A DNA stretch of 64,000 nucleotides from Candidatus Saccharimonadota bacterium (GTDB lineage: Bacteria; Patescibacteriota; Saccharimonadia; Saccharimonadales; Saccharimonadaceae), in assembly GCA_030537075.1 (NCBI GenBank), contig JAUNOS010000003.1, positions 62,001 to 126,000 of the forward strand, read 5' to 3'. Below are positions 1 through 64,000 of the stretch, one piece after another (positions within the stretch are counted from its first letter, which is position 1; every line of letters starts with the position of its first letter). The notes under the pieces are model-generated. The model did no database searches and had not been told where the DNA came from. It worked only from the letters and a program-made list of their open reading frames with translations. The translations under genes were made by a program, and so were the position numbers.

Positions 1-392
1 AAGATAATCCATAATGATAACATAAGGAGTGTGAATAGCCAGATAATAACCGCACACCCGATGAGACTGGAGTGCCCAAAGCGCTGCCGTAAGGAAGAAG
101 TGGTATGCGGACGAAGGGGTGATTGGCTCGTGACAGGGGTGCTCCTCGCTAAGAATGCTCCCCATGCGGCACCAAGGAGCATTAGTGTGCCTATGATGAA
201 AAGTGGCCAGCGCCAGCTATTTGTAGTTTGCGGTGGCGCCATGCAGCAGCCCCATGTTTCATTGGGCCGTGCTGGGTCGAAGGGGTCGGGGAGAAGCTCG
301 CTGCTATTGCTCAGTGCGATCATTCCGACGCCAAGGATAGTTACGAAGCCGAGTATCATGCTGACGTGTAGCCGCGATATGCTTAATTTCAT
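1..392 (-). CDS. Partial small membrane protein (C-terminus off the left edge)
   Basis: The minus strand is open from an ATG at 392 to the window edge (130 codons, no stop seen). The start is supported by a strong Shine-Dalgarno (AAGGAGG) and a minus-strand extended -10 (TGGTATACT, -10 hexamer at 420-425). The protein has an N-terminal hydrophobic segment (about residues 10-27), a Cys-containing loop (WGCCMAPP), a second membrane segment (about 63-80) and a third starting near 113. I do not recognise the family. It is divergent from ftsE and shares the short promoter region with it. Confidence 0.6.
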   Translation of the reverse strand, partial: MKLSISRLHVSMILGFVTILGVGMIALSNSSELLPDPFDPARPNETWGCCMAPPQTTNSWRWPLFIIGTLMLLGAAWGAFLARSTPVTSQSPLRPHTTSSLRQRFGHSSLIGCAVIIWLFTLLMLSLWII

Positions 393-419
393 CCTAACCT
401 CCTTGATGATATGCCCTCT

Positions 420-490
420 AGTATACCATAAAAATGCCCTTGCCGTATAACGCTCGCGCTTTTTCCCAAAAGCTGGTATACTAGACCCAT
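420..490. promoter_or_regulatory. Divergent promoters between the membrane gene and ftsE
   Basis: Rightward: extended -10 TGGTATACT (hexamer 477-482), 8 nt before the ftsE ATG, so the ftsE message is probably leaderless or nearly so. Leftward: TGGTATACT on the minus strand (hexamer 420-425), about 28 nt before the SD-preceded ATG at 392. The two genes therefore appear to use different initiation modes. Confidence 0.55.
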
Positions 491-1174
491 ATGATTCTGT
501 TAGATAGGGTAACCAAGACATATAACAAGACGAGCAAGCCAGCCCTGAACCGCGTCAGTGTGCATGTTAGTGCGGGTGAGTTTGTCATTCTCGTGGGGAC
601 ATCTGGCGCAGGTAAGTCGACACTTCTCAAGCTCCTGACACGCGAAGAAAAGCCAAGCTCGGGGAAGATCGTCGTCGGCGGCATCGATTATGACACGTTG
701 AAGGATAAGCACATCCCTATGCTGCGCCGTAAGATCGGGGTGGTGTTTCAGGACTTTAAGTTGCTACCGAACCGCACTGTTTTCGAAAACGTCGCTTTTG
801 CGCTCGAGATCGCCGGTATGACGAACCGCGAGATCAAATCGACCGTCCCAAAAGTCATCGAACTTGTCGGTCTAAAGGGCAAGGAGAAGAGCTTTCCGCA
901 CCAGCTCTCTGGTGGTGAGCGCCAGCGGGTGGCTATCGCACGTGCGGTGGTGCGTCAGCCGAAGATTTTGATCGCTGATGAGCCGACCGGAAACCTCGAC
1001 CCAAAGCACTCGTGGGATATCGTGCGCCTGCTAGAGAAGATCAACAAATACGGCACGACGGTGCTTCTGACAACGCATAATGTAGAGATTGTGAACAAGT
1101 TGAAACGCCGCGTCATCACCATCGACCATGGTAAAATTACCTCTGATCAAGCGAAGGGGAGTTATAAGCAATGA
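491..1174 (+). CDS. ftsE: Cell division ATP-binding protein FtsE
   Basis: ABC-transporter ATPase of 227 aa, the usual FtsE length. Visible motifs are Walker A (GTSGAGKST, about residues 37-45), Q-loop (VVFQDFKLLP), signature LSGGERQRVAIARA, Walker B (ILIADEPTGNLD) and the switch His (TTHN). FtsE pairs with FtsX at the division site and drives a peptidoglycan hydrolase activator from the cytoplasm. The last codons overlap the ftsX ATG by 4 nt (ATGA), so the two are translationally coupled. The C-terminal about 20 residues are Lys-rich. Confidence 0.95.
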   Translation: MILLDRVTKTYNKTSKPALNRVSVHVSAGEFVILVGTSGAGKSTLLKLLTREEKPSSGKIVVGGIDYDTLKDKHIPMLRRKIGVVFQDFKLLPNRTVFENVAFALEIAGMTNREIKSTVPKVIELVGLKGKEKSFPHQLSGGERQRVAIARAVVRQPKILIADEPTGNLDPKHSWDIVRLLEKINKYGTTVLLTTHNVEIVNKLKRRVITIDHGKITSDQAKGSYKQ

Positions 1175-2142
1175 GCCAGCCACGACAACAAAAGCAAAAG
1201 CACGTGAAGCAGCGCCGTCGCCGCATGTTGACTTTCTGGCGAATGTGTCGCTACGGGGTCAATAACTTCAGTCGTAACGCGTGGCTTACCATCGCAGCCA
1301 CGGCAGTGATGGCGGTGACGCTGCTCATTATCTTTATGACTATCGCGGCGCGCCAGGTATTGGTCAGCACTGTCGAGGAAGTATCGCGCAAGACGGAGAT
1401 TTCACTGTATCTGAAGGGTTCGACCGAGCAAAAAATTATCGATGAGATGCGCGACCGTTTGACAAAACTGGATAATGTGACTGGTGTACGCTATATTTCA
1501 CCGCAGGAAGCTCGCCAGGAGCAAATCGAGAGCCTGAAGGGAGACCCAGAGGCACTTGAGGCCATCAAAGAGTCAGAAAACAAGATGCCGGCAACCTTGC
1601 GCGTGACGCTGAAAGACCTCAGTAACCGTGGGGCAGTTGAGCACTTTATCGCCCACGACGAAGCGTATTCGAAGCATAACGACCCGACGAAGAAGCCGTC
1701 GTCTTCAAATGAGCGCCGCTCGGCCATCAATACCATCAGTGGTTGGGTGCGGTTCGCCAGCATCGGCGGCTCGATAGCGACTATCGTCTTCGTCATCATC
1801 TCCTCACTGGTGGTCTTTAACACCATTCGTATGGCAATTTTCCACCGCAAGGATGAGATCCAGATGATGAAGCTCATCGGTGCTGACAGGGGCTTTATCA
1901 GGGGTCCATTTATCGTCGAGGCCATCATGTACGGCTTTATCGCGGCCATCGTCGCGACTGGTGTCGGCTATGGGTTGATCCGCTGGGCGGAGGCGCCGCT
2001 TTCTCGGTGGCTGCCGATGCACGATCTTATCGCGATGACGACTACTTATATCGGCATTATCTTGTTGGCGATGATCGCTGTAGGGTCGCTTATCGGCATC
2101 ATGTCGTCTCTCGTCGCAACGCGCAAGTATCTGAAGTTGTAG
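1171..2142 (+). CDS. ftsX: Cell division protein FtsX
   Basis: 323 aa permease-like protein. After a basic N-terminus, TM1 is at about residues 38-62. An extracellular loop of about 130 residues follows (the FtsX ECD, which contacts the hydrolase activator), then three more TM segments near 197-222, 247-270 and 290-315. This is the expected FtsX topology. It overlaps ftsE by ATGA. The next gene encodes a coiled-coil CHAP protein like the PcsB that streptococcal FtsEX controls, so the three genes are likely one functional unit for septal wall cleavage. Confidence 0.93.
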   Translation: MSQPRQQKQKHVKQRRRRMLTFWRMCRYGVNNFSRNAWLTIAATAVMAVTLLIIFMTIAARQVLVSTVEEVSRKTEISLYLKGSTEQKIIDEMRDRLTKLDNVTGVRYISPQEARQEQIESLKGDPEALEAIKESENKMPATLRVTLKDLSNRGAVEHFIAHDEAYSKHNDPTKKPSSSNERRSAINTISGWVRFASIGGSIATIVFVIISSLVVFNTIRMAIFHRKDEIQMMKLIGADRGFIRGPFIVEAIMYGFIAAIVATGVGYGLIRWAEAPLSRWLPMHDLIAMTTTYIGIILLAMIAVGSLIGIMSSLVATRKYLKL

Positions 2143-2226
2143 TAGCCGTGGGCACCTTACATGGATCAAGTGGGGTATTGTAAAAAATACGGCAGGACGC
2201 CACTGTTGGGGCTTGCTCTGTCTGGC

Positions 2227-2261
2227 TTGACGGTAAAAATTGCTTATGCTACAATTGGGGT
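2227..2261 (+). promoter_or_regulatory. Leaderless promoter of the CHAP hydrolase gene
   Basis: -35 TTGACG (2227-2232), 17-nt spacer, extended -10 TGCTACAAT (hexamer 2250-2255), then exactly 6 nt before the ATG at 2262. Transcription would begin at or next to the A of the ATG. Confidence 0.7.
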
Positions 2262-3392
2262 ATGAAACGACAGTCCACCACACCAGTTTCACCACCTCTC
2301 GCCACCAGAGCGTCTCTCGTGGCTATTAGTGCGGTGGTGCTCGGGGCTGGCATCTTCCAGCTGAGCCCTCATGTCTTTGCCCGTGACTACGAGGCGGAAA
2401 TTAGAAATCTTGAGCAGCAAGAAGCGGCTGCGCGTCGCGAGGCAGACCGCCTGGGCGCCATGGCGGCGACCCTGGAAGAGGAGTTGGGCCGCATCAACGG
2501 TCAGATCTCGGCCATCCAGGCACAGATAGAGGCGAAGCAGAAGGAGTTAGACAAGCTCGCAGCTGATATCAAGAAGAGCAAGGAAGCCATTCAGAAAAAT
2601 CGTCGGGCCATGGGGCAGATTTTGTCCGATATGTACGTCGATGATCAGATTTCACCCCTGGAAATGCTGGCCAGCTCCGAGTCTATCGGTGACTTTATCG
2701 ACAAGCAAGAGCAACGCAGTAGTCTTCGCTCATCGCTGAATGATAAGATCAAGGAGATCAAGCAGCTGCAGGCGAAGCTGGAAGAGGACAAGAAGAAGGT
2801 CGAGCGGGCGCTGGCGGACCAGAAGTCACAGCGGGCGCAGTTGGCAGTGAAAGAGGCCGAGCAGCAAAAACTGGTGAGCGACACGAAGAATGACCAAAAT
2901 AACTATGCAGCACTGGCTGCAGAGCGTAACAGTCGCGCAGCGCAGGTGCGGGCCGAGCAGGCAGCGGCAAACCGTCGAGCGACTGGGGTGAATATCCCAG
3001 CGGGCACGCCAGGCGGTGGTGGCTATCCTGGAGTCTGGGCAAATGCGCCACTGGATGCCTATGTTGACCCTTGGGGACTCTACACTCGTGAGTGTGTGAG
3101 TTATGTTGCATGGAAGATTCACAGTACTGGGCGCTATGTGCCGCACTTTAACGGTGCGGGAAACGCCAACCAGTGGCCAACAACGGCGGCTGCACATGGC
3201 ATCAGGAGTGGCTCGACACCAAAGGTTGGCTCGGCGGCAGTGATGTATGTTGGCGTCTATGGTCATGTGATGTATGTTGAGTCAGTGAACGGTGATGGCA
3301 CTATTACCGTAAGTGACTACAACCTGGCATGGGATGGCTTGTACCGCAAATATACTCGTTCAGCAGCTGGTCTGACGTACGTCTACTTCTAA
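2262..3392 (+). CDS. Secreted coiled-coil CHAP peptidoglycan hydrolase (PcsB-like)
   Basis: 376 aa. A Sec signal/anchor at about residues 15-40 is followed by a long charged coiled coil (about 42-235, rich in E, K, Q, A), a Gly-rich linker and a C-terminal CHAP domain (about 255-376). The likely catalytic Cys is C278 (TRECVSYVAW) and the His is H335 (YGHVMYVE). This architecture matches PcsB/EnvC-type partners of FtsEX, in which the coiled coil docks on FtsX and the CHAP domain cuts stem peptides. It lies directly downstream of ftsEX but has its own promoter and a terminator behind it. The exact bond cleaved cannot be read from the sequence. Confidence 0.88.
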   Translation: MKRQSTTPVSPPLATRASLVAISAVVLGAGIFQLSPHVFARDYEAEIRNLEQQEAAARREADRLGAMAATLEEELGRINGQISAIQAQIEAKQKELDKLAADIKKSKEAIQKNRRAMGQILSDMYVDDQISPLEMLASSESIGDFIDKQEQRSSLRSSLNDKIKEIKQLQAKLEEDKKKVERALADQKSQRAQLAVKEAEQQKLVSDTKNDQNNYAALAAERNSRAAQVRAEQAAANRRATGVNIPAGTPGGGGYPGVWANAPLDAYVDPWGLYTRECVSYVAWKIHSTGRYVPHFNGAGNANQWPTTAAAHGIRSGSTPKVGSAAVMYVGVYGHVMYVESVNGDGTITVSDYNLAWDGLYRKYTRSAAGLTYVYF

Positions 3393-3414
3393 TCTTCGCT
3401 CCATAGCACACTAC

Positions 3415-3440
3415 AAGCACCACAAAACGTGGTGCTTTTT
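3415..3440 (+). terminator. Rho-independent terminator after the CHAP gene
   Basis: Perfect 9-bp stem (3415-3423 with 3429-3437), loop AAAAC and a run of T. The -10 of the next gene (3445-3450) starts only a few bases after the T-run, so terminator and promoter are packed together. Confidence 0.9.
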
Positions 3441-3456
3441 GTAGTATAATAGACCT

Positions 3457-4635
3457 ATGACAGAGCAAAGAGGGGGACAAAAAGCAGGCTTATTAGTGGC
3501 CGGGCTGGTGATAGCTATCGTTAGTTTTGTGGCCGGAACGCGAGCGGATGAATTATGGGCGCATATCGGACCGATGTTCGGCGTGCGGACGGCGACGGGA
3601 TCGCTGGAGCTGGCGAATGTCCAAAAGGTGTATCGCGAATTAAAAGCAAATTACGACGGGGAGCTGGACAGCCAGGCGCTGATGCACGGTGCGGCACGCG
3701 GTATGGTGGCAGCAGCGGGCGACCCCTATACCGCCTATCTTGACCCTAAAGAGGCCGAGGAGTTTCAGCGGAGTTTGAACGGTAAGATCGGTGGCGGTAT
3801 CGGTGCAGAAATTGGCAAGCGCCATGATGTGCCGACTATTATCCGACCGCTAAATAACAGCCCCGCTCAGAAGGCTGGTGTCATGGCGGGCGATGTCATC
3901 GCTCAAGTGAACGATGTGCCTGTGACCCGAGAGATGACAGTCGACCAGGTAGTGCAGAAGATTCGTGGCGAGGCGGGGACAACCGTCAAGCTAGTCTTGG
4001 TTCGCCAGGGGGAGCGTAAAGAGTTCACTATGACACGCGAAGAAGTGGTCGCACCTGCTGTCGAATGGCGTGTCGATGGCCAGGTCGGTATCATGACGGT
4101 GCGCCAGTTTAACAATGACACCGGTAAGTTGTCACGGCAGGCGGCGGAGGCTTTTCGTGCGGCTAATGTGACACGGGTGGTGCTGGATCTGCGCGGAAAC
4201 CCTGGGGGTACCGTGGAGGCTGCGCGGGCGCTCACCGGTCTGTGGCTCGACAAGAAAGAGATCATGACGCAGCGCCGTGGCGAGACGGTCGTGGGACGCG
4301 AGACGTCCTTCGGTGTGCCGCTACTGACTGACATAAAGACGGTGGTATTGGTAAATGAGGGGAGTGCCAGTGCTAGTGAGATCGTGGCTGGGGCTTTGAA
4401 AGATTACCAAAAAGCGACATTGGTCGGTGAAAAAACCTACGGCAAGGGTAGTGTGCAGCGTCCACTGACACTGGATGGTGGTGCGGTGCTGAAGGTAACG
4501 GAGGCGCGCTGGTACACGCCGCACGGCAAGAATATCGATAAAGAGGGTATCACCCCAGATGTGGTGGTGGTCATGACGAGCGATGATTATAATAATGAGC
4601 GAGATCCGCAGCTTGAACGGGCATTGCAGCTGTAA
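3457..4635 (+). CDS. C-terminal processing peptidase, family S41 (CtpA/CtpB-like)
   Basis: 392 aa periplasmic or cell-surface serine protease. There is an N-terminal TM/signal (about residues 11-28), a helical domain, a PDZ domain (about 105-195, GGGIGAEIG ... GVMAGDVIAQVN) and an S41 catalytic core with DLRGNPGG, EGSASASEIVAG (nucleophile Ser region) and EKTYGKGSVQ (general-base Lys), the Ser/Lys dyad motifs of the family. The -10 TATAAT at 3445-3450 is 6 nt before the ATG. Likely roles are processing of secreted or wall-associated proteins; the substrate is unknown. Confidence 0.92.
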   Translation: MTEQRGGQKAGLLVAGLVIAIVSFVAGTRADELWAHIGPMFGVRTATGSLELANVQKVYRELKANYDGELDSQALMHGAARGMVAAAGDPYTAYLDPKEAEEFQRSLNGKIGGGIGAEIGKRHDVPTIIRPLNNSPAQKAGVMAGDVIAQVNDVPVTREMTVDQVVQKIRGEAGTTVKLVLVRQGERKEFTMTREEVVAPAVEWRVDGQVGIMTVRQFNNDTGKLSRQAAEAFRAANVTRVVLDLRGNPGGTVEAARALTGLWLDKKEIMTQRRGETVVGRETSFGVPLLTDIKTVVLVNEGSASASEIVAGALKDYQKATLVGEKTYGKGSVQRPLTLDGGAVLKVTEARWYTPHGKNIDKEGITPDVVVVMTSDDYNNERDPQLERALQL

Positions 4636-4674
4636 ATGCTTGTGCTTTCTGAAGAATCTCGGTAAGATAGAGGT

Positions 4675-5055
4675 ATGGGAAAGAAGAAAATTTTACTAGT
4701 TGAAGACGATACTGCGCTCGCCGCTGTGTATCGGGCGCGACTCGAACTCGAAGGGTTTGACATTCGCGAGGTAAATAATGGTGAAGAGGCGCTGTCGACG
4801 ACCATCGAGTATAAGCCTGACTTGATTTTGCTGGATGCGATGATGCCAAAAATTAGCGGCTTTGATGTGCTAGATATCCTGCGCAACACGCCAGAAACGA
4901 CAAATGTGCGCGTTATCATGCTGACGGCGCTGAGTCAGCAGAAGGACAGGGAACGCGCCGAAGGCCTGGGCGTGGATGAGTACCTGGTGAAATCTCAAGT
5001 AGTCATCGGTGACGTGGTGGCCCGCATCAAGCATCATTTGGGCATCGCGGAGTAG
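4675..5055 (+). CDS. Receiver-only response regulator (CheY-like)
   Basis: 126 aa, a single REC domain with acidic pocket D11/D12, phospho-acceptor D54 (LILLDAMMP) and the conserved Lys in YLVKSQ. No DNA-binding or enzymatic output domain is present. It is closely related to the REC domain encoded at 55872-56855: both share the MMPKISGFD..LDILR block and YLVKSQV. That suggests paralogues talking to similar kinases. No kinase gene is adjacent. -10 TAAGAT (4663-4668) is 6 nt before the ATG. Confidence 0.9.
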   Translation: MGKKKILLVEDDTALAAVYRARLELEGFDIREVNNGEEALSTTIEYKPDLILLDAMMPKISGFDVLDILRNTPETTNVRVIMLTALSQQKDRERAEGLGVDEYLVKSQVVIGDVVARIKHHLGIAE

Positions 5056-5077
5056 GTTTTCGCCGGCTGAAGCATAG

Positions 5078-5104
5078 ACGTCAACCAGTAAAGGTTGACG
5101 TTTT
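5078..5104 (+). terminator. Rho-independent terminator after the response regulator
   Basis: Perfect 9-bp stem (5078-5086 with 5093-5101), 6-nt loop, followed by T-run. Confidence 0.88.
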
Positions 5105-5132
5105 GCTTATTTTTTGGTATAATTATGAGTAT

Positions 5133-5747
5133 ATGGCTGTTCATCGACATGAATTATCATGGCCCCTTCTGGAACAGGAGGGGGTGGCTGATCGGTCGGT
5201 GGCGCATCTGAAGACGCTGTTTGCGGCGCCAGTTGCTCTGGCCCCAGATCGCTTTGGTAATCGCCAAGATCAACGGACAAAGGTGACGCCCGAGGGGGTG
5301 CAGCTTGCACGAGACGTGCAGGCGCAGTGCCATCCATTGTTTCGCTGGGTGATGGAAGAATATATGACGACACATCATCGGCCAGATGGTGATGCGGTGT
5401 GTGCAGTGCATGAAGAAGATGAGCTGCGCGTAGTGCTGGGTATGATGTTGCTGGATGAACTTGATAGATTGGCTGAAGGAGGGCAATTGCCGGAACGGGT
5501 GCGCTACCAGGAAATAACAAAGCAGATCAATCATGCTGGCTACCCTGACAAAGTGGAGAGTAGAGAGGCAGCGGCGCTGATAGCCCTATCACTGTTGGAC
5601 GGGACATTTCAACCCGTGCGTGGTGGTGATGAGATTGTAGTTGATGCCGACGGAGAGGTGAGGCAAGGTCAGCACCGTGCGGCGGCGCTGATGGCCCTTG
5701 GGCTGTGGGGGCAGTCGAGCGTGGCTCAGCAGGTAGGCTATCGATAA
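5133..5747 (+). CDS. Hypothetical protein with a ParB-like C-terminal motif
   Basis: 204 aa from the ATG at 5133, chosen because an extended -10 (TGGTATAAT, hexamer 5118-5123) ends 9 nt upstream; codons 5' of it lie in the promoter. The protein is acidic with no membrane segment. Near the C-terminus the stretch VVDADGEVRQGQHRAAAL resembles the G-x-H-R-x-x-A motif of ParB/sulfiredoxin-like domains, but nothing else supports that fold. I do not recognise the family. Confidence 0.65.
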   Translation: MAVHRHELSWPLLEQEGVADRSVAHLKTLFAAPVALAPDRFGNRQDQRTKVTPEGVQLARDVQAQCHPLFRWVMEEYMTTHHRPDGDAVCAVHEEDELRVVLGMMLLDELDRLAEGGQLPERVRYQEITKQINHAGYPDKVESREAAALIALSLLDGTFQPVRGGDEIVVDADGEVRQGQHRAAALMALGLWGQSSVAQQVGYR

Positions 5748-5749
5748 GA

Positions 5750-5786
5750 AATTGCCCCTCAGATATCATCTAAGGGGTAATTTTTA
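5750..5786. terminator. Bidirectional terminator between convergent genes
   Basis: 10-bp stem (5750-5759 with 5773-5782, one G-U pair) flanked by T-run on the right and A-run on the left, so it can stop both the 5133 gene and rpmA. Confidence 0.8.
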
Positions 5787-5800
5787 TCTTGACGTATGAG

Positions 5801-6073
5801 TTAGTCCACGCACACCTGGGTGCGGCGCTGGGTCTGGCCAGTAAACTTGGCCTTTTTGACCTGCTTGAAGCTGACGACACCGTCTTTGGCGGCATGAATG
5901 GTGTAGTTGCGGCTCATGTAGGTGCCATCACCAGCGATCTTCGTCGCACCGGTCTGGCGCACGAGGACCTCGCCGGCTGATACTTTCTGGCCACCGAAGC
6001 GCTTGACGCCCAGACGCTGGCCAGGGTTGTTGTGGATGTTCTTACTTGAACCACCAGCTTTGACTTTTGACAT
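5801..6073 (-). CDS. rpmA: 50S ribosomal protein bL27
   Basis: 90 aa. It has the bL27 signature KAGGSSKN near the N-terminus, RLGVKRFGGQ and AGEVLVRQ, then a diverged C-terminus ending in a basic tail. bL27 sits at the peptidyl-transferase centre; its N-terminus contacts the P-site tRNA. It is encoded alone rather than with rplU. The start is supported by an SD (AAGGAG, 6079-6084) and a minus -10 TATACT (6111-6116), giving a leader of roughly 30 nt, unlike most genes here. Confidence 0.93.
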   Translation of the reverse strand: MSKVKAGGSSKNIHNNPGQRLGVKRFGGQKVSAGEVLVRQTGATKIAGDGTYMSRNYTIHAAKDGVVSFKQVKKAKFTGQTQRRTQVCVD

Positions 6074-6179
6074 GGTAACTCCTTAAATTTACTAAAAACT
6101 AATCTGTCTCAGTATAGCGAAGGCGGCGTGAAAAGTCAAGCATATGTACAGAATAATTTTTACATGGTATAATAGAGTA

Positions 6180-6868
6180 ATGACGAGACGAGGCAATGAT
6201 GAAGTGCCACGACGAGTGGCAGAATGCTCACCTCAAGAGCGGGGAGAGGTACCCGAAGTCGCTAGGGGCAACACGCTGACGCGCCGCGCCGTTGCTTTGG
6301 GGCTTTAGTCGTCGGCGGTGGGCTTATCGGCTGCGATGCACTGTCTCGATGTCACCCGGACCGGCAACCACCGCATAGTCAGCCAGCTGACTGGGGTCGT
6401 ATCAGTAAGATTGCCTATAAGCGGCTGCGGGCAGGGGAGCCGCTGAGGTCAAGTGATATTGAGGATCCAGAGGAAAATATCACGGCAAGAGAGGCGATGC
6501 GGCTACCGAATGATGCATCGGGTGAGGCTGAGCTGACGCGTATCCTTGACTCTATGGACACACGGTTGTTCTCGGATGGGCGCGGCGGCGCTGATGCGAA
6601 AAGGGCGGCGTGGATGCGGCCGCATGTCGTGATGGTGACGGCGGCACTGAACTGGGAGCGCTGCGGGCTCGACCTGGCAGTGCTGGCCGAGAGGTTCGAG
6701 AGATTTGAGCGTCTGGGAGTGCGGCTGCCGGGCGACCAGTTGGCGGATAAGGCACATCGACAGATGGCGGGTATGGCAGATGAAGTCCAGCGCCAGCTCG
6801 GGGCGTGGTGGGATGTCCATCCACGGGAGCCATTGCTCATGCTGGATGCTAAGACGCAGCCCGAATAG
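6180..6868 (+). pseudogene. Exported or lipoprotein-like protein gene broken by a -1 frameshift
   Basis: The promoter is textbook for this genome: TGGTATAAT (hexamer 6168-6173), 6 nt, ATG 6180. The frame from this ATG ends at TAG 6306-6308 after 42 codons, just inside a hydrophobic segment (TRRAVALGL). The following frame is open from 6302 to 6868. Restoring one G in the run at 6299-6302 would read RRAVALGALVVGGGLIGCDA, a signal peptide with a plausible lipobox (LIGC), continuing into a soluble domain of about 190 aa (total about 229 aa). The family is unknown. It could be a real mutation or an assembly indel in a short G tract. The 3' end overlaps the convergent methyltransferase gene by 20 bp. 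Confidence 0.7.
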
Positions 6869-8045
6869 GGCGTAAGATGAGTAGCTGCCGGGCGACCACT
6901 TGGCCGTCGCGGTGGTAGAGGAGCGGCTGGTGGTTGAGCGATTCATAGCCGAGTCGCGACAGCTGTTTAACGAGCGGCAGATGGGTAAAAGTATCGTCAA
7001 CTCCTTGCCAGGCAGGCACGGCGATACAGAGGCGGGCATGCGCCGGTAGCTGAGGATGTAAATTGGTCAAAAAATGAGTGATGATATGGTTACAATTGCC
7101 GACAACCTCGGCAAGCTTCGCTGGAGCGGGTGGTGCTGAAAATGGCTGACCGAGGTAGGTTTCGCAGACAACTGCGTCGATAGGGTGGGGTGATGTCCAT
7201 TGATGTGACATAGCATCGCCTTGAGTGACGGTGAGAATATTGCCAGTCGTATGATGGGTCGCCTGGAGCCAGGCGAGATTTTCCTGGGTGTAATCAACCA
7301 TCTTTTGGCTAAGGTCGGAGCCGATGACGGTGTAGCCTTTCAGGAGCGCTTCTTGCAGGACGGTGCCAGTGCCGCAAAAGGGGTCGAGGATCGTGGCAGG
7401 GGCTGGTAGGTTGCCTTGGGGGCCAAGTGCCAGATTGAGCATCATCTGGGCTAATTTCGGCGGCAGCATACCGACAAAGGCGTCCCGCCGTGGGCGCTGA
7501 CGGTCACGCCGCGTGTAGGCGGTGATGTTTTGCGTGCCGCAGCTTTCGGCGATATAGAGGTGGCGCGGTGTCCGGACGATGAGTAGTTCAATTTTATTGA
7601 CGGCGCGGCCGAGCTTGTTATGGTGTGAGGTAGCGGTCGAGAGGGTAGGTTGGTCGTTTGGCACCAGGCGGAGGCTGACCCCGGTCTTTTTTAAGCGGTT
7701 TTTGAGCAGGAGGCCGATTTTTTGTACGTTGCGCGAGCTGGTCTTAAGACCATAGACACTGATACCGAGGGTCATTTTGCCCTCGCGCTGGCGCCAGGCG
7801 TTCGTGTAGTGGTCGGTGATGAAGCGTGACGCATGCAGCAGCGACGTCTTGTCATCACGCCCCAGCGGGAGGGTCGCCACGACGCGGCCGATTTTCAAGG
7901 TGCCACCCAGCTGGTCGATATCACAGGCGGGGGTATCGATAAGGGCGGCCTGTCGCGAGGCCTGGGTCACCTGCGCCTCGCCGAAGACAGCTGAAAGTTC
8001 AGCGATGGACAGTTCTGGCTGGCGGCCAAGGAGGGCGATAAACAT
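6849..8045 (-). CDS. TRM11-like RNA/DNA methyltransferase
   Basis: 398 aa. The N-terminal half (about residues 1-170) has the THUMP-like layout of Trm11/Trm-G10 tRNA guanosine-N2 methyltransferases. The C-terminal half is a class I SAM methyltransferase with motif I DPFCGTGTVLQEA and post-I VIGSDLSQKM. The usual D/N-P-P-Y/F catalytic motif is replaced by CETYLGQPF, so the exact reaction is uncertain. Start ATG 8045 has TATAAT (minus, 8052-8057) 6 nt upstream, divergent from the 8088 gene. Confidence 0.75.
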   Translation of the reverse strand: MFIALLGRQPELSIAELSAVFGEAQVTQASRQAALIDTPACDIDQLGGTLKIGRVVATLPLGRDDKTSLLHASRFITDHYTNAWRQREGKMTLGISVYGLKTSSRNVQKIGLLLKNRLKKTGVSLRLVPNDQPTLSTATSHHNKLGRAVNKIELLIVRTPRHLYIAESCGTQNITAYTRRDRQRPRRDAFVGMLPPKLAQMMLNLALGPQGNLPAPATILDPFCGTGTVLQEALLKGYTVIGSDLSQKMVDYTQENLAWLQATHHTTGNILTVTQGDAMSHQWTSPHPIDAVVCETYLGQPFSAPPAPAKLAEVVGNCNHIITHFLTNLHPQLPAHARLCIAVPAWQGVDDTFTHLPLVKQLSRLGYESLNHQPLLYHRDGQVVARQLLILRPIRAAS

Positions 8046-8087
8046 AATTTGATTATAGCAAAAAGGGCGTGATATAATGAAATGAGT
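8046..8087. promoter_or_regulatory. Compact divergent promoter pair
   Basis: Within 42 bp lie a leftward TGCTATAAT (hexamer 8052-8057 on the minus strand) and a rightward TGATATAAT (hexamer 8073-8078). The two -10 boxes are back to back and each serves a leaderless or near-leaderless start. Confidence 0.65.
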
Positions 8088-9173
8088 ATGTTTTCAAAGG
8101 GGATGAAGCGATTTTTATACGCACTGAAATCGCCACGAGCGTTGCTGACGGTGCTGACCCTGCTGGCACTGGTGCTGGTCATTATCCTGTCGCGTCACGA
8201 GCTAATGCGTGCCTGGGGGCTTCTGGGGCAGGCAAATATTTGGCTATTGACATTGCTTATCCCATTTCAGATCATCGTGTATTTCGCTGGTGGCGAGATG
8301 ATCTTTTCGTATTTGCGGGACAAGAAGCTTATCGACGATGTGTCGCGGTTTGAACAGACGCGGATTGCGCTGGAGTTAAATCTGGTGAACCATATTTTCC
8401 CCTCTGGTGGTGTCAGCGGCATCTCCTATGCGACCTGGCGAATGCATAAGCTGGGGGTGAGCTCGGCGCGGTCGACATTTGCACAGGTTATCCGGTACGT
8501 GACAGGCTTTGTGTCGCTGATGCTGCTGCTTATCTTGGCGGTGCTTATTCTTGCCATCGACGGCCAAGTGAATCGCTACATTGTCGCCTCAAGCTTTCTG
8601 CTGGTGCTGGTGGTGATGGGATTGACCTTTGGACTCGTTTTTATGTTTTCTTCGAGAGAACGGATGCATAAAACAGCCAGTTGGGTGGCGCGCGCCATAA
8701 ATATCGTAGTACGTTGGGCGACATTAGGAAAGGTGAAGCGCTTACTGGTATCGACAAAAATTGAAGACTTCTTCGCGGAGATGCATGATGATTTCGTGGA
8801 ATTATCCGAGCAACGTCAACTACTTATCAAGCCACTCGTATGGGGCGCGATATATGCGGTGTTCGACGTCTTGATGTTTATGATCGCCTTCTGGGCGCTT
8901 GGCACTCAGGTAAATCCTGCGGTGCTCATCATTGGCTATGGGGTGGCGGGACTGGCGAGTCTAGTGGCCTTCACGCCAGGTGGTGCGGGCGTGTATGAAG
9001 CGATTATGATCATTTTCTTGAGTATGACTGGAGTGGCGCCTGACATGGCCATTGCGGGCATCGTGCTGACGCGGGTAATTTTGCTGACTGGGACTATCGT
9101 TTTTGGCTACATTTTCTACCAGCACGCCTTATTCAAGTATGGAAAGCCGAATGATACCGCGGCTGAGCGTTAG
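8088..9173 (+). CDS. Flippase-like integral membrane protein (LPG synthase TM-domain family, UPF0104)
   Basis: About 361 aa from ATG 8088; an alternative ATG at 8082 lies only 3 nt after the -10 and is less likely. There are about eight TM segments with the family's features: FPSGGVSGISYATW and, near the end, FTPGGAGVYEAI. This family is related to the membrane part of lysylphosphatidylglycerol synthase and to lipid or glycolipid flippases; the substrate cannot be told. The 3' end overlaps the start of xseA. Confidence 0.82.
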   Translation: MFSKGMKRFLYALKSPRALLTVLTLLALVLVIILSRHELMRAWGLLGQANIWLLTLLIPFQIIVYFAGGEMIFSYLRDKKLIDDVSRFEQTRIALELNLVNHIFPSGGVSGISYATWRMHKLGVSSARSTFAQVIRYVTGFVSLMLLLILAVLILAIDGQVNRYIVASSFLLVLVVMGLTFGLVFMFSSRERMHKTASWVARAINIVVRWATLGKVKRLLVSTKIEDFFAEMHDDFVELSEQRQLLIKPLVWGAIYAVFDVLMFMIAFWALGTQVNPAVLIIGYGVAGLASLVAFTPGGAGVYEAIMIIFLSMTGVAPDMAIAGIVLTRVILLTGTIVFGYIFYQHALFKYGKPNDTAAER

Positions 9174-10239
9174 TGATTTTCTAGCGGTCGTCAATCAGTC
9201 GCTGGAGGGCGCCTTCGGGCCGATCGAGGTCGAAGGTGAAATTGCCGAATATAAGATCAATCAGCAAAAATATGTGTTTTTCAATCTAAAAGATGCGACC
9301 GGGACGGTGAACTGCTTTATGACCGTCTGGCAGCTTCGCATGCCGCTGGAAGATGGTATGCGCGTGGTGGTGCGTGCTGCGCCGAAGGTGACTGCATGGG
9401 GTAAGTTTAGTCTGACCGTGCAGGATATTCGGTTGGTGGGCGAGGGAGATTTAAAACGCAGCGCAGCGCTTTTGAAGGCGAAGTTGGCCGGTGAGGGATT
9501 GTTTGATGAGGCACGCAAGCGCCCGCTGCCACGCTTTCCGACGCGAGTGGCGGTCGTTTCGAGTACGCAGGCAGCAGGCTATGCTGATTTTATGAAAATT
9601 GCTGGCCAGCGGTGGGGTGGCGTTCACTTTGTTGTGGCAAATGTCAAGGTGCAGGGTGATGGTGCAGCCGACCAGGCGGTGCGGGCGCTGCAGCACTGCA
9701 ACCAGCTGGCGGAGCCGCCTGAGGTTATCGTGATGCTGCGCGGCGGTGGGAGTGCGGATGATCTCGCAAGCTTCAATGAAGAGCAATTAGTGCGCGCAGT
9801 AGCGGCGTCGCGTATCCCGGTGCTGACCGGTATCGGGCATGAGGTGGATGAGAGCTTGTGTGATCTAGTGGCTGATCGCCGTGCGTCCACGCCGAGCCAC
9901 GCTGCGGAGCTGCTTTTTCCTGACCGCAGGGAAGTGGTGCGCCAGTTGCGGACTCGAGTATTCAGTGCTGGCGAGGGGCTGACGCGGATGATCACCGAAT
10001 GGCGCGAACAAGCGACATTGTCGCAACAAGCAGCGCTCGAGGCGTGGCGTCAGCGGGTAGCGTCGCGCCAAGAAGCGACATTGTTGCAGAAGCAGCTTAT
10101 CGCCGAGTATGATCCTGAGGTAGTGCTGCGTCGAGGGTATGCCATGGTTACTGGCGGTCAGGAGGTGGGCGATATTGTTGAGATTACAACCGATAAAGCA
10201 TATATGAAAGCGAGGATTGAACACTATGAAACACGATAA
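9151..10239 (+). CDS. xseA: Exodeoxyribonuclease VII large subunit
   Basis: About 362 aa from ATG 9151 (MIPRLSVSDF), which overlaps the upstream gene by 23 bp; a GGAAAG is just 5'. The N-terminal OB-fold (FGPIEVEGEIAEYK ... VFFNLKD) is followed by the exonuclease VII core with RFPTRVAVVSS, VIVMLRGGGSADDLASFN and TGIGHEVDESLCDLVADRRASTPSHAAE. The C-terminal helical region is shorter than in E. coli XseA. With XseB it degrades single-stranded DNA. xseB follows with a short overlap. Confidence 0.93.
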   Translation: MIPRLSVSDFLAVVNQSLEGAFGPIEVEGEIAEYKINQQKYVFFNLKDATGTVNCFMTVWQLRMPLEDGMRVVVRAAPKVTAWGKFSLTVQDIRLVGEGDLKRSAALLKAKLAGEGLFDEARKRPLPRFPTRVAVVSSTQAAGYADFMKIAGQRWGGVHFVVANVKVQGDGAADQAVRALQHCNQLAEPPEVIVMLRGGGSADDLASFNEEQLVRAVAASRIPVLTGIGHEVDESLCDLVADRRASTPSHAAELLFPDRREVVRQLRTRVFSAGEGLTRMITEWREQATLSQQAALEAWRQRVASRQEATLLQKQLIAEYDPEVVLRRGYAMVTGGQEVGDIVEITTDKAYMKARIEHYETR

Positions 10240-10426
10240 GACCATCGATGAGATGATGACATTGCTAGAGGAAAAACTGCAATGGTTTCACGGCGAGGAC
10301 TTTCGCCTAGAGGAAGCAAAGCAGCGGTTCGTTGAGGCGCGCGACTTGGCAGCGGAGATTGAAACGCGACTGAACGACATGCAGCATGATATTGAGGTAT
10401 TGAGTAAGGACTTTGCCGAAAGCTAG
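10226..10426 (+). CDS. xseB: Exodeoxyribonuclease VII small subunit
   Basis: 66 aa helical protein with the XseB pattern: TIDEMMTLLEEKLQWF, then EEAKQRFVEARDLAAEIETRL. It overlaps xseA by 14 bp, so translation is coupled and the subunits can be made together. ATG 10226 is preferred over 10217. Confidence 0.85.
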   Translation: MKHDKTIDEMMTLLEEKLQWFHGEDFRLEEAKQRFVEARDLAAEIETRLNDMQHDIEVLSKDFAES

Positions 10427-10468
10427 CCTCTTTACACGCCCGAAAGCATAAGCTATACTTGAAATCAT

Positions 10469-11128
10469 ATGAGTAGAGTACATAACACAGAACATGGCTA
10501 TGTGAACGGCTGGATGGTGGGCACGATAGGGGCGCTCGTCTTGTTTGTCGTTACGGGTGGCCTGGCGATTTGGGCCTACATGGCGTATTCGCAGGAAAAA
10601 ACAGCGGTTGATAGCCGCATTAGTGTCGCCGAGGCAAAGGCACGGGAGGAGCAAGCCGCCACTGACCGTGAAAAGTTTAATGAAGAAGCCAAAAATCCAC
10701 GCACGCAGTTCGTTGGACCAAGCGAGTACGGCCGGGTGTCGTTCCTGTATCCAAAGACGTGGAGCGTCTATGTTGATCGTGATGGTAGCGACAGGGGTGA
10801 CTATAAGGCGTATTTGCATCCAATGTCAGTGCCGCCTATCGGTGGTCAGTCAAGTCGGTTTGCGCTGCGCCTGGAAATCCTGAACAGCGACTTTGATAAG
10901 GTGCTCGGACAGTATGCTTCGCTTTTGAAGAAAGGTGACCTCACTTCTAGCAGTGTTGAGTTTAATGGCAATGCCGCGACGCGTCTGGACGGTGCATTCT
11001 CAAAAGATCTGCGTGGTTCGGTGGTATTGATGCGTGTTCGCGACAAGACCATCCGCTTCTCGACTGACGCTGATACCTTCAAGCCTGACTTTGCGACTAT
11101 TTTGGCAACGGTTACGTTTGTTCAGTAA
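10469..11128 (+). CDS. Membrane-anchored extracytoplasmic protein, PsbP-like
   Basis: 219 aa. A single TM helix (about residues 16-40) is followed by a charged helix (about 42-75) and an outside domain starting YGRVSFLYPKTWSVYV. This F-x-YP-x-x-W entry is typical of PsbP/DUF1795-type folds, so the assignment rests on that motif and the beta-rich layout. -10 TATACT (10454-10459) ends 9 nt before the ATG, with TTTACA 17 nt upstream of it. The role is unknown. Confidence 0.6.
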   Translation: MSRVHNTEHGYVNGWMVGTIGALVLFVVTGGLAIWAYMAYSQEKTAVDSRISVAEAKAREEQAATDREKFNEEAKNPRTQFVGPSEYGRVSFLYPKTWSVYVDRDGSDRGDYKAYLHPMSVPPIGGQSSRFALRLEILNSDFDKVLGQYASLLKKGDLTSSSVEFNGNAATRLDGAFSKDLRGSVVLMRVRDKTIRFSTDADTFKPDFATILATVTFVQ

Positions 11129-11152
11129 ATCACCACTTGCTATACTAGAGGT

Positions 11153-11866
11153 ATGGCAGCAGAGTGGAGGAATGATGTCGACGGGGCGCTCCCTAGTGTG
11201 GCGGTGGCGGCGCATGAGTTGAAGGCGCCCCTGGGGCTGCTCAGGCAAATGAGCTTACTACTTGAAGAGGGGGCGCTTGACCCGCGTGAGGCACGTGCGT
11301 TGCAGCACGAGATGACGCTAACGACGGAGCGGGCCTTGCGGTTGGTGTCAGACCTCGCGGCGACAGCAAATATGACAGAGGAATTATTCCCGCTAGAGCC
11401 GGTCAATCCGCTCGCTCTGCTCAATCAAATGGCGCTGGATATGCGACCGATGCTGCAGCTGTATGACCGGCGGGTGCGTTGGCCGCGGGCGGGGCGTACA
11501 CGGCCGCTGGTCATTGCCAATCCGACGCTGCTCGGACGTATCCTCGCGAATTTTCTTGACAATGCGCTGAAATACAGCGAGGCTGATGCGGCTATCCAGG
11601 TGACAGTGCAGACCAAGGGCGAGCGGGTGCGGCTAGCGGTGCGTGACTTTGGGCCGATGATGAGCCAGGCGGAATATCGGCGACTGGTCGCAGAACTGGA
11701 GACTCGCAAATCAGTGCGTACACGGCCGGAAAGCAGCGGCCTCGGGGTGTATGTCGCCAGTCGGTTTGCCCGCGCCATGCATGGCCACATCGGGCTAATT
11801 CGCCATCGGGATGGTCTGACGTTTTATGTGGAGATGCCGCTGAGTCGGCAGATGAGCTTATTATGA
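11153..11866 (+). CDS. Small soluble sensor histidine kinase
   Basis: 237 aa with no TM or PAS sensor region. HisKA has phospho-acceptor H21 (VAAHELKAPLG). HATPase_c has the N-box NFLDNALKYS, a G1-like RDFGPM (Pro in place of the usual Gly-x-Gly) and G2 SSGLGVYVASRF. It is the minimal catalytic core only, so input probably comes from a partner protein. It overlaps the next receiver gene by ATGA, forming a cognate pair. -10 TATACT (11141-11146) is 6 nt before the ATG. Confidence 0.88.
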   Translation: MAAEWRNDVDGALPSVAVAAHELKAPLGLLRQMSLLLEEGALDPREARALQHEMTLTTERALRLVSDLAATANMTEELFPLEPVNPLALLNQMALDMRPMLQLYDRRVRWPRAGRTRPLVIANPTLLGRILANFLDNALKYSEADAAIQVTVQTKGERVRLAVRDFGPMMSQAEYRRLVAELETRKSVRTRPESSGLGVYVASRFARAMHGHIGLIRHRDGLTFYVEMPLSRQMSLL

Positions 11867-12219
11867 AAAAGGTGCTATGTGTCGAAGATGATCCGCAATG
11901 GGGCGCGCTTCTGGAGCGGTACCTGGCGGGCGCGGCGATGGTGCGCCGGGTGATGTCGGCGGGGCAGGCTTTGGAAATGATTGACATATGGCGGCCAGAT
12001 ATCGTGGTGCTAGACATGCTTTTGGCGGGAGAGACAGGGATGGCGCTCCTGAATGAACTTCGCAGCCATGAGGACACGGCGCGGCTACCGGTAGTGGTGT
12101 GTAGTAGCGTGTCGGTAACGATGGAGCAGTTGACGCCGTTTGGGGTGGTGGCGGTGCTGGATAAGGCGCACATGACCCCTGATGAGGTGCGAGGGGTGCT
12201 GCGGGAGGTGCTAGCATGA
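11863..12219 (+). CDS. Receiver-only response regulator, partner of the 11153 kinase
   Basis: 118 aa REC domain with acidic E8/D9/D10, phospho-acceptor D51 (IVVLDML) and Lys in VLDKAH. No output domain. It overlaps the kinase gene upstream and recO downstream by 4 nt each, so a signalling pair is locked into one message with a DNA-repair gene. Confidence 0.88.
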   Translation: MKKVLCVEDDPQWGALLERYLAGAAMVRRVMSAGQALEMIDIWRPDIVVLDMLLAGETGMALLNELRSHEDTARLPVVVCSSVSVTMEQLTPFGVVAVLDKAHMTPDEVRGVLREVLA

Positions 12220-12893
12220 AAGATGGTGAGCGACTGAAAGCCATCGTCCTGCGGCGCACCGACTACGCTGAGGCGGACCGCGTGGTGCAGCTGCTGACAC
12301 CGAAGGGCAGGCGGGCGGTCATGGCCAAGGGTGTACGGCGTGAGCGGTCGAAGCTGGCAGGCGGTATCGAGCTGTTTGCGCTGTGCGATGTGGTGATCCG
12401 CTCGGGGCGCGGTGAACTGGGCCTGCTGACGAGCGCGCGGCTGAGTGCGTTTTACCGACATATCTTGGAAGATTATGAACGGATGCAATTTGCCTACACG
12501 GCGCTGAAACTGGTGGGGGTGGCGTCAGAGACCATCGACGAACCGGAGTGGTTTTACGTGCTGAGCCAGGTGCTGGCACAATTGGACGACGTCACGGTGG
12601 AGCGCCAGCTGGTGGAGACGTGGTTTTATGTGCATTATCAGACGCTACTGGGCGATGAGCTCAATCTGCGGACTGATGTCACCGGGGCAGCGCTGTCGGC
12701 AGAAAAGCGCTACATGTATGACCCGAGCGAAAAGGGTCTGAGGCCAAGTGAGCAGGGCGATCTGACGGCGGATCACATCAAGCTACTGCGGCTCATCCAG
12801 GCGAAGCCTCTGGAGGCCGTGGTGCAAATCGGCGGCATCAGTGAAGTACTGCCGAGTTGCTGGCTGGTAGCGCGTCAACATGCGGCAGTGTAA
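12216..12893 (+). CDS. recO: DNA repair protein RecO
   Basis: 225 aa. The N-terminal OB-fold has the typical opening LKAIVLRRTDYAEADRVVQLLTPKG, then VAKGVRR-like AKGVRRERSKLAGGIELF, followed by the helical RecO_C domain. The CxxC zinc motif of some RecO proteins is not obvious. RecO helps RecR load RecA on SSB-coated ssDNA. It is translationally coupled to the receiver gene and overlaps the convergent 12875 gene by 19 bp. Confidence 0.85.
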   Translation: MKDGERLKAIVLRRTDYAEADRVVQLLTPKGRRAVMAKGVRRERSKLAGGIELFALCDVVIRSGRGELGLLTSARLSAFYRHILEDYERMQFAYTALKLVGVASETIDEPEWFYVLSQVLAQLDDVTVERQLVETWFYVHYQTLLGDELNLRTDVTGAALSAEKRYMYDPSEKGLRPSEQGDLTADHIKLLRLIQAKPLEAVVQIGGISEVLPSCWLVARQHAAV

Positions 12894-13663
12894 ACAGTTT
12901 TAGCGAGGGCAGTTGCGCCCAGGGCCACTGTCGTATGTGGCGGCGTATTAGCGCGCGCGTACTCATCGGCGAGATACAGCGCCTCCTTATGGATGCAGCC
13001 CAGCAGCCGGGCGGCGTGGGGCCATTTTGGACTATCATGCTCCTTATCGAGACCGAGACTGTGGGTAATGTCGCTGATATGCTCAGCAATCTTTTTCAGC
13101 TCTTTGGCGTCACCCTGCGCGGGTCTGATGTCGTGATGGACGATGGCAGTGCGGTAGCGTAAAATGTTTCCTACCATGATCTGCGTCATCGCCCTGCCTC
13201 TGTCATCTTTTGTGACTTCCTCGAGGAGCGGCAAGAGTTTCTGTAGCTGCTTTGGTCTGTCGGCACTATTATGTGGCAGCTGTGCTGTTTCGAGAAAGTG
13301 ACGATGGAGGTTACAGATGTCATCAGTGAGCTGGATAACCGCGTCCAGATCTACGGCCTTCTTCAGAAATGCAAGGGACGTAGCGGCATTTCGCTGCGTG
13401 GCTCCTGCCATATTCTTACGAAATCCATATAGCTGAGACTCGAGGAGGAGGGTGGAGACAAAATCACGGTCAGAAAGCAGCTTGCTGGTTTGGTTTTCCT
13501 CGCCGTTGTTAAATTCTGGCAGCGCCACGGGCGCACATGCCTCGCAGCGATTGATAAGATCCCAGTCGTCGTATCTCACGCCCTTAGTCCCGTGCAGCTC
13601 CGCAAGTTCGTAAAGCCGGCCATCAAGAAGCGAAGCCGCTGCTGTTGTCAGTCGTTCAGTCAT
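12875..13663 (-). CDS. Hypothetical soluble helical protein
   Basis: 262 aa, no TM or signal peptide. It is mostly helical, with two Cys near residue 40 (RCEACAP) and His-rich helices (NLHRHFLE, IVHHD). It is AT-richer than recO. The start is backed by an SD (AAGGAG) and a minus -10 TATAGT (13696-13701) about 33 nt upstream. I do not recognise the family; the mix of features suggests an accessory gene. Confidence 0.7.
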   Translation of the reverse strand: MTERLTTAAASLLDGRLYELAELHGTKGVRYDDWDLINRCEACAPVALPEFNNGEENQTSKLLSDRDFVSTLLLESQLYGFRKNMAGATQRNAATSLAFLKKAVDLDAVIQLTDDICNLHRHFLETAQLPHNSADRPKQLQKLLPLLEEVTKDDRGRAMTQIMVGNILRYRTAIVHHDIRPAQGDAKELKKIAEHISDITHSLGLDKEHDSPKWPHAARLLGCIHKEALYLADEYARANTPPHTTVALGATALAKTVYTAAC

Positions 13664-13734
13664 TGTCTCCTTTTTCTGCTCACCCCGTTATCTTCACTAT
13701 AGCACAAGCATTTCGGATGCTCAATCACATGAGG

Positions 13735-13788
13735 TATAATAAGACCAAAGAGTAATCGCCATGTTGCCAACATGGAGAAAGGTTTCGT
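13735..13788 (+). promoter_or_regulatory. glyS promoter and leader with a perfect palindrome next to the SD
   Basis: -10 TATAAT at 13735-13740 gives a leader of about 42 nt, long for this genome. The leader contains the 17-bp palindrome CCATGTTGCCAACATGG (13759-13775), whose 3' arm runs into the SD (GGAGAAAGG, about 13774-13782). It may be a hairpin that masks the SD or a protein operator. No T-box features (no Specifier loop, no conserved T-box bulge) are seen. Confidence 0.55.
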
Positions 13789-15300
13789 ATGAGTGACGTC
13801 AAAATGGAAGATTTGGTGAGTTTGTGTAAGCGCCGGGGGTTTATTTATCAGGGTTCGGATGTCTATGGCGGCCTGAGTGGCACGTGGGATTACGGCCCGC
13901 TGGGCGTGGCCTTAAAGCGCAATATTATGAACCTATGGTGGCAACATTTTGTTGATGAGCGCGACGATATGTACGGCATTGACGCCGCGATTTTGATGAA
14001 CCAAAAAGTATGGCAGGCGAGCGGGCATGTTGATACCTTTGTTGATCCGCTGTGTGAAGACATGGTCAATAAGCGCCGTTACCGCACCGACCATATCTTG
14101 AAAGACAATGGCATCAGCCCAGATGGCATGACGATGGAGCAGATGGACGAAGCGATTGCGAAGCATGGCATCAAAAGCCCAGACGGTAATCCACTCAGTA
14201 AATCGCGCACCTTCAATATGATGTTTGAGACAAACATTGGTGCAAGTAAAGGTGCCGGGCATCAAGCATTGCTTGAAAAAACACAAATATTAGGAAAGTC
14301 TATGGATAACTTTAATAATGCTCTTGATTTTGGACACAAAAAAGAGCCTATTAAAACAGCAGCGCTTGATCAATTTGCAAATTTTACAGGAGACGTGTTG
14401 CAATATTTTGTGGATGATGAGCAATCTCGCATCTACCTCCGCCCCGAAACTGCTCAAGGCATCTTTACTAATTTCAAAAACGTGGTTGATACGTTCTATC
14501 CAAATCTACCGTTTGGCTTGGCGCAAATGGGCAAGGCGTTTCGTAACGAAATCGCGCCGCGCGACTTTATCTTTCGTTCGCGCGAGTTTGAGCAAATGGA
14601 AATCGAATATTTTGTTCATCCAGATGAGTGGCAGGCGGCGTTTGATGAGCTGCTAGCCAGCACGCACGAATTTCTGGGCAAGCTTGGCCTCAAGCCAGAG
14701 CACATCCACGAACTTGACGTGCCAGAGGAAGACCGCGCGCATTACAGTAAAAAGACCATCGACATTGAGTATGAGTATCCGATCGGCAAAGAGGAGCTGA
14801 TGGGTATTGCCTACCGCACGGATTTTGACCTGAGCAACATCCAGCGCGTCAGTAAAAAGAGCATGGAATATCAGGTGAAGGGGACGAACGAGAAGTTTGT
14901 GCCGCATGTGATTGAGCCAAGTTTTGGTGTGGAGCGAGCCGTGATGGCGGTGCTGTCGGCAGCCTATACTGAAGATGAAGTGAATGGCGAAAAGCGCGTC
15001 TATCTGCGACTGCCAGAACATCTGGCGCCAGTGAAATTTGCTGTCTCGCCGCTGCTGAAAAACAAGCCAGAACTCGTCGAAAAAGCCCGTGACGTCTACC
15101 GCGCGCTGAAGAAAAAGCACGGCGCCGTGATGTGGGACGACAACGGCAACATCGGCAAACGGTACCGCCGCCAAGACGAAATCGGCACGCCCTACTGCGT
15201 GGTGATCGACTTCCAAACGCTGGAGGACGGCACGGTGACCGTGCGCGAGAGGGATACGACGGAGCAGCGACGGGTAAATATTACTGACCTGTTGGCATAA
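13789..15300 (+). CDS. glyS: Glycine--tRNA ligase (single-chain, class II)
   Basis: 503 aa alpha2-type GlyRS. Motif 1 region GGLSGTWDYGPLGVALKRN, motif 2 FRNEIAPRDFIFRSREFEQMEIEYF, motif 3 PHVIEPSFGVERAVMAVL and a C-terminal anticodon-binding domain (KFAVSPLL ... DEIGTPYCVVIDF) are all present. Compared with typical bacterial enzymes, an extra block of about 60 residues (about 153-212, nt 14245-14424) lies between NMMFETNIGA and RIYLRPETAQGIF and is clearly AT-richer than its surroundings. The catalytic motifs are intact. Confidence 0.95.
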   Translation: MSDVKMEDLVSLCKRRGFIYQGSDVYGGLSGTWDYGPLGVALKRNIMNLWWQHFVDERDDMYGIDAAILMNQKVWQASGHVDTFVDPLCEDMVNKRRYRTDHILKDNGISPDGMTMEQMDEAIAKHGIKSPDGNPLSKSRTFNMMFETNIGASKGAGHQALLEKTQILGKSMDNFNNALDFGHKKEPIKTAALDQFANFTGDVLQYFVDDEQSRIYLRPETAQGIFTNFKNVVDTFYPNLPFGLAQMGKAFRNEIAPRDFIFRSREFEQMEIEYFVHPDEWQAAFDELLASTHEFLGKLGLKPEHIHELDVPEEDRAHYSKKTIDIEYEYPIGKEELMGIAYRTDFDLSNIQRVSKKSMEYQVKGTNEKFVPHVIEPSFGVERAVMAVLSAAYTEDEVNGEKRVYLRLPEHLAPVKFAVSPLLKNKPELVEKARDVYRALKKKHGAVMWDDNGNIGKRYRRQDEIGTPYCVVIDFQTLEDGTVTVRERDTTEQRRVNITDLLA

Positions 15301-15324
15301 GCAGAGATAACTCAGAGAAACATT

Positions 15325-17895
15325 GTGATAAAGAATCAGCATAAAACGATTACAAAAAAGGCGCAGAATTTCTTTCGGACACAGCTCAAACATGCAGTGG
15401 TCGAAAAAGATGTTGAGGTAGCGTATAAGGCGATTTTTCAGGAGTATTACGGCGTTTCATTCCCGAGTCCCTATGGGTCTGATGGCTATATTGAACTGGC
15501 GCAGCAAAGTTTATTTGATGACGAACTTCGATTACTGCTGGAAGTAAAATTTGGTCTTGATCTAGCACAGGCAAAAGAGCGTGCAAAGATTGTTGCGCAG
15601 GCAATTTACTATCTGAAGCGGTTTGAGCGAGACGGTAAATCACTGCCAAAAGTGATTGTCGGCGGTGATGAAAACCAGATGTTTACCATCTATGCGCCGA
15701 AGCTCAAAGGATATCTTGCGCAGGAGTACGACTGGGATATTGCGCCGAGTGCGGCGTGGAGAGAAAATGAGGATCTGTACCGCAAACTACTCGAAGATCG
15801 CAATCTGAATGTCTATGTATTCGACATTAACTCCACTGCCTTCGATATTAATAATGTATTTGCAAGTATCCAGTCACTCAGTGAGGGGAATGAGGAGTTC
15901 CAAAAAATTCGCGTATCGGAAGCGAATATTCGCGTTGTGTTTGATGAATTTGTACATGCAGTGTGGGGTAATGAGTGGCTGACTGGCATAAAGAAACTCG
16001 GCCCTGCCGATACTGTTTCTGTGTTCATTCAATCAATTCTTGGTGATCCAGAAACCTATCTTGTGCCAACTAAGAAAAATATCCTGCACCTCGTGAATGG
16101 TAGGGAAATTCACGTCAATGCAAGTAGGTACGATGCCTTCTTTAGTCACTATGACCGTAAGTATTCCATCCGCGAAATTGATGAAATCACGGCGATTGCT
16201 GACCAGCTTATTGAAGAGGTAAAGCGGCGTTTTCACGGTGATTTTTGGACGCCAACGATATGGGCAAACCGCGCCGTAGAAATGATCACTCATGACTTGG
16301 GTGATGACTGGCGCGACAAATATACCGTTTGGGATCCAGCGGCTGGCACGAAGAACCTAACGCGCGACTATCGCTTCCGCAAATTATTCACCAGCACGCT
16401 CCATCAAGCTGAAATTGACATGAGCCGCCAGTATAATCAAGAAGCGACGAGTTTTCAGTATGATTTTCTCAACGATGACATTGATGTGTCTCCTGACAGC
16501 GATCCGCGCGATCTCAAAATGCCACGCGAGCTGTTTGATGTACTCAAGAACGACGAGCCGATTATTTTCTATACCAATCCGCCGTATGGTCAGGCTGCTG
16601 ATCAAGGAGCGACAAGCAAGGAGGGGATTGCTGAGACGAAGATCGGCGCTGAGATGCGTGCTCAAGGTTTTGGGCTAGCAAGTTCGGAATTATACACACA
16701 ATTCATCTACCGCGTTCAGAAACTGTCCCAGAGCTTCAATTTATCAAACGTCTTCTTCTTCTTCTTCTTTAATAAGGGATTTTTGGCAAGTCCGGCTTTT
16801 GGCAAATTTACCGATAGGCTTCTTGAACGGTTTGAGTTCAATGGTGGATTTATGATCAATGCAGGAGAGTTTCAGGGGACTGCTAGTACTTGGGGGATCG
16901 TTTTTTCGCACTTTGCACTTAAGAAGACGCCGTCACCACTGCAGCAGGAATTTACTTTTTCTGTCGAACGGTCAACAGAGCAGGGTATCGAAGTGATTGA
17001 TCGGCATACGCTTACTCGCGTCAAAAAAGGCGACACACTGAAGGGCTGGCTATCCGAGATTCCAGTATCGACACGTGAATACAACAATGGACATTACCCA
17101 AGAGTTAATGGTGGGCTAAATAGTGTTGAGTACAGTAAGAAGCTCAGGGGCTTCTATAAGGAACATTCTATCGGTTATTTTCACAACGATAGCCCAACTG
17201 TTCAGTACTCTGACAAGTATACCAATCTCAATTCTACTATGGCAGCGAGTGCAAATGGTAATTCAGTGACTCCGGATAATTTTGAGCGTGCCTGTGTTGT
17301 GTTTGCGGCACGTAAGTCGATTCTATCAGATGCTTCATGGATTAACGATAAAGATATCTTCCGTCGTCCATCGGAAAAGTTCCAGGCGTCGGACGAATGG
17401 TCAGAATTTGTCACTGATAGCGTGGTGTTTAGTCTGTTTCATCGGTCGTCGTATCAAACCGGCTTGCGTCAGTTTGAATATAATGACGAATATTATGATG
17501 TCTATAACGAATGGTTCTTTATGTCTAAAAAAGAGGTGATGGACCTGGCTGATCAGTATGATATACATGACATATATAATGATGCGCGGTCAGCCGACGA
17601 GCGCTTCGTCTACCGCTACTTGCAAGATAGGGAGCTGAGTGCTGAGGCGGCGGCTTTGCTGGAGTCTGGTCGGGAGCTGGTGCGGGTGACTTTTGGGCGG
17701 CGCTTTATTGCGAGCGAGGACCATCCGGAGTGGCATCTGCGGGCGTGGGACGCAGGATATCATCAGATTCATAAAATTACAACCATGTTCAGGGAGGATT
17801 TTGTCGAAGCAATGCAACGGCTTGATGCGGCGCGTGCAAAAATTGAGGCAAAGATCCGTAATCAGGTATACAATGATGGCATATTGCGAAAGTAA
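15325..17895 (+). CDS. Large DNA N6-adenine methyltransferase, probably type IIG-like restriction-modification protein
   Basis: 856 aa from a GTG start. Methyltransferase motif I is at 335-344 (VWDPAAGTKN, with Lys where Gly is usual) and motif IV is NPPYG at 418-422, the adenine-N6 type. The N-terminal 130 aa contain D53 and LLLEVKFG (E73-V74-K75), which fit a PD-(D/E)xK nuclease. The C-terminal third would be the target-recognition domain. The gene is AT-richer than its neighbours until about 17580. A TTC repeat at 16751-16768 encodes a run of Phe. No separate R or S gene is nearby, so this is either a one-gene RM system or an orphan methylase. Confidence 0.75.
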   Translation: MIKNQHKTITKKAQNFFRTQLKHAVVEKDVEVAYKAIFQEYYGVSFPSPYGSDGYIELAQQSLFDDELRLLLEVKFGLDLAQAKERAKIVAQAIYYLKRFERDGKSLPKVIVGGDENQMFTIYAPKLKGYLAQEYDWDIAPSAAWRENEDLYRKLLEDRNLNVYVFDINSTAFDINNVFASIQSLSEGNEEFQKIRVSEANIRVVFDEFVHAVWGNEWLTGIKKLGPADTVSVFIQSILGDPETYLVPTKKNILHLVNGREIHVNASRYDAFFSHYDRKYSIREIDEITAIADQLIEEVKRRFHGDFWTPTIWANRAVEMITHDLGDDWRDKYTVWDPAAGTKNLTRDYRFRKLFTSTLHQAEIDMSRQYNQEATSFQYDFLNDDIDVSPDSDPRDLKMPRELFDVLKNDEPIIFYTNPPYGQAADQGATSKEGIAETKIGAEMRAQGFGLASSELYTQFIYRVQKLSQSFNLSNVFFFFFFNKGFLASPAFGKFTDRLLERFEFNGGFMINAGEFQGTASTWGIVFSHFALKKTPSPLQQEFTFSVERSTEQGIEVIDRHTLTRVKKGDTLKGWLSEIPVSTREYNNGHYPRVNGGLNSVEYSKKLRGFYKEHSIGYFHNDSPTVQYSDKYTNLNSTMAASANGNSVTPDNFERACVVFAARKSILSDASWINDKDIFRRPSEKFQASDEWSEFVTDSVVFSLFHRSSYQTGLRQFEYNDEYYDVYNEWFFMSKKEVMDLADQYDIHDIYNDARSADERFVYRYLQDRELSAEAAALLESGRELVRVTFGRRFIASEDHPEWHLRAWDAGYHQIHKITTMFREDFVEAMQRLDAARAKIEAKIRNQVYNDGILRK

Positions 17896-17971
17896 TGAGC
17901 AGTAGAGGCATGATCATTGTAATTATTATCATTTTGTGATACAGTATGTTATTCTAGGTTCACTTGCGCTT

Positions 17972-18064
17972 ATGCCAGAGCAGCCAACAGATAAACAAAT
18001 ACAGGACTTTTTTGACGCGCTTGAGCAGCGAGTGCAGGCATTTGGCTACAAGGCTCAGCAGTAG
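17972..18064 (+). CDS. Possible short ORF, remnant or small peptide
   Basis: 30 codons from ATG 17972 (extended in frame to GTG 17936, 43 codons). The sequence MPEQPTDKQIQDFFDALEQ is hydrophilic and helix-prone, with no recognisable SD. It lies between the RM gene and the toxin-antitoxin operator. It could be a decayed C-terminal fragment; coding status is doubtful. Confidence 0.2.
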   Translation: MPEQPTDKQIQDFFDALEQRVQAFGYKAQQ

Positions 18065-18068
18065 AATA

Positions 18069-18101
18069 TTGCAATTTTATTATAATTTTGTTATAATAAA
18101 A
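18069..18101 (+). promoter_or_regulatory. Toxin-antitoxin promoter with inverted-repeat operator
   Basis: -35 TTGCAA (18069-18074), 17-bp spacer, -10 TATAAT (18092-18097), ATG 9 nt later. Over this lies a perfect inverted repeat: TTTTATTATAA (18075-18085), 5-nt spacer, TTATAATAAAA (18091-18101). One arm fills the spacer and the other covers the -10, the layout expected for autorepression by the antitoxin. Confidence 0.75.
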
Positions 18102-18106
18102 CCACT

Positions 18107-18328
18107 ATGACCATCACTACCATCCAAAAAGTTATCAAAATCGGCTCCAGCAAGGGCGTGACGCTGCCAGCGCGAGATCTGAGGGCGTTGGGTGTCGAGG
18201 CGGGGGATGAGGTCGAGCTGGTGGTGCGCAAGAAAGCCGCCCATGCAGACGACGCGCAGGTGCTGGAAGCGGCTCAGTCGTTGCTTGAGCGGTATGAGGA
18301 CGATTTTCGTCACCTCGCGGAGCGTTAG
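18107..18328 (+). CDS. AbrB/MazE-type antitoxin
   Basis: 73 aa. The N-terminal half is a SpoVT/AbrB swapped-hairpin DNA-binding domain (VIKIGSSKGVTLPARDLRALGVEAGDEVEL). The C-terminal half is an acidic amphipathic helix (about 50-72) that would embrace the toxin. Its stop codon TAG is immediately followed by the ATG of the Doc toxin, so stoichiometry is set by coupling. It presumably binds the inverted repeat at 18075-18101. Confidence 0.85.
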   Translation: MTITTIQKVIKIGSSKGVTLPARDLRALGVEAGDEVELVVRKKAAHADDAQVLEAAQSLLERYEDDFRHLAER

Positions 18329-18715
18329 ATGCGGTTTTTGAACCTAGCACACATCCTGCAGCTGCACGCACTTGTTACGGTGAAATTTGGCGGGGCAAGT
18401 ACTATTCGCGACATCGGGCGCCTGGAAGCTGTCGTCGTTACGCAGCGCCAAGAGGTGTTTGGACAAGAGCTATACCCGACACTACATGAAAAAGCGGCGG
18501 CGCTGCTGCGGGGGATTATCGCCGATCATCCGTTTATTGATGGCAATAAGCGCACTGCTATGCTGGCCGCCATGACGTTTTTAGAGCTGAATGGTCAGCG
18601 GATTACTGCCCGCAAGGGTGAGATTGAGGGCTTCGCCGTCACTGTCGCGACCAACCACCCACCCATCGCTGACATTGCGCAGTGGCTGCGCTGCCATACG
18701 GAGGCGGGTGCATGA
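18329..18715 (+). CDS. doc: Doc-type (Fic-fold) toxin
   Basis: 128 aa, the usual Doc length. Fic core HPFIDGNKRTAM (H67, D71, G72, N73, R75) matches the Doc variant HxFx(D)GNKRT rather than classical AMPylating Fic. P1 Doc phosphorylates EF-Tu, which arrests translation; this is family knowledge, not shown here. The partner is an AbrB-type rather than a Phd-type antitoxin. The gene overlaps the next one (ATGA at 18712). Confidence 0.88.
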   Translation: MRFLNLAHILQLHALVTVKFGGASTIRDIGRLEAVVVTQRQEVFGQELYPTLHEKAAALLRGIIADHPFIDGNKRTAMLAAMTFLELNGQRITARKGEIEGFAVTVATNHPPIADIAQWLRCHTEAGA

Positions 18716-19296
18716 CTATGATTTATATCGTCCGCCATGGACAGAACGAAGATAATGTCAACGGTATTCTTAACGGACATCGCGATATGCCGCTGACTGA
18801 GTTCGGTCGTGAGCAGGCGCAGAAATTGGCGGCATCGATGTGTGCTCGGGGACTTCAATTTGATGCAGTGTATGCATCGCCGCTCAGCCGGGCACTGGAA
18901 ACGGCGCATATCGTGACTGAAGGGGCTGGACTTTCTGATCCACAGGTCTATGCTGATTTGATTGAGCGTGATTTTGGCGATATGACGGGACGGCCGGTTA
19001 AGGATATTAAGACACTATGCGCTCCGGATATTATTGAAACCGAAGCGGTGACTTATTTTCTTTCTCCTGAAGGCGCAGAAACATTTCCTGAGTTACTAGC
19101 GCGCGGACAACGAGTGTGTGACGAGATGGCGCGTCGCCATCCAGGCCAGGCGGTACTACTGGTATGTCATGGCGATATCGGCAAGATGATATACGCCGCA
19201 GCGACAAAAACACCATGGCGTGAAGTGCTAATGGCGTTTCATTTCGACAATACGGATATTATCGGTCCGCTGCAGATTGCATCGGAGGACGTGTGA
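18712..19296 (+). CDS. Histidine phosphatase family protein (phosphoglycerate-mutase-like)
   Basis: 194 aa from ATG 18712 (alternative ATG 18718). It starts with the phosphohistidine motif IYIVRHGQNEDN, then YASPLSRALETAHI (second basic residue) and LLVCHGDIGKMI (second catalytic His). This branch includes CobC/alpha-ribazole phosphatase-like and broad sugar-phosphate phosphatases; the substrate is not assignable. It overlaps the doc toxin by 4 nt and so may be carried on the TA message. Confidence 0.87.
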   Translation: MTMIYIVRHGQNEDNVNGILNGHRDMPLTEFGREQAQKLAASMCARGLQFDAVYASPLSRALETAHIVTEGAGLSDPQVYADLIERDFGDMTGRPVKDIKTLCAPDIIETEAVTYFLSPEGAETFPELLARGQRVCDEMARRHPGQAVLLVCHGDIGKMIYAAATKTPWREVLMAFHFDNTDIIGPLQIASEDV

Positions 19297-19306
19297 GATC
19301 GGCGCG

Positions 19307-19546
19307 ATGAGAAAGTCAAAGCAAAATGCCTTCGCCGCCAAAAACTGGTTATTGGTGTTTGCTGCAGGTGTCATTATCGCCCTCAATCTGGGGCTTTTTA
19401 TCCTGGCAATTGTCGCTTCCGGCGCGCTTGGTTGGTGGTCGGTGCTGATCGGTGCAGGGGCAGCGCTGCTGGTCGTCTGTGGCGTCATGAGCCTGCGATA
19501 CAATGACCCAAGTTTCATTCTCCTGGGTCTTATCCTGCCGAACTAG
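19307..19546 (+). CDS. Small two-TM membrane protein
   Basis: About 79 aa from ATG 19307: a basic N-terminus (MRKSKQ) followed by two hydrophobic helices (about 12-38 and 42-62). It starts 10 nt after the phosphatase stop. Function unknown. Confidence 0.55.
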   Translation: MRKSKQNAFAAKNWLLVFAAGVIIALNLGLFILAIVASGALGWWSVLIGAGAALLVVCGVMSLRYNDPSFILLGLILPN

Positions 19547-19549
19547 CCG

Positions 19550-20365
19550 TCACCGCGCCGCCCGATAATGCCCCAGTACCTGCACTCGGCAGCCGGCTTC
19601 CTCGAGCTGGTGACAGAGGCTGATGAGTTGGGTTTGGTCGGCCATGACGTCGATGATGAATTGGTAGCGAAAGGGCTGGCCGCGCACCGGGCGGGATTCG
19701 ATTTTCGTCATGTTAGAGTGATTGGCGCTGATAATGCCGAGCGCTTCATGCAGGGCGCCAGGCTGGTGGTCGGTGATAAGCACCAGTGACGCTTTATTTG
19801 CCTGAGCCACCGCCTGAGGAGTCCGTGACAGCACCACGAAGCGCGTCACATTGTCCGGCTCATCCTCGATATTCGGCGCCAGCACCGTCAGTCCGTGTAG
19901 CTCGGCCGCTCGCGCTGAAGCGATAGCCGCCGCGTCGGTCCGTCCGGACGCCGCTAACTCCGCCGCCGCACCGGCCGTATCCGCATGTTCACGCCGCGCG
20001 GCACCGGGCAGGTGGGTGTCCAGCCAGTCTCGACATTGGTCAAGCGCCGCTGGATGCGACGCCACTTCGCGCACCGCCCCCAGACTGACGCCGACGGGCA
20101 CCAACAGGCACTGATGCACCGGCAGCGTGATCTCACCGATGATGCTGCAGTCGTGCCGCAGCAATTGATCAAACGTTTCGTGAATTGAGCCATACAGCGA
20201 ATTTTCCACCGCCACCACCGCATAGTCACTGGCACCGCTCATCAATGACTCGAACACAGCGCGAAAACTGCCGTGTCCTTGCACCTCGAAATCGTGGCGG
20301 GCAAAAAACTGCTCCGCCGCCGCATGATGAAATGAGCCGAGTTCGCCCTGCAGTGCAATGATCAC
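19550..20365 (-). CDS. pheA: Prephenate dehydratase with ACT domain
   Basis: 271 aa from a GTG at 20365, chosen because a minus -10 (TATACT, plus coordinates 20373-20378) ends 7 nt upstream; longer ORF versions run into the opposite promoter. The catalytic domain opens ALQGELGSFHHAAAEQFF, contains the VAVENSLYGSI block and the essential TRF (NVTRFVVL). The ACT domain has the Phe-binding ESRP motif (KIESRPVRGQPF). It would convert prephenate to phenylpyruvate with Phe feedback. No other aromatic-pathway gene is in the window, which is odd for a reduced genome. Confidence 0.88.
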   Translation of the reverse strand: MIIALQGELGSFHHAAAEQFFARHDFEVQGHGSFRAVFESLMSGASDYAVVAVENSLYGSIHETFDQLLRHDCSIIGEITLPVHQCLLVPVGVSLGAVREVASHPAALDQCRDWLDTHLPGAARREHADTAGAAAELAASGRTDAAAIASARAAELHGLTVLAPNIEDEPDNVTRFVVLSRTPQAVAQANKASLVLITDHQPGALHEALGIISANHSNMTKIESRPVRGQPFRYQFIIDVMADQTQLISLCHQLEEAGCRVQVLGHYRAAR

Positions 20366-20386
20366 AGGGTATAGTATAATCGATAT
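20366..20386. promoter_or_regulatory. Face-to-face overlapping leaderless promoters (pheA / 20387 gene)
   Basis: Only 21 bp separate two divergent start codons. Plus-strand -10 TATAAT is at 20375-20380, 6 nt before ATG 20387. Minus-strand -10 TATACT is at 20373-20378, 7 nt before GTG 20365. The hexamers overlap by 4 bp, so polymerase can occupy only one at a time. Confidence 0.65.
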
Positions 20387-21226
20387 ATGCATCGGTCGCA
20401 AAAGAAGATTATCCAACAGGGAAAATTATTTAAGATATTTTGGCAAGCGGCGCTTATCGCGCTCACTATCGTGGTGGTGAAGTATATTTTGCGCCAGTAT
20501 CACCTGGAGATTATCCCGCAGAGTTCGCTCCATAACAGCGTGGTGTCGAGCGCGGTGTTCGTCATCGGTTTTTTGCTGTCGGCGACCATCGCGGATTATA
20601 AAGAGTCGGAGCGCATGCCAGCGGAGTTTGCGGCGCAGATAGAGGACATGTACGATGACGCAGCGCAGATTCATGCCAGCTATCCAGTGTTTGATCTGGA
20701 TGGGTTTCGCCAGCAGTTATGCACCGTGGCGCGTAGTTTCGTCGATGATGTGCGCAAGCGGTCGTATGACGCTCGCCAGGATATTCGCAGACTGGGCGAG
20801 TACTTCGCGGACATGGAGCGGGGTGGGGCGCCGCCGAATTTTATCGTCAAGCTCAAGCAGCAGCAAAGCGTCCTCCTCAGGACTCGCCATCGCGTCAACT
20901 ACATCCAACGCATTAAATTTGTGCCATCGGCTACCATTCTGGCACGCTCCATCGTCGCTGCAGTCATCATCCTGCTGGTGCTCACAGATATCGACCCGTA
21001 CCGCGCCGGCCTCGCCATCGTCGGTACCATCACCTTCACGCTGATCTACATGCTCATCCTCATCCATGTTATCAGCAAACCATTCCATAAGGCTGGCAAG
21101 ACCCGCGATGACGTCAGCCTATTCCTGATCGATAGTGCGGTCGAATACCTCGAACACGCCCAGTCGGCGGCGCCGTCACCCGCCAAGAGAAAGAAGACTA
21201 AGGCCATAAAGGAGAAGAAAGCATGA
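20387..21226 (+). CDS. Four-TM membrane protein of unknown family
   Basis: 279 aa. TM segments lie near 20-38, 50-66, 190-205 and 212-235, separated by a cytoplasmic helical domain of about 120 residues and ending in a Lys/Ala-rich tail (KRKKTKAIKEKK). The two hairpins around a soluble helical core resemble bestrophin-like/DUF4239 proteins, but this is only a layout similarity. It is coupled to the next gene by ATGA. Confidence 0.6.
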   Translation: MHRSQKKIIQQGKLFKIFWQAALIALTIVVVKYILRQYHLEIIPQSSLHNSVVSSAVFVIGFLLSATIADYKESERMPAEFAAQIEDMYDDAAQIHASYPVFDLDGFRQQLCTVARSFVDDVRKRSYDARQDIRRLGEYFADMERGGAPPNFIVKLKQQQSVLLRTRHRVNYIQRIKFVPSATILARSIVAAVIILLVLTDIDPYRAGLAIVGTITFTLIYMLILIHVISKPFHKAGKTRDDVSLFLIDSAVEYLEHAQSAAPSPAKRKKTKAIKEKKA

Positions 21227-21468
21227 GCCTACTGAAAAACCTGATGAATAAAGCTAAAGAGTTGTTCGGCGCTAAAGCCCAGGATGTTATCCAAGATACC
21301 GTGGATAATGTCAAAGACAGTGTGCTGGGCGGCGACAAAAAGCCAGCCAAGCACACTGGCAAAGGAAAGTCGCGCCAAGCAGACGGCTTTGACCTGAACG
21401 ACATCGGCGAGATGATCGATGGCGCGCGCCAGACCCTGGACGGTATCACTGGTAAAAAGCGCAAATAA
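21223..21468 (+). CDS. Small basic protein
   Basis: 81 aa, Lys-rich with amphipathic helices (LLKNLMNKAKELFGAKAQ; QDTVDNVKDSVLGG) and a polar, positively charged centre. There is no TM. It overlaps the upstream membrane protein by 4 nt, suggesting a partner of that protein. Family not recognised. Confidence 0.6.
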   Translation: MSLLKNLMNKAKELFGAKAQDVIQDTVDNVKDSVLGGDKKPAKHTGKGKSRQADGFDLNDIGEMIDGARQTLDGITGKKRK

Positions 21469-21492
21469 TTCATTTCATGATATAATACTGCT

Positions 21493-22491
21493 ATGAAGCC
21501 TATTGGGACAAAAATCGTCGTTATCGGCGGTGGCACCGGCAGCTTTACCTTGCTGTCGGGGTTGAAGAATTATACGCATAATCTCACGGCGCTGGTGAAC
21601 ATGGTGGATGATGGCGGCTCGACAGGGCAACTGCGCGACGAACTCGGGGTCCTGCCGGCGGGCGATGTCCGTCAGTGTCTGGTGGCGCTGAGTAGCTCGC
21701 CGAAGGTGCGTGATTTGTTCAATTACCGGTTCGATGAAGGCAGCATGAAAGGCCACGCCTTCGGTAATCTCTTTATGGCAGCACTGGAAAAAATGACCGG
21801 CAATTTCGCGGAAGCAGTGGAACTGGCCGGCGAGGTGCTGGGTATTTACGGCCGGGTGTATCCCATCACACTGGACGATACGAAAATGTCGATGAGACTC
21901 CCTGATGGTACAGTGGTCGAGGGGCAGCACGCCTCAGAGTCGCTGGAGGTGCCGCGCGGGCAGCGGCCATGGCTGGAGCTCAGTCCGCCCGCTATGATCA
22001 ATCCGGCAGCACGCCAGGCTATTCTGGAGGCTGACCTGGTGGTGATCGCGCCGGGGCTACTCTATGGTAGCCTAGCACCAGCACTGCTGGTCCAAGGGGT
22101 GACGCGCGCCTTGGCGGAGACGAAAGCCAAGAAAGTGTATGTCTGCAATCTCGTGACCAAGCCAGAGCAGACTGACGGTTTTACGGTGATGGATTTTGCG
22201 GAGGAAATTGAGCGGTTTTCTGGGGTATCGCTGGATTATGTGTTGTATAATAATCACCGCCCATCAGAGGAGCTACTGGCAAAATACGCTCACGACGGCG
22301 AATATCTGGTGGAGTGGGATGAAGCCGCACTAGCTGGGAAGCACTACTACGCTTCGGGCAAGCCGCTGCTGTCCGAGGACGTCTGGGTGAATAAAAATGC
22401 CGCTGCCGACCCACTGGCCGCCAAGCGCAGCCTGATTCGTCACGACGCTGACAGGGTAGCGCGCGAGCTGATGAGGATCTATTTCGCGTGA
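21493..22491 (+). CDS. yvcK: YvcK/CofD-family protein (gluconeogenesis factor)
   Basis: 332 aa. It opens with the nucleotide-sugar-binding Rossmann motif VVIGGGTGSFTLLSGLK, then the family hallmark NMVDDGGSTGQLRDELG and GDVRQCLVALS. In Bacillus, YvcK binds UDP-GlcNAc and adjusts carbon flow to wall synthesis; the reaction, if any, is not known. -10 TATAAT (21481-21486) is 6 nt before the ATG. The stop overlaps the GTG of the HAD gene. Confidence 0.92.
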   Translation: MKPIGTKIVVIGGGTGSFTLLSGLKNYTHNLTALVNMVDDGGSTGQLRDELGVLPAGDVRQCLVALSSSPKVRDLFNYRFDEGSMKGHAFGNLFMAALEKMTGNFAEAVELAGEVLGIYGRVYPITLDDTKMSMRLPDGTVVEGQHASESLEVPRGQRPWLELSPPAMINPAARQAILEADLVVIAPGLLYGSLAPALLVQGVTRALAETKAKKVYVCNLVTKPEQTDGFTVMDFAEEIERFSGVSLDYVLYNNHRPSEELLAKYAHDGEYLVEWDEAALAGKHYYASGKPLLSEDVWVNKNAAADPLAAKRSLIRHDADRVARELMRIYFA

Positions 22492-23102
22492 GACCGCGGT
22501 TGTTTCTCGATCTTGACCGCACCTTGTTTCGGACTAGTGAATTTGACCAGGCCAAGTGGCCCCTTGTCGCTGCGCGGTATCCGCAGATTGATGCTGCATG
22601 GGAGCAGACACGGCAGTCTGATTTTTACGTGACTGATGCGGCGAGTGGGATGTATTATTATGATTTTTTGGCGCACGTGAGGGCACTGGCGTTGCCTGAA
22701 GACGAGGTGATACACCTGCTACAGACGTCCATGTTGGGTGACGGGCGACTGGAGTATAAGGGAGTAAGCGAGCTGGTGGCATGGGCGCGTACGGCGACTG
22801 ACCTTGCGGTGCTGACTTATGGTCCAGTCGATTATCAGCTACTAAAGGCTAATCTTTGCCCGTCGCTAAGGGGCGTGGAAATCATCACAACCTTGCAGCC
22901 AAAACATCACTTTTTTGCCACGCTCTTGGCGGAGCAGCCAGGCGGTGAGGTGTGGATGGTGGATGACAAGTCTATCGGCGCTGAGTTACCAGCGGGGGTG
23001 CGGTTTATCCAGGCGGCGGGGTATAATGATCTGCCCGTTCCTGAGGCGGCCGCGTGGCCAGTGGCCCACACCGTGTCATCTATTCGTCAGTTGATATCGT
23101 AA
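22488..23102 (+). CDS. HAD-superfamily hydrolase-like protein
   Basis: 204 aa from a GTG overlapping the yvcK stop (GTGA). HAD motif I is LFLDLDRTLFRT (DxDxT), a Thr-containing motif II lies in LAVLTYGP, and motif III/IV residues are K (LQPKHHF) and VDD (WMVDDKS). It is most likely a small-molecule phosphatase; the substrate is unknown. Coupling to yvcK hints at a sugar-phosphate or wall-precursor connection. Confidence 0.78.
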   Translation: MRPRLFLDLDRTLFRTSEFDQAKWPLVAARYPQIDAAWEQTRQSDFYVTDAASGMYYYDFLAHVRALALPEDEVIHLLQTSMLGDGRLEYKGVSELVAWARTATDLAVLTYGPVDYQLLKANLCPSLRGVEIITTLQPKHHFFATLLAEQPGGEVWMVDDKSIGAELPAGVRFIQAAGYNDLPVPEAAAWPVAHTVSSIRQLIS

Positions 23103-23167
23103 TACGCGTGAGATAACAGAGGTAAGCTATTGCAAATTTTAGCCAAGTATGCTATAATAGAAATATT

Positions 23168-24841
23168 GTGATCGAACAACAAACAGGTCAGCCGACTGTA
23201 TCTGAGACTTCCGCGCCGCGCAATCCCGCTGAGAGGCTGCAAGCGATTGATGCGCTTTTATCCAGTATACCGCCAGAGTGGCAGCCGTCCTCTGAGGCAC
23301 GTGAGGTGCTGACGGCGATGTATGATGATATCGACCGACCAGGAGGCCGTGCGGTGGAACACGCGGTACGCTCAGTGCGTAATCTGGCGCTATTCTGCAA
23401 GGCGGTGAGTCCAGGAAAGCGATGCGACATGGCTGATGCGATGCTGCTGCATGATGTACCGGGGCGTATTTTACACCGCGAGACGGAGGAACGTGCTGAT
23501 TATTCTGATAGTCTGCAGGCGGCTTGGCGCGCATTCGCTGAAAGTCGTTCGAATGATGCATACAACTATATGCATGACCAGGTGACCATCGGAACCTGTG
23601 CGCGCCGCTACCGTGAGCAGCAGAAGTCGATTGATAAGCAGATTAATGACTCGCAGTATGACGGCATGGTGAATGTACGCGGCTGGCAGCAGGATATCGC
23701 GACGATTCGAGGTGATGAGCTGGCGGAATTGGCTATGCAGGTGAATATCGAGTCTCTTATTATCAAGGCGGCGGAGATGCTGGATAATTTGAAGTATCCA
23801 CCGACTAATGACTCCCAGCAAATGCGCAATATCCTCGAAGCGGAGTCGTTTTATATCCCGATGCTAAAAGTACTCGGTTATGATGCCATGGGTGCGGAAA
23901 TGGCTAGCACCTGTGATATCTATCGTTTGTATGGTCAGGGTCAAGAGGGCATTGTCCAGCAGGCGATGGCAACGTACGAACGCTATAGCCAGTATGATCC
24001 AGGAGAGGTGGCGCAGGCGGTCTTTGGCTTAGAGGTAGCGCCAGAGGTGCGCTGGATTGTCAATGAGACGTCGTCTGATGTGAAAGAGGGCATTAACTGT
24101 CGTTTTGCGGAAATGGAGGTACCCATAGGCGGTAAGATGCGGCGGGTGCTATTCCGTCAGAAATCGATTGGCTCGAGTGCTCGGAAGCAGTCGGCGAAGG
24201 GGGATGACTACGTGCTGCTCGATACTTTTGGCTTCCAGGTCATCGCAGGTGGTAATGGTGACTCTCTGGACAGGCGCCAGCCATATGAGATGGCCGATGA
24301 CGAGATTGATCGAGTGCACGATGCACAAGTGAAGGAGTTGGCAGGGTGCTATGGTGATTTTGTTCGGCAAGTGTCAGCGAACCACCAGATTGCATTACAG
24401 GCGACACATGCTGGGAAGGCGCCCCTGTTTTTCCAGGGTGACGCAGCGTTCAATCAAGCCATGAGAGACGGTCTCGCTCCGGACCACAGGATTAGTGAGC
24501 GCCTAGATAGTCGACCAACGCCATATCGCGTCGCCAAGATGACGGGAATGGTACACAAGGGGACGCCAGCTGAGTTGTCGGTTGAAGTGCAGCTACTGAC
24601 GCAGGTTGATCGCCAGCTGGCGCGCACCGGCCCAACGAGCCATCTGATGTATAAGAATGGCGGTAATCATGATGGACTACGCTGGATTATTGCACTCCAT
24701 CGACGTATCGAGTACATGAAGCATGGTGGTGGCAACCCTGTGTCGCGGGAAATGGGAAGAACGGCGCTCACGGCACTCAATAGGGGGTTGTATGCAGCGC
24801 TGTTTGCACCACAAACCCTGTATGACGCGCGTGTTCGATGA
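23168..24841 (+). CDS. Divergent RelA/SpoT-homologue-like protein
   Basis: 557 aa from GTG 23168, with TGCTATAAT (hexamer 23153-23158) 9 nt upstream and TTGCAA 17 nt before that. The order of features matches RSH enzymes: an HD-type region with H65 and L-H95-D96 (MLLHDV), KAAEMLDNLKY where RSH proteins have KxADRLHN, ESFYIPMLKVLGYDAM, then a region like the synthetase fold (DDYVLLDTFGFQVI) and EVQLLTQVDRQLARTG, cf. EvQIrT. The classical synthetase and hydrolase residues are partly substituted, so activity on (p)ppGpp is uncertain. Confidence 0.6.
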   Translation: MIEQQTGQPTVSETSAPRNPAERLQAIDALLSSIPPEWQPSSEAREVLTAMYDDIDRPGGRAVEHAVRSVRNLALFCKAVSPGKRCDMADAMLLHDVPGRILHRETEERADYSDSLQAAWRAFAESRSNDAYNYMHDQVTIGTCARRYREQQKSIDKQINDSQYDGMVNVRGWQQDIATIRGDELAELAMQVNIESLIIKAAEMLDNLKYPPTNDSQQMRNILEAESFYIPMLKVLGYDAMGAEMASTCDIYRLYGQGQEGIVQQAMATYERYSQYDPGEVAQAVFGLEVAPEVRWIVNETSSDVKEGINCRFAEMEVPIGGKMRRVLFRQKSIGSSARKQSAKGDDYVLLDTFGFQVIAGGNGDSLDRRQPYEMADDEIDRVHDAQVKELAGCYGDFVRQVSANHQIALQATHAGKAPLFFQGDAAFNQAMRDGLAPDHRISERLDSRPTPYRVAKMTGMVHKGTPAELSVEVQLLTQVDRQLARTGPTSHLMYKNGGNHDGLRWIIALHRRIEYMKHGGGNPVSREMGRTALTALNRGLYAALFAPQTLYDARVR

Positions 24842-24853
24842 TATAATACACCA

Positions 24854-25276
24854 ATGACGATCTACTACACAGACGGCTCTGCTAGCCCTAATCCTGGTCC
24901 GGGGGGCTTTGCGGTTATCAAAGATTTACGACCGCATATTTTGGGGTCTGAGGATGGTGAAACGACGAATATTCGCATGGAAGGCAAGGCCTTGATCGCG
25001 GCGCTTAAGGACGCGGACGGTGCGCCATGTGTCATCTATACTGACAGTGAATTTTGGATCAATGTCATCACTAAGTGGGCGCCCGGCTGGCAGGCGCGCG
25101 GTTGGACGAAAAAGGGCGGGGAGATTAAAAATCTGGACATTGTACAGGAATTGTATGAGCTATATGCTCGTTCGCAGGCGGAGCTGCGCTGGGTGCGTGG
25201 CCATGAGGGTGATGAGGGCAATGAAATGGCTGATGAGTGGGCGAATAGGGCGCGTGAGGGCGAAAGATTGACCTAA
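24854..25276 (+). CDS. rnhA: Ribonuclease HI
   Basis: 140 aa with the DEDD catalytic set visible: TDGSASPNPGPGG (first Asp), RMEGKALIAAL (Glu), IYTDSEFWIN (Asp) and GNEMADEWA (last Asp), plus VRGHEGDEGNE, the flexible His loop. It removes RNA from RNA-DNA hybrids. -10 TATAAT (24842-24847) lies in the end of the upstream gene region, 6 nt before the ATG. Confidence 0.93.
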   Translation: MTIYYTDGSASPNPGPGGFAVIKDLRPHILGSEDGETTNIRMEGKALIAALKDADGAPCVIYTDSEFWINVITKWAPGWQARGWTKKGGEIKNLDIVQELYELYARSQAELRWVRGHEGDEGNEMADEWANRAREGERLT

Positions 25277-25303
25277 ATATATTTTATATGATATAATATA
25301 AGT

Positions 25304-25810
25304 GTGAGTGAGTTTTTGCAGCCAACACATGTGAGATGTGATGTGCAGGCGTTCTTTGACCGCCCGGACAGGTCAGATATGTATCGTATAGGGGTGGTGA
25401 CGCAGATTTCTTATGCGGCGGATGGTGATGCGCTGTGTATTCGAGCTGGATTTGGTGACGACGGTCTGCATGATGTGCTGGCGGAGAAAACGGGACCTAC
25501 CAAAGATAAGTGGCTACCACTGCCACCGGGTATGTATACGCGCAGGGGGACGGTGACAGGGTGGCGTTACCCAGATTTTTACCCCGTTGGTGTCGTTGCT
25601 GGTCAAGATCAGGGTCAGTTGAATCCAGAAGCGGTCCATTCATATGACGAGACAGGGCGGTGTCTGAGGATGGCTGGGCTAGCGCTTGGTTATATTTTGG
25701 ACCAGGAGCCGGCAAAAATTGTGTCGCATCATGAAACGAGTCTCGTGTTTGGTGAGGCACTACTTGATCAGATTGAGAAAAAGATTGGTAAGCGTATCTA
25801 CGGCAGCTAG
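25304..25810 (+). CDS. Hypothetical protein
   Basis: 168 aa from GTG 25304, placed by TGATATAAT (hexamer 25292-25297) 6 nt upstream with TTGACC 18 nt before it. Soluble, mixed alpha/beta, acidic; notable blocks are LPLPPGMYTRRGTVTGW and the C-terminal helix LLDQIEKKIGKRIYG. Family not recognised. Confidence 0.6.
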   Translation: MSEFLQPTHVRCDVQAFFDRPDRSDMYRIGVVTQISYAADGDALCIRAGFGDDGLHDVLAEKTGPTKDKWLPLPPGMYTRRGTVTGWRYPDFYPVGVVAGQDQGQLNPEAVHSYDETGRCLRMAGLALGYILDQEPAKIVSHHETSLVFGEALLDQIEKKIGKRIYGS

Positions 25811-25843
25811 CGAGGGCGGGGAAAAATTGCTATAATATCCCTT

Positions 25844-26821
25844 ATGGAACAAGAGAGGGAAACGACTGATATTTTTTTGTGGGCCAACCAGACGGATGCG
25901 CGCAAAAACGACCTGCTGATAGAGCTGTTTTTATTTAACAAAAATTATACGCCGTATAGCATGCCGCTGAAGGGTGATGTTGAGCAGCAGCTCAGGCCGC
26001 TGTTTTTGTTTGACTATATCAATTTCGTGAATTTGGGCGCGGGTACGGGCCTCAGCGTGCGAGATTATGAGCTGAGCGAGGGCGAGGACAATGTACTGCT
26101 GCGCACGGAACTGGCGAAAGTGGGGCGGGCCGAGACCCTGATTCATCTCATCGAGCACGAGCGCGGCGACATTGTGGAGTTTTCGGAAGAAGAGCACGAG
26201 TTCAAGCGCATGAAGGGCGTGGTGGCGCGTTTTACCGACCCGAACGACCCAGAAAAGGTGTTTTACACGGTGAAGCTGATCGCTCAGGGGCAGACGCTCA
26301 AAAGCGCGCTGGCGTGGGAGTTTAAGGACGGTAAGTTCGGGCAGTTTAGCGCTGAGGTCGGCTTTAAGGTGCCGGATGATAATCAGGTGCTGATCATCGG
26401 GCAGGATATCTTTGCCTTTAGTCCGTCGAAGTTTGAGCGGATGTTTGGCTATGAGTATAAGAAGCAGGTGATCGCTGATAAGAAAGTGGCCGAGATTGAG
26501 CAGCAGTACAAGCTGAGTTTTCCGGAAGGGCTGGACCTAAATGCGCTGGTGAAGGAGCGCAAAAAGACCATCAACAAGTTGCAGAAGTTGGAGATCGGCG
26601 AGGTAAAGCAGGAGCAGGTGCTGGAGTACGCCGACGAGATGCAGCTGGAGCTGATGAGCGATGATAACGGCGCGATCATCATCATGGACGGCAATGACCT
26701 GGATATGTTCGTGAACCTGATCAATGAAGATTATATCGAGAGCAAAATTACCGGCAAACGCTACGAAATTAAGTCCAAAAAACTGCTCGGTGAGCCCGAG
26801 GGCGAGCCGCCGCGAGGCTAG
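25844..26821 (+). CDS. KwaB-like (DUF4868) protein
   Basis: 325 aa, soluble. The centre has the pattern I associate with the DUF4868/KwaB family of the Kiwa anti-phage system: a beta-rich N-terminal half and VLIIGQDIFAFSPSKFERMFGYEYKKQVIADK, followed by a charged helical C-terminal half. No KwaA-type four-TM partner is adjacent. Instead a PIF1-like helicase starts 3 nt after the stop. TGCTATAAT (hexamer 25831-25836) is 7 nt before the ATG and would drive both genes. The family call is from pattern memory and needs a profile search. Confidence 0.5.
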   Translation: MEQERETTDIFLWANQTDARKNDLLIELFLFNKNYTPYSMPLKGDVEQQLRPLFLFDYINFVNLGAGTGLSVRDYELSEGEDNVLLRTELAKVGRAETLIHLIEHERGDIVEFSEEEHEFKRMKGVVARFTDPNDPEKVFYTVKLIAQGQTLKSALAWEFKDGKFGQFSAEVGFKVPDDNQVLIIGQDIFAFSPSKFERMFGYEYKKQVIADKKVAEIEQQYKLSFPEGLDLNALVKERKKTINKLQKLEIGEVKQEQVLEYADEMQLELMSDDNGAIIIMDGNDLDMFVNLINEDYIESKITGKRYEIKSKKLLGEPEGEPPRG

Positions 26822-26824
26822 CCC

Positions 26825-28342
26825 ATGGATCAAGAGTTGGCGCTGGCAATTCTGATGAGCGGGCGGTCGGCGCTGCTGACGGGTGCGGCCGGCACGGGCA
26901 AGACGCACCTGCTGAACACTTTTATTACTCAAGCGCGTGGACAGGGGCGAAAAGTGGCAGTAACAGCGACAACCGGCCTGGCGGCGACGCATCTGAATGG
27001 CAATACCATCCATAGCTGGAGTGGTATCGGCGTGGGTGATACACTTTCGAACAACTTTTTTGATCGGCTGTCAAAAACACGGCGCGAGGTGATCGCCAAG
27101 ACGGATGTGTTGATCATCGATGAGATTTCCATGCTGCATGATTTTCGGCTGGATATGGTGGATGAAGTGTGCCGCAAGGTGCGTGAAAATGACGCGCCAT
27201 TTGGTGGTATTCAGCTGGTGATGAGTGGTGATTTTTTCCAGCTACCGCCAGTTAATCGCGGCGAAGCGCGAGGCGGGGGATTTGTGGTGTATTCAAATGT
27301 CTGGCAGGAGCTGCAACCAGAAGTGTTGTATTTAGAACAACAATATCGACAGAATGATGAGGCGCTTTTGGGGATTTTGACGGCGCTTCGGGCAGACGAT
27401 GTCAGGCGGCATCACGCAGAGGCCTTGCTGGCACGCACTGACACACCGCCGCCGAGTGATGACATTACAGAGCTGCACACCACCAATGTTGACGTTGATG
27501 CCATCAACGCAGCCAAACTGGCGGCACTGCCGGGTGATGAGCTAGAATATCAGCAAACAACGACCGGCTCAAAAATATATGTTGAAAACTTGCGGCGGTC
27601 GGTATTGGCGCCAGAAACCTTGCGGCTCAAAAAAGGCGCGCTGGTGATGGCGGTGAAGAATGCGGCCGACAAATCGTATGCCAATGGCAGTATCGGCGTG
27701 GTGGTGGACACTGAGCCGCTGACCGATTATCCGGTGGTGCAGTTTCGCAGTGGCCGGGTCGTCACTATGACGCCGGACACCTGGGAGCTGCGGGACGGCG
27801 AGACCAAGCGGGCCAGTATCTCGCAGGTACCCTTACGCCTGGCCTGGGCTATCACGGTGCATAAGTCCCAGGGCATGACGCTGGACGCGGCGCGGATTGA
27901 CCTGAGGAAGGCCTTTGTGGAAGGGATGGGGTATGTGGCGCTGAGTCGGGTGCGCGACCTGGAAAACTTATATCTGTATGGTATCAATCAGAAGGCGCTG
28001 ATGGTGTCGCCGGACGCGTTGGCGATTGACGAGGTTTTACGTGCTCACAGCCAACGAGCGGCGAGCGAGCTGGCGCATTTACGCCAGGAAATGAAGCAGG
28101 CTCGTCAAGCGGCGCCCGCCACAAAGGCCAAGGGGTCGAGTTCGTGGCAGGAGAAAATTGCCCGCATGCGTGAAACCTACCCAAATGCCTATCGGCCGTG
28201 GACCGAGCAGCAGGATGCTGAGCTGAAGCAATTATTTTTGCAGGGTCATTCGCTGGCGGCGATGAGTCAGGCACTGGGTCGGCACGAAGGCTCGATTCGC
28301 ATGCGGTTGCAGAAGCACTTTGGTGAAGACGTCGTCGCATAG
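26825..28342 (+). CDS. PIF1/RecD-like superfamily 1 helicase with C-terminal HTH
   Basis: 505 aa. Walker A is GAAGTGKTHL (about residues 20-29), Walker B LIIDEISML, then GDFFQLPPVN (motif III), LEQQYRQND (motif IV), and the UvrD_C_2 part with AWAITVHKSQGMTLDAA and YVALSRVRDLENLYL. After a Lys/Ala linker, the C-terminal 50 aa (PWTEQQDAELKQLFLQGHS ... IRMRLQKHF) form a Myb/HTH-like module. PIF1-type helicases are common in CPR genomes. Here it is co-transcribed with the KwaB-like gene. Confidence 0.87.
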   Translation: MDQELALAILMSGRSALLTGAAGTGKTHLLNTFITQARGQGRKVAVTATTGLAATHLNGNTIHSWSGIGVGDTLSNNFFDRLSKTRREVIAKTDVLIIDEISMLHDFRLDMVDEVCRKVRENDAPFGGIQLVMSGDFFQLPPVNRGEARGGGFVVYSNVWQELQPEVLYLEQQYRQNDEALLGILTALRADDVRRHHAEALLARTDTPPPSDDITELHTTNVDVDAINAAKLAALPGDELEYQQTTTGSKIYVENLRRSVLAPETLRLKKGALVMAVKNAADKSYANGSIGVVVDTEPLTDYPVVQFRSGRVVTMTPDTWELRDGETKRASISQVPLRLAWAITVHKSQGMTLDAARIDLRKAFVEGMGYVALSRVRDLENLYLYGINQKALMVSPDALAIDEVLRAHSQRAASELAHLRQEMKQARQAAPATKAKGSSSWQEKIARMRETYPNAYRPWTEQQDAELKQLFLQGHSLAAMSQALGRHEGSIRMRLQKHFGEDVVA

Positions 28343-28358
28343 ATGGTATAATGGGTAT

Positions 28359-29618
28359 ATGAGTCAGCAGAGGTCAGGTGGCATGCATTTCCCGAAGGGT
28401 TTTTTATGGGGCGCGTCGACTGCCGGTCACCAAGTCGAGGGTGGTTTAGAGAATCAGTGGACGCGCTGGGAGTTAGAAAACGCAAAGAGCTTGGCAGCGC
28501 GGGCGCCATACCGGTTTGATTATCTGGAGCAGTGGGATGAGATCAAGCAGCAGGCAGCCGACCCCGATAACTATGTGTCAGGTCGGGGCGTAGAGCATTA
28601 TCAGCGCTTTAGCGACGATGTGCAATTATTGCGAAAGCTCCACATGAACAGCTATCGCTTTAGCATCGAGTGGTCGCGTATCGAGCCGCAGCCAGGTGTC
28701 TGGAGCGCCGAGTCCATCGCCCACTACAAGGCCCGGCTAAAAACACTCAAAGACGCCGGGATTACTCCGGTCGTGACGCTGCTTCATTTTACTTTGCCGA
28801 CATGGTTTGCGGATATGGGCGGGTTTGAAAAATATCGCAATATCAAGTATTTCGTACGCTATGCGGATAAGATTTTGACGGAGTTAGGGCATGATCTTGA
28901 GTGGATCATTACCATCAATGAGCCGACTGTGTATGCGACAGAGAGCTACTACTGGGGGCATTGGCCGCCGGCGCGTACGAGTAAGCGCCTGACGTTCGAG
29001 GTGCTGCAAAATCTCATTCGGGCGCATAAGAAGGTCTACCGTCTGACCAAGAAGAATCCGCGGTGGAAGATTTCGATGGCGCATAATGTGTCGCACTACT
29101 ATGCTGGTGATACCGCGTGGCTATCAGAGGTGAGCGCCAAGCTACTAAACTATCGGGATAATGTCTACGCGCTGCGTCGAGTGCGCCGACAGAGTGACTT
29201 TATCGCGCTTAATTATTATTTCTCGAACCGTGTATACGGCTATCGGGTGCATAACCCTGAAGATCGGGTGAGTGATCTAGGGTGGGATTTGCAGCCAGGG
29301 GATCTGCGCTATGTGCTGGAGGATTTGCAAGATCGCTACGGGCTCCCTATCTTGATAACCGAGAATGGACTGGCAGATGCCGGCGACACGCGACGTCAGT
29401 GGTGGCTCACCGAGACGATCCGAGCGATGCACGAGTCGTTGAAGAAGGGAGTGAAGCTTGTCGGATATTTGCACTGGAGTTTGCTGGACAATTTTGAATG
29501 GGACAAGGGATATTGGCCACGCTTTGGGCTCGTAGCAGTTGATCGGGCAACGATGAAGCGTACGATTCGCCCTAGCGCCCAGTGGCTTGGTAGGGTGATA
29601 CAGAAGCTGCGGTCGTAG
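28359..29618 (+). CDS. Glycoside hydrolase family 1 (beta-glucosidase/beta-galactosidase type)
   Basis: 419 aa from ATG 28359, set by TGGTATAAT (hexamer 28347-28352) exactly 6 nt upstream. It has the GH1 N-terminal FPKGFLWGASTAGHQVEG, acid/base Glu in TINEPTVYA, nucleophile Glu in ITENGLAD, and the C-terminal SLLDNFEWDKGY. No signal peptide, so it is cytoplasmic and would hydrolyse imported beta-glycosides. It is a little shorter than the usual 440-480 aa. A terminator follows. Confidence 0.92.
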   Translation: MSQQRSGGMHFPKGFLWGASTAGHQVEGGLENQWTRWELENAKSLAARAPYRFDYLEQWDEIKQQAADPDNYVSGRGVEHYQRFSDDVQLLRKLHMNSYRFSIEWSRIEPQPGVWSAESIAHYKARLKTLKDAGITPVVTLLHFTLPTWFADMGGFEKYRNIKYFVRYADKILTELGHDLEWIITINEPTVYATESYYWGHWPPARTSKRLTFEVLQNLIRAHKKVYRLTKKNPRWKISMAHNVSHYYAGDTAWLSEVSAKLLNYRDNVYALRRVRRQSDFIALNYYFSNRVYGYRVHNPEDRVSDLGWDLQPGDLRYVLEDLQDRYGLPILITENGLADAGDTRRQWWLTETIRAMHESLKKGVKLVGYLHWSLLDNFEWDKGYWPRFGLVAVDRATMKRTIRPSAQWLGRVIQKLRS

Positions 29619-29645
29619 TGTCGCGAGTTACCCACACACCACTAG

Positions 29646-29679
29646 ACTTTTCCACAATTTCGTGGAAAAGTTTTCTTTT
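29646..29679 (+). terminator. Rho-independent terminator after the GH1 gene
   Basis: Perfect 10-bp stem (29646-29655 with 29662-29671), loop AATTTC, then TTTCTTTT. It insulates the dcw cluster from upstream transcription. Confidence 0.9.
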
Positions 29680-29689
29680 GGGGGATAAA

Positions 29690-29743
29690 TGGGTAAAAAG
29701 TGGGTAAAAAGGCTTGCAAGTGGGTAGTTGTGGGTAGTATAGT
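29690..29743 (+). promoter_or_regulatory. mraZ promoter with phased MraZ-type TGGG boxes
   Basis: -35 TTGCAA (29714-29719), 18-bp spacer, -10 TATAGT (29738-29743). Four TGGG boxes begin at 29690, 29701, 29721 and 29731, each about one helical turn apart, with the missing turn (29711) occupied by the -35. TGGG-type direct repeats are the known MraZ target, so autoregulation of the dcw cluster is likely. The leader to the GTG at 29820 is about 70 nt. Confidence 0.8.
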
Positions 29744-29819
29744 GAAATCAGTGGAACGCAAAAAGACAAACATCCACTAGAACAAACAACAATTCACTAA
29801 GCCACGAAGAAAGGATGCC

Positions 29820-30188
29820 GTGCACACAGACTACTTTGAGCGAAAGTTGGACGACAAGCGACGCTTGACGATTCCGGCTGAGCTGAGAGCAGAGTTTGCG
29901 TCAGGTGTCGTCTTGACTCGTGGGTTTGGCAAATACCTCCATCTCTATCCTCAGCAGGTCTGGGACAGGGAAGTGGAAGGGGCGCTGACCGGAAGTATTC
30001 TGGATGAGCGGGTTGCCGACCTTAATGTCAAGTTTCGCCGTGGCAAGACTGCATCGGCACTTGACCAGAAGCAGGGTCGGGTGACGATAGAGCAGCATTT
30101 GCTCGAGTATGCGGGGATTGACCGAGAGGTCGTTGCCGTACGGGCAGGGGCGTATTTTCGCCTGATGGCTGCCGAGCTGGCCGAGTAG
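29820..30188 (+). CDS. mraZ: Transcriptional regulator MraZ
   Basis: 122 aa from GTG 29820 with a GAAAGGA SD. It contains two AbrB-like halves with the conserved DDKRRLTIPAELRAE and DQKQGRVTIEQHLLEYAGI, including the DxxGR-like turns. MraZ binds the promoter of its own dcw cluster; matching TGGG repeats lie just upstream. It is the first gene of the cluster. Confidence 0.93.
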   Translation: MHTDYFERKLDDKRRLTIPAELRAEFASGVVLTRGFGKYLHLYPQQVWDREVEGALTGSILDERVADLNVKFRRGKTASALDQKQGRVTIEQHLLEYAGIDREVVAVRAGAYFRLMAAELAE

Positions 30189-30475
30189 ATGAATTGACGC
30201 ACCTTAACAATCAGAAACCTCTCGAGATCAGTTATCTGGATGTTTGAAAATGGACCGTGGTAGTTGCCCCACAAAAAACAGGCAAAGTACCTTCCTTAAA
30301 CACCTCCCAAAAAACTCCACCTCACACATAAGTCTCTTTTGGAACTATGGTTGTCACTGACAATCCTACTCCACTCTTTTAGACAACAAACACAAACAAA
30401 ACACAAAAACACACGTCCCTATCAAATATCCAGTTAGGTGATCTCGAGCATTTCCCAGTATTGTATAATAGGGAA
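30189..30475 (+). promoter_or_regulatory. mraZ-rsmH intergenic region: G-poor leader and rsmH promoter
   Basis: 286 bp with no ORF. From about 30270 to 30425 it is A/C/T-rich with very few G, a composition typical of Rho-utilisation or unstructured RNA. A 10-bp inverted repeat CTCGAGATCA (30221-30230) / TGATCTCGAG (30439-30448) brackets it. The rsmH -10 TATAAT is at 30464-30469, 6 nt before the ATG. Confidence 0.5.
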
Positions 30476-31390
30476 ATGATGAGTATTAAAGAACATCCAC
30501 CACAGCCGGATGCGGAAAGCGCGCCGGTTCATGTTCCCGTACTCTTAGAGGCGACCTTGGATGCGCTTGCCCCTCAGCGAGGCGAGGCGTATCTTGACCT
30601 GACTGCTGGATACGGTGGTCATGCGCGGGCGTTTCTGCAGAGAACGGATGAGTACTTGGGTGCCGTGTTGGTCGATCGTGATGAGAACGCGATTCGGACA
30701 CTCGGTGATTTGACGGAAAAGGGCGTGACGTTGATGCATCAAGATTTCGCATCGGCAGCGCAGGATTTGGTCAAGCAAGGGCGTACATTTGACGTGATTT
30801 TGGCTGACTTGGGGGTGTCGTCACCGCAGCTTGACAGAGCAGAGAGGGGTTTTTCGTTCCGATTTGACGGACCATTAGATATGCGAATGGACGGGCGGAC
30901 GGGACGAACGGCAGCCGATATCGTCAATTCGTCGTCCAAGGATGAATTGATGCGGCTGATCACCCTGTACGGCGAGGAGACTCGTGGCCGGGCGCAGCGT
31001 ATCGCGACAGCGATCATGCAGGCGCGGCCGTTGACGAGGACAGCCGAGCTGGCTGAACTGATTGAGCGAACACTTGGTCGCGGCGGCCTGAGGCAGCACC
31101 CGGCGACCCGCACCTTTCAAGCCCTGAGAATCGAAGTCAACCAAGAGCTTCGGCAAGTGGAGACGCTGTTGCCACTCCTCCCACGACTCCTTAAGCGGGG
31201 CGGGCGAGTCGGCATCATCAGTTTTCATAGCCTCGAGGATCGCTTGGTGAAGACATATTTTAAGGAGCAGGCGGCTGCTGGCTATGAGGCCGAGCTGATG
31301 GTTCCTGATAAAAAGCCGCTCTCAGGCATGACAGACGTTCACAATCCGCGCAGTCGGAGCGCTCAGTTCCGCTACGCCGTAAAAACATAA
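30476..31390 (+). CDS. rsmH: 16S rRNA (cytosine1402-N4)-methyltransferase RsmH
   Basis: 304 aa from ATG 30476. HVPVLLEATLDALAP and YLDLTAGYGGHARAFL (motif I) are followed by DVILADLGVSSPQLD (motif IV), RGFSFRFDGPLDMRMD, the RTFQALRIEVNQEL block and IISFHSLEDRLVKTYF. All are RsmH hallmarks. It methylates C1402 in the ribosomal P site. This is its usual position, after mraZ in the dcw cluster. Confidence 0.95.
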   Translation: MMSIKEHPPQPDAESAPVHVPVLLEATLDALAPQRGEAYLDLTAGYGGHARAFLQRTDEYLGAVLVDRDENAIRTLGDLTEKGVTLMHQDFASAAQDLVKQGRTFDVILADLGVSSPQLDRAERGFSFRFDGPLDMRMDGRTGRTAADIVNSSSKDELMRLITLYGEETRGRAQRIATAIMQARPLTRTAELAELIERTLGRGGLRQHPATRTFQALRIEVNQELRQVETLLPLLPRLLKRGGRVGIISFHSLEDRLVKTYFKEQAAAGYEAELMVPDKKPLSGMTDVHNPRSRSAQFRYAVKT

Positions 31391-31409
31391 ACAAAAAAGG
31401 AGGCTTCTT

Positions 31410-31481
31410 ATGCCAATCCACATCAAAGTACAGTTCCAGGACAAAGCAGCGGCTGAGGCCGTCGTTGTCCGCCGCGGCTAG
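31410..31481 (+). CDS. Small ORF (23 codons) with a strong SD
   Basis: ATG 31410 is preceded by AAGGAGG at 31397-31403, the best SD in the window. The ORF encodes MPIHIKVQFQDKAAAEAVVV plus RRG and then stops. A 12-bp hairpin (31496-31532) begins 15 nt after the stop, just upstream of ftsL. The set-up resembles a leader-peptide attenuator or a small expressed protein within the dcw operon. Confidence 0.5.
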   Translation: MPIHIKVQFQDKAAAEAVVVRRG

Positions 31482-31495
31482 TACCCTTATCCCCG

Positions 31496-31536
31496 GAGAC
31501 TCATCCCATAACTCCCCCTTGGGGTGAGTCTCTTTC
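31496..31536 (+). terminator. Hairpin between the small ORF and ftsL (weak terminator or attenuator)
   Basis: 12-bp stem (31496-31507 with 31521-31532, one G-U pair), loop of 13 nt, followed by only a short T tract (TTTCC). Termination would be partial, which fits attenuation of the downstream division genes. Confidence 0.5.
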
Positions 31537-31539
31537 CGC

Positions 31540-31923
31540 ATGACACAAACACTAAACGAACTTATTTTTCTAATGAATTATTCACGATCCACCACATTCA
31601 CCCCTCGTCGTCCTGGTCCGCAGATGCGTCGCAATCAAAATGCGACACGCTTTCAATCGCAGACGAAACTTGGCCCTGTGGCACACACGGTGCTGGTGGC
31701 ATTGATGATAACAGTACTGGGGCTGATCTATTTGACGCAGGCAACCAAGACGACGGCATATAGCTATGAGGTTGAGCAGTTAGACCAGCAGCTGAGCGAA
31801 TTGACTATCAAAAAATCAGAACTGGAAGTGCAGAATGCTCGGCTGACATCGCTCGAGAAGGTGAAACACAGCAATGTTGCGACGACAATGACGACACCTA
31901 CTGCAACGCAACATGCTCGCTAG
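31540..31923 (+). CDS. FtsL-like bitopic division protein
   Basis: 127 aa (an ATG at 31573 is an alternative start). A polar, Arg-rich cytoplasmic N-terminus precedes one TM helix (about 47-67) and an outside coiled coil (about 76-107, EVEQLDQQLSELTIKKSELE) ending in a Thr-rich tail. FtsL/DivIC proteins are recognised by this layout and by position between rsmH and ftsI, not by sequence. It would recruit FtsQ and activate FtsWI. Confidence 0.7.
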   Translation: MTQTLNELIFLMNYSRSTTFTPRRPGPQMRRNQNATRFQSQTKLGPVAHTVLVALMITVLGLIYLTQATKTTAYSYEVEQLDQQLSELTIKKSELEVQNARLTSLEKVKHSNVATTMTTPTATQHAR

Positions 31924-31955
31924 GCGGTAAAAAATGATACAATAAAGTAAGCAGT

Positions 31956-33698
31956 ATGAATCATCAGCTCACTCGCTCACGAACCGGCATACTCGCTATC
32001 ATTCTCTTGGGGGTGATGGCGATTTTTGTGCTGAGGCTGTTTTACCTGCAGATCATTAAGCATAGCGAATATGTGTCGCTCGCACAGGCTGGTCAGCAGC
32101 GAAGTTTCACGATACCCGCGGAGCGAGGGAAGATTTATATGATGGATGGCAAGACGCCAGTGCCGGTGGTGTTAAACCAAGTGGTGTACACGGTTGTTGC
32201 CGATCCGAAGACGGTCGAGGAAGGGAAGCGGGCCGAGATCATCGCTACCCTTAGGGAGGTTGCAGGCGGTGAGCTATCTGAGACTGCTGAGCGACGGCTG
32301 GCGAATACAAAGTCGCGTTATGAAGTGCTGGCGCGCGGCATTACACGCACGCAGGCTGAAAAGCTCAAGGAGAAGAATTTTGCGGGGATTTTGCTGCAGC
32401 GAGGGACAGTGCGGCGTTATCCAGAGGAGCAGCTCGCAGCACAGGTGCTCGGCTTCGTGAACGCTGAAGGGAAGGGCCAGTATGGCGTGGAGGGTGGCCT
32501 CGATGAGCGCCTTAGAGGGCGAGACGGGCTGCTCAAGACGGTGACTGATGTGCGTAACGTCCCCCTAACGCTGAATAAGAATAATATACGCGTTGCTGCG
32601 AAGCCGGGTGAGCAGATGGTGTTGTCGATTGACCGCAACATACAGAGTTATAGTGAGGAGGCGCTGAAGCGAGGTTTGGAGCGGGCGCGGGCGACTGAGG
32701 GGAGCGTCCTGGTGATGAACCCGCGCAATGGTCAGGTGCTAGCGATGGCAAACTATCCAACCTATAATCCAGCTGACTATGCCAAGCAGAAGGACGGCAA
32801 GGTTTTTGTCAATACGACGGCGATGACGCCCTTTGAGCCAGGGTCTATCGTCAAGGCCTTTAGCGTCGCGACAGGTATTGACAAGGGGGTGATCACCCCG
32901 CAGTCGACATATGTAAATACTGACTGCACCAAGGTGGGCGACCGAACGATGTGTAATGCACTACGAGGCATGAACGGGACGTTGACGATGCAACAGGCGC
33001 TGAATAACTCATTGAATGTGGGGATGATCACTATCGCGCGGCGACTGGGGGATGGTACGAATATCACACTAGGTGCCCGCCAGACATTGCACGAGTATTA
33101 TCATGATAAATTTGGCTTCGGACGGGCGACCGATATCGAACTTGCTGAAGGGACGGGTTTTCTGGCGCGGCCTGATGCGCCGGGTGCGGAGGTTAATTAT
33201 GCAAATATCACCTTTGGCCAAGGGGTGAATATGACCATGCTGCAGGCCTCAGCGGCGTTCTGCTCCATTATTAATGGCGGCACCTATTACCAGCCGACAG
33301 TCGTGGCGGGCAAACTTGACGAGCAGGGTACACTCACCCCGCACACCTCTGTAGCGCTGCGGCGGACCATTTCTGAACGCTCGTCAGTTACGATGCGGGG
33401 GATGTTGACGGCGGCGCGGGGTGCGCTCGTTAAGGGGGCGCCTGACCGGGCTGGGTATGAAATTGGTGGCAAGACGGGGACGGCCGAGGCGCTGGTAAAT
33501 GGCACCTACACTATGGATGAGACGGTCGCGACCTATATCGGCTATGGTGGCGCAAATCAGCCTGAATATGTCATAATGGTACGTGTCGCAACGCCTGGGA
33601 AGCGACTAAGGCTCCAGGGAAATGCTGATGCCGCACCAATTTTTACGGACATCTCCAACTGGATGATTGATTATATGAAATTAGCACCAAAGGGGTAG
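31956..33698 (+). CDS. ftsI: Penicillin-binding protein, FtsI/PBP2-type transpeptidase
   Basis: 580 aa class B PBP. An N-terminal TM (about 11-32) is followed by a dimerisation/pedestal domain (RGKIYMMDG ... RRYPEEQLAAQVLGFVN) and a transpeptidase domain with SxxK in EPGSIVKAF, SxN in NNSLNVGM and KTGT in GGKTGTAEA. It cross-links septal peptidoglycan with FtsW, whose gene is two downstream. -10 TACAAT lies 12 nt before the ATG. Confidence 0.93.
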   Translation: MNHQLTRSRTGILAIILLGVMAIFVLRLFYLQIIKHSEYVSLAQAGQQRSFTIPAERGKIYMMDGKTPVPVVLNQVVYTVVADPKTVEEGKRAEIIATLREVAGGELSETAERRLANTKSRYEVLARGITRTQAEKLKEKNFAGILLQRGTVRRYPEEQLAAQVLGFVNAEGKGQYGVEGGLDERLRGRDGLLKTVTDVRNVPLTLNKNNIRVAAKPGEQMVLSIDRNIQSYSEEALKRGLERARATEGSVLVMNPRNGQVLAMANYPTYNPADYAKQKDGKVFVNTTAMTPFEPGSIVKAFSVATGIDKGVITPQSTYVNTDCTKVGDRTMCNALRGMNGTLTMQQALNNSLNVGMITIARRLGDGTNITLGARQTLHEYYHDKFGFGRATDIELAEGTGFLARPDAPGAEVNYANITFGQGVNMTMLQASAAFCSIINGGTYYQPTVVAGKLDEQGTLTPHTSVALRRTISERSSVTMRGMLTAARGALVKGAPDRAGYEIGGKTGTAEALVNGTYTMDETVATYIGYGGANQPEYVIMVRVATPGKRLRLQGNADAAPIFTDISNWMIDYMKLAPKG

Positions 33699-33699
33699 T

Positions 33700-34737
33700 A
33701 TGCATACGATAGTACAGACGTTAACAAATGAATTGACACACATCTTTTTGTTGAGTGTGGGGGCTTTTGTCTTAGCAATGATGCTTACGCCAGCATATAC
33801 GTTCGTGGCGTATCGTTATCAATTTTGGAAGCGGCAGCGTACGGCGGCGGTGACGGGTGAACAGCTGCAGGTGTTTAATGAGCTGCACAAGAAGAAATTG
33901 CAGCGTAATATTCCGACCATGGCGGGTATCATCGGTGTGGTATCGGTCACGGCGGTGACGCTACTGTTCAATCTTGACCGGGCGCAGACCTGGTTGCCGC
34001 TCGCGGCATTCGTTGGCGGGGCGGCGGTCGGGTTGATCGATGATTATCTCAATATTTTTGGCACGAACAAGAAGGATGCTGGGCTGCGCGCTCCAGTGAA
34101 ATTTGCTCTGATCACCGGTATCGGGCTGGCGCTCGGCTGGTTTTTCTTTGCGAAGTTAGGTGTTCAGGCTTTTCATGTGCCATTTGTCGGTGACGTGGCG
34201 GTTGGCTGGCTTATCATCCCGCTCTTCGCCTTCGCGGTGGTGGCGACTGGAAATGCAGTCAACATCTCTGATGGGCTTGATGGTTTGGCGGGCGGTCTTC
34301 TGACTATTAGCTTTGCGACCTTTGGTGTTATCGCGCTACTGCAGGGTAACTTTATGCTGGCGGGCTTTTGTTTCACGGTCGTCGGAGTGCTGCTAAGCTA
34401 CCTGTGGTTTAATATCTATCCGGCACGCTTTTTCATGGGTGATGTCGGCAGTTTTGCGTATGGGGTTGCGCTTGGCGTGGTGGCGATGCTGACGGACTCA
34501 TTGTTGCTGCTGCCAGTCATCGGATTGTTGTTCGTCATCGAGGCGGGATCAAGCGCGCTGCAGATCATGAGTAAAAAGCTGTTTGGACGGAAGATTTTCC
34601 TCTCAGCTCCCATTCACCACCATCTCGAGGCTAAAGGGTGGCCAGAGACGAAGGTTACGATGCGCTTTTGGGTGATCGCTTGCGTGGTAGCGTTTATTGG
34701 CTTCTTGTTGGCGCTCGCCGGGGGGCACATTGCGTAA
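33700..34737 (+). CDS. mraY: Phospho-N-acetylmuramoyl-pentapeptide transferase MraY
   Basis: 345 aa with about ten TM helices. Family motifs: KKKLQRNIPTMAGI, GLIDDYLNIF (catalytic Asp pair), AVNISDGLDGLAGG, YPARFFMGDVGS and APIHHHLE. It transfers phospho-MurNAc-pentapeptide to undecaprenyl phosphate, giving lipid I. It starts 1 nt after ftsI ends. The murD/murF genes usually flanking mraY are absent here. Confidence 0.95.
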   Translation: MHTIVQTLTNELTHIFLLSVGAFVLAMMLTPAYTFVAYRYQFWKRQRTAAVTGEQLQVFNELHKKKLQRNIPTMAGIIGVVSVTAVTLLFNLDRAQTWLPLAAFVGGAAVGLIDDYLNIFGTNKKDAGLRAPVKFALITGIGLALGWFFFAKLGVQAFHVPFVGDVAVGWLIIPLFAFAVVATGNAVNISDGLDGLAGGLLTISFATFGVIALLQGNFMLAGFCFTVVGVLLSYLWFNIYPARFFMGDVGSFAYGVALGVVAMLTDSLLLLPVIGLLFVIEAGSSALQIMSKKLFGRKIFLSAPIHHHLEAKGWPETKVTMRFWVIACVVAFIGFLLALAGGHIA

Positions 34738-36016
34738 AAAAAGTGCAGGAGCGGCCCTGGCGGGGGTGGTGCGGCGACATCGACCGATGTACTATATTGT
34801 GCTATTTATGGGGCTATTGCTCATGCTGGGGCTGGTCGTCATGTATGCACTGGGACCGCAGCGTGCTAATGTGATGAATTTTACCCACGGCACGAATTAT
34901 AGCGATACCTTTTTCTTTCATAAGCAGCTGGTGAGCGTGATCATTTCGGTCGTGGCATTTTCGGTGGCTGCTATGGTACCGTATCGATGGATCACAGAGC
35001 GGCGGGCGCGGCAACTGTTTTTCGTGGGCTTGGCGGCCTGCGTGCTGCTCGTGGTGTGCGGAGCGGTGCTTCATCTGCCATTTGCTAGCGATACAAATGG
35101 TGCGTATCGTTGGTTTTACCTCGGTGGTATCGGTAGTTTTCAGCCGTCAGAACTGCTGAAGTTTGGCATCCTTGTCTTTATCGCCAGTTTTCTCGCCCGG
35201 CGTTATCAGCAGGGCAAAATTAATGACTTACAAGAGACGCTCATCCCGCTGGGCATTATTATGGCGGTATCGATGTTTGTGGTGGTGGTTCTGCAAAAGG
35301 ACCTTGGAACGGGTATATCGATGGTGGCGATCGTGCTGTCTATTTTGGCAGTTTCAGGTATGGAGTGGAAGATTTTAGCGAAAATTCTGGCAATCCTCGG
35401 CGTTGCCGCCCTGGTGCTCACGTTTTCGTCGCCACACCGTATCGAGCGCGTTATGACTTTTATCCAGGGCGATAGTCATCAGACCGGCGAGGGGGCTGAT
35501 GATACTTATCACATCCAGCAGGCTCGCATCGCCATCGGGTCGGGTGGGCTGATGGGGCTCGGTATCGGCAAAAGTGTCCAGGCCACTGGATATCTACCAG
35601 AGGCTATCAATGACTCAATCTTTGCCATCATGGGTGAAACCTTTGGGTTTGTGGGTCTGGTCGCTATCTTAGCGCTATTTACTGCCTTGCTGCTGTGTCT
35701 GCTGAAGGTAGCGTCGCGCCTGGCGGATATGCGATTGAGACTGATGGCGGCTGGGGTATTCGGCTGGGTGGCGTCGCATGTGGTGATGAATATCGCCTCG
35801 ATGACTGGCGTTATGCCGATGACTGGCATATCGCTGCCACTCCTTAGTTACGGTGGAACGAGCATGTTATTTATCGCGGCGGCATTGGGCTTGGTGTTTC
35901 AATTATCAGCATATACAGCACACAAACCATTGATGGAAGGAGAGGGCGGTGGCAAAGATCTTGGCGGTCGGCGGCGGCTCGGGCGGACACGTAACGCCCG
36001 TAGTGGCCGTCTGTAA
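34730..36016 (+). CDS. ftsW: Lipid II polymerase FtsW (SEDS family)
   Basis: 428 aa from a TTG at 34730 that overlaps the mraY stop; the ATG at 34787 is the alternative. There are about ten TM segments with SEDS motifs: FQPSELLKFG, QKDLGTG, IAIGSGGLMGLGIGKS, NDSIFAIMGETFGF and GISLPLLSYGGTSM. It polymerises glycan strands with FtsI at the septum. The basic C-terminal tail overlaps the first 68 nt of murG. Confidence 0.92.
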   Translation: MRKKSAGAALAGVVRRHRPMYYIVLFMGLLLMLGLVVMYALGPQRANVMNFTHGTNYSDTFFFHKQLVSVIISVVAFSVAAMVPYRWITERRARQLFFVGLAACVLLVVCGAVLHLPFASDTNGAYRWFYLGGIGSFQPSELLKFGILVFIASFLARRYQQGKINDLQETLIPLGIIMAVSMFVVVVLQKDLGTGISMVAIVLSILAVSGMEWKILAKILAILGVAALVLTFSSPHRIERVMTFIQGDSHQTGEGADDTYHIQQARIAIGSGGLMGLGIGKSVQATGYLPEAINDSIFAIMGETFGFVGLVAILALFTALLLCLLKVASRLADMRLRLMAAGVFGWVASHVVMNIASMTGVMPMTGISLPLLSYGGTSMLFIAAALGLVFQLSAYTAHKPLMEGEGGGKDLGGRRRLGRTRNARSGRL

Positions 36017-37115
36017 AGAGTTGCGTAAAGTAGGGGATGACGAACTGCGTTTTTGGTGCGACAAGAAGTTTGGAACGAGGGCGCGAGGCATATTTAAAAA
36101 GTTTGATGAGACCATCCCGGTGGAGTTTATTATGGCGGGCAAGCTTCGCCGCTATCACGGCAAGAGTATGGCTTTTCATCTCCATCCATCAATTCTCCTG
36201 CCGAATCTACGCGATATGCTTCTGGTGGTTGGCGGCTTTTTGCAGAGCGTCTACAAATTACTACGCTGGCGGCCTGATGTTATCTTTATCAAGGGCGGCT
36301 ACGTCTGTCTGCCGGTCGGCTATGCAGCACGCTTTTTAAAAATCCCATTCGTCATCCACGACTCCGACGCGCATCCCGGGCTGACCAATCGGCTCCTTGC
36401 GCGATTTGCGGCAAATATTGGCACAGGAGCACCGCTGGAATATTACAATTACCCAGCGGTGAAGGCGACATATGTCGGTATACCGGTGGCGGCCGAGTTT
36501 CGGCCATATAGCGAGGCAGAGCGTCGTGCGCTGAAGGAGAAGCTGGGATTTCGGGCCGATCGTCCTTTGGTGGTGGCGACGGGCGGTGGTCTCGGTGCGG
36601 TGCGCATCAATGAAGCGATGGTGGCGGCGCGAGAGCAGCTGCTGGCAGAGGCGTCGGTGTATCTTATTTCTGGGCATCATCAATTCGAGGAGTTGCAGCA
36701 GCGTGTGCCCACCCAGGGTGATTGGCGGCTTGATGCGTTCGTGCACCAGGGGATGGCAGAGGTGCTGGCGGCGGCGGATGTGGTGGTCGCTCGTGCCGGG
36801 GCCACTACGCTATTGGAGTTGGCGGCGCTCCACAAGCCGACGATTATCGTGCCAAATGGCATGCTGACGGCCGGTCATCAGCTAAAGAATGCTAAGGTGT
36901 ATCAGGATGCCTTGGCGGCGGTTATCGTGACTGAGCAGGAGCTTGAAAAGTCGTCGGACGTCTTGGCGCAGAAAATACTCACCATCATCCGTTCGCCGAA
37001 AATCATGGCGGGGCTGGGCAAGAATTTTGGTGCTTTTGCGAAACCAGATGCAGCCAAGGATATGGCGCAGATGCTGCTGACGGTCATTCGGCGGCAGGGG
37101 AGGCGACGACGGTGA
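35949..37115 (+). CDS. murG: UDP-GlcNAc:lipid I GlcNAc transferase MurG
   Basis: 388 aa from GTG 35949, starting inside ftsW. GT-B fold: the N-terminal VGGGSGGHVTPVVAV loop, HDSDAHPGLTNRLLARFA, and the C-terminal donor site VATGGGLGAVRINEA ... VVARAGATTLLELAALHKPTIIVPNG. It makes lipid II on the inner membrane face. The C-terminus is Arg-rich. It overlaps ftsQ by 4 nt. Confidence 0.94.
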   Translation: MAKILAVGGGSGGHVTPVVAVCKELRKVGDDELRFWCDKKFGTRARGIFKKFDETIPVEFIMAGKLRRYHGKSMAFHLHPSILLPNLRDMLLVVGGFLQSVYKLLRWRPDVIFIKGGYVCLPVGYAARFLKIPFVIHDSDAHPGLTNRLLARFAANIGTGAPLEYYNYPAVKATYVGIPVAAEFRPYSEAERRALKEKLGFRADRPLVVATGGGLGAVRINEAMVAAREQLLAEASVYLISGHHQFEELQQRVPTQGDWRLDAFVHQGMAEVLAAADVVVARAGATTLLELAALHKPTIIVPNGMLTAGHQLKNAKVYQDALAAVIVTEQELEKSSDVLAQKILTIIRSPKIMAGLGKNFGAFAKPDAAKDMAQMLLTVIRRQGRRRR

Positions 37116-38020
37116 GCCCTCTCTTCCAGAAAAAACCCGTCCCGACGAGACGGCAAATTGCGGCGGCACGTCAGGCTGATTTACAGGACGACACGACGCT
37201 TCATGCGGCATATCGCCGCAACCAGATGTTAAATACACGCCACACCGCAACCCCTGTCGAAACATCGGAGCGAACGACGCAGCATCGGCAGGCCGACAGG
37301 CGACGACGCCTCATCAGGCGCTTGGGGGTGCTGCTGATGTTCATGGTAGTGGTTCTCGGTCTCTTGTGGCAGTTGGCATTGAATATATCCGTACAGACGC
37401 CAGATGCGGCGAGCGCCAAAGAGGCCGACCGTTATGCAGCGACCCTACGGCGGTACTATGAGACGCGACCTTTGGAGCGATTTCGCTTCTTACTGGATGG
37501 TTCAGCGCTGACAGAATTTTTTGCAACCCACGCACCAGAGGTAAAATCGGTTCGCGTTGAGGAGTCTGGTGTGGCAACTGCTGCCTTGAAGTTGACGTTT
37601 CGCCAGCCTGTAGCGCAGTGGTCGGCTGGCGAAAAAAAGCTATTTGTGGACGCGGAGGGTGTCACGTTCGCTCGTAGCTACACTGCAGGACCAACCATCA
37701 CGGTGAAAGATCTGAGTGGCGCAAACGCTGAGGCTGGCCAAGAAGTCGTGAATGCCCGGTTTTTGAGCTTTCTTGGCCAGGTTGTCGCCCAGTTTAAACA
37801 GCATGGTCTGATCGTGACTGAGGTGTCACTTCCTCCTGGTACGGTTCGACAGGTTGCATTTTCTCTAGAGGGTAAGCCGTACAGTGTCCGTATGGCAATT
37901 GATCGCACTGCCGAGGCTCAGGTGGGGCAGGCGGTGAAGGCGATGCAGCACCTCGATGGGCGCGGTGAGCGACCGAGCTACCTAGATGTGCGCGTTGACC
38001 AGAAGGTGTTTTACCGGTAA
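37112..38020 (+). CDS. ftsQ: Cell division protein FtsQ/DivIB
   Basis: 302 aa from GTG 37112. A long, positively charged cytoplasmic N-terminus (about 1-68) precedes one TM (about 70-90) and a POTRA/FtsQ-like outside domain (about 115-300: ETRPLERFRFLLDG, VKSVRVEESG). Identity rests on topology, the POTRA-like pattern and the position at the end of the dcw cluster. It is the last gene; ftsA and ftsZ do not follow. Confidence 0.75.
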   Translation: MSPLFQKKPVPTRRQIAAARQADLQDDTTLHAAYRRNQMLNTRHTATPVETSERTTQHRQADRRRRLIRRLGVLLMFMVVVLGLLWQLALNISVQTPDAASAKEADRYAATLRRYYETRPLERFRFLLDGSALTEFFATHAPEVKSVRVEESGVATAALKLTFRQPVAQWSAGEKKLFVDAEGVTFARSYTAGPTITVKDLSGANAEAGQEVVNARFLSFLGQVVAQFKQHGLIVTEVSLPPGTVRQVAFSLEGKPYSVRMAIDRTAEAQVGQAVKAMQHLDGRGERPSYLDVRVDQKVFYR

Positions 38021-38856
38021 ATCTGATCCTGAGTGATCTCATCGAGAGTGGGCAAGGGTACACTTCTCTCGAGTGCTCTAGTTCTCTTTTTGTTCTCATT
38101 GGGTAATTTGTAAAAAACTATATTGTAATATAAAAATTACCAAAAAGCAAATAGGGGGGTGGGGAGCGGGAAAGGAGAGCGGGGGAATAAAAACAGAAAA
38201 AAGTCAAATATAGCACATAGCTTAAAGCAGCTACATGATGTCATGATGTGGAAAAATCGACAACAGGCTCGGCTGGCTGCTGGGGTGTCTTCGGTCTGGC
38301 GAGGGCCCCCGAGCGAGGCTGGGCGTAATTGGCAGTGTCGACATGACAGTGATATGTTTTTGAGTTGATGCGTTCTTGGCGGTGGGTGTCATGCGTAAAC
38401 CCCCCGCTCGCAATGAATGTTGCCATGTATATCGGACTTTGTGTGCTGATGGCGCTACGATGGCTTATATAGTGGCGACGATGTATTCTATTACGTAAAA
38501 GCTACCTTGTGCGACATTAAGTTTATATCCGAAAGATGATTACTCATACGTCCCCTGCGGCCTGTTATTGTGGTATTTTTGGTGTTTGGCTTTTATGTAT
38601 ATAGGTTGCTGTGCCGTGTTACCCTCTCGTCCCATTGACCTACGTCAGTTTTTGTCATTTGCCGTGTCTGACTGCTCGGCTTTTATGTATGTGCTCACTA
38701 TGCGCTATCTGCCGACTTGTCGCTCTTGTCTGAGTGAGTTTTCAGCGAAAAATGCATGTACATGCCATGGGTTGAATGAGGCAGCCGTTTAAGTTCTCTT
38801 TTTGTTCTACTCTGTTTGCCTATTATCATAAAGTGGCCGCATACAAGGCAGGGGGT
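38021..38856. other. Gene-free region of about 840 bp between convergent genes
   Basis: No convincing ORF. Visible structure: a hairpin-like repeat CGAGAG/CTCTCG (38044-38071) followed by a T-run after ftsQ; a perfect 17-bp direct repeat AGTTCTCTTTTTGTTCT at 38080-38096 and 38792-38808, flanking about 700 bp; an AT-rich inverted repeat GGTAATTT (38102-38109) / AAATTACC (38134-38141); a G-rich tract with four G-runs (38154-38185); and a 13-bp direct repeat GGCTTTTATGTAT (38588-38600, 38678-38690). The content between is of unknown nature (ncRNA, decayed element or chromosomal landmark). Confidence 0.5.
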
Positions 38857-41526
38857 CTAGCTCTTCTTGCGGCGTCGCCGGCGCTTCTTGGTTGCTGGTG
38901 ACGCAGCAGGGGTCGCCCCAGCTGACTTGCTCGTGCTATGGTCGATAGTCAGGACAACTTCTTGTGACGGTGCAGCAGGGGGCGCGACTGGTGTTGTTAT
39001 ACTCTGCCCTGTCTCAGTGGTAGCAGTGGTGCGCTGCGGTGTGGCGGATGAGCGCGGCTGGGCCTGCTGCGGCGATGGTTGTTGAGAGGACTGCTTTGGT
39101 TGCAGGTGTTGCGGCGGAGTAATGAGCTGAGAGATCTCTCGTTCGACCTCTGCCCTGTCCCGGCTGTAGCGGCGGCGCGAATATTCGATGATATGTGGTG
39201 TGTTATCAGTTTGTGCAGGCGGTAATTCGAGGGTTTTGGCTGAGAAGGCAGGCGTTTTTTCGCCGCCGATGACCATATTGATCACGAAATTGCGGTTGTG
39301 CATTTGCAGCAGGTCGATGGCCTCGAAATTGGGCTCAAACTGCTTTGAGAGGATGGGTGCGTCGTCGGCTGAGACACGGAATGAAATCATGGTGCCGACG
39401 TTGCCGAATACCGCGTCGCGCACCGTATCGGTCATCTGGGATATGTACTGATTGGCCACGGTGAGGTTGAGGCCATATTTGCGGGCTTCAGACAGGATGG
39501 TAGCGAAGGAGTCGGTGGCGAAGTTTTGGAATTCGTCGACATACAGGTAAAACGGTCGGCGGTCGCGAATGTCCGGGATATCAGAGCGGCTCATGGCGGC
39601 GAGCTGGATTTTGGTAACTAGGAAGGAGCCCAGGATGGCGGCGTTGTCCTCGCCAATGAGGCCTTTCGACAGATTGACGATGAGAATTTTGCCTTCATCC
39701 ATAATTTGGCGGATATTAAAGGTCGAGCGCGGTTGGCCGATGATGTTGCGGATGATAGGGTTGGCGGTAAAGGCACCGACCTTGTTGAGCACTGGCGCCA
39801 CGGCCTCGGCGACGAACTTATCATTCCAGCTGGCGAATTCGACGTTCCAAAATTGCAAAACTACGGTGTCTTTACAGTAGCTGAGCGTTTCTTTGCGGAA
39901 TTGTTTGTCGGTCAGCATGCGGGTGATGTCCAGCATGGTGGTCTCTGGGCGGTCCAGCAGCGCCAGGATGGTGTAGCGCAAGATGTATTCCAGGCGTGGG
40001 CCCCAGGAGTCGCCAAACATGCGCTTGAGGACGCCGATGACCTCTGATGAGATGTTGGTTTTCATGTTGGGGTCAGTGACTTCCAGCGGGTTGAAGCCGA
40101 GAGGATAGGCCGTGTCAGCGGGGTTGAAATAGACGACGTCCTGCAGTCGGCTGCCAGGGATAAATTTCATGTTATTGATGGCAAAGTCGCCGTGCGGGTC
40201 GATGATGGCGTACCCCTGGCCGTGAAAGACATCAGACAGCGCGAACAGCTCCAGAAGACCAGACTTCCCTGCTCCGGTCTGACCGATGATGTAGACGTGG
40301 CGTGAGCGGTCGTAGCGCAGCATGCCGAACTGGTGGTTGATGCCGCGGAAGTTGGTGACGCCAAAGGCGGAGATTTGGTCGTCGGTGGCGTCGCTTCCCG
40401 TAATGATGGGTAATTTAGACGGCGGTTCGGCGGTCTTGGCACTGGCCCAGACGATGTTTGGCGTCTCGACATTGGTGTGTGGCAAGTGGAAGACTGAGGC
40501 CAATTCTTCGATGTTCAGGATAAAACCTTCACCAACGAAGGAGCGGCGGCGATACTTGTCGAGGAACTCCTTGCCGAACGCACCTTTCGTGACCCGGAAG
40601 CCGTTGAGGTTGGTAGAATTGAACTGCTTAAAGGCACCGACAAGGGCCTGCATGTGAAGTTTGGCATTTGTCTGGCTTTCGCCGAGGTAAGCAAGGCGAA
40701 TTTTGACATCATAGCCGAGCTTTGTGGCCTTTTTCTCGGCTTCGCTGATACGGGTTTTGTCACGCTCAGACAGCTCTTTTTGAGTACCGGCCTTGTCACC
40801 CCCCTGCTCTGGTGGTCGCCAGAGGGCTTCGAGGATGCCACCGAGCCACTGAGCGCTACCGCTGACGCCTGGGAGGAGCGAGAAGCGTCCGCTCTTTACA
40901 CGGGAGATCCAGCTGTCCGCTGCTTGATGCCAGGTGTCGGCAATCGGTCGGGCAAGCACCTGTACCCACAGCTCCTCCCCTGTCGACTCAAGTTTTGCCA
41001 GAGTGCCGGTAATGCCAGCTAGCGGATCAACCTCGAAAGTTTGGAAGGTGCGAATGGGTAGGAATTCTGAAGCGGTCATGGCGAGCTCGGCGGTGTATAC
41101 GGTAGAATGGTGTCGTTCGTGCTCAGTATAATCTTCACTTGCGACGTGGATTTGGACCGTGGGATACTGGGCGTAGATCTGCCCTTCGACAAAGCTTTGC
41201 AGGCTGCGTGGCACCCACACGTAAAAGCGGATTTGGCCGTTGACGGAGGCGATTTCGAAACTGATATGCTCCTGCGTCCCTCCAGAGAGCCGTAATTCTT
41301 TTTTGTCGCGCAGGATGCCGTGCAGACTCGCGAAGAGCTGTTCGGCGGCCAGTTCTTTTTTGTCATTGGCTCGCGGGATTTCCAGCACCAAAAGGACGCT
41401 TTCAACGGGGGCGAATTCCCCTGCCCTCTGATAATTTCTCCAGGTGAGAAATGACAAGATGGCCACCAGCGGTAGCCACACATACCATTGTGTTAGTATA
41501 CTAATTAACCCGGAAATAATTTCCAT
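38857..41526 (-). CDS. Membrane-anchored type IV secretion/conjugation-type ATPase (TraG/VirD4/HerA-like)
   Basis: 889 aa. One or two N-terminal hydrophobic segments (about 5-30) precede a beta-rich domain of about 370 aa. A P-loop motor domain follows with Walker A GQTGAGKSGLLE, IIDPHGD, Walker B RPFYLYVDEFQNF and the arginine/sensor region ARKYGLNLTVANQYISQM. The Pro/Gln/Thr-rich C-terminus ends in KKRRRRRKKS, a likely nucleic-acid or membrane contact. Such ATPases are widespread in CPR with type IV pili or DNA-transfer systems. No other T4SS component is in the window. Confidence 0.82.
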   Translation of the reverse strand: MEIISGLISILTQWYVWLPLVAILSFLTWRNYQRAGEFAPVESVLLVLEIPRANDKKELAAEQLFASLHGILRDKKELRLSGGTQEHISFEIASVNGQIRFYVWVPRSLQSFVEGQIYAQYPTVQIHVASEDYTEHERHHSTVYTAELAMTASEFLPIRTFQTFEVDPLAGITGTLAKLESTGEELWVQVLARPIADTWHQAADSWISRVKSGRFSLLPGVSGSAQWLGGILEALWRPPEQGGDKAGTQKELSERDKTRISEAEKKATKLGYDVKIRLAYLGESQTNAKLHMQALVGAFKQFNSTNLNGFRVTKGAFGKEFLDKYRRRSFVGEGFILNIEELASVFHLPHTNVETPNIVWASAKTAEPPSKLPIITGSDATDDQISAFGVTNFRGINHQFGMLRYDRSRHVYIIGQTGAGKSGLLELFALSDVFHGQGYAIIDPHGDFAINNMKFIPGSRLQDVVYFNPADTAYPLGFNPLEVTDPNMKTNISSEVIGVLKRMFGDSWGPRLEYILRYTILALLDRPETTMLDITRMLTDKQFRKETLSYCKDTVVLQFWNVEFASWNDKFVAEAVAPVLNKVGAFTANPIIRNIIGQPRSTFNIRQIMDEGKILIVNLSKGLIGEDNAAILGSFLVTKIQLAAMSRSDIPDIRDRRPFYLYVDEFQNFATDSFATILSEARKYGLNLTVANQYISQMTDTVRDAVFGNVGTMISFRVSADDAPILSKQFEPNFEAIDLLQMHNRNFVINMVIGGEKTPAFSAKTLELPPAQTDNTPHIIEYSRRRYSRDRAEVEREISQLITPPQHLQPKQSSQQPSPQQAQPRSSATPQRTTATTETGQSITTPVAPPAAPSQEVVLTIDHSTSKSAGATPAASPATKKRRRRRKKS

Positions 41527-41564
41527 GTAATACTATTATCTCACCCCTGGTGTACAAATGCAAC

Positions 41565-42617
41565 TTATGCGGTCTCGTCGAGAGTATAGGTAGCCTTGGC
41601 GGTGCGCTTGAACTGAGGCTTTGACTGCAGGTTGAGGAGGATGGTGGTCTCCTTCACCTGGCGCTTAGCGAGGACTTGCTTGACAATCTCTTCGCGGTGC
41701 ATCGGGCCACCAGCCTGACGCAAAACATCAGCGATGATGTCACCGACGGTGCCGCGGCTGTAACCCCATGAGTCCAGGGCGTAAATACCGCGACCGATAA
41801 GGACGAAGCGCTTGTCTTTGATCAGCTCATTATGAATCGCCTGGAGCGTCACGTCCTTGCGCTTGAAGTCACTTTCCTTGATGGCCTTGGCGATGTCGGA
41901 AAAGTGCATCGGCTTACCGTTATCATCCAAGATCACAAAAATCTTATCACGGATATTCTTCGGGTTGACGGTTGGCCATTTCATCAGGCCCCAGTTACCC
42001 TTCAGTTCAGCTAGCTTCTTACTGATAGAGGCGAGCGCCGCGATGTGTGACGGATGCTCGTATGTCATGGCTTTGTGTAGTTCTTCGGCAGTGGTAGGTT
42101 GGCCATGCTTTTTGATGGCTTTGACAATTTCTTCCACCTGCTTCTTAACAGTTTTCTCATCACCGATGTCGGCCATAGCGGCAGCATGATGAAAGTCGTC
42201 ATTTTCGCTCAAGACGGTAATGTTTGGCGAAAGTTCCGCGATAAATGCGACGTGGGCGCGTTCTGTTTGGGTGGCGGCACGACCAATGATGTGATCTGCG
42301 AGCGTCTGCATGCGCGCGGCGCGACCCATTTCGACAAGGTGGGTCGTAACCTCTTTCTCGACGACTGCGGCAGCTGGAATCTTGCCATCGGCAAGGATGA
42401 GGCGGAGGCGAATAAGGATGGCCTTTTCCAGCTGGCGCACTCGTTCACGCGTGATACCCAGCATATCGCCGATCTGCTCCAGGGTTTCTTTGCGGTCATG
42501 CAAGCCAAAGCGTCGAGTGATGATCTCCTTTTCGCGCTCCTGTGAAATATGCGCCAAAATATCTTTTGCCGCGTCTTGGAGCTGCTGATCTGCGCTCGGT
42601 TGCTGTGTCTCGCTCAT
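41565..42617 (-). CDS. Sigma-region-4 plus HARE-HTH transcription factor
   Basis: 350 aa from ATG 42617 (MSETQQPSAD). Residues about 15-70 form a sigma-70 region 4 HTH (EKEIITRRFGLHDRKETLEQIGDMLGITRERVRQLEKA), yet regions 1-3 are missing. The C-terminal half contains HARE-HTH/RpoE-delta-like modules (DKIFVILDDNGKPMHFSDIAKAI; GGPMHREEIVKQVL). It probably modulates RNA polymerase, recognising -35 elements without being a full sigma. It has the strongest canonical promoter of the window and an untranslated leader of about 65 nt. Confidence 0.8.
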   Translation of the reverse strand: MSETQQPSADQQLQDAAKDILAHISQEREKEIITRRFGLHDRKETLEQIGDMLGITRERVRQLEKAILIRLRLILADGKIPAAAVVEKEVTTHLVEMGRAARMQTLADHIIGRAATQTERAHVAFIAELSPNITVLSENDDFHHAAAMADIGDEKTVKKQVEEIVKAIKKHGQPTTAEELHKAMTYEHPSHIAALASISKKLAELKGNWGLMKWPTVNPKNIRDKIFVILDDNGKPMHFSDIAKAIKESDFKRKDVTLQAIHNELIKDKRFVLIGRGIYALDSWGYSRGTVGDIIADVLRQAGGPMHREEIVKQVLAKRQVKETTILLNLQSKPQFKRTAKATYTLDETA

Positions 42618-42687
42618 GACTGTGTGGAATCCTCTCTGCCTCACCTCAGAAGTTACGTTAATACTTTGTTTCTCTGAACTTACTCTA

Positions 42688-42716
42688 ATTATAAAACAAA
42701 ATAATTTTAGTGTCAA
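42688..42716 (-). promoter_or_regulatory. Consensus sigma70-type promoter of the sigma4/HARE gene
   Basis: On the minus strand: TTGACA (42716-42711), 17-bp spacer, TATAAT (42693-42688), both perfect consensus. A second TGCTATAAT (hexamer 42742-42737) lies upstream, so there may be tandem promoters. Confidence 0.8.
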
Positions 42717-42824
42717 GTAAGTTGTTTTACAATTTAATTATAGCATGTATTTAGCATATTTCGCAACGACATAGTCTAAGACTTTTTTATACGGCAGAAT
42801 GTGGGATGGTTTTATAAGCGGCGC

Positions 42825-45176
42825 TTATCGCTTGGGGCGACGAGTGGCTGGTTTTTTAGCGGTGGTTTTCGTGCTGGTGCGTCGGGCCTTACCTTTGGCT
42901 GGTGCGGCCTTCAGGAGCTCCAGCGCCTGCTCATGGGTAATTGCCTTTGGCTCTAGATCTTTGGGGATTTTGGCATTTTTGCTGCCATCGGTGATGTAGG
43001 GGCCAAAGCGACCGTTCAGGACCTTGACGCCATCTGGGAATTCGGCAATATTCTTCTCTGCCTCGGCCTTCAATTTGGCGGCGTACAGTTCGCGGGCACG
43101 GGCTTCGGTGATCTCGCGCGGGTCATCGTCTTTGATGGAGACGAATAGCTTGCCGACCTGAATGTAGGGGCCAAAGCGACCGATGTTGGCTTTGATGTCC
43201 TGGCCGTCCTCGGTCTGGCCGACCAGGCGCGGTAATTCAAAGGCTTTGAGAGCCTGCTCCAGGGTGACCGTTTCAATCTTGGCGCCTTTTGGCAGTGGCG
43301 CAAACTGCGGCTTGGTGTCGCCTTCGGTGCTGCCCAGCTGCAGCATCGGGCCAAAGCGACCAAAGCGGGCGATGATAGGCTGGCCAGTCTTTGGGTGTGT
43401 GCCGACCTCGCGGCTGGCGCCAACGGTGCTGCGGTCGATGCCGCCTGATTGCTCAATCAGCTGATGAAATGGCGTGTAAAAGCCGTGCAGCATGGCGCTT
43501 TTGGCAAGGTCCGCACTAGCGATTTTGTCAAATTCGGTCTCAACATTGGCGGTAAAGTCATAATCGACGATCTGGGTAAAATGGTCGGTCAAAAAGTCAG
43601 CGATCAGTTCCCCGCTCGGCGTCGGGATGAGCTTGCCCTTGGTGGAGCCGGTTTTCTCTTGGATGACGTCGCGCTCGACCGTTTCGCCATTGTAGGTCAG
43701 CGTGATGACGTCGCGCGGCTGGCCCTCGCCGTCGCCCTTTTCGACGTAGCCGCGGGTCTGGACGGTGTCGATGATGGTGGCGTAGGTGCTTGGGCGGCCG
43801 ATGCCCAGGTCTTCAAGCTTTTTCACCAGCGAACCTTCGGTGTAGCGGGCTGGTGGCCGGGCAAAGGTTTGGCGGGCGGTGATGTCGTGGGTAGTCAGGC
43901 GGTCGCCGCTGGTAAGTGCCGGCAGCAGCTCGTCCTTGCCGCCGCCGTAGACACGCAAAAAGCCGTCAAAGGTGATGACTTCGCCTTTGGCTTCGAAGAG
44001 AAGCTCAGAAGGTGTCGCGCTTGCCCCTTCAATACGAATGGTCACTGTCGTCTTCTCGAGCTTCGCTGGTGACATTTGTGATGCCAATGTGCGGCGGCGG
44101 ATCAGGTCGTAGAGGCGCTGGGCGCGTTCGTCAGAGGTGACGGTCTCGCGGGTGATGTCGGTCGGGCGGATGGCCTCGTGGGCTTCTTGGGCGCTGGCTG
44201 ATTTGGTCTTGAACTTGCGCACCGTGGAGTATTCTGGTCCGTACAGCTGCTTGATAAAGTCGGTAGCACTGGCGATAGCCTGCCCACTGAGATTGACCGA
44301 GTCGGTTCGCATATAGGTGATTTTACCGTCCTGATACAGCTTCTGCGCGGCGGCCATAGTCGCCTTGGAGCCCATGCCGAGGCGGGCGTTAGCTTCCTGC
44401 TGCAGCGTCGACGTAGTGAACGGCGCTGACGGGTTGCGGGTGCCAGGTGTTTTGGTAATGTCGCTGACCGTAAACGCGGCGCCATGCAGACTCTCCAAGA
44501 AAGCGCGCGCGTCGTCCTCGGTGTCAAATTTTTGGTTCAGTTCAGCTTTGAATTCTTGCCCGTCGTGGATAAATAGCGCCGTCACCTTAAACTGCGCTGC
44601 GCCCGCAAAGGCCATGATTTCCCGCTCGCGCTCCACGAGTAGCCGCACGGCCGGGCTCTGGACGCGGCCGGCTGACTTGCCGCCAGGGACCTTTTGCCAG
44701 ACCACGGGGCTGAGCTCAAAGCCCACTAGCCGGTCGAGGATCTGTCGGGCTTGCTGGGCCTGCACCAGATTCATATCCACCGTGCGCGGCGCCTTGATGG
44801 CTGCGGTAATGGCGTCCTTGGTAATCTCATGAAAAACAATCCGCTTGGTGGTCTCGATCGGTAGGTCCAGCACTTTACAGAGGTGCCACGCAATCGCCTC
44901 CCCCTCGCGGTCTTCATCGGTAGCTAGCCAAACATTTTCCTTGCCGACCGCCCTGACTGCCTTTTTCAGTTCGGTGATGACTTTTTTCTTTTCAGGATCG
45001 ACGTCGTAGACGGCATAAAAATCATTGGCCACGTCGATAGGCGGCGTGCCGTCTTCTGTCTTTTTGACAATCGAGCGAATATGCCCCACGCTTGATAAAA
45101 CGTGAAAATCCTTGCCAAGATACTTTTCAATCGTCTTGGCTTTGGCGGGGGACTCAACGATAACCAGATGCTTCAT
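42825..45176 (-). CDS. topA: DNA topoisomerase I
   Basis: 783 aa type IA topoisomerase. A TOPRIM domain (LVIVESPAKAKTIEKYLG ... ATDEDREGEAIAWHL) is followed by the active-site Tyr in KITYMRTDSVNLS and GIGRPSTYATII. The C-terminal repeats are of the Cys-free bacterial type (ARFGRFGPMLQLG, ANIGRFGPYIQVG, GRFGPYITDG), and the tail is Lys/Arg-rich. It relaxes negative supercoils. TGATATAAT lies 9 nt before the ATG on the minus strand (45191-45186). Confidence 0.96.
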   Translation of the reverse strand: MKHLVIVESPAKAKTIEKYLGKDFHVLSSVGHIRSIVKKTEDGTPPIDVANDFYAVYDVDPEKKKVITELKKAVRAVGKENVWLATDEDREGEAIAWHLCKVLDLPIETTKRIVFHEITKDAITAAIKAPRTVDMNLVQAQQARQILDRLVGFELSPVVWQKVPGGKSAGRVQSPAVRLLVEREREIMAFAGAAQFKVTALFIHDGQEFKAELNQKFDTEDDARAFLESLHGAAFTVSDITKTPGTRNPSAPFTTSTLQQEANARLGMGSKATMAAAQKLYQDGKITYMRTDSVNLSGQAIASATDFIKQLYGPEYSTVRKFKTKSASAQEAHEAIRPTDITRETVTSDERAQRLYDLIRRRTLASQMSPAKLEKTTVTIRIEGASATPSELLFEAKGEVITFDGFLRVYGGGKDELLPALTSGDRLTTHDITARQTFARPPARYTEGSLVKKLEDLGIGRPSTYATIIDTVQTRGYVEKGDGEGQPRDVITLTYNGETVERDVIQEKTGSTKGKLIPTPSGELIADFLTDHFTQIVDYDFTANVETEFDKIASADLAKSAMLHGFYTPFHQLIEQSGGIDRSTVGASREVGTHPKTGQPIIARFGRFGPMLQLGSTEGDTKPQFAPLPKGAKIETVTLEQALKAFELPRLVGQTEDGQDIKANIGRFGPYIQVGKLFVSIKDDDPREITEARARELYAAKLKAEAEKNIAEFPDGVKVLNGRFGPYITDGSKNAKIPKDLEPKAITHEQALELLKAAPAKGKARRTSTKTTAKKPATRRPKR

Positions 45177-45213
45177 ATCTCTATAATTATATCAAATTGC
45201 TCATGGAGGACAA

Positions 45214-45813
45214 CTAACGGCGTTTGGTCCGAGCGGCGGCGGCGCGTGTCACGTAGCCCCATGAGGAGTGAACAATCAGCGGCAATGCACCGAAGAAGGC
45301 TGCCTTGCCGAGCTTCCGCAAAGGACGGGCAGCGTCAGGTCGATTGGCATGCTCTGCGGCATGAGCGCCTGCGAACGCAAACAGAGACACCGCTTCTGTT
45401 GCCATGGCAAGCTTGCCGGTTGGGGCCACCTGAAGATCGTTATTGCCCCGTAGTTTCGCGATGCCGGTTGCTGCGAAATTGATGCAATTACCCAGCGCAA
45501 ACGTCGCCAGTACATGCTTCGGCGCGCTGCCAGAGCGCCACATTTCCCAGAGAAGCTTGGCGGTAACGAGCTTGTCAATTCCAGCGTCCACTAGTGCGCC
45601 AACTTCGCTGGCCTGTCCCGTGGCACGTGCGACGGCGCCATCAAGCGCGTCAATCGTCCGACCAGCGACCACTGCTGCCACTCCCTGCAGCGTTTCGGGC
45701 TGTTTACTCCCCTCCCATGTCAAAATACCACCCATCACACTCATGGCATTAGGAATGGTGAGGATTTTTTCTTCAAATGATCGATCAGGGGCGGTTTCAG
45801 GGTGACGCGACAT
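45214..45813 (-). CDS. CDP-alcohol phosphatidyltransferase family protein
   Basis: 199 aa. The family signature D-xx-DG-xx-AR-x8-G-xxx-D-xxx-D is intact (DALDGAVARATGQASEVGALVDAGID, about 56-81 of the ORF). Several hydrophobic helices follow. Such enzymes move a phospho-alcohol from a CDP donor (PgsA, CdsA partners, or CLS-like). The acceptor cannot be told, but phosphatidylglycerolphosphate synthase is a reasonable guess for a lone copy. Minus -10 TATAGT is 9 nt before the ATG. Confidence 0.78.
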   Translation of the reverse strand: MSRHPETAPDRSFEEKILTIPNAMSVMGGILTWEGSKQPETLQGVAAVVAGRTIDALDGAVARATGQASEVGALVDAGIDKLVTAKLLWEMWRSGSAPKHVLATFALGNCINFAATGIAKLRGNNDLQVAPTGKLAMATEAVSLFAFAGAHAAEHANRPDAARPLRKLGKAAFFGALPLIVHSSWGYVTRAAAARTKRR

Positions 45814-45853
45814 AATAAAATAACTATACTGCGTTATAGCTTATTTAGCAACT

Positions 45854-46726
45854 TTATCGTAATGTCCAGTTGTTGGCACCAAGCGGCTTGATGAGGCCAT
45901 TCATCTCTAGCATCGTGAGGGCTGTGGCGAAGTCGGCCGGACTGAGACCCGATTGTTGCTGGAGCTGCTCGCCATCACGTACGCCATTGCTCAGAAGGTC
46001 AAGGATAGCCTGTTCGGCAGGGTTGTCAGTGAGTGGGAGGCTGGCTTGGTCGGGGTTGGTGGCTGCGTGGCGTGGAGCGATAACCGAGAGAACATCAGCA
46101 GCTTCGGTGACAATGAGGGCGCCTTGTTTGAGGAGTGAGTTGCAACCCGCGGATAAGGGGCTGGTGATATTACCTGGAACGACAAAGACGTCTCTGCCCT
46201 GCGCCAGAGCGTGCGCGGCGGTATTGAGGGTGCCACTGCGCTCAGCAGCTTCGGTGATGATAACGGCGTCAGCCAGACCAGATACGAGTCGGTTACGCTC
46301 CAGAAAGCTCCAGCGATTGACGACCTTTCCCTCCCCTTGCGCCCATTCAGAAATGATGGCGCCACCCTGCTGGATGATGCGCTCGGCGAGGCGGCGATTG
46401 GCCTGGGGTGAAATCTCTGGGAGCGGGTCTGCTACCACGCCGATGACCGTACCACCAGCTTCGAGTGCCGCCGTCTGTGCGATGCCATCGATGCCAAGCG
46501 CCAGTCCACTGACGATGACGCAGCCCGCCCGGGCGAGGTCACGCGCCAAGAGCTCAGTGACCTCGCGACCATAGGGTGAAGGCTTGCGTGAGCCGACGAT
46601 GGCGACCACCGGACGCGGGTCGGCTGGCAGATTTCCCATAAAACACAAGCTTTTCGGGGCCTTTGCAATAGTACTCAGTCTCTGGGTAAAATGGTGCTCA
46701 TCTGGACGAATTCTATTGATTTCCAT
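45854..46726 (-). CDS. dprA: DNA-processing protein DprA
   Basis: 290 aa from ATG 46726, chosen because a -10-like TGCAAT (minus, 46739-46734) lies 7 nt upstream and a -35 TTGACA 16 bp before it. The Rossmann-like DprA core shows VAIVGSRKPSPYG, IVSGLALGIDGIAQTAAL, GGAIISEWAQGE, FLERNRLVSGLADAVIITEA and a C-terminal winged-helix domain. DprA loads RecA on incoming ssDNA during natural transformation; uptake of host DNA is important for CPR epibionts lacking nucleotide synthesis. Confidence 0.93.
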   Translation of the reverse strand: MEINRIRPDEHHFTQRLSTIAKAPKSLCFMGNLPADPRPVVAIVGSRKPSPYGREVTELLARDLARAGCVIVSGLALGIDGIAQTAALEAGGTVIGVVADPLPEISPQANRRLAERIIQQGGAIISEWAQGEGKVVNRWSFLERNRLVSGLADAVIITEAAERSGTLNTAAHALAQGRDVFVVPGNITSPLSAGCNSLLKQGALIVTEAADVLSVIAPRHAATNPDQASLPLTDNPAEQAILDLLSNGVRDGEQLQQQSGLSPADFATALTMLEMNGLIKPLGANNWTLR

Positions 46727-46733
46727 GACTTTT

Positions 46734-46775
46734 ATTGCAAAAAGTGTTGACACTTTGTCAAATGTTTGCTATAAT
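46734..46775. promoter_or_regulatory. Divergent promoters dprA / ncRNA sharing a palindromic -35
   Basis: Rightward: TTGACA (46747-46752), 17 bp, TGCTATAAT (hexamer 46770-46775), close to consensus throughout. Leftward: TTGACA on the minus strand (46761-46756), 16 bp, TGCAAT. The two -35 boxes form the perfect palindrome TTGACACTTTGTCAA except for its centre (46747-46761). Confidence 0.7.
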
Positions 46776-46781
46776 GGCACT

Positions 46782-47094
46782 TGATTGGTTGAGCAGGACT
46801 CAATCAAAAGCACCTTATACCCCCTATTCTAACTATATGTTAGGTTGCGCGCAATGGCATTAAGTATTCTTACCCTCCACTTTTTGCATTTTCACGTTAC
46901 GCGCATACTAACCCCTTTAACTACCATTTCAAAGGGCTTCTCTGTTTGCACAGTGAGTACGATCAGTATTGACATGTGTCAGGCGCCGGTCTTTTGGAGT
47001 TTTGACCGCAGTCGCTTCGCTGATGAGAGACGTTCGGGTGGGTTGAAGGGTAACAAGGCGCCAGGTGATGCCCACCCTTACCTGGCGCCTTTTT
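46782..47094 (+). ncRNA. Orphan structured RNA of about 310 nt
   Basis: A near-consensus promoter faces a stretch without any convincing ORF that ends in a strong intrinsic terminator. Within it are a 5' hairpin (TTGATTGGTTGAG / CTCAATCAA, about 46781-46808), a CGGTC/GACCG hairpin (46986-47008) and a potential H-type pseudoknot: GGGTGGG (47036-47042) can pair with CCCACCC (47071-47077) inside the terminator loop. It lacks the tmRNA tag and 3' CCA, RNase P conserved blocks and the SRP GGAAG domain. It is therefore none of the housekeeping RNAs I can recognise. Confidence 0.65.
47055..47094 (+). terminator. Strong terminator of the orphan RNA
   Basis: Perfect 12-bp stem (47055-47066 with 47080-47091), 13-nt loop containing CCCACCC, then T-run. 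The loop is complementary to an upstream GGGTGGG, so the hairpin may be part of a pseudoknot. Confidence 0.92.
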
Positions 47095-47165
47095 AGTGGG
47101 GTCGTGACTTGGACGGACCATGGGCAATCTTGACTTTTTAGTACATAAGTAGTATAATTGATATT

Positions 47166-48167
47166 ATGAGTAAGGCGACATCGCAGCGACATACCGTCAA
47201 AATAACACACCTTCGGGCGTTAGCGGCTGCTCGCCCCCTTCTGTTTCGGGCGGATTATCAGGTGGTGGTGTCGCAGGTTGATCGTGAGGTGCGGCGAATG
47301 GCGCAGCGACTTGACAAGAGTAAATTGCCAGCTGCCAATTTCTTTGCGGCGTGGCGACGTGAGCTGCGGCCGCGACTGGAGAAGATACAGGCTGAGACAA
47401 GTGCGACAAAGTTGCAACAAGCCTTCAAGCGAGAGATGCTCGCAGGTCCACGTGAGGCGGAAGCGTTAGTGCGGCTAGTAGTGCCGCTGCGCGAAGAGGA
47501 AGAACGGCGGGCGTTTTGCCGGGCGCAGTTCTCGCCGACTAAGGAGAAGCGGCTGTATCGGGCGGTGCGACAATTTACCGGCCAGTCTGTTGAGGACTGT
47601 GAAGCTGCTATCGCGGCCTATGAGCGCTATGAGTGCTATCGTGCGGTGGCGGCAGACCTTGGTGTGACGGTCGTGGATCCGCATGCAGGAAGGCTACGGC
47701 GCTGGCGGCAGCGCGGAGTGGCGAAGCGCCAGGTGCGGCGCCTCCGTTCGTCAGTGGCGCGTCGACAGCGACAGATTATGAGTGAGATGCAGCGCCTGGA
47801 GGGGCTGCATGACGGATTGGCGGCGCGGATTTTTGCTTTGAGGATTGATTATGTCGCTATCTTGGCGGCGCGTCAGGAGTATGAGAAGGGCTTGAGTCGG
47901 CTCAGCAAGAAGGCGGCGGAAAGTCCAGCCAAGCGTCTGGCGGTGTTCGACAAGAAGACGGAGGCGCTCAGGGCGGACTACCTCGACAGGGTGCCAGGCG
48001 TGGCGAGTCTCAGTGACGCGCAGCTCGCGGCAAAGGAGATAAATGAGGTGCTGCTCGCAGTCTTTGACTTGGACGCAACCAGCCGCAATGCGCTGATGCG
48101 GGTCTTCCAGGAGTATCGGACACTGGTGCGTGAGCGCGAGGCGCTAGAAGATCAAGTGGCGCTATAG
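47166..48167 (+). CDS. Basic, helical hypothetical protein
   Basis: 333 aa, rich in Arg (for example RRLRSSVARRQRQ) and Lys, predicted almost entirely helical with coiled-coil stretches (about 190-330), no TM. The strong net positive charge suggests nucleic-acid binding, and it lies directly after the orphan RNA gene. TATAAT (47153-47158) is 7 nt before the ATG, with TTGACT 18 bp upstream. Family not recognised. The 3' end overlaps the convergent regulator by 6 bp. Confidence 0.6.
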   Translation: MSKATSQRHTVKITHLRALAAARPLLFRADYQVVVSQVDREVRRMAQRLDKSKLPAANFFAAWRRELRPRLEKIQAETSATKLQQAFKREMLAGPREAEALVRLVVPLREEEERRAFCRAQFSPTKEKRLYRAVRQFTGQSVEDCEAAIAAYERYECYRAVAADLGVTVVDPHAGRLRRWRQRGVAKRQVRRLRSSVARRQRQIMSEMQRLEGLHDGLAARIFALRIDYVAILAARQEYEKGLSRLSKKAAESPAKRLAVFDKKTEALRADYLDRVPGVASLSDAQLAAKEINEVLLAVFDLDATSRNALMRVFQEYRTLVREREALEDQVAL

Positions 48168-48590
48168 TCTCTTGTCCGTGCGATCAGATGCTTGGCAGCG
48201 TTGGCATATTCCTTCAAGTTCGAAATGATGGTGCTGCACCTGAAAATGGTGCTGGCGACTGATGTAGCTGATCAGCTGCTCCAGCTCTGGCGTCTCGAGA
48301 GGGATAGCATTTTTGCAGCGTGTGCAGTACAAGTGGTGGTGATGAGGCATAAAGGGCTCGGCAAGCTCGTAGTGTAACTTCCAGCCAACATGGATGGTGT
48401 TAATGATATGGAGACGGTGAAATGTCTCGAGGATGCGGTAGACGCTGGTGCGATTTGTATGGGGGCATGCCTTGGTGATCTCGGCGATGGTGAGCGGAAC
48501 CTCGGAGTTCATCAGTGCTTGAAATACCTCAGTGCGGGAGTCGGTGAGGCGAAGGTGGTGTTGTTTAAGAATGCGGCCCAGTGCGTCCAT
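48162..48590 (-). CDS. Fur-family metalloregulator (Zur-like)
   Basis: 142 aa from ATG 48590, set by TGCTATAAT (hexamer 48602-48597 on the minus strand) 6 nt upstream; the longer frame would run through the promoter. Winged-helix HTH with LTIAEITKACPHTNRTSVYRILETF, then the metal-sensing domain with a HHHHLYC cluster and two CxxC pairs (CTRC, CQRC) that form the structural zinc site. Divergent neighbours (NAS-like enzyme, COG0523 GTPase) point to zinc rather than iron. The operator in the shared promoter suggests autoregulation. Confidence 0.88.
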   Translation of the reverse strand: MDALGRILKQHHLRLTDSRTEVFQALMNSEVPLTIAEITKACPHTNRTSVYRILETFHRLHIINTIHVGWKLHYELAEPFMPHHHHLYCTRCKNAIPLETPELEQLISYISRQHHFQVQHHHFELEGICQRCQASDRTDKRL

Positions 48591-48596
48591 GTCGCT

Positions 48597-48650
48597 ATTA
48601 TAGCACTTATTGCGACAAAGTTGCAATAAGTGCCGGAAGTGTGCCATACT
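48597..48650. promoter_or_regulatory. Shared Zur-type operator and divergent promoters
   Basis: A perfect inverted repeat with 11-bp arms (GCACTTATTGC 48603-48613, GCAATAAGTGC 48623-48633, 9-bp spacer) lies between regulator and metallophore operon. The palindromic hexamer TTGCAA (48621-48626) serves as -35 in both directions: minus -10 TATAAT (48602-48597) and plus -10 CATACT (48645-48650) are each 18 bp away. A repressor on this site would shut both promoters. Confidence 0.75.
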
Positions 48651-48658
48651 GAGCAGCG

Positions 48659-49435
48659 ATGGAATCTGCAATACAACGAGTGATGAGCCTGTCGCAGCTC
48701 ATCCCCTCCCCTGAGGTCGATGCGGCATTTATGGCGCTGCGCCGTGAAGTGGCGCAGGCGGCAGAATATCCGGATATTACGCCGGAGATGGCGGCGGAGT
48801 TGCGGCGACGCTGCGCGATGATTGAGCGGGAGACGGAGCAGCAATGGGCGTATGATATCGCCCAGGCTGAGCGACCGCAAGAGATGATAGAGAATGCGCC
48901 TCACTATGAGGTGTATGGTGAATTGGTGCGACGCGAATTGTCATTAGTGGCGCGCACTGGGCTGGTGCTGGATCGTCATGCAGAAGTGGCGATAATCGGG
49001 AGTGGTCCCCTGCCCCTCACGGCATGGTGGGTGCGGCGCTTAACTGGAGCGTGGTTGACGCATATCGACATTTCGGAGGACGCCATCCGCGCCTCGGAGT
49101 GCGTGGCTTGTGCGCTTGACTGGAAGTGCGAGCATATCTTATCAGACGGTCAAGAGGTGTCACTGGATCCGGAGCGATATGACATGATATATGTCGCTGG
49201 TCTCGCGGGGCGCGACGGCCAGGAGAAGCAGCGGATTATCGATAGCGTACTGTGCGGGTTAAAGCCAGAGGGGCGTATCGTTATGCGGAGCGCGCGCGGA
49301 GTGCGGGGGTTGCTGTATCCAGCATTTTCGGTAGACGATATCCATGGTATACAATTGAAGGAAGCGTATCATCCAACTGATGATATTATCAATTCGGTAT
49401 ATGTGTATGGAAAGGATGGGAATGGAGAAGATTGA
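48659..49435 (+). CDS. Nicotianamine-synthase-like enzyme (NAS/CntL family)
   Basis: 258 aa. The motifs follow nicotianamine synthases in order: LIPSPEVDAAFMALRREV (NAS: SPSPxVNxxF), VYGELVRRELSLV, SAM-binding VAIIGSGPLPLTAWW (110-124), DISEDAIRAS (137-146), YVAGLAGRDGQEKQRII, RIVMRSARGVRGLLYP and HPTDDIINSVYV. NAS and the bacterial CntL transfer aminocarboxypropyl groups from SAM to an amine, giving nicotianamine or opine-metallophore precursors that chelate Zn, Ni, Co or Fe. It is the first gene of an operon divergent from a Fur-family regulator. No epimerase or opine dehydrogenase gene is nearby. Confidence 0.82.
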   Translation: MESAIQRVMSLSQLIPSPEVDAAFMALRREVAQAAEYPDITPEMAAELRRRCAMIERETEQQWAYDIAQAERPQEMIENAPHYEVYGELVRRELSLVARTGLVLDRHAEVAIIGSGPLPLTAWWVRRLTGAWLTHIDISEDAIRASECVACALDWKCEHILSDGQEVSLDPERYDMIYVAGLAGRDGQEKQRIIDSVLCGLKPEGRIVMRSARGVRGLLYPAFSVDDIHGIQLKEAYHPTDDIINSVYVYGKDGNGED

Positions 49436-50312
49436 GCTTTATCTGATCAATGGCGCGCTGGGTGCTGGTAAAACGACATTGTTGCAATACCTGCTGAGTC
49501 AGGAGCGGTTTCAGGGGGCGCGGGTCATTGAGAACGAATTTGCGGCCGAAAGTGTGGACACGGCAGTGCTCAGTGCGCATGTCGAGGAGGTGGCAACCAT
49601 CGCCGGGGACTGTATTTGCTGCAGTACGGGTGATGAGCTGCTAACGGCGCTACGGGCCTTTGCGCGCAGCGGTGACGGGCCGGTCATCATCGAGTCGACA
49701 GGAGTGGCGAACACGCTGAAAGTGATCGAGAAATTAGTGGTGAACGATGTGTTCGAGCAGTATACACTGGCGCAGTCGCTTTATGTAGTGGACGGGCTGG
49801 AGACCGATGGTGGTCAGCTGAGCGAGGTGATGCGCCGCGAGGCGGAGGCGGCGGATATCGTCCTGGTGAGCAAGCTAGACATGCTGCCAGTTGCCGACCG
49901 TCGGGCGCTGCATGAGGCGCTCACCGCCCAGGGCCTGTCGCATATCGTTGCCATGGATCATGGTGTATTCCCTCTCGCGGAGCTAGGCGAAACATCTCAT
50001 ATCTTGGCATACTTTACGGAGTATGATGGTGAGATCGCGATGAGTGATACGCCGACCTATAGCGTTATCGATACGGCAGCATTGGCTATCGCGCCAGAGC
50101 AACTCGAGCGTGTTTGGGCGACAATGTCGCAGCAGTATGGATTGCGACGCCTGAAGGGCGGGATTACTGATGGAGTGCGTCAGTGGCATGTCGAGGCGAC
50201 GCCGCGTCAGTTCGTACGGCGTCCCGGTGACGTGCCGCATAAATTGGTACTGATCGGCGAGCGAGCGCATGAGGTAAGCCGGGCGATCTTTTTACGGGAG
50301 CTGGGGCTATGA
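49422..50312 (+). CDS. COG0523 (G3E) metallochaperone GTPase
   Basis: 296 aa from ATG 49422, overlapping the NAS gene by 14 bp with AAGGATGG just upstream. G-domain: Walker A NGALGAGKTTLLQ, the metal-binding CxCC motif (CICCSTGDEL), ESTGVANT and the guanine-specificity SKLD. The C-terminal CobW_C domain ends near 296. COG0523 proteins (ZagA/YciC, YeiR, ZNG1) deliver zinc to client enzymes and are often Zur-controlled, which fits the operon. Confidence 0.9.
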   Translation: MEKIELYLINGALGAGKTTLLQYLLSQERFQGARVIENEFAAESVDTAVLSAHVEEVATIAGDCICCSTGDELLTALRAFARSGDGPVIIESTGVANTLKVIEKLVVNDVFEQYTLAQSLYVVDGLETDGGQLSEVMRREAEAADIVLVSKLDMLPVADRRALHEALTAQGLSHIVAMDHGVFPLAELGETSHILAYFTEYDGEIAMSDTPTYSVIDTAALAIAPEQLERVWATMSQQYGLRRLKGGITDGVRQWHVEATPRQFVRRPGDVPHKLVLIGERAHEVSRAIFLRELGL

Positions 50313-50848
50313 GCGAGGTGTCAACGCGCCAGGCTGTAGATGCGCTGCTTGAGCAATATCGGCAGTACCTCGCGTATCAATCCGAGGTAGATGCACTTGA
50401 ACGTCAGTTGGCGAAGCAGAAGCTGCGGGGTGAATCAACAGAGGCGGCGAGCCAGCTCTTGGATGAGCGACGAGCTGCCATCAGTCAGCTTTCGGATGCG
50501 ATGACGTTCGCAACTCCGCTGATTTGGGTTATGTATAAGTATGAGGCGTATCAGCATGAAGCGCAGCCGATACGTACCATGCACGATCTGCGACTCCACT
50601 GTGCGAAGCCCGGCTATATCTGCACGAAGCGGATGCAGTTTTTAAATGCGTACTTAACGTCGCGCGGGCGCGTACCTTTGAGTGATGATGAGCAGTATCC
50701 TGACGCACTTTCGCTCGATATGATTTATGAAACATTGTCGCAATTGGAAGAAGACGTGACATTACTGGAACAGTGGCGGCACTACGAGTACTTTACTAAA
50801 GATGGCGTGGTGAAGAAGTGGCAAAATTATATCGATAAAAATTCGTAA
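50309..50848 (+). CDS. Unknown protein, third gene of the metallophore operon
   Basis: 179 aa, soluble, mostly helical and acidic, with an N-terminal coiled coil (about 8-60) and a His/Cys-containing block (LRLHCAKPGYICTKRMQF, about 93-110) that could bind metal. It overlaps the GTPase gene by ATGA, so it is co-translated. No family recognised. By position it could be a client or partner of the GTPase or a further step in metallophore synthesis. The 3' end overlaps the convergent TIGR03943 gene by 22 bp. Confidence 0.65.
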   Translation: MSEVSTRQAVDALLEQYRQYLAYQSEVDALERQLAKQKLRGESTEAASQLLDERRAAISQLSDAMTFATPLIWVMYKYEAYQHEAQPIRTMHDLRLHCAKPGYICTKRMQFLNAYLTSRGRVPLSDDEQYPDALSLDMIYETLSQLEEDVTLLEQWRHYEYFTKDGVVKKWQNYIDKNS

Positions 50849-51531
50849 GGCTCTTCTGGCGCCGGGATGGCGGTAATGGTCGGTGCGGTGATATGGTAAT
50901 CTCGGCGGTTTGCGTGGTCAACATGCTGAAGTGTGCCACGAATATGCACCCAGCTGCCTTCGCGAGACGGTAGTGGTGCCTGCACGAGGAAATGCACCGG
51001 AGTGCTGTCTACCGCGCAGCAGCTAATGATATAGCGCGTGAGGCGGAACTGGCCAGCGGCGGCGGGCTGCACAAAACCGATGGCGTCTATCGTCGTGCCA
51101 TCAAAGTAGCCAGGCTGATCGCAGTCGGCAAAGGCGAGGTGCCACTGGTGAAGAAAGGGCATCGCTCTTTCGCCTGGTGGTTGAGGGTGGCGACAGTGTG
51201 TCCCCTCCTCTGCGGCAACGAACTCATTGCGCTGGGTGCTGGCGCGGGAAGACAGGGGTTGTGGCGGCAGTAGGTAGCCGAGGAGGATGACGACAATAAC
51301 CATCCAGGAGATGAGTGATGGGCGGGCGTGGCGTGGCGCAGGCCGAGGAGGCCGGCGTAGCTGCAGTGCTGCGTCAAGCAGGAGGAGTCCAAGTCCGATG
51401 AGAGCGACGATGACCGTAAAGAGGTGGTATCGGGGGTGGATGTAATTATCGAGCTGTCCCCTGCTGGCTAAAAATAGCAAATAACTACAGACTGCTATGC
51501 TGGCGATGCTACGAAAAATATTAGCGAACAT
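50827..51531 (-). CDS. TIGR03943-type membrane protein (partner of COG0701 permease)
   Basis: 234 aa from ATG 51531, overlapping the permease gene by 11 bp. Three hydrophobic helices (about 8-22, 32-50, 70-88) are followed by an outside OB-like domain with the characteristic GFV block and RYIISCCAVDSTPVHFLV (paired Cys), then GSWVHIRGTL. Family members are encoded next to COG0701 permeases (Bacillus YcgQ/YcgR) and are often in zinc-responsive regulons. No independent promoter is seen. Confidence 0.8.
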   Translation of the reverse strand: MFANIFRSIASIAVCSYLLFLASRGQLDNYIHPRYHLFTVIVALIGLGLLLLDAALQLRRPPRPAPRHARPSLISWMVIVVILLGYLLPPQPLSSRASTQRNEFVAAEEGTHCRHPQPPGERAMPFLHQWHLAFADCDQPGYFDGTTIDAIGFVQPAAAGQFRLTRYIISCCAVDSTPVHFLVQAPLPSREGSWVHIRGTLQHVDHANRRDYHITAPTITAIPAPEEPYEFLSI

Positions 51532-52546
51532 AGAGATTAACCCCCACGCCGATAATGAGCGACAATGTTGCGATAAGACCCATGACAAGCAGAATGAACC
51601 GCCAGCGGAAGGTGGTTTTCATCAGCATAATCAGCTTGATATCTATCATCGGGCCGGCCAGTAGAAAGGCCAGGAGCGATCCTGTCGTAAAGCTGCTGGC
51701 ATACGCCAGGGCGAAGAAGGCGTCGACGCTGGAGCAGATGGATACGATGAAGCCGAGCGCGATCATGGCGATGACCGAAAGAATGATGTCGCCGCCGAGT
51801 GCATTGATGATGTCGCGCGGAACGAAAACCTGTGTTGCCGCCGCGATCATGGCGCCAAGCATCAACATGGTGAATAATTGCCAAAATTCATTCCGGCCAT
51901 CGGTGAGAAGCCGCTGCAGGCCTGGGGCGCCGTGATGCGACCGACAGCTTGCCTGAAATGCGGGCTGCAGGATGGTCGCTGGCTTGAGGCGTGCGACAAT
52001 TGTCGCGACAGCGTGGACGATCACAAGTGCAAAGAGGATGCGCCACCATACCATCTGCGGCTGAAAATGAAACGCACTCATAGTGGCGATAATAGTGATG
52101 GGGTTCAGGATGGGCGCCGCAAACAGAAAGCTTATGACATCGGCAGGTTTCAGGCCGTGGGCGAGGAGGCTGCGGGCAACCGGTACGTTGCCGCATTCGC
52201 AGACGGGCAGCGCCATGCCGATCATCGACAAGGTGAGGCGGCGCAAGACGGCTTGTTTTGGCAGCAGCTTGACGAGGCGCGCGGGCGGCAAGAAGCGACG
52301 GATGAGGCCAGAGATGATGATGCCGAGAATGAGAAATGGCGTGGCCTCAACGATGATACTGAGCGTGAGAGTGAGAAAATCCTGGAGCGGCGGTCCGAGA
52401 GTTTGCGGCCATGTCGCTGGCGGGTTCTGGAGGATGAGGAGAGCGAGCGAAGGACTGCAGAGATAGATGATCAGTCCAGCGCTGATAAGGCTAAGCCATG
52501 TCAGATGCGGGCGAAAGCGCTGTAGCGTACGTGTGAGCTGTTTCAT
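51521..52546 (-). CDS. COG0701/DUF318 permease (YcgR-like)
   Basis: 341 aa from ATG 52546, which overlaps the pth stop (ATGA). There are about eight to ten TM helices with the family motif CECGNVPVARSLLAHG and FLFAAPILNPITIIAT, repeated in degenerate form in the second half (SICSSVDAFFALAYAS ... LLAGPMIDIK). The substrate is not known; association with TIGR03943 and COG0523 proteins suggests a transition metal or metal complex. Co-transcribed with der and pth but placed tail-to-tail with the NAS operon. Confidence 0.85.
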   Translation of the reverse strand: MKQLTRTLQRFRPHLTWLSLISAGLIIYLCSPSLALLILQNPPATWPQTLGPPLQDFLTLTLSIIVEATPFLILGIIISGLIRRFLPPARLVKLLPKQAVLRRLTLSMIGMALPVCECGNVPVARSLLAHGLKPADVISFLFAAPILNPITIIATMSAFHFQPQMVWWRILFALVIVHAVATIVARLKPATILQPAFQASCRSHHGAPGLQRLLTDGRNEFWQLFTMLMLGAMIAAATQVFVPRDIINALGGDIILSVIAMIALGFIVSICSSVDAFFALAYASSFTTGSLLAFLLAGPMIDIKLIMLMKTTFRWRFILLVMGLIATLSLIIGVGVNLYVR

Positions 52547-53115
52547 GGGCGAGCCTCGATAACGAAGCTCGTGGCCTCTAGGTGGCCATCGAGGAAGTCG
52601 GTGATGCAATTACTGGCTTGGGGGATGACCCATTCGCGAAAGAGCGCACGCTCGTCGTCGTTAAAATTCATCAAGACGAATTCGTCAGTCGGCACGCGGC
52701 GACGCAATAGGCTATCGGTGCCGATGCGGACATGCCAAAAGTTAGCGCCGACGTGGGCGTGGAGCGATTTGAGGCCGTTGCTGCCAGCGTCTCGCCCGCC
52801 CCGGCGGATGCGAATTTTGCCAAAATCAAGGTCGGTATCATCATGCACGACCAGGATATCGTCGAGGGATAATTTATAAAAATCAAGCAAGGCACGCGCC
52901 GAGAGGCCGACTTGGTTGTAGTAAGTGGTCGGGCGTACAAGCAGTATCTTTTCGCCTTGATGCGTCACTTCGGCGATGTCAGCGTGGAATTTGGGCTTTG
53001 GCTGAAAGTGGGCGCTCTTCGCAGCGGCATAGGCGTCAAGCACAACAAAGCCAGCGTTATGCCGAGTGTGGGTATACTTGGCGCCGGGATTGCCGAGGGC
53101 GAATATCAGTTTCAT
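52543..53115 (-). CDS. pth: Peptidyl-tRNA hydrolase
   Basis: 190 aa. FALGNPGAKYTHTRHNAGF carries catalytic H19 and N10, and VVHDDTDLDFGKIR carries the conserved Asp. The usual GHNGLKS is AGSNGLKS here (S112 in place of the His that is H113 in E. coli), and PxTYMNxSG is PTTYYNQVG. The fold and the main catalytic residues are retained. It overlaps der and the permease by 4 nt each. Confidence 0.92.
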   Translation of the reverse strand: MKLIFALGNPGAKYTHTRHNAGFVVLDAYAAAKSAHFQPKPKFHADIAEVTHQGEKILLVRPTTYYNQVGLSARALLDFYKLSLDDILVVHDDTDLDFGKIRIRRGGRDAGSNGLKSLHAHVGANFWHVRIGTDSLLRRRVPTDEFVLMNFNDDERALFREWVIPQASNCITDFLDGHLEATSFVIEARP

Positions 53116-54554
53116 GGGCGCGCTTTCCGGGGAGCCTTGGTGGCTATTTTTTCTGCCTCTTTCGCCTCCTTGTAGGCTTTGGTGACGGGCGCCTTGCCTG
53201 CTGCCACGCGTTCGCGGTTTTTCTTCAGCTGTTTTTCGTCGCGGAACGATAGCTTGATGGGTGTGCCAGCAAAGTCAAAGGCTTCGCGCAGGGTGCGCTC
53301 CAGGTAGCGCTTGTAGCTCCAGTGGACGAATTTCAGGTTTGAGCCGTAAATGACGAACCACGGTGGCGCAACGTCGGTTTGCACCATGTAGCGCAGTTTT
53401 GGATGGGAATTTTTCAGACCAGCCGGCGGATGAGCGGTGACGGCTTTTTGCAAGAGGTCATTCAGCTGCCGGGTTTTTAATTCCTGACGGCGGCGCTGGT
53501 GAATGTCGAGCGCCAGGTCGAACAACTTAGTAACGTTTTGCCCCGTCACTGAGCTAGTGAAAATCAGCGGTGCGTATGGTGTAAACTTGAAATGATAGCT
53601 GATCTGTGGCGCTAATGCGTCACGCGTAAAGGCGTCCTTGCCCTCCACTGAGTCCCATTTACTGACCACCAGCACCAGACCCTTCCCTGCTTCGTCGATG
53701 ATGCCGGCCAGGCGCTGGTCGAGGCCGACATTTAGTTCATTGACGTCCATCAGCAGTAAACAAACATCGGCTTCGTTAATGGCCTGCATGGTGCGCAGGA
53801 CGGAAAATTTTTCGATACCAGTTTCTTGCTTGCCCTGGCGGCGAATGCCGGCGGTATCCAGCAGTTCAATGGTCTGCTGGTTGTAGCGAACTTGGACGCG
53901 GTTGACGTCGCGGGTGGTGCCAGCGATGTTCGCGACGATGGCCTGCTGCTTGCCCGCCAAGGTATTAAAAAGGTTGCTTTTGCCGACGTTTGGCCGGCCG
54001 ATGAGCGCCACGCGCACGATGTCGTCGTCTGGTGTTTCGATGGCTGGTGGCAGCAGTTCGGCCAGGGCGTCCAGTAGCTCAGAGATGCCACTGTTATGTT
54101 CGGCTGAGGTGCGGATGATGGTCTTGATGCCCAGGCGCTTAAATTCGTCCAGCGGGAGTGCACCCTTGAGGTCAACTTTGTTAGTGACCAGCAGGACGGG
54201 TTTTTTGCTTTTCAGGGCTTTTTTGGCGATCAGGCGGTCGGAGTCGGTGGGGTGCAGGGTGCTGTCGACCATGACGAGGATGACGTCGGCGCTCAGGACG
54301 GCGTCGTCGATTTGCTCCTGGATGGTGGCTTCGAAGTCGTCTTCAGCGGTTTTGAGGCCGGCGGTGTCAACGAGCCAGAAGTGTGCTTCGTCGCCCTCGC
54401 GACGGTAGCTCACCTTCCCCATGACGCTGTCGCGGGTGGTGCCGGCCTCGCGCGCGACGATGGCGGTGCGGGCGCGCGTCAGGCGGTTAAATAGTGAACT
54501 TTTGCCGACATTGGCCTGGCCGATGATGGCGACGGTGGGTAATTTGCTTTTCAT
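53112..54554 (-). CDS. der: Ribosome-assembly GTPase Der (EngA)
   Basis: 480 aa with two tandem G domains: IIGQANVGKSSLFNRL, GTTRDS, DTAGL, TNKVD, then IGRPNVGKSNLFNTLAG, GTTRDVNRV, DTAGI, SKWDS, and the C-terminal KH-like domain (PWFVIYGSNLKFVHWSYKRYLERTLREAF). It acts in 50S maturation. The C-terminal extension is Lys/Arg-rich. TGGTATAAT (hexamer 54571-54566, minus) lies 11 nt before the ATG and drives der-pth-permease-TIGR03943. Confidence 0.96.
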   Translation of the reverse strand: MKSKLPTVAIIGQANVGKSSLFNRLTRARTAIVAREAGTTRDSVMGKVSYRREGDEAHFWLVDTAGLKTAEDDFEATIQEQIDDAVLSADVILVMVDSTLHPTDSDRLIAKKALKSKKPVLLVTNKVDLKGALPLDEFKRLGIKTIIRTSAEHNSGISELLDALAELLPPAIETPDDDIVRVALIGRPNVGKSNLFNTLAGKQQAIVANIAGTTRDVNRVQVRYNQQTIELLDTAGIRRQGKQETGIEKFSVLRTMQAINEADVCLLLMDVNELNVGLDQRLAGIIDEAGKGLVLVVSKWDSVEGKDAFTRDALAPQISYHFKFTPYAPLIFTSSVTGQNVTKLFDLALDIHQRRRQELKTRQLNDLLQKAVTAHPPAGLKNSHPKLRYMVQTDVAPPWFVIYGSNLKFVHWSYKRYLERTLREAFDFAGTPIKLSFRDEKQLKKNRERVAAGKAPVTKAYKEAKEAEKIATKAPRKARP

Positions 54555-54660
54555 AATTAGAGGTAATTATACCAAAAATTCGGTCGTTTGGCGAGCGTAA
54601 GCATTACTCAGAGTATGTTGAATACACCTTTATTGCTATGGTTGTCTCATAAAATATAAG

Positions 54661-55116
54661 CTACTCGTTAGTCGGGAGCGGTGCTGGGGTAGCTGCCGCC
54701 TCTGGAGTTGCGGTGACAGTAACGGTAGCTGTGGCAGTTGGCTGTTCGGGGGCGACATAGCCGCATTCGGGGCTATTTGGGACAGCGGTGAGACCGCCTT
54801 GTTTATGTCCCACGAAGTAGTACAAGAGAGTGGTGCCATCACAGGCTTTATTTATAAACCCCTCATTAAACTTCTCAACTCTCTGCCAGTCAAGGTATGG
54901 CGGGCCGTCATCTTCTGTCGTCAGTTGCTCGGGTTGAGCTGTCGGCACTGATTCCCCTGCCGTCGCAGTGGCCGTCGGGGATTGCCGGTTGGCATGATTG
55001 CGATTGTCGCAGGCGGCAAGGGTCAGCAGGGCCGCTGCCGTTCCAATGATTGCGCCGCATTTGATAAGTAGTTGATTGCGCCGATTTTCACCACCCAGCC
55101 GCTCGCCCTGTCTCAT
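54661..55116 (-). CDS. Small lipoprotein with Pro/Thr-rich tail
   Basis: 151 aa. A basic N-terminus precedes a hydrophobic helix and lipobox LTLAAC (about residues 31-36), then a Thr/Ala/Pro-rich linker, a compact domain with two Cys (NKACDGTTLLYYF, SPECGYV) and a second TAT-repeat-like tail. SD GGGGAG precedes the ATG. It is probably lipid-anchored on the outer face. No family recognised. Confidence 0.7.
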   Translation of the reverse strand: MRQGERLGGENRRNQLLIKCGAIIGTAAALLTLAACDNRNHANRQSPTATATAGESVPTAQPEQLTTEDDGPPYLDWQRVEKFNEGFINKACDGTTLLYYFVGHKQGGLTAVPNSPECGYVAPEQPTATATVTVTATPEAAATPAPLPTNE

Positions 55117-55174
55117 GGCATATCTCCCCGCTCACTTAAATGAATACTACATAAATAATATCACCAAATTCTCG

Positions 55175-55879
55175 CTATGGCAAGTCGATCTTCCGCCACT
55201 CACCGCGCCGTATATCACCCAGCGAATAATTGCCAAAATCAGTGCGGTGCAGTTTTTTCACGGTGTAGCCGAGTGCGGCGAAGGTGCGGCGGATTTGGCG
55301 GTTGCGGCCTTCGCTCATCTGGACGATCCAGCGCCGTTCGTCGCCGTCGTGCTGGCGTTCCAGGCCGAGGCGACTGATGCCGTCGGGCAGATTGATACCA
55401 AAATCGCTGATCATCTGGCGGTGCAGCGGCTGCAGGTCGGCGTCCAGCGTCACCAGGTAGCGCTTGGTTTTCGCGAACGACGGATGGGTCATCTGGTGGG
55501 CAAAATCGCCGTCATTCGTCAGTAAAATGAGCCCAGAGCTGTCCTTGTCCAGACGCCCGACGGGCTTGAGATGATGTAGCTCGGGCGGCAAGAGCATGTA
55601 AATGGTCGGCACCCCGCCCTGCGAGGCGCGCGAGCAAAGGTAGCCGGTCGGCTTATGCAGTAGGATGAGTTGATGGTGCTGGGGTGCAATGACTTGTCCG
55701 CTATGGCGCACGGTATCGTCAGCCGCCAGATGCTGTCCCAGATGAGCCGGCGCGTCGTTCACGGTAATCTTCCCTGCTGCTATCAATTCATCCGCTGCCC
55801 GGCGCGACACACCGAGTGACAGGGCCACGAATTTATTGAGGCGGTGTGGCGTGGCTGATGAGGGTGTGGTGCTAGACAT
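55175..55879 (-). CDS. RsuA/RluB-family pseudouridine synthase
   Basis: 234 aa from ATG 55879, which overlaps the stop of the upstream response-regulator gene (ATGTCTAG). The N-terminal S4 RNA-binding domain (LNKFVALSLGVSRRAADELI) is followed by the catalytic domain with GRLDKDSSGLILLTNDG (catalytic Asp) and EGRNRQIRRTFAALG. It modifies a uridine in rRNA; whether 16S (RsuA) or 23S (RluB/E/F) is not clear. Confidence 0.9.
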   Translation of the reverse strand: MSSTTPSSATPHRLNKFVALSLGVSRRAADELIAAGKITVNDAPAHLGQHLAADDTVRHSGQVIAPQHHQLILLHKPTGYLCSRASQGGVPTIYMLLPPELHHLKPVGRLDKDSSGLILLTNDGDFAHQMTHPSFAKTKRYLVTLDADLQPLHRQMISDFGINLPDGISRLGLERQHDGDERRWIVQMSEGRNRQIRRTFAALGYTVKKLHRTDFGNYSLGDIRRGEWRKIDLP

Positions 55880-56855
55880 GGGAGCTTTGGATCGGAAAGG
55901 CATTGGCTGGTGGCTGAGGACTTGGCGGTGCGGTTGGCATCGGCGCGACTTGCGGCATCGGCGCATTGTCAAGTGACGCCGGTGCGACCTCTGGGGTCGG
56001 GGCTGGTTGTGGCGGTACTACGCTTGGCTGGGGCCCTGGTGCAGGTGCAGGCGTGACCGGCATGGCGGTGAGTTCTGGCATCGCAGCAGCTGGCTGTGGC
56101 GGCTGCGGTATAGCAGGTGGCTCTAGCGCGGTGGTTGGGGTGGTCACCTCTGGTGCTGGCTGCGTTACTACGGGTGTTGGCCGGGTAGCCATGCCATGCA
56201 GCTCCTGCTCGATCATCTGTGTCAGATCAGGCTGCGCGCCAGCTTCTATGGGGCTGAGAGGGTGAATGACTCGCTCGCCGAGGTTGCTAGGGCGCGGTGC
56301 TGACGAAGAAAACGGCGCGGTCGGTCGTGGCAAGCTGGCGGCGGGCGTCGGCTGGGTAGCGGATGGTACTGTTGGCGGAGCGACGGGTTGCGGCATCGGC
56401 GGCATCATGCCTGGCTGCGCTACTGCGGGCTGTGGTGATAGTTCGTCCACGGTCGGGCGACTCGCTGGTTGCGGCACCATCTGTGGCAGGTCGTCGAGGA
56501 CTTCGTGAACCGTTCGCACCACATCCTCGATACCAACCTGTGATTTCACGAGATAGCGGTCGGCGCCGAGCTGTTCGCCGCGCTGGCGCTGGTCTTCCGA
56601 GGAAAGCGCTGTCATCATGATGACTTTCACGTCTTTGGTCTCGGTGGTCGAGCGCAAGATGTCCAGCATGTCAAAGCCGGAAATTTTTGGCATCATCACG
56701 TCGCTGACGATGAGGGCCGGGCGTTCTTTGATTGCCATTGCCAATGCTTCTTCACCGTCGCCCGCCGAAACGATGTCGTAGCCCTCGGCCAAGAGTCGAA
56801 CGCCGTAGATCTCGCGCAGGCTCTTGTCGTCTTCTACTAGTAAAATCTTTGCCAT
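55872..56855 (-). CDS. Response regulator with long Pro/Ala/Gln-rich tail
   Basis: 327 aa. REC domain at 1-122 with D9/D10, phospho-acceptor D52 (LIVSDVMMP) and Lys in RYLVKSQV. Residues about 125-327 are low-complexity, dominated by P, A, Q, T and V, with one short charged island (LTQMIEQELHGM). No DNA-binding domain. It has an SD (AGGAGG) and minus -10 TATAGT. The kinase gene upstream (56909-58618) carries a similar Pro/Gln tail, so both partners may use these tails to co-localise. Confidence 0.88.
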   Translation of the reverse strand: MAKILLVEDDKSLREIYGVRLLAEGYDIVSAGDGEEALAMAIKERPALIVSDVMMPKISGFDMLDILRSTTETKDVKVIMMTALSSEDQRQRGEQLGADRYLVKSQVGIEDVVRTVHEVLDDLPQMVPQPASRPTVDELSPQPAVAQPGMMPPMPQPVAPPTVPSATQPTPAASLPRPTAPFSSSAPRPSNLGERVIHPLSPIEAGAQPDLTQMIEQELHGMATRPTPVVTQPAPEVTTPTTALEPPAIPQPPQPAAAMPELTAMPVTPAPAPGPQPSVVPPQPAPTPEVAPASLDNAPMPQVAPMPTAPPSPQPPANAFPIQSSHV

Positions 56856-56908
56856 AACTACCTCCTACTATACAAAAGTTTGGCGAAAAAGACCATAGCG
56901 CTTATGGT

Positions 56909-58618
56909 TTAGGTGCGTGGCGGGATGGTCAAGTTGGCTGAGCGACTGGCTGGCTGCGACTGGACAAGTTGCTGTGGTGGTGGCGTGATGGGCGTCTGCT
57001 GAGGGACTGCGGGCTGCGGCTGAGGAAAGGTTTCTGGCGCGGGCTGCGGCTGGGCGGCAGACAGTGCGGCGACATGCTGCTCGATATCTGCCAGACTCAT
57101 GGTCGCGAGGTTTGGCTGGGCTGGGGCGACAGGCTGTGGCGGCGCTATAGCTGGTGCAGGCGTGGCGATATCAGGGGTGGTGGGCGCTACCTCTGGGGTT
57201 GGCGCGATGATTGGTGCAACGTCGGCGGGTTGTAGTGCGACAGCGTCTGTACTACGCGTGCGTGGAATTTCTAAGAAGAAGGTGCTGCCTTGCCGGTATT
57301 CGCTTTCCACCCAGAGGCGGCCTGACATATGCTCAGCCAAACGGCGACTGAGGTAGAGCCCGAGACCAGTGCCACCGATTTCGCGGGTGTCAGAATTGTC
57401 CACCCGATAAAATTTTTGGAATAAGTGCGAGATATCTTCGGCGGGGATGCCGATACCGCTGTCTTGGACGCTGATGGTGATGACGGCGTCGTCGCCGGTG
57501 ACGTCAACGGCCACCTGCCCCTTGGGGGTGTACTTGATGGCATTCTCTATGAGGTTAGCGGTTACTTCGCGTAGGTGGTCGGGGTCAACGTGGACATAAA
57601 AAACGGGCTGGACGGTGCGTTCGGAATTTTGCAATTCGGCATTAGTGGCGGGACGGTAGACGTACTCCAGGCCTTTTTCCTGAGCTTTCGGCGCCAGACC
57701 TTCAAAGATGGTGCCGACGAATTCAACGACATTGATAAGTCGCGGCTCGGTCTTGAGGCGGCCGTCCTCTGCCCGGCTGACGTCGAGGAGGTCTTGAAAG
57801 AGGCGGCCCAGGTGCTGGGCGGATTCGTGCGCCTTGGTGATAAAATCACGCGCTTTCTCGTCAATCTGCGCCGTCGCCGGGTTCAGTGCTAGGCCCAAGT
57901 AGCCCTCGATGGCGGCGACTGGGGTGCGCATTTCGTGACTAGCAGTGGAGATGAATTCAGCCTGCTGACGCTCCTCGGCTTTTTCCTTGGTGATGTCGCG
58001 AAATACCACGATGATACCCTCCCCGTTCTTACCGACTGGCGAGGCGACGATGGAGACCATGAGATGCTTGTCTGAGCTAGTCTTGAGGAGTAATTTGTCG
58101 GTGTGGGCTGGCTGGTTGGTCCTGAGCGCCTGAGCGACGGGGTTGTCGATATCGGCGGTATCGCGGCCATCGGCGCCGATGAGCTTGATGACACTTTGCC
58201 ACTTGAGACCCAGTGCATCACCCTGGTTCCAGCCGATGATGCGCTGAGCGGATGGATTGATAAGGTCGATAATTCCCTCGCGCGAAATGGCCAGCACACC
58301 GTCGTCGATGGTGTTGATGACGACGTCAGATTTGCCTTCGACGGCGGAGAGTTTGTGCTTGAGGTCGATGAGTGTGCGCTGGCGCCTCGGCGGCCACAGA
58401 TGGAGAATGCCCATGGCGACGGCGGTGAGGGCGCTCAGGCCGGCGACAAGGTCGCTGATGGACTCGCCGATGGAAAGCCGGTAATTGGCGGGGGTAAAGC
58501 GCGCCCAGGCGTACAAGAGAAGGATGGCGACACTGGCAAGCAGGACTGCTCTACACAGCCGCTTGAACCAAACCTGAGAAATGTGCCCCTTTCGAGGTAG
58601 TGCGCCCCCCTGACTCAT
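56909..58618 (-). CDS. Sensor histidine kinase with PAS domain and Pro-rich tail
   Basis: 569 aa from ATG 58618; a CATAAT box lies 7 nt upstream. Two TM helices (about 22-40 and 55-75) with a very short outside loop are followed by a PAS domain (about 95-212, INTIDDGVLAISREGIIDLIN), HisKA with H228 (FISTASHEMRTPV), and HATPase_c with N-box NLIENAIKYTP, G1 DSGIGIP and G2 GTGLGLYL. The last about 100 residues are Pro/Ala/Gln-rich. Cognate of the receiver at 55872. Confidence 0.92.
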   Translation of the reverse strand: MSQGGALPRKGHISQVWFKRLCRAVLLASVAILLLYAWARFTPANYRLSIGESISDLVAGLSALTAVAMGILHLWPPRRQRTLIDLKHKLSAVEGKSDVVINTIDDGVLAISREGIIDLINPSAQRIIGWNQGDALGLKWQSVIKLIGADGRDTADIDNPVAQALRTNQPAHTDKLLLKTSSDKHLMVSIVASPVGKNGEGIIVVFRDITKEKAEERQQAEFISTASHEMRTPVAAIEGYLGLALNPATAQIDEKARDFITKAHESAQHLGRLFQDLLDVSRAEDGRLKTEPRLINVVEFVGTIFEGLAPKAQEKGLEYVYRPATNAELQNSERTVQPVFYVHVDPDHLREVTANLIENAIKYTPKGQVAVDVTGDDAVITISVQDSGIGIPAEDISHLFQKFYRVDNSDTREIGGTGLGLYLSRRLAEHMSGRLWVESEYRQGSTFFLEIPRTRSTDAVALQPADVAPIIAPTPEVAPTTPDIATPAPAIAPPQPVAPAQPNLATMSLADIEQHVAALSAAQPQPAPETFPQPQPAVPQQTPITPPPQQLVQSQPASRSANLTIPPRT

Positions 58619-58703
58619 GCCTTTTATTATGACGGGTGGGGGTAAAAAGCGCAAGGGGGATGGGTTGGTGGGAGTGTGGAGTGATATACGATATAGTAAG
58701 AGT

Positions 58704-59210
58704 ATGGCGCGATACAATATGGCGAAGGTGATAACGGTAGTCTGTATTTTTTCGACCATCATTCTTTTTGTCTTGGCGCAGACTGGTAGGCTGGCCGAGC
58801 TTTTTTCGCCAGCTATTGCTTATACCTTATACATCGGTAATTTTGCCTGCCTCGTGGCGAGCCTTATATTTTTCATTTGGCAGAAAGCTCACAGGGACAT
58901 GCCTCGCCGACGGGAGCGTGAGGCGCTGGAAACGTATGCGCGGCTGGCTGATGAAGGCGCACTGCAGAGTCGTGCGAGTGACGCTATGACCATCGATGCG
59001 GAGGTGTTTTGGCGGTTGCAGCAATATGGTGATACGGTGACCATCTCGGTGGCAAAGATGAATCCGCTCCGTGTGCCTCAGGTGGGAACCCGAGCGATGG
59101 TTGCGCCACTGGGCAATCCAGATAATACTGTGGTCGTGAAGGTAGTGAAGCGCGAAGGAGAGCTGATGACCATATCCCCTGTCAGTGACGCGCCGCGAGC
59201 TCGGCGCTAG
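58704..59210 (+). CDS. Two-TM membrane protein with NfeD-like end
   Basis: 168 aa from ATG 58704, set by TATAGT (58692-58697) exactly 6 nt upstream. TM helices at about 7-25 and 34-55 precede a charged cytoplasmic helix and a small beta-rich C-terminal domain (TVTISVAKMNPLRVPQVGTRAMVAPLG) that resembles an OB/NfeD-type fold only in layout. Function unknown. Confidence 0.6.
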   Translation: MARYNMAKVITVVCIFSTIILFVLAQTGRLAELFSPAIAYTLYIGNFACLVASLIFFIWQKAHRDMPRRREREALETYARLADEGALQSRASDAMTIDAEVFWRLQQYGDTVTISVAKMNPLRVPQVGTRAMVAPLGNPDNTVVVKVVKREGELMTISPVSDAPRARR

Positions 59211-59246
59211 ACTTTGCGGCGAAGATATGCTAATATGGAAGGAGCT

Positions 59247-59321
59247 GGCCTCATCGTCTAACGGTTAGGACACAAGGTTCTCATCCTTGCAATCGGGGTT
59301 CGATTCCCCGTGAGGTCACCA
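59247..59321 (+). tRNA. tRNA-Glu (anticodon CTC)
   Basis: 75 nt with a complete cloverleaf: acceptor GGCCTCA/TGAGGTC (one G-U), D-arm with GG, anticodon stem CAAGG/CCTTG and loop TTCTCAT (anticodon CTC at 59280-59282), T-arm GGGGTTCGATTCCCC, discriminator A and an encoded CCA. It reads GAG. A terminator follows directly. Confidence 0.97.
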
Positions 59322-59335
59322 GATTTTGTGAAGGG

Positions 59336-59366
59336 AGACTCGCCTGTATGTGGGCGAGTCTTTTTA
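59336..59366 (+). terminator. Terminator after tRNA-Glu
   Basis: Perfect 9-bp stem (59336-59344 with 59353-59361), 8-nt loop and TTTTT. Confidence 0.9.
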
Positions 59367-59375
59367 TCGCTTGAG

Positions 59376-59753
59376 CTACTCCCCGAGTGCCTCGATGGCT
59401 TCGATGAGTTTGCGCGGGGTGATATCGGCCTTGATGAGGTAGCCGTCGACGCGCTGGAGGATGCTGGACTTGGCTTTGTCGTCTTGTTCGAAATTGGTCA
59501 TAATGAGGATCTTGCTATGTGGCACTAAGTCGGTATCGTGGGTACGCAAGGCGTTTAGAATTTCATCACCGCGCTGCTCGGGAAGCATCAGGTCGAGAAT
59601 GATGAGGTCAAAGGGCTGGTTGCGCGCCATGACCAGGCCGTCATTGCCATCGACCACCCAGGTGACATCATAGCCAGCTTTTTGCAGGCTGCGCACATAC
59701 ATTTCGCCGATAAAACGGTCGTCTTCTACGCATAAAATAGTGTGAATTGGCAT
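59376..59753 (-). CDS. Receiver-only response regulator
   Basis: 125 aa from ATG 59753 with SD GGGAGGG. REC domain: E10/D11/D12, phospho-acceptor D54 (LIILDLMLP), Lys in YLIKAD. No output domain. It follows its likely kinase gene by 20 bp on the same strand. Confidence 0.88.
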   Translation of the reverse strand: MPIHTILCVEDDRFIGEMYVRSLQKAGYDVTWVVDGNDGLVMARNQPFDLIILDLMLPEQRGDEILNALRTHDTDLVPHSKILIMTNFEQDDKAKSSILQRVDGYLIKADITPRKLIEAIEALGE

Positions 59754-59773
59754 GATATATTCCCTCCCTTTGA

Positions 59774-61300
59774 TCATCCTCGATACATCGCGTGATTTTT
59801 AATCCATCCCCCGCCCCGCCGAATGAGTTGTCGGTTCAGCTGGCCGTCTTCCAGTAGCTGGTCTTTGACCGTGGCGTAGATGGGCAAGGTGAAGGAAAAG
59901 ACAGAGCCCTCGTTCTCTTTCGAGCGGGCGGTGATGGTGCCTCCATGGCTTTCGACAAAGGCTTTGCAGAGGTAGAGGCCGATACCAGTGCCGGCGACGG
60001 CTTCGCGGGAGCGGTGGGAGCGGTAAAACTTGTGAAATAAGTTTTTCACGACGTTGGCGGGCATACCGACACCGTTGTCGGTGACGGAAATTTCGATAAA
60101 ATCACCTTTTTGGGCGGCGGCCAATGTGATGGTGCCACCCTCGAAGCTATATTTGATGGCGTTATCGATGAGGTTAGAGATGACCTCGCCGATACTGGAG
60201 CGGTCGGCGGCGACGGTAGGAAGGTCGTCGGGAATGGCAACGGTCAGGAGGCGATGCTGGGTGGAGGCGCGCAGCTGCATGTCGTCGGCGATGGAGGCGT
60301 AGATGTGGTTGACGTGGTCCTCGGCGAGATGGACTTTCAGGTGGTGGCGATCGAACTTGGCAACGTTCAAGATATTGTTAATATAGCCAGAGAGACGGTT
60401 GGCGGACACGGTGAGTCGTGCCAGGAGCTGTGGCTCGTCGCCCTTGAGGCGGCCTGCGAGCTCCTGCTCCAGAACATCAAGGTAACCGCGGATGATGGTG
60501 ATGGGGCCGCGCAGCTCGTGGGCGGCGAAGGAGATGAAGTTGAGGTCTTCTTCCTCTGGAGCGTACTGGTCGGTGCGGTCAAACAGTATGATGATGGTCT
60601 CGCCGGGCGCGCCCTTTTCGTAGGAGGCGACGATGTCAAAGTAACGGGTCTTGGCGAAGCTGCCAGTGTCAGTGGGGATGCGGCGCCAAGTGCGCTCGGC
60701 TTTCAATTTGTCGCTGTCAACGCCCGCTAACCAGTCGGTCAGTGACTCGTCGTCCAGGAAGTCGAGTGCCAGGTAGGTATCACCCTGAGGGGTGCGGCCG
60801 ATGGGGGCGGCCTTGTTGGCTGAGATGATCTGTTTGTGCTCATTCATGATGACGACACCGCAGCTGGTGTGGTTTAGTGCTTGGGCCATCAAGTCAGTAC
60901 TTGTTACGGTAGCGACTCCCTGCTCTGGCGCTGCTGGCGGGTTGTAGATGGCATGAAGGACGGCCTTGAGGCCAGTTCGGGCATGCTGTTTGGCATTTGG
61001 ATGCGGCGGCGTGGTGGTGGTTGGTTCGCCAATTTTATAACTGATGGCGGCCAAGATGTCATAGAGGGCATCACTGGCGGCATAGAGTATGATGAGCGAT
61101 AGGGCACTGCCGGCGACAAAGATTCCACCAAGGATGAGCCAGGTGCTTAGGGAGCTGATGGATGTCAGCCCGCTGAGGATAAGAATGGCGCCAATGATGA
61201 GTGCCAGGAGGAATTGAGAGCCCAGTGCCAAGCTTACCAGCAGTGTTTTGTGGTATTTGAGAAACGTTTTGACGGATGTTGACTGGGGCTCTACTCCCAC
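59774..61300 (-). CDS. Membrane sensor histidine kinase
   Basis: 508 aa from a GTG at 61300 that overlaps the end of the DUF3048 gene by 10 bp. Two TM helices (about 20-43 and 52-76) are followed by a cytoplasmic sensor region with PAS character (about 138-245, GVVIMNEHKQIISANKAA), HisKA with H261 (FISFAAHELRGPI), and HATPase_c with NLIDNAIKYS, DNGVGMP and GTGIGLYLCKAF. Pairs with the receiver at 59376. Confidence 0.92.
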   Translation of the reverse strand: MGVEPQSTSVKTFLKYHKTLLVSLALGSQFLLALIIGAILILSGLTSISSLSTWLILGGIFVAGSALSLIILYAASDALYDILAAISYKIGEPTTTTPPHPNAKQHARTGLKAVLHAIYNPPAAPEQGVATVTSTDLMAQALNHTSCGVVIMNEHKQIISANKAAPIGRTPQGDTYLALDFLDDESLTDWLAGVDSDKLKAERTWRRIPTDTGSFAKTRYFDIVASYEKGAPGETIIILFDRTDQYAPEEEDLNFISFAAHELRGPITIIRGYLDVLEQELAGRLKGDEPQLLARLTVSANRLSGYINNILNVAKFDRHHLKVHLAEDHVNHIYASIADDMQLRASTQHRLLTVAIPDDLPTVAADRSSIGEVISNLIDNAIKYSFEGGTITLAAAQKGDFIEISVTDNGVGMPANVVKNLFHKFYRSHRSREAVAGTGIGLYLCKAFVESHGGTITARSKENEGSVFSFTLPIYATVKDQLLEDGQLNRQLIRRGGGWIKNHAMYRG

Positions 61301-62385
61301 GAAACGCCCCCGCGCCCAGCGACGAAGGCGCCCACCCAGGTCTGGCCACGCACCAGTGGCACGTCCTTCCCGTCCGCATCAAGGAGGCGAAGTGGTGCAG
61401 TCATGCCCTCTTTCTTCCAGGTTGCCTCTTTGGCAGTACCGTTCTGGAAGATGGTCGCTTTGCCTGAGCCGGTGGTCACCAGGTCGTCATAGCCATCAGG
61501 GCCAGGGCGTCGCTCAGTCGTCGTTTCAAGGGCGACGATAACTTTCGGGCTAATCTGCCCATGTTCGCGGTCACGGTGCGGCTGCCCTGCCAGGAAACGT
61601 TGGTAGGTGTTCGAAGCCTTGTCGTAGGTGTAGTGGGTGTTGTAGTTTGCAGAGCTAAAATTGAGCCGAATAGTCGAAGCGGTTGGTGTGTCAGCTGCTT
61701 TTTCGTCGATACGGGCAAAGCTGGTGAAGGTTGACTGGGTGTAGCCCTTAGCAGCATTCAATTGGTCAAGCTTTTCGCCTGAGGTATAGACATTATGCGG
61801 TGCATAACGGTCGCGAGCGCGCCAGTAGGAACCGCCGTTGAAGAATTGGTCGATATCGCGGTGGTTTGCGCGGACTGCCTGGAGTGCATTGTCGCTGCCG
61901 CCGACATGGGCGATGGAGGCCTGGTACGGCGCGCCCCAGCCGAGGTAATAGATGCGGAGGCTACGGACGGGGCCGATCTGACTTGGCTTGTCACCCTGAT
62001 ACACGGCCATAAAGCGCGTGATGCCACCCTCTGCTGGCGCCTCATAAACCACGCCGGCATGCTTCAGGCCTGACTGTGGACGGGCCTCGGGACTGTTCTC
62101 GATCATGACGGCAGTGACGGGCTTTTTGCGCGCCGCGTCGTCGGCGACTTGCTCACCGGTAAGAAGTGAGTAGAATTTTTCATCTGGCTTTTTCTTGAAA
62201 AAGTTGAGCGGATGGTCGCCGCGTGAGCTGATACTGGTGATGGCGACGATAAAGACGCCAGCGATGATAGCGGCGGCCAGCACGAGGATGATGGCCATAA
62301 GGTGCCGCTGACACCAGCCTTTCAGACCTTTTTTCTGAGTGGTTGTTGATAGCTTTGGTGATGGTTTGGGCTTGCGAACGTACAT
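61291..62385 (-). CDS. DUF3048 (YerB-like) membrane-anchored protein
   Basis: 364 aa from ATG 62385, set by TGGTATAAT (hexamer 62397-62392, minus) exactly 6 nt upstream. A basic cytoplasmic N-terminus precedes one TM (about 27-48) and the DUF3048 module: AVMIENSPEARPQSGL, VYEAPAEGGITRFMAVY, IGPVRSLRIYY, then the C-terminal domain with GKATIFQNGTAKEATWKK and QTWVGAF. YerB-type proteins are extracytoplasmic and associated with the envelope; activity is unknown. Confidence 0.9.
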   Translation of the reverse strand: MYVRKPKPSPKLSTTTQKKGLKGWCQRHLMAIILVLAAAIIAGVFIVAITSISSRGDHPLNFFKKKPDEKFYSLLTGEQVADDAARKKPVTAVMIENSPEARPQSGLKHAGVVYEAPAEGGITRFMAVYQGDKPSQIGPVRSLRIYYLGWGAPYQASIAHVGGSDNALQAVRANHRDIDQFFNGGSYWRARDRYAPHNVYTSGEKLDQLNAAKGYTQSTFTSFARIDEKAADTPTASTIRLNFSSANYNTHYTYDKASNTYQRFLAGQPHRDREHGQISPKVIVALETTTERRPGPDGYDDLVTTGSGKATIFQNGTAKEATWKKEGMTAPLRLLDADGKDVPLVRGQTWVGAFVAGRGGVSWE

Positions 62386-62426
62386 GGGTATATTATACCA
62401 CAAGCGGGATGGGCCTGCGGGGCGAT

Positions 62427-63854
62427 CTACAGGTGGCCAAGGGCGGTCTGGAGGCGTACTAGCGCCTGCTTCTTGCCGATGAGTGCTAGCGTGTCATTCA
62501 GCTGCGGGCTAAATGGTGCCCAGGTGGTGGCAATGCGTACCAGGCTAAACAAAATGCCTGGTTTTTGTCCCGTTGTTTCGAGCAATTGGTTCAGTGTCGA
62601 CTGAATGCTGTCTGGGTTCCAGTCATCAAGTTTGGCAAAAGCATCGTGGCTGGCCTGCAGTAGCTGACGTCGCTCATCTGAGGATAGTTTTTTGAGCTGC
62701 TTATTGCCGTCAATCAAGCTCATATCAACCACTGGTTCAGCAAAGAAATAATCGGTCAGCACTGGCAAATCACGCAGGGTTTTCAGACGGTCCTGCGCCA
62801 GCGCCAGTACCTGTCGGCGGTATGCTTCAGGGTGTTTTTTGGCGCTTTCGGGCCAGAAAAATTCTGATCGCTGCAGTAGTTCATCGAGCGGCAGTTCACG
62901 AATAAATTGCCCGTTCATCCACAGCAGGCGCTTTTCATCAAAGCGCGCTCCAGAACGCTGAATGCGGCTAAGGCTGAACTTGGCGACCAATTCATCGTGC
63001 GTAAAGACTTCTTGCTCCGTGCCGTCATTCCACCCCAGTGTGGCGATAAAACTCAGCATAGCCTCTGGCAGATAGCCATCGCGAATATAATCCAGTACAT
63101 CTTTCGCGCCGTCGCGTTTGCCGAGTTTTTTGTTACCCTGCTCATTCATGATGTGCGGCATATGGGCAAAAATCGGCCGCTCCAGCTCGAGCGCCTCGTA
63201 CAGCGCCAGAAAGTTCGGCATACTAGAGATAAATTCCTGGCCGCGAATGACGTGTGTGATCTGCATCTCGGCGTCATCAACGATATGCGCAAAATTGTAT
63301 GTCGGGTAGCCATCTGATTTAATGAGGATAATGTCATCGATCACTTCTGGACTGGTCGTGATGTCGCCCATCACCTCATCGTGATACGAATAACTCTTCG
63401 GTGTTGACTTAAAGCGCAGCGGACGGGTGCCGTCCCAGGCAGGCAGCTCTTCAGGGCGATGATCACGGTAGCGGAAGGCTCGCTTTTCGGCCTGGGCTTG
63501 GTCGCGAAAGGCTTGGATCTGCTCTGGCGTGTACGGGTCGGCATAGGCGAGCCCTTTGTCGATCAGCTTTTGCGCCCACGCGTGGTAGTGGTCCAGGCGT
63601 TCAGACTGGACATAGGGACCAAAATTGCCGCCAACGTCAGGACCTTCATCGTACATGATGCCAATTGCCTTCAGGCTAGAGATCAGATGTTCGCGGCTGC
63701 CTGGCACTTCCCGCTTCTGGTCAGTGTCTTCGAGACGCAGCACAAAGCTACCGCCGGCCTGGCGCGCTACAAGATAGGCAAACAGCGCAGTGCGGATACC
63801 GCCGACATGCAAAAAACCGGTTGGTGATGGAGCAAAACGAGTTCGAATAGTCAT
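62427..63854 (-). CDS. gltX: Glutamate--tRNA ligase
   Basis: 475 aa class I synthetase. HIGH motif variant in RFAPSPTGFLHVGGIRTALF, then LRLEDTDQKRE, YPTYNFAHIVDDAEM, and KLGKRDGA as the KMSKS-equivalent, with a C-terminal anticodon-binding helical domain. TGCTATAAT (hexamer 63866-63861, minus) is 6 nt before the ATG. Whether it also charges tRNA-Gln is not decidable here. Confidence 0.95.
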   Translation of the reverse strand: MTIRTRFAPSPTGFLHVGGIRTALFAYLVARQAGGSFVLRLEDTDQKREVPGSREHLISSLKAIGIMYDEGPDVGGNFGPYVQSERLDHYHAWAQKLIDKGLAYADPYTPEQIQAFRDQAQAEKRAFRYRDHRPEELPAWDGTRPLRFKSTPKSYSYHDEVMGDITTSPEVIDDIILIKSDGYPTYNFAHIVDDAEMQITHVIRGQEFISSMPNFLALYEALELERPIFAHMPHIMNEQGNKKLGKRDGAKDVLDYIRDGYLPEAMLSFIATLGWNDGTEQEVFTHDELVAKFSLSRIQRSGARFDEKRLLWMNGQFIRELPLDELLQRSEFFWPESAKKHPEAYRRQVLALAQDRLKTLRDLPVLTDYFFAEPVVDMSLIDGNKQLKKLSSDERRQLLQASHDAFAKLDDWNPDSIQSTLNQLLETTGQKPGILFSLVRIATTWAPFSPQLNDTLALIGKKQALVRLQTALGHL

Positions 63855-63872
63855 GAGGTGATTATAGCATAA

Positions 63873-64000
63873 TTACGGTCGCGATGGCGGCAGTTCGCGG
63901 CCAGGCTCGGCGCTAACGACGAAGACATAGTGCGGGTCTGTGCCCACATCTGGGTTCGCAGCGCGGTAGTCTACCGTAATATGCCGAGCGATGTCCGGAT
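63873..64000 (-). CDS. C-terminal end of a gene running off the right edge
   Basis: On the minus strand one frame is open from the window edge to a TAA at 63875-63873, giving a C-terminus ARHITVDYRAANPDVGTDP and onward to ELPPSRP. It looks coding by composition and precedes gltX in the same direction. Too short to identify. Confidence 0.4.
   Translation of the reverse strand, partial: PDIARHITVDYRAANPDVGTDPHYVFVVSAEPGRELPPSRP

What the first reader, a model, noticed from the sequence alone, without database searches (positions are those of the whole stretch)
46782..47094. Orphan structured RNA with consensus promoter and pseudoknotted terminator
TTGACA-N17-TGCTATAAT is the best plus-strand promoter in the window, and it faces about 310 nt with no ORF, ended by a perfect 12-bp terminator. 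GGGTGGG (47036-47042) is complementary to CCCACCC (47071-47077) in the terminator loop, giving a possible H-type pseudoknot. It fits none of tmRNA, RNase P, SRP or a recognisable riboswitch, so it may be a lineage-specific ncRNA.
Basis: partly seen in the sequence, partly recalled or inferred. Interest (0 to 1): 0.68.

Follow-up and report, generated by a model that had tools for sequence, protein, structure and literature searches.

The report
Order-wide structured RNA of Saccharibacteria
Next to the dprA gene of nearly every Saccharibacteria (TM7) genome sampled sits a separate gene for a roughly 300-base folded RNA, with its own strong promoter and terminator, that matches no catalogued RNA family and whose job is unknown.

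Summary
Window 46782-47094 is an independently transcribed non-coding RNA gene. It has a perfect TTGACA-17-TGCTATAAT promoter and a perfect 12-bp terminator, and no Rfam 15 match. Homologues occur across the order of the window, named as Candidatus Saccharibacteria in the record titles. A covariance model found it in 205 of 393 genomes sampled from the class and 24 of 380 from the phylum; every listed hit is in that order. Promoter (71/72) and terminator (69/72) are kept. The RNA lies head-to-head with dprA(-topA) while its downstream neighbour changes, so it is not a leader. Compensatory changes prove helices P3a, P3, P5 and P7; three C-rich single-stranded segments are nearly invariant. It is not coding. 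RNase P RNA and tmRNA lie elsewhere in the genome. SRP RNA is excluded: the order shows none, and this genome lacks the SRP protein. Most likely it is a constitutive trans-acting RNA using its C-rich loops as binding surface; whether partners are mRNAs, ribosome or protein is open. No published description was found in the papers searched.

The parts
46747..46775 (+). Promoter: TTGACA-17-TGC-TATAAT; TTGACACTTTGTCAA also forms a palindrome that offers a -35 to divergent dprA
   Evidence: 12/12 match; TTGACn-16/17-TGn-TAnnnT in 71 of 72 homologues, the missing one cut by a contig end; palindrome in 35 of 89 homologues and at one other place in the genome
46782..47094 (+). ncRNA gene (transcript from about +1 to the terminator U-tract)
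   Evidence: promoter, terminator, order-wide homologues; start site inferred
46785..46807 (+). P1, 5' hairpin (UUGGUUGAG / CUCAAUCAA)
   Evidence: MFE; both arms vary together in homologues
46812..46833 (+). J1, nearly invariant single strand ACCUUAUACCCCCUAUUCUAAC; its CUAAC can pair with 46839-46843 (P2)
   Evidence: invariant or >90% columns in 49 aligned sequences; P2 pairing
46839..46843 (+). GUUAG, shared strand of P2 (with 46829-46833) and P3a (with 46908-46912)
   Evidence: P3a kept 5/5 in all but a few divergent or truncated sequences, through GTTGG/CCAAT, GTTGC/GCAAT, ATTGC/GCAAT and GTTAC/GTAAT
46846..46905 (+). P3 stem (46846-46856 with 46895-46905), closing the P4/L4 hairpin
   Evidence: 10 pairs, all with double changes, 95% of cells paired; slid controls far lower
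46862..46882 (+). P4 (AAGU/ACUU) with loop L4 holding near-invariant ACCCUCC (46872-46878)
   Evidence: CCCUCC invariant in 49 aligned sequences
46913..46921 (+). P5 5' strand CCCUUUAAC
   Evidence: pairs 9/9 with 47042-47050 in 71 of 72, with double changes in 4 pairs
46922..47035 (+). Middle domain, length-variable; this copy is the large type (GGCGC..GGAGUUUU..GUCGCUUCGCUG)
   Evidence: two classes seen, large (38) and compact (29), with 5 intermediate
47036..47042 (+). GGGUGGG, possible pseudoknot partner of the terminator loop; last G begins P5 3' strand
   Evidence: sequence; 7/7 pairs in 29 of 38 large and 19 of 29 compact RNAs
47042..47050 (+). P5 3' strand GUUGAAGGG
47055..47094 (+). 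P7 terminator hairpin with invariant loop GAUG-CCCACCC-UU and U-tract
   Evidence: stem: 137 double-changed cells, 97.7% paired against at most 77.6% shuffled; loop CCCACCC in 72/72; T-run in 69/72
45854..46726 (-). dprA, divergent neighbour, conserved head-to-head
   Evidence: dprA upstream and opposite in 74 of about 88 loci, never otherwise placed; topA in the same place in 42

Best explanation
It is a stand-alone gene for a constitutively transcribed, trans-acting structured RNA that belongs to the basic gene set of the order Saccharimonadales. SHOWN (comparative evidence): own promoter and terminator; single copy in this genome; order-wide presence; a fold with helices P1, P3a/P3/P4, long-range P5 enclosing a variable domain, P6 in compact forms, and terminator P7; three near-invariant C-rich unpaired segments (J1 CCUUAUACCCCC, L4 ACCCUCC, L7 GCCCACCC); no coding; no tie to a downstream gene. 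INFERRED: the scaffold presents the C-rich segments to a partner that hardly changes across the order. My leading guess is base pairing with G-rich RNA, first of all the ribosome-binding sites of mRNAs or a ribosomal RNA site, setting translation in a cell that has few other regulators; dedicated RNP binding is nearly as likely. GUUAG can pair first with upstream CUAAC (P2) and later with downstream CUAAY (P3a), so the RNA probably refolds as it is transcribed. Likelihoods: identity as an independent trans-acting ncRNA 0.93; action by C-rich pairing to RNA 0.4; protein-bound RNP without pairing 0.35; other 0.25.
For: Homologues in 141 of 151 relatives at E<=1, strong ones in most of the family. 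Model R1: 205 of 393 genomes of the class, all listed hits in the order, and 24 of 380 of the phylum, likewise. The 80 named records are Saccharibacteria/Saccharimonadia, or named only bacterium/Patescibacteria. Promoter 71/72, terminator 69/72. Head-to-head dprA with changing downstream gene. Covariation: P3, P3a, P5 and P7. C-rich loops invariant while stems change. Frames closed. Published precedent: alpha-r14 sRNAs such as NfeR1 carry an ultraconserved anti-SD motif in unpaired hairpin regions on stems of varying sequence, are Hfq-independent and silence mRNAs at the ribosome-binding site (PMC10746234). 100 of 807 genes here carry GGAGG at -18 to -4, against 8 at control positions.
Against: No expression data could be read. 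The loops do not hybridise to translation starts better than composition-matched shuffles, though the anti-SD-like control sequence fails that test too, so it lacks power; L7 shows no preference for start regions at all. About 300 nt with a conserved core is large for a simple antisense sRNA. Single-strand invariance would equally suit a protein-binding RNA or a ribozyme.
Confidence: 0.5

Rival explanations
1. A protein-bound structural or housekeeping RNP (in the manner of OLE, raiA RNA or Y RNA): the invariant single strands are protein contacts, not antisense seeds.
For: Near-invariant unpaired blocks with covarying helices and a complex fold; loops show no special complementarity to translation starts; order-wide.
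Against: No protein gene travels with it except dprA-topA, which is shared by divergent orientation; no partner known.
Confidence: 0.35
2. A 6S-like RNA that binds RNA polymerase.
For: No RF00013 hit in this genome, so the role could be vacant; strong consensus promoter.
Against: Not one rod with a central bubble: several hairpins and a long-range P5; about 310 nt; strongly conserved sequence motifs; no 6S match in permissive scans.
Confidence: 0.06
3. A cis-regulatory leader or attenuator (riboswitch) for a downstream gene.
For: Ends in a perfect terminator, and alternative pairings exist in the RNA.
Against: Downstream gene varies; in the window the next gene has its own promoter-like TTGACT-17-TATAAT just before its ATG at 47166; the terminator is kept in 69/72.
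Confidence: 0.03
4. The conserved DNA is a divergent control region for dprA-topA, and the RNA is a by-product.
For: Head-to-head with dprA wherever dprA was found; palindromic shared -35 in part of the family.
Against: Conservation runs 300 bp into the transcript as covarying RNA helices, ending at the terminator.
Confidence: 0.03
5. A catalytic RNA (self-cleaving or other ribozyme).
For: Complex fold with invariant unpaired core.
Against: No match to any Rfam ribozyme; nothing else points to catalysis.
Confidence: 0.04

Closest known systems
alpha-r14 / 'cuckoo' sRNAs (NfeR1) of alpha-proteobacteria
   Same: Ultraconserved C-rich (anti-SD-like) motifs in unpaired regions of several hairpins while stem sequences vary; trans-encoded (PMC10746234).
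   Different: Here the three C-rich segments differ from one another (CCCCC, CCCUCC, CCCACCC rather than CCUCCUCCC), the RNA is larger with a long-range helix, and it belongs to another phylum. No sequence relation by Rfam.
Large structured bacterial ncRNAs of unknown or RNP function (raiA RNA, OLE, Y RNA; from own knowledge)
   Same: Complex covarying fold, invariant unpaired blocks, wide conservation in one lineage.
   Different: No covariance-model match to any Rfam family.
H. pylori RepG (from own knowledge)
   Same: C/U-rich loop of the terminator hairpin as binding element.
   Different: RepG is short and narrowly distributed; here the loop is invariant across an order and set in a larger fold.

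Membership tests
SRP RNA (RF00169/RF01854) | Covariance-model match | tested here: not met
   No hit in the window, in the own genome or, for RF00169, in 100 genomes of the order.
SRP RNA (RF00169/RF01854) | Domain IV: CAGG..GGAA..AGCAG loop bound by Ffh | tested here: not met
   Not at this locus; two one-mismatch hits elsewhere in the genome against three for the reversed control.
SRP RNA (RF00169/RF01854) | Protein partner Ffh in the same genome | tested here: not met
   No PF02978 M domain in the 99.75% complete genome while 14/14 controls ring; no Ffh/FtsY-type GTPase motif among 808 ORFs.
tmRNA | tmRNA model match | tested here: not met
   tmRNA is elsewhere, C1:251386-251779, 88.5 bits.
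RNase P RNA | RNase P model match | tested here: not met
   RNase P RNA is elsewhere, C1:248259-248601, 248 bits.
6S RNA | Model match, or one rod with a central open bubble | tested here: not met
   No hit; multi-hairpin fold.
Riboswitch / cis leader | Conserved downstream gene under its control | tested here: not met
   Downstream gene varies.
alpha-r14 / cuckoo RNA | CCUCCUCCC motif in hairpin loops | tested here: not met
   Loops read CCCCC, ACCCUCC, CCCACCC.
alpha-r14 / cuckoo RNA | Base-pairs to ribosome-binding sites | tested here: inconclusive
   Loops not better than shuffles, but the anti-SD-like control fails too.
H-type pseudoknot at the terminator | Covarying pairs between GGGUGGG and the loop | tested here: inconclusive
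   Loop invariant in 72/72, so no covariation possible; partner mismatched in 23 of 72.

The most novel reading that the evidence does not exclude
A housekeeping RNA class unique to Saccharibacteria, probably essential, that acts by a mechanism unlike known bacterial ncRNAs, for example a refolding RNA whose three C-rich loops and one G-rich strand switch partners and which globally sets translation between host-attached and free cells.
Probability: 0.22. Interest if true: 0.88.

Novelty: new variant of a known kind. Interest (0 to 1): 0.7.

Why it matters
I found no paper describing an order-wide structured RNA in Saccharibacteria. How these parasites of other bacteria switch between host-attached and free cells is stated to be completely unknown, with translation control suspected (PMC11665869). 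Saccharibacteria can be cultured, transformed and screened by Tn-seq (PMC10633639). This RNA can therefore be tested at once, partly from RNA-seq and Tn-seq data that already exist. It is also missing from Rfam, so genome annotation overlooks it in a whole order.

Tried and rejected
Rfam in gathering and permissive modes on the window and on 13 relatives: only chance hits at this locus. SRP RNA replacement: considered seriously because the order has no recognisable SRP RNA, then dropped because Ffh is missing too. Coding gene: frames closed. Pseudoknot 'partner swap' (GUGGG in the middle domain when the canonical site is lost, 11 of 12): dropped as evidence, because in compact RNAs that GUGGG is made of a variable bulge plus paired bases of P6. 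A local hairpin competing for GGGU in compact RNAs: 25 of 29, but 23.7 expected from shuffles. Loop-to-ribosome-binding-site hybridisation: no power. Literature: nothing on this RNA. My regular expression found no 16S 3' tail, so the own anti-SD was not compared.

Full report
OBSERVATION. The promoter TTGACA-17-TGC-TATAAT ends at 46775 and scores 12 of 12. It is one of nine perfect sites in the nearly complete 810,516-base genome and the only plus-strand one in the window. The terminator stem is 47055-47066 with 47080-47091, 12 bp perfect, followed by five T; GGGTGGG and CCCACCC are where stated. The transcript folds at -107.9 kcal/mol against -84.9 for dinucleotide shuffles, z -4.33. Rfam finds only a tRNA in the window, and in permissive mode only chance matches at this locus. 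One correction: dprA runs the other way and starts about 20 bp from the -35 box, so the RNA is upstream of and divergent from dprA.

CONSERVATION. Searching the 361-bp region against 150 relatives gave matches in 141 of 151 genomes at E<=1, with strong ones in most of the family, and one place in the own genome. A covariance model of the 5' domain hits 205 of 393 genomes of the class and 24 of 380 of the phylum; every listed hit lies in the order of the window. Some same-family genomes score nothing with this model although diverged copies are present at the same locus (for example L056 from G019, L071 from G069 and L079 from G009), so the counts are lower bounds. The 80 listed are Candidatus Saccharibacteria/Saccharimonadia, or records named only 'bacterium' or Patescibacteria.

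GENE ARCHITECTURE. In 72 homologues with all landmarks, TTGACn-16/17-TGn-TAnnnT precedes the RNA in 71; the exception is cut by a contig end. A T-run follows the terminator hairpin in 69. DprA is found upstream on the opposite strand in 74 of about 88 loci and topA in the same place in 42, while the genes downstream of the RNA vary. In 35 of 89 homologues the -35 region is the palindrome TTGAC-N5-GTCAA, which gives a -35 in both directions; I read it as a back-to-back promoter shared with dprA (inference). The downstream gene at 47166 has its own TTGACT-17-TATAAT ending 7 bases before its ATG. The RNA is therefore an independent gene, not a leader.

FOLD. P3 has ten pairs, all with double changes, 95% of cells paired; no shuffle and no slid register comes near. 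P5, CCCUUUAAC with GUUGAAGGG, is 9/9 in 71 of 72, with double changes such as GCCTTTATC/GATGAAGGC, CCCTTTCAC/GTGAAAGGG and CCCTTTAAG/CTTGAAGGG. The terminator stem P7 has 137 double-changed cells. In compact RNAs P6 (GCG-GACC / GGUC-A-CGC) is replaced by AGUU/AACU and AACG/CGUU. GUUAG at 46839 can pair with CUAAC at 46829 (P2) or with CUAAY at 46908 (P3a). P3a is kept through four kinds of compensatory change (GTTGG/CCAAT, GTTGC/GCAAT, ATTGC/GCAAT, GTTAC/GTAAT), whereas P2 is lost in several divergent RNAs. P3a is therefore the likely final state, and P2 a likely early one during transcription (inference). The middle domain comes in a large form (this copy) and a compact form of about 45 nt.

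UNPAIRED CORE. J1 (CCUUAUACCCCC), L4 (ACCCUCC) and L7 (CCCACCC) are nearly invariant. L7 is CCCACCC in 72 of 72 even where the G-rich strand before P5 has changed (23 of 72 have at least one mismatch). The loop is thus kept for some reason other than, or beyond, the proposed pseudoknot. That pseudoknot remains possible in this copy.

WHAT IT IS NOT. RNase P RNA and tmRNA lie elsewhere in the genome. SRP RNA models find nothing in the genome and nothing in 100 genomes of the order. The genome also lacks the Ffh M domain (all 14 controls ring) and any Ffh/FtsY-like GTPase motif in 808 ORFs, so SRP is absent rather than disguised here. 6S gives no hit and the architecture differs. The region is not coding.

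MECHANISM. Shown: an independent, single-copy, folded RNA gene with invariant C-rich single strands. Inferred: constitutive expression, a trans role, and a partner that barely changes. The closest working analogy is alpha-r14 sRNA NfeR1, with ultraconserved anti-SD loops on variable stems (PMC10746234). GGAGG lies at -18 to -4 in 100 of 807 genes here against 8 at control positions, and many other genes look leaderless. My hybridisation test neither supports nor excludes pairing with ribosome-binding sites, because the anti-SD-like control fails it too. A protein-bound RNP is nearly as likely.

NOVELTY. No paper in the library searched describes it; most subscription papers and bioRxiv preprints are not covered. 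It matches no Rfam 15 family. Whether its mode of action is new cannot be told from sequence.

Noticed in passing
whole genome G000; 100 genomes of the order: No SRP RNA (RF00169) in any of 100 genomes of the order, and no Ffh M domain or FtsY-like GTPase in this 99.75% complete genome: the SRP pathway seems absent.
   Followed up: partly
whole genome G000, 807 ORF starts: Two kinds of translation start: SD-led (GGAGG at -18 to -4 in 100 genes) and apparently leaderless (TATAAT at -18 to -4 in 95 genes, mostly near -12).
   Followed up: partly
window 46747-46761: Palindrome TTGACACTTTGTCAA over the -35 box, in 35 of 89 homologues and at one other place in the genome; fits a back-to-back promoter for dprA and the RNA.
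   Followed up: partly
window 46829-46833, 46839-46843, 46908-46912: GUUAG has two conserved mutually exclusive partners (P2 and P3a), suggesting refolding during transcription.
   Followed up: partly
middle domain, window 46922-47035 and homologues: Two unlike versions of the middle domain (compact about 45 nt, large about 100 nt or more) occur inside one family, as if swapped or reduced several times.
   Followed up: partly
window 47130-47166: The next gene (333 aa ORF from 47166) has TTGACT-17-TATAAT ending 7 bases before its ATG, a leaderless-type start.
   Followed up: no
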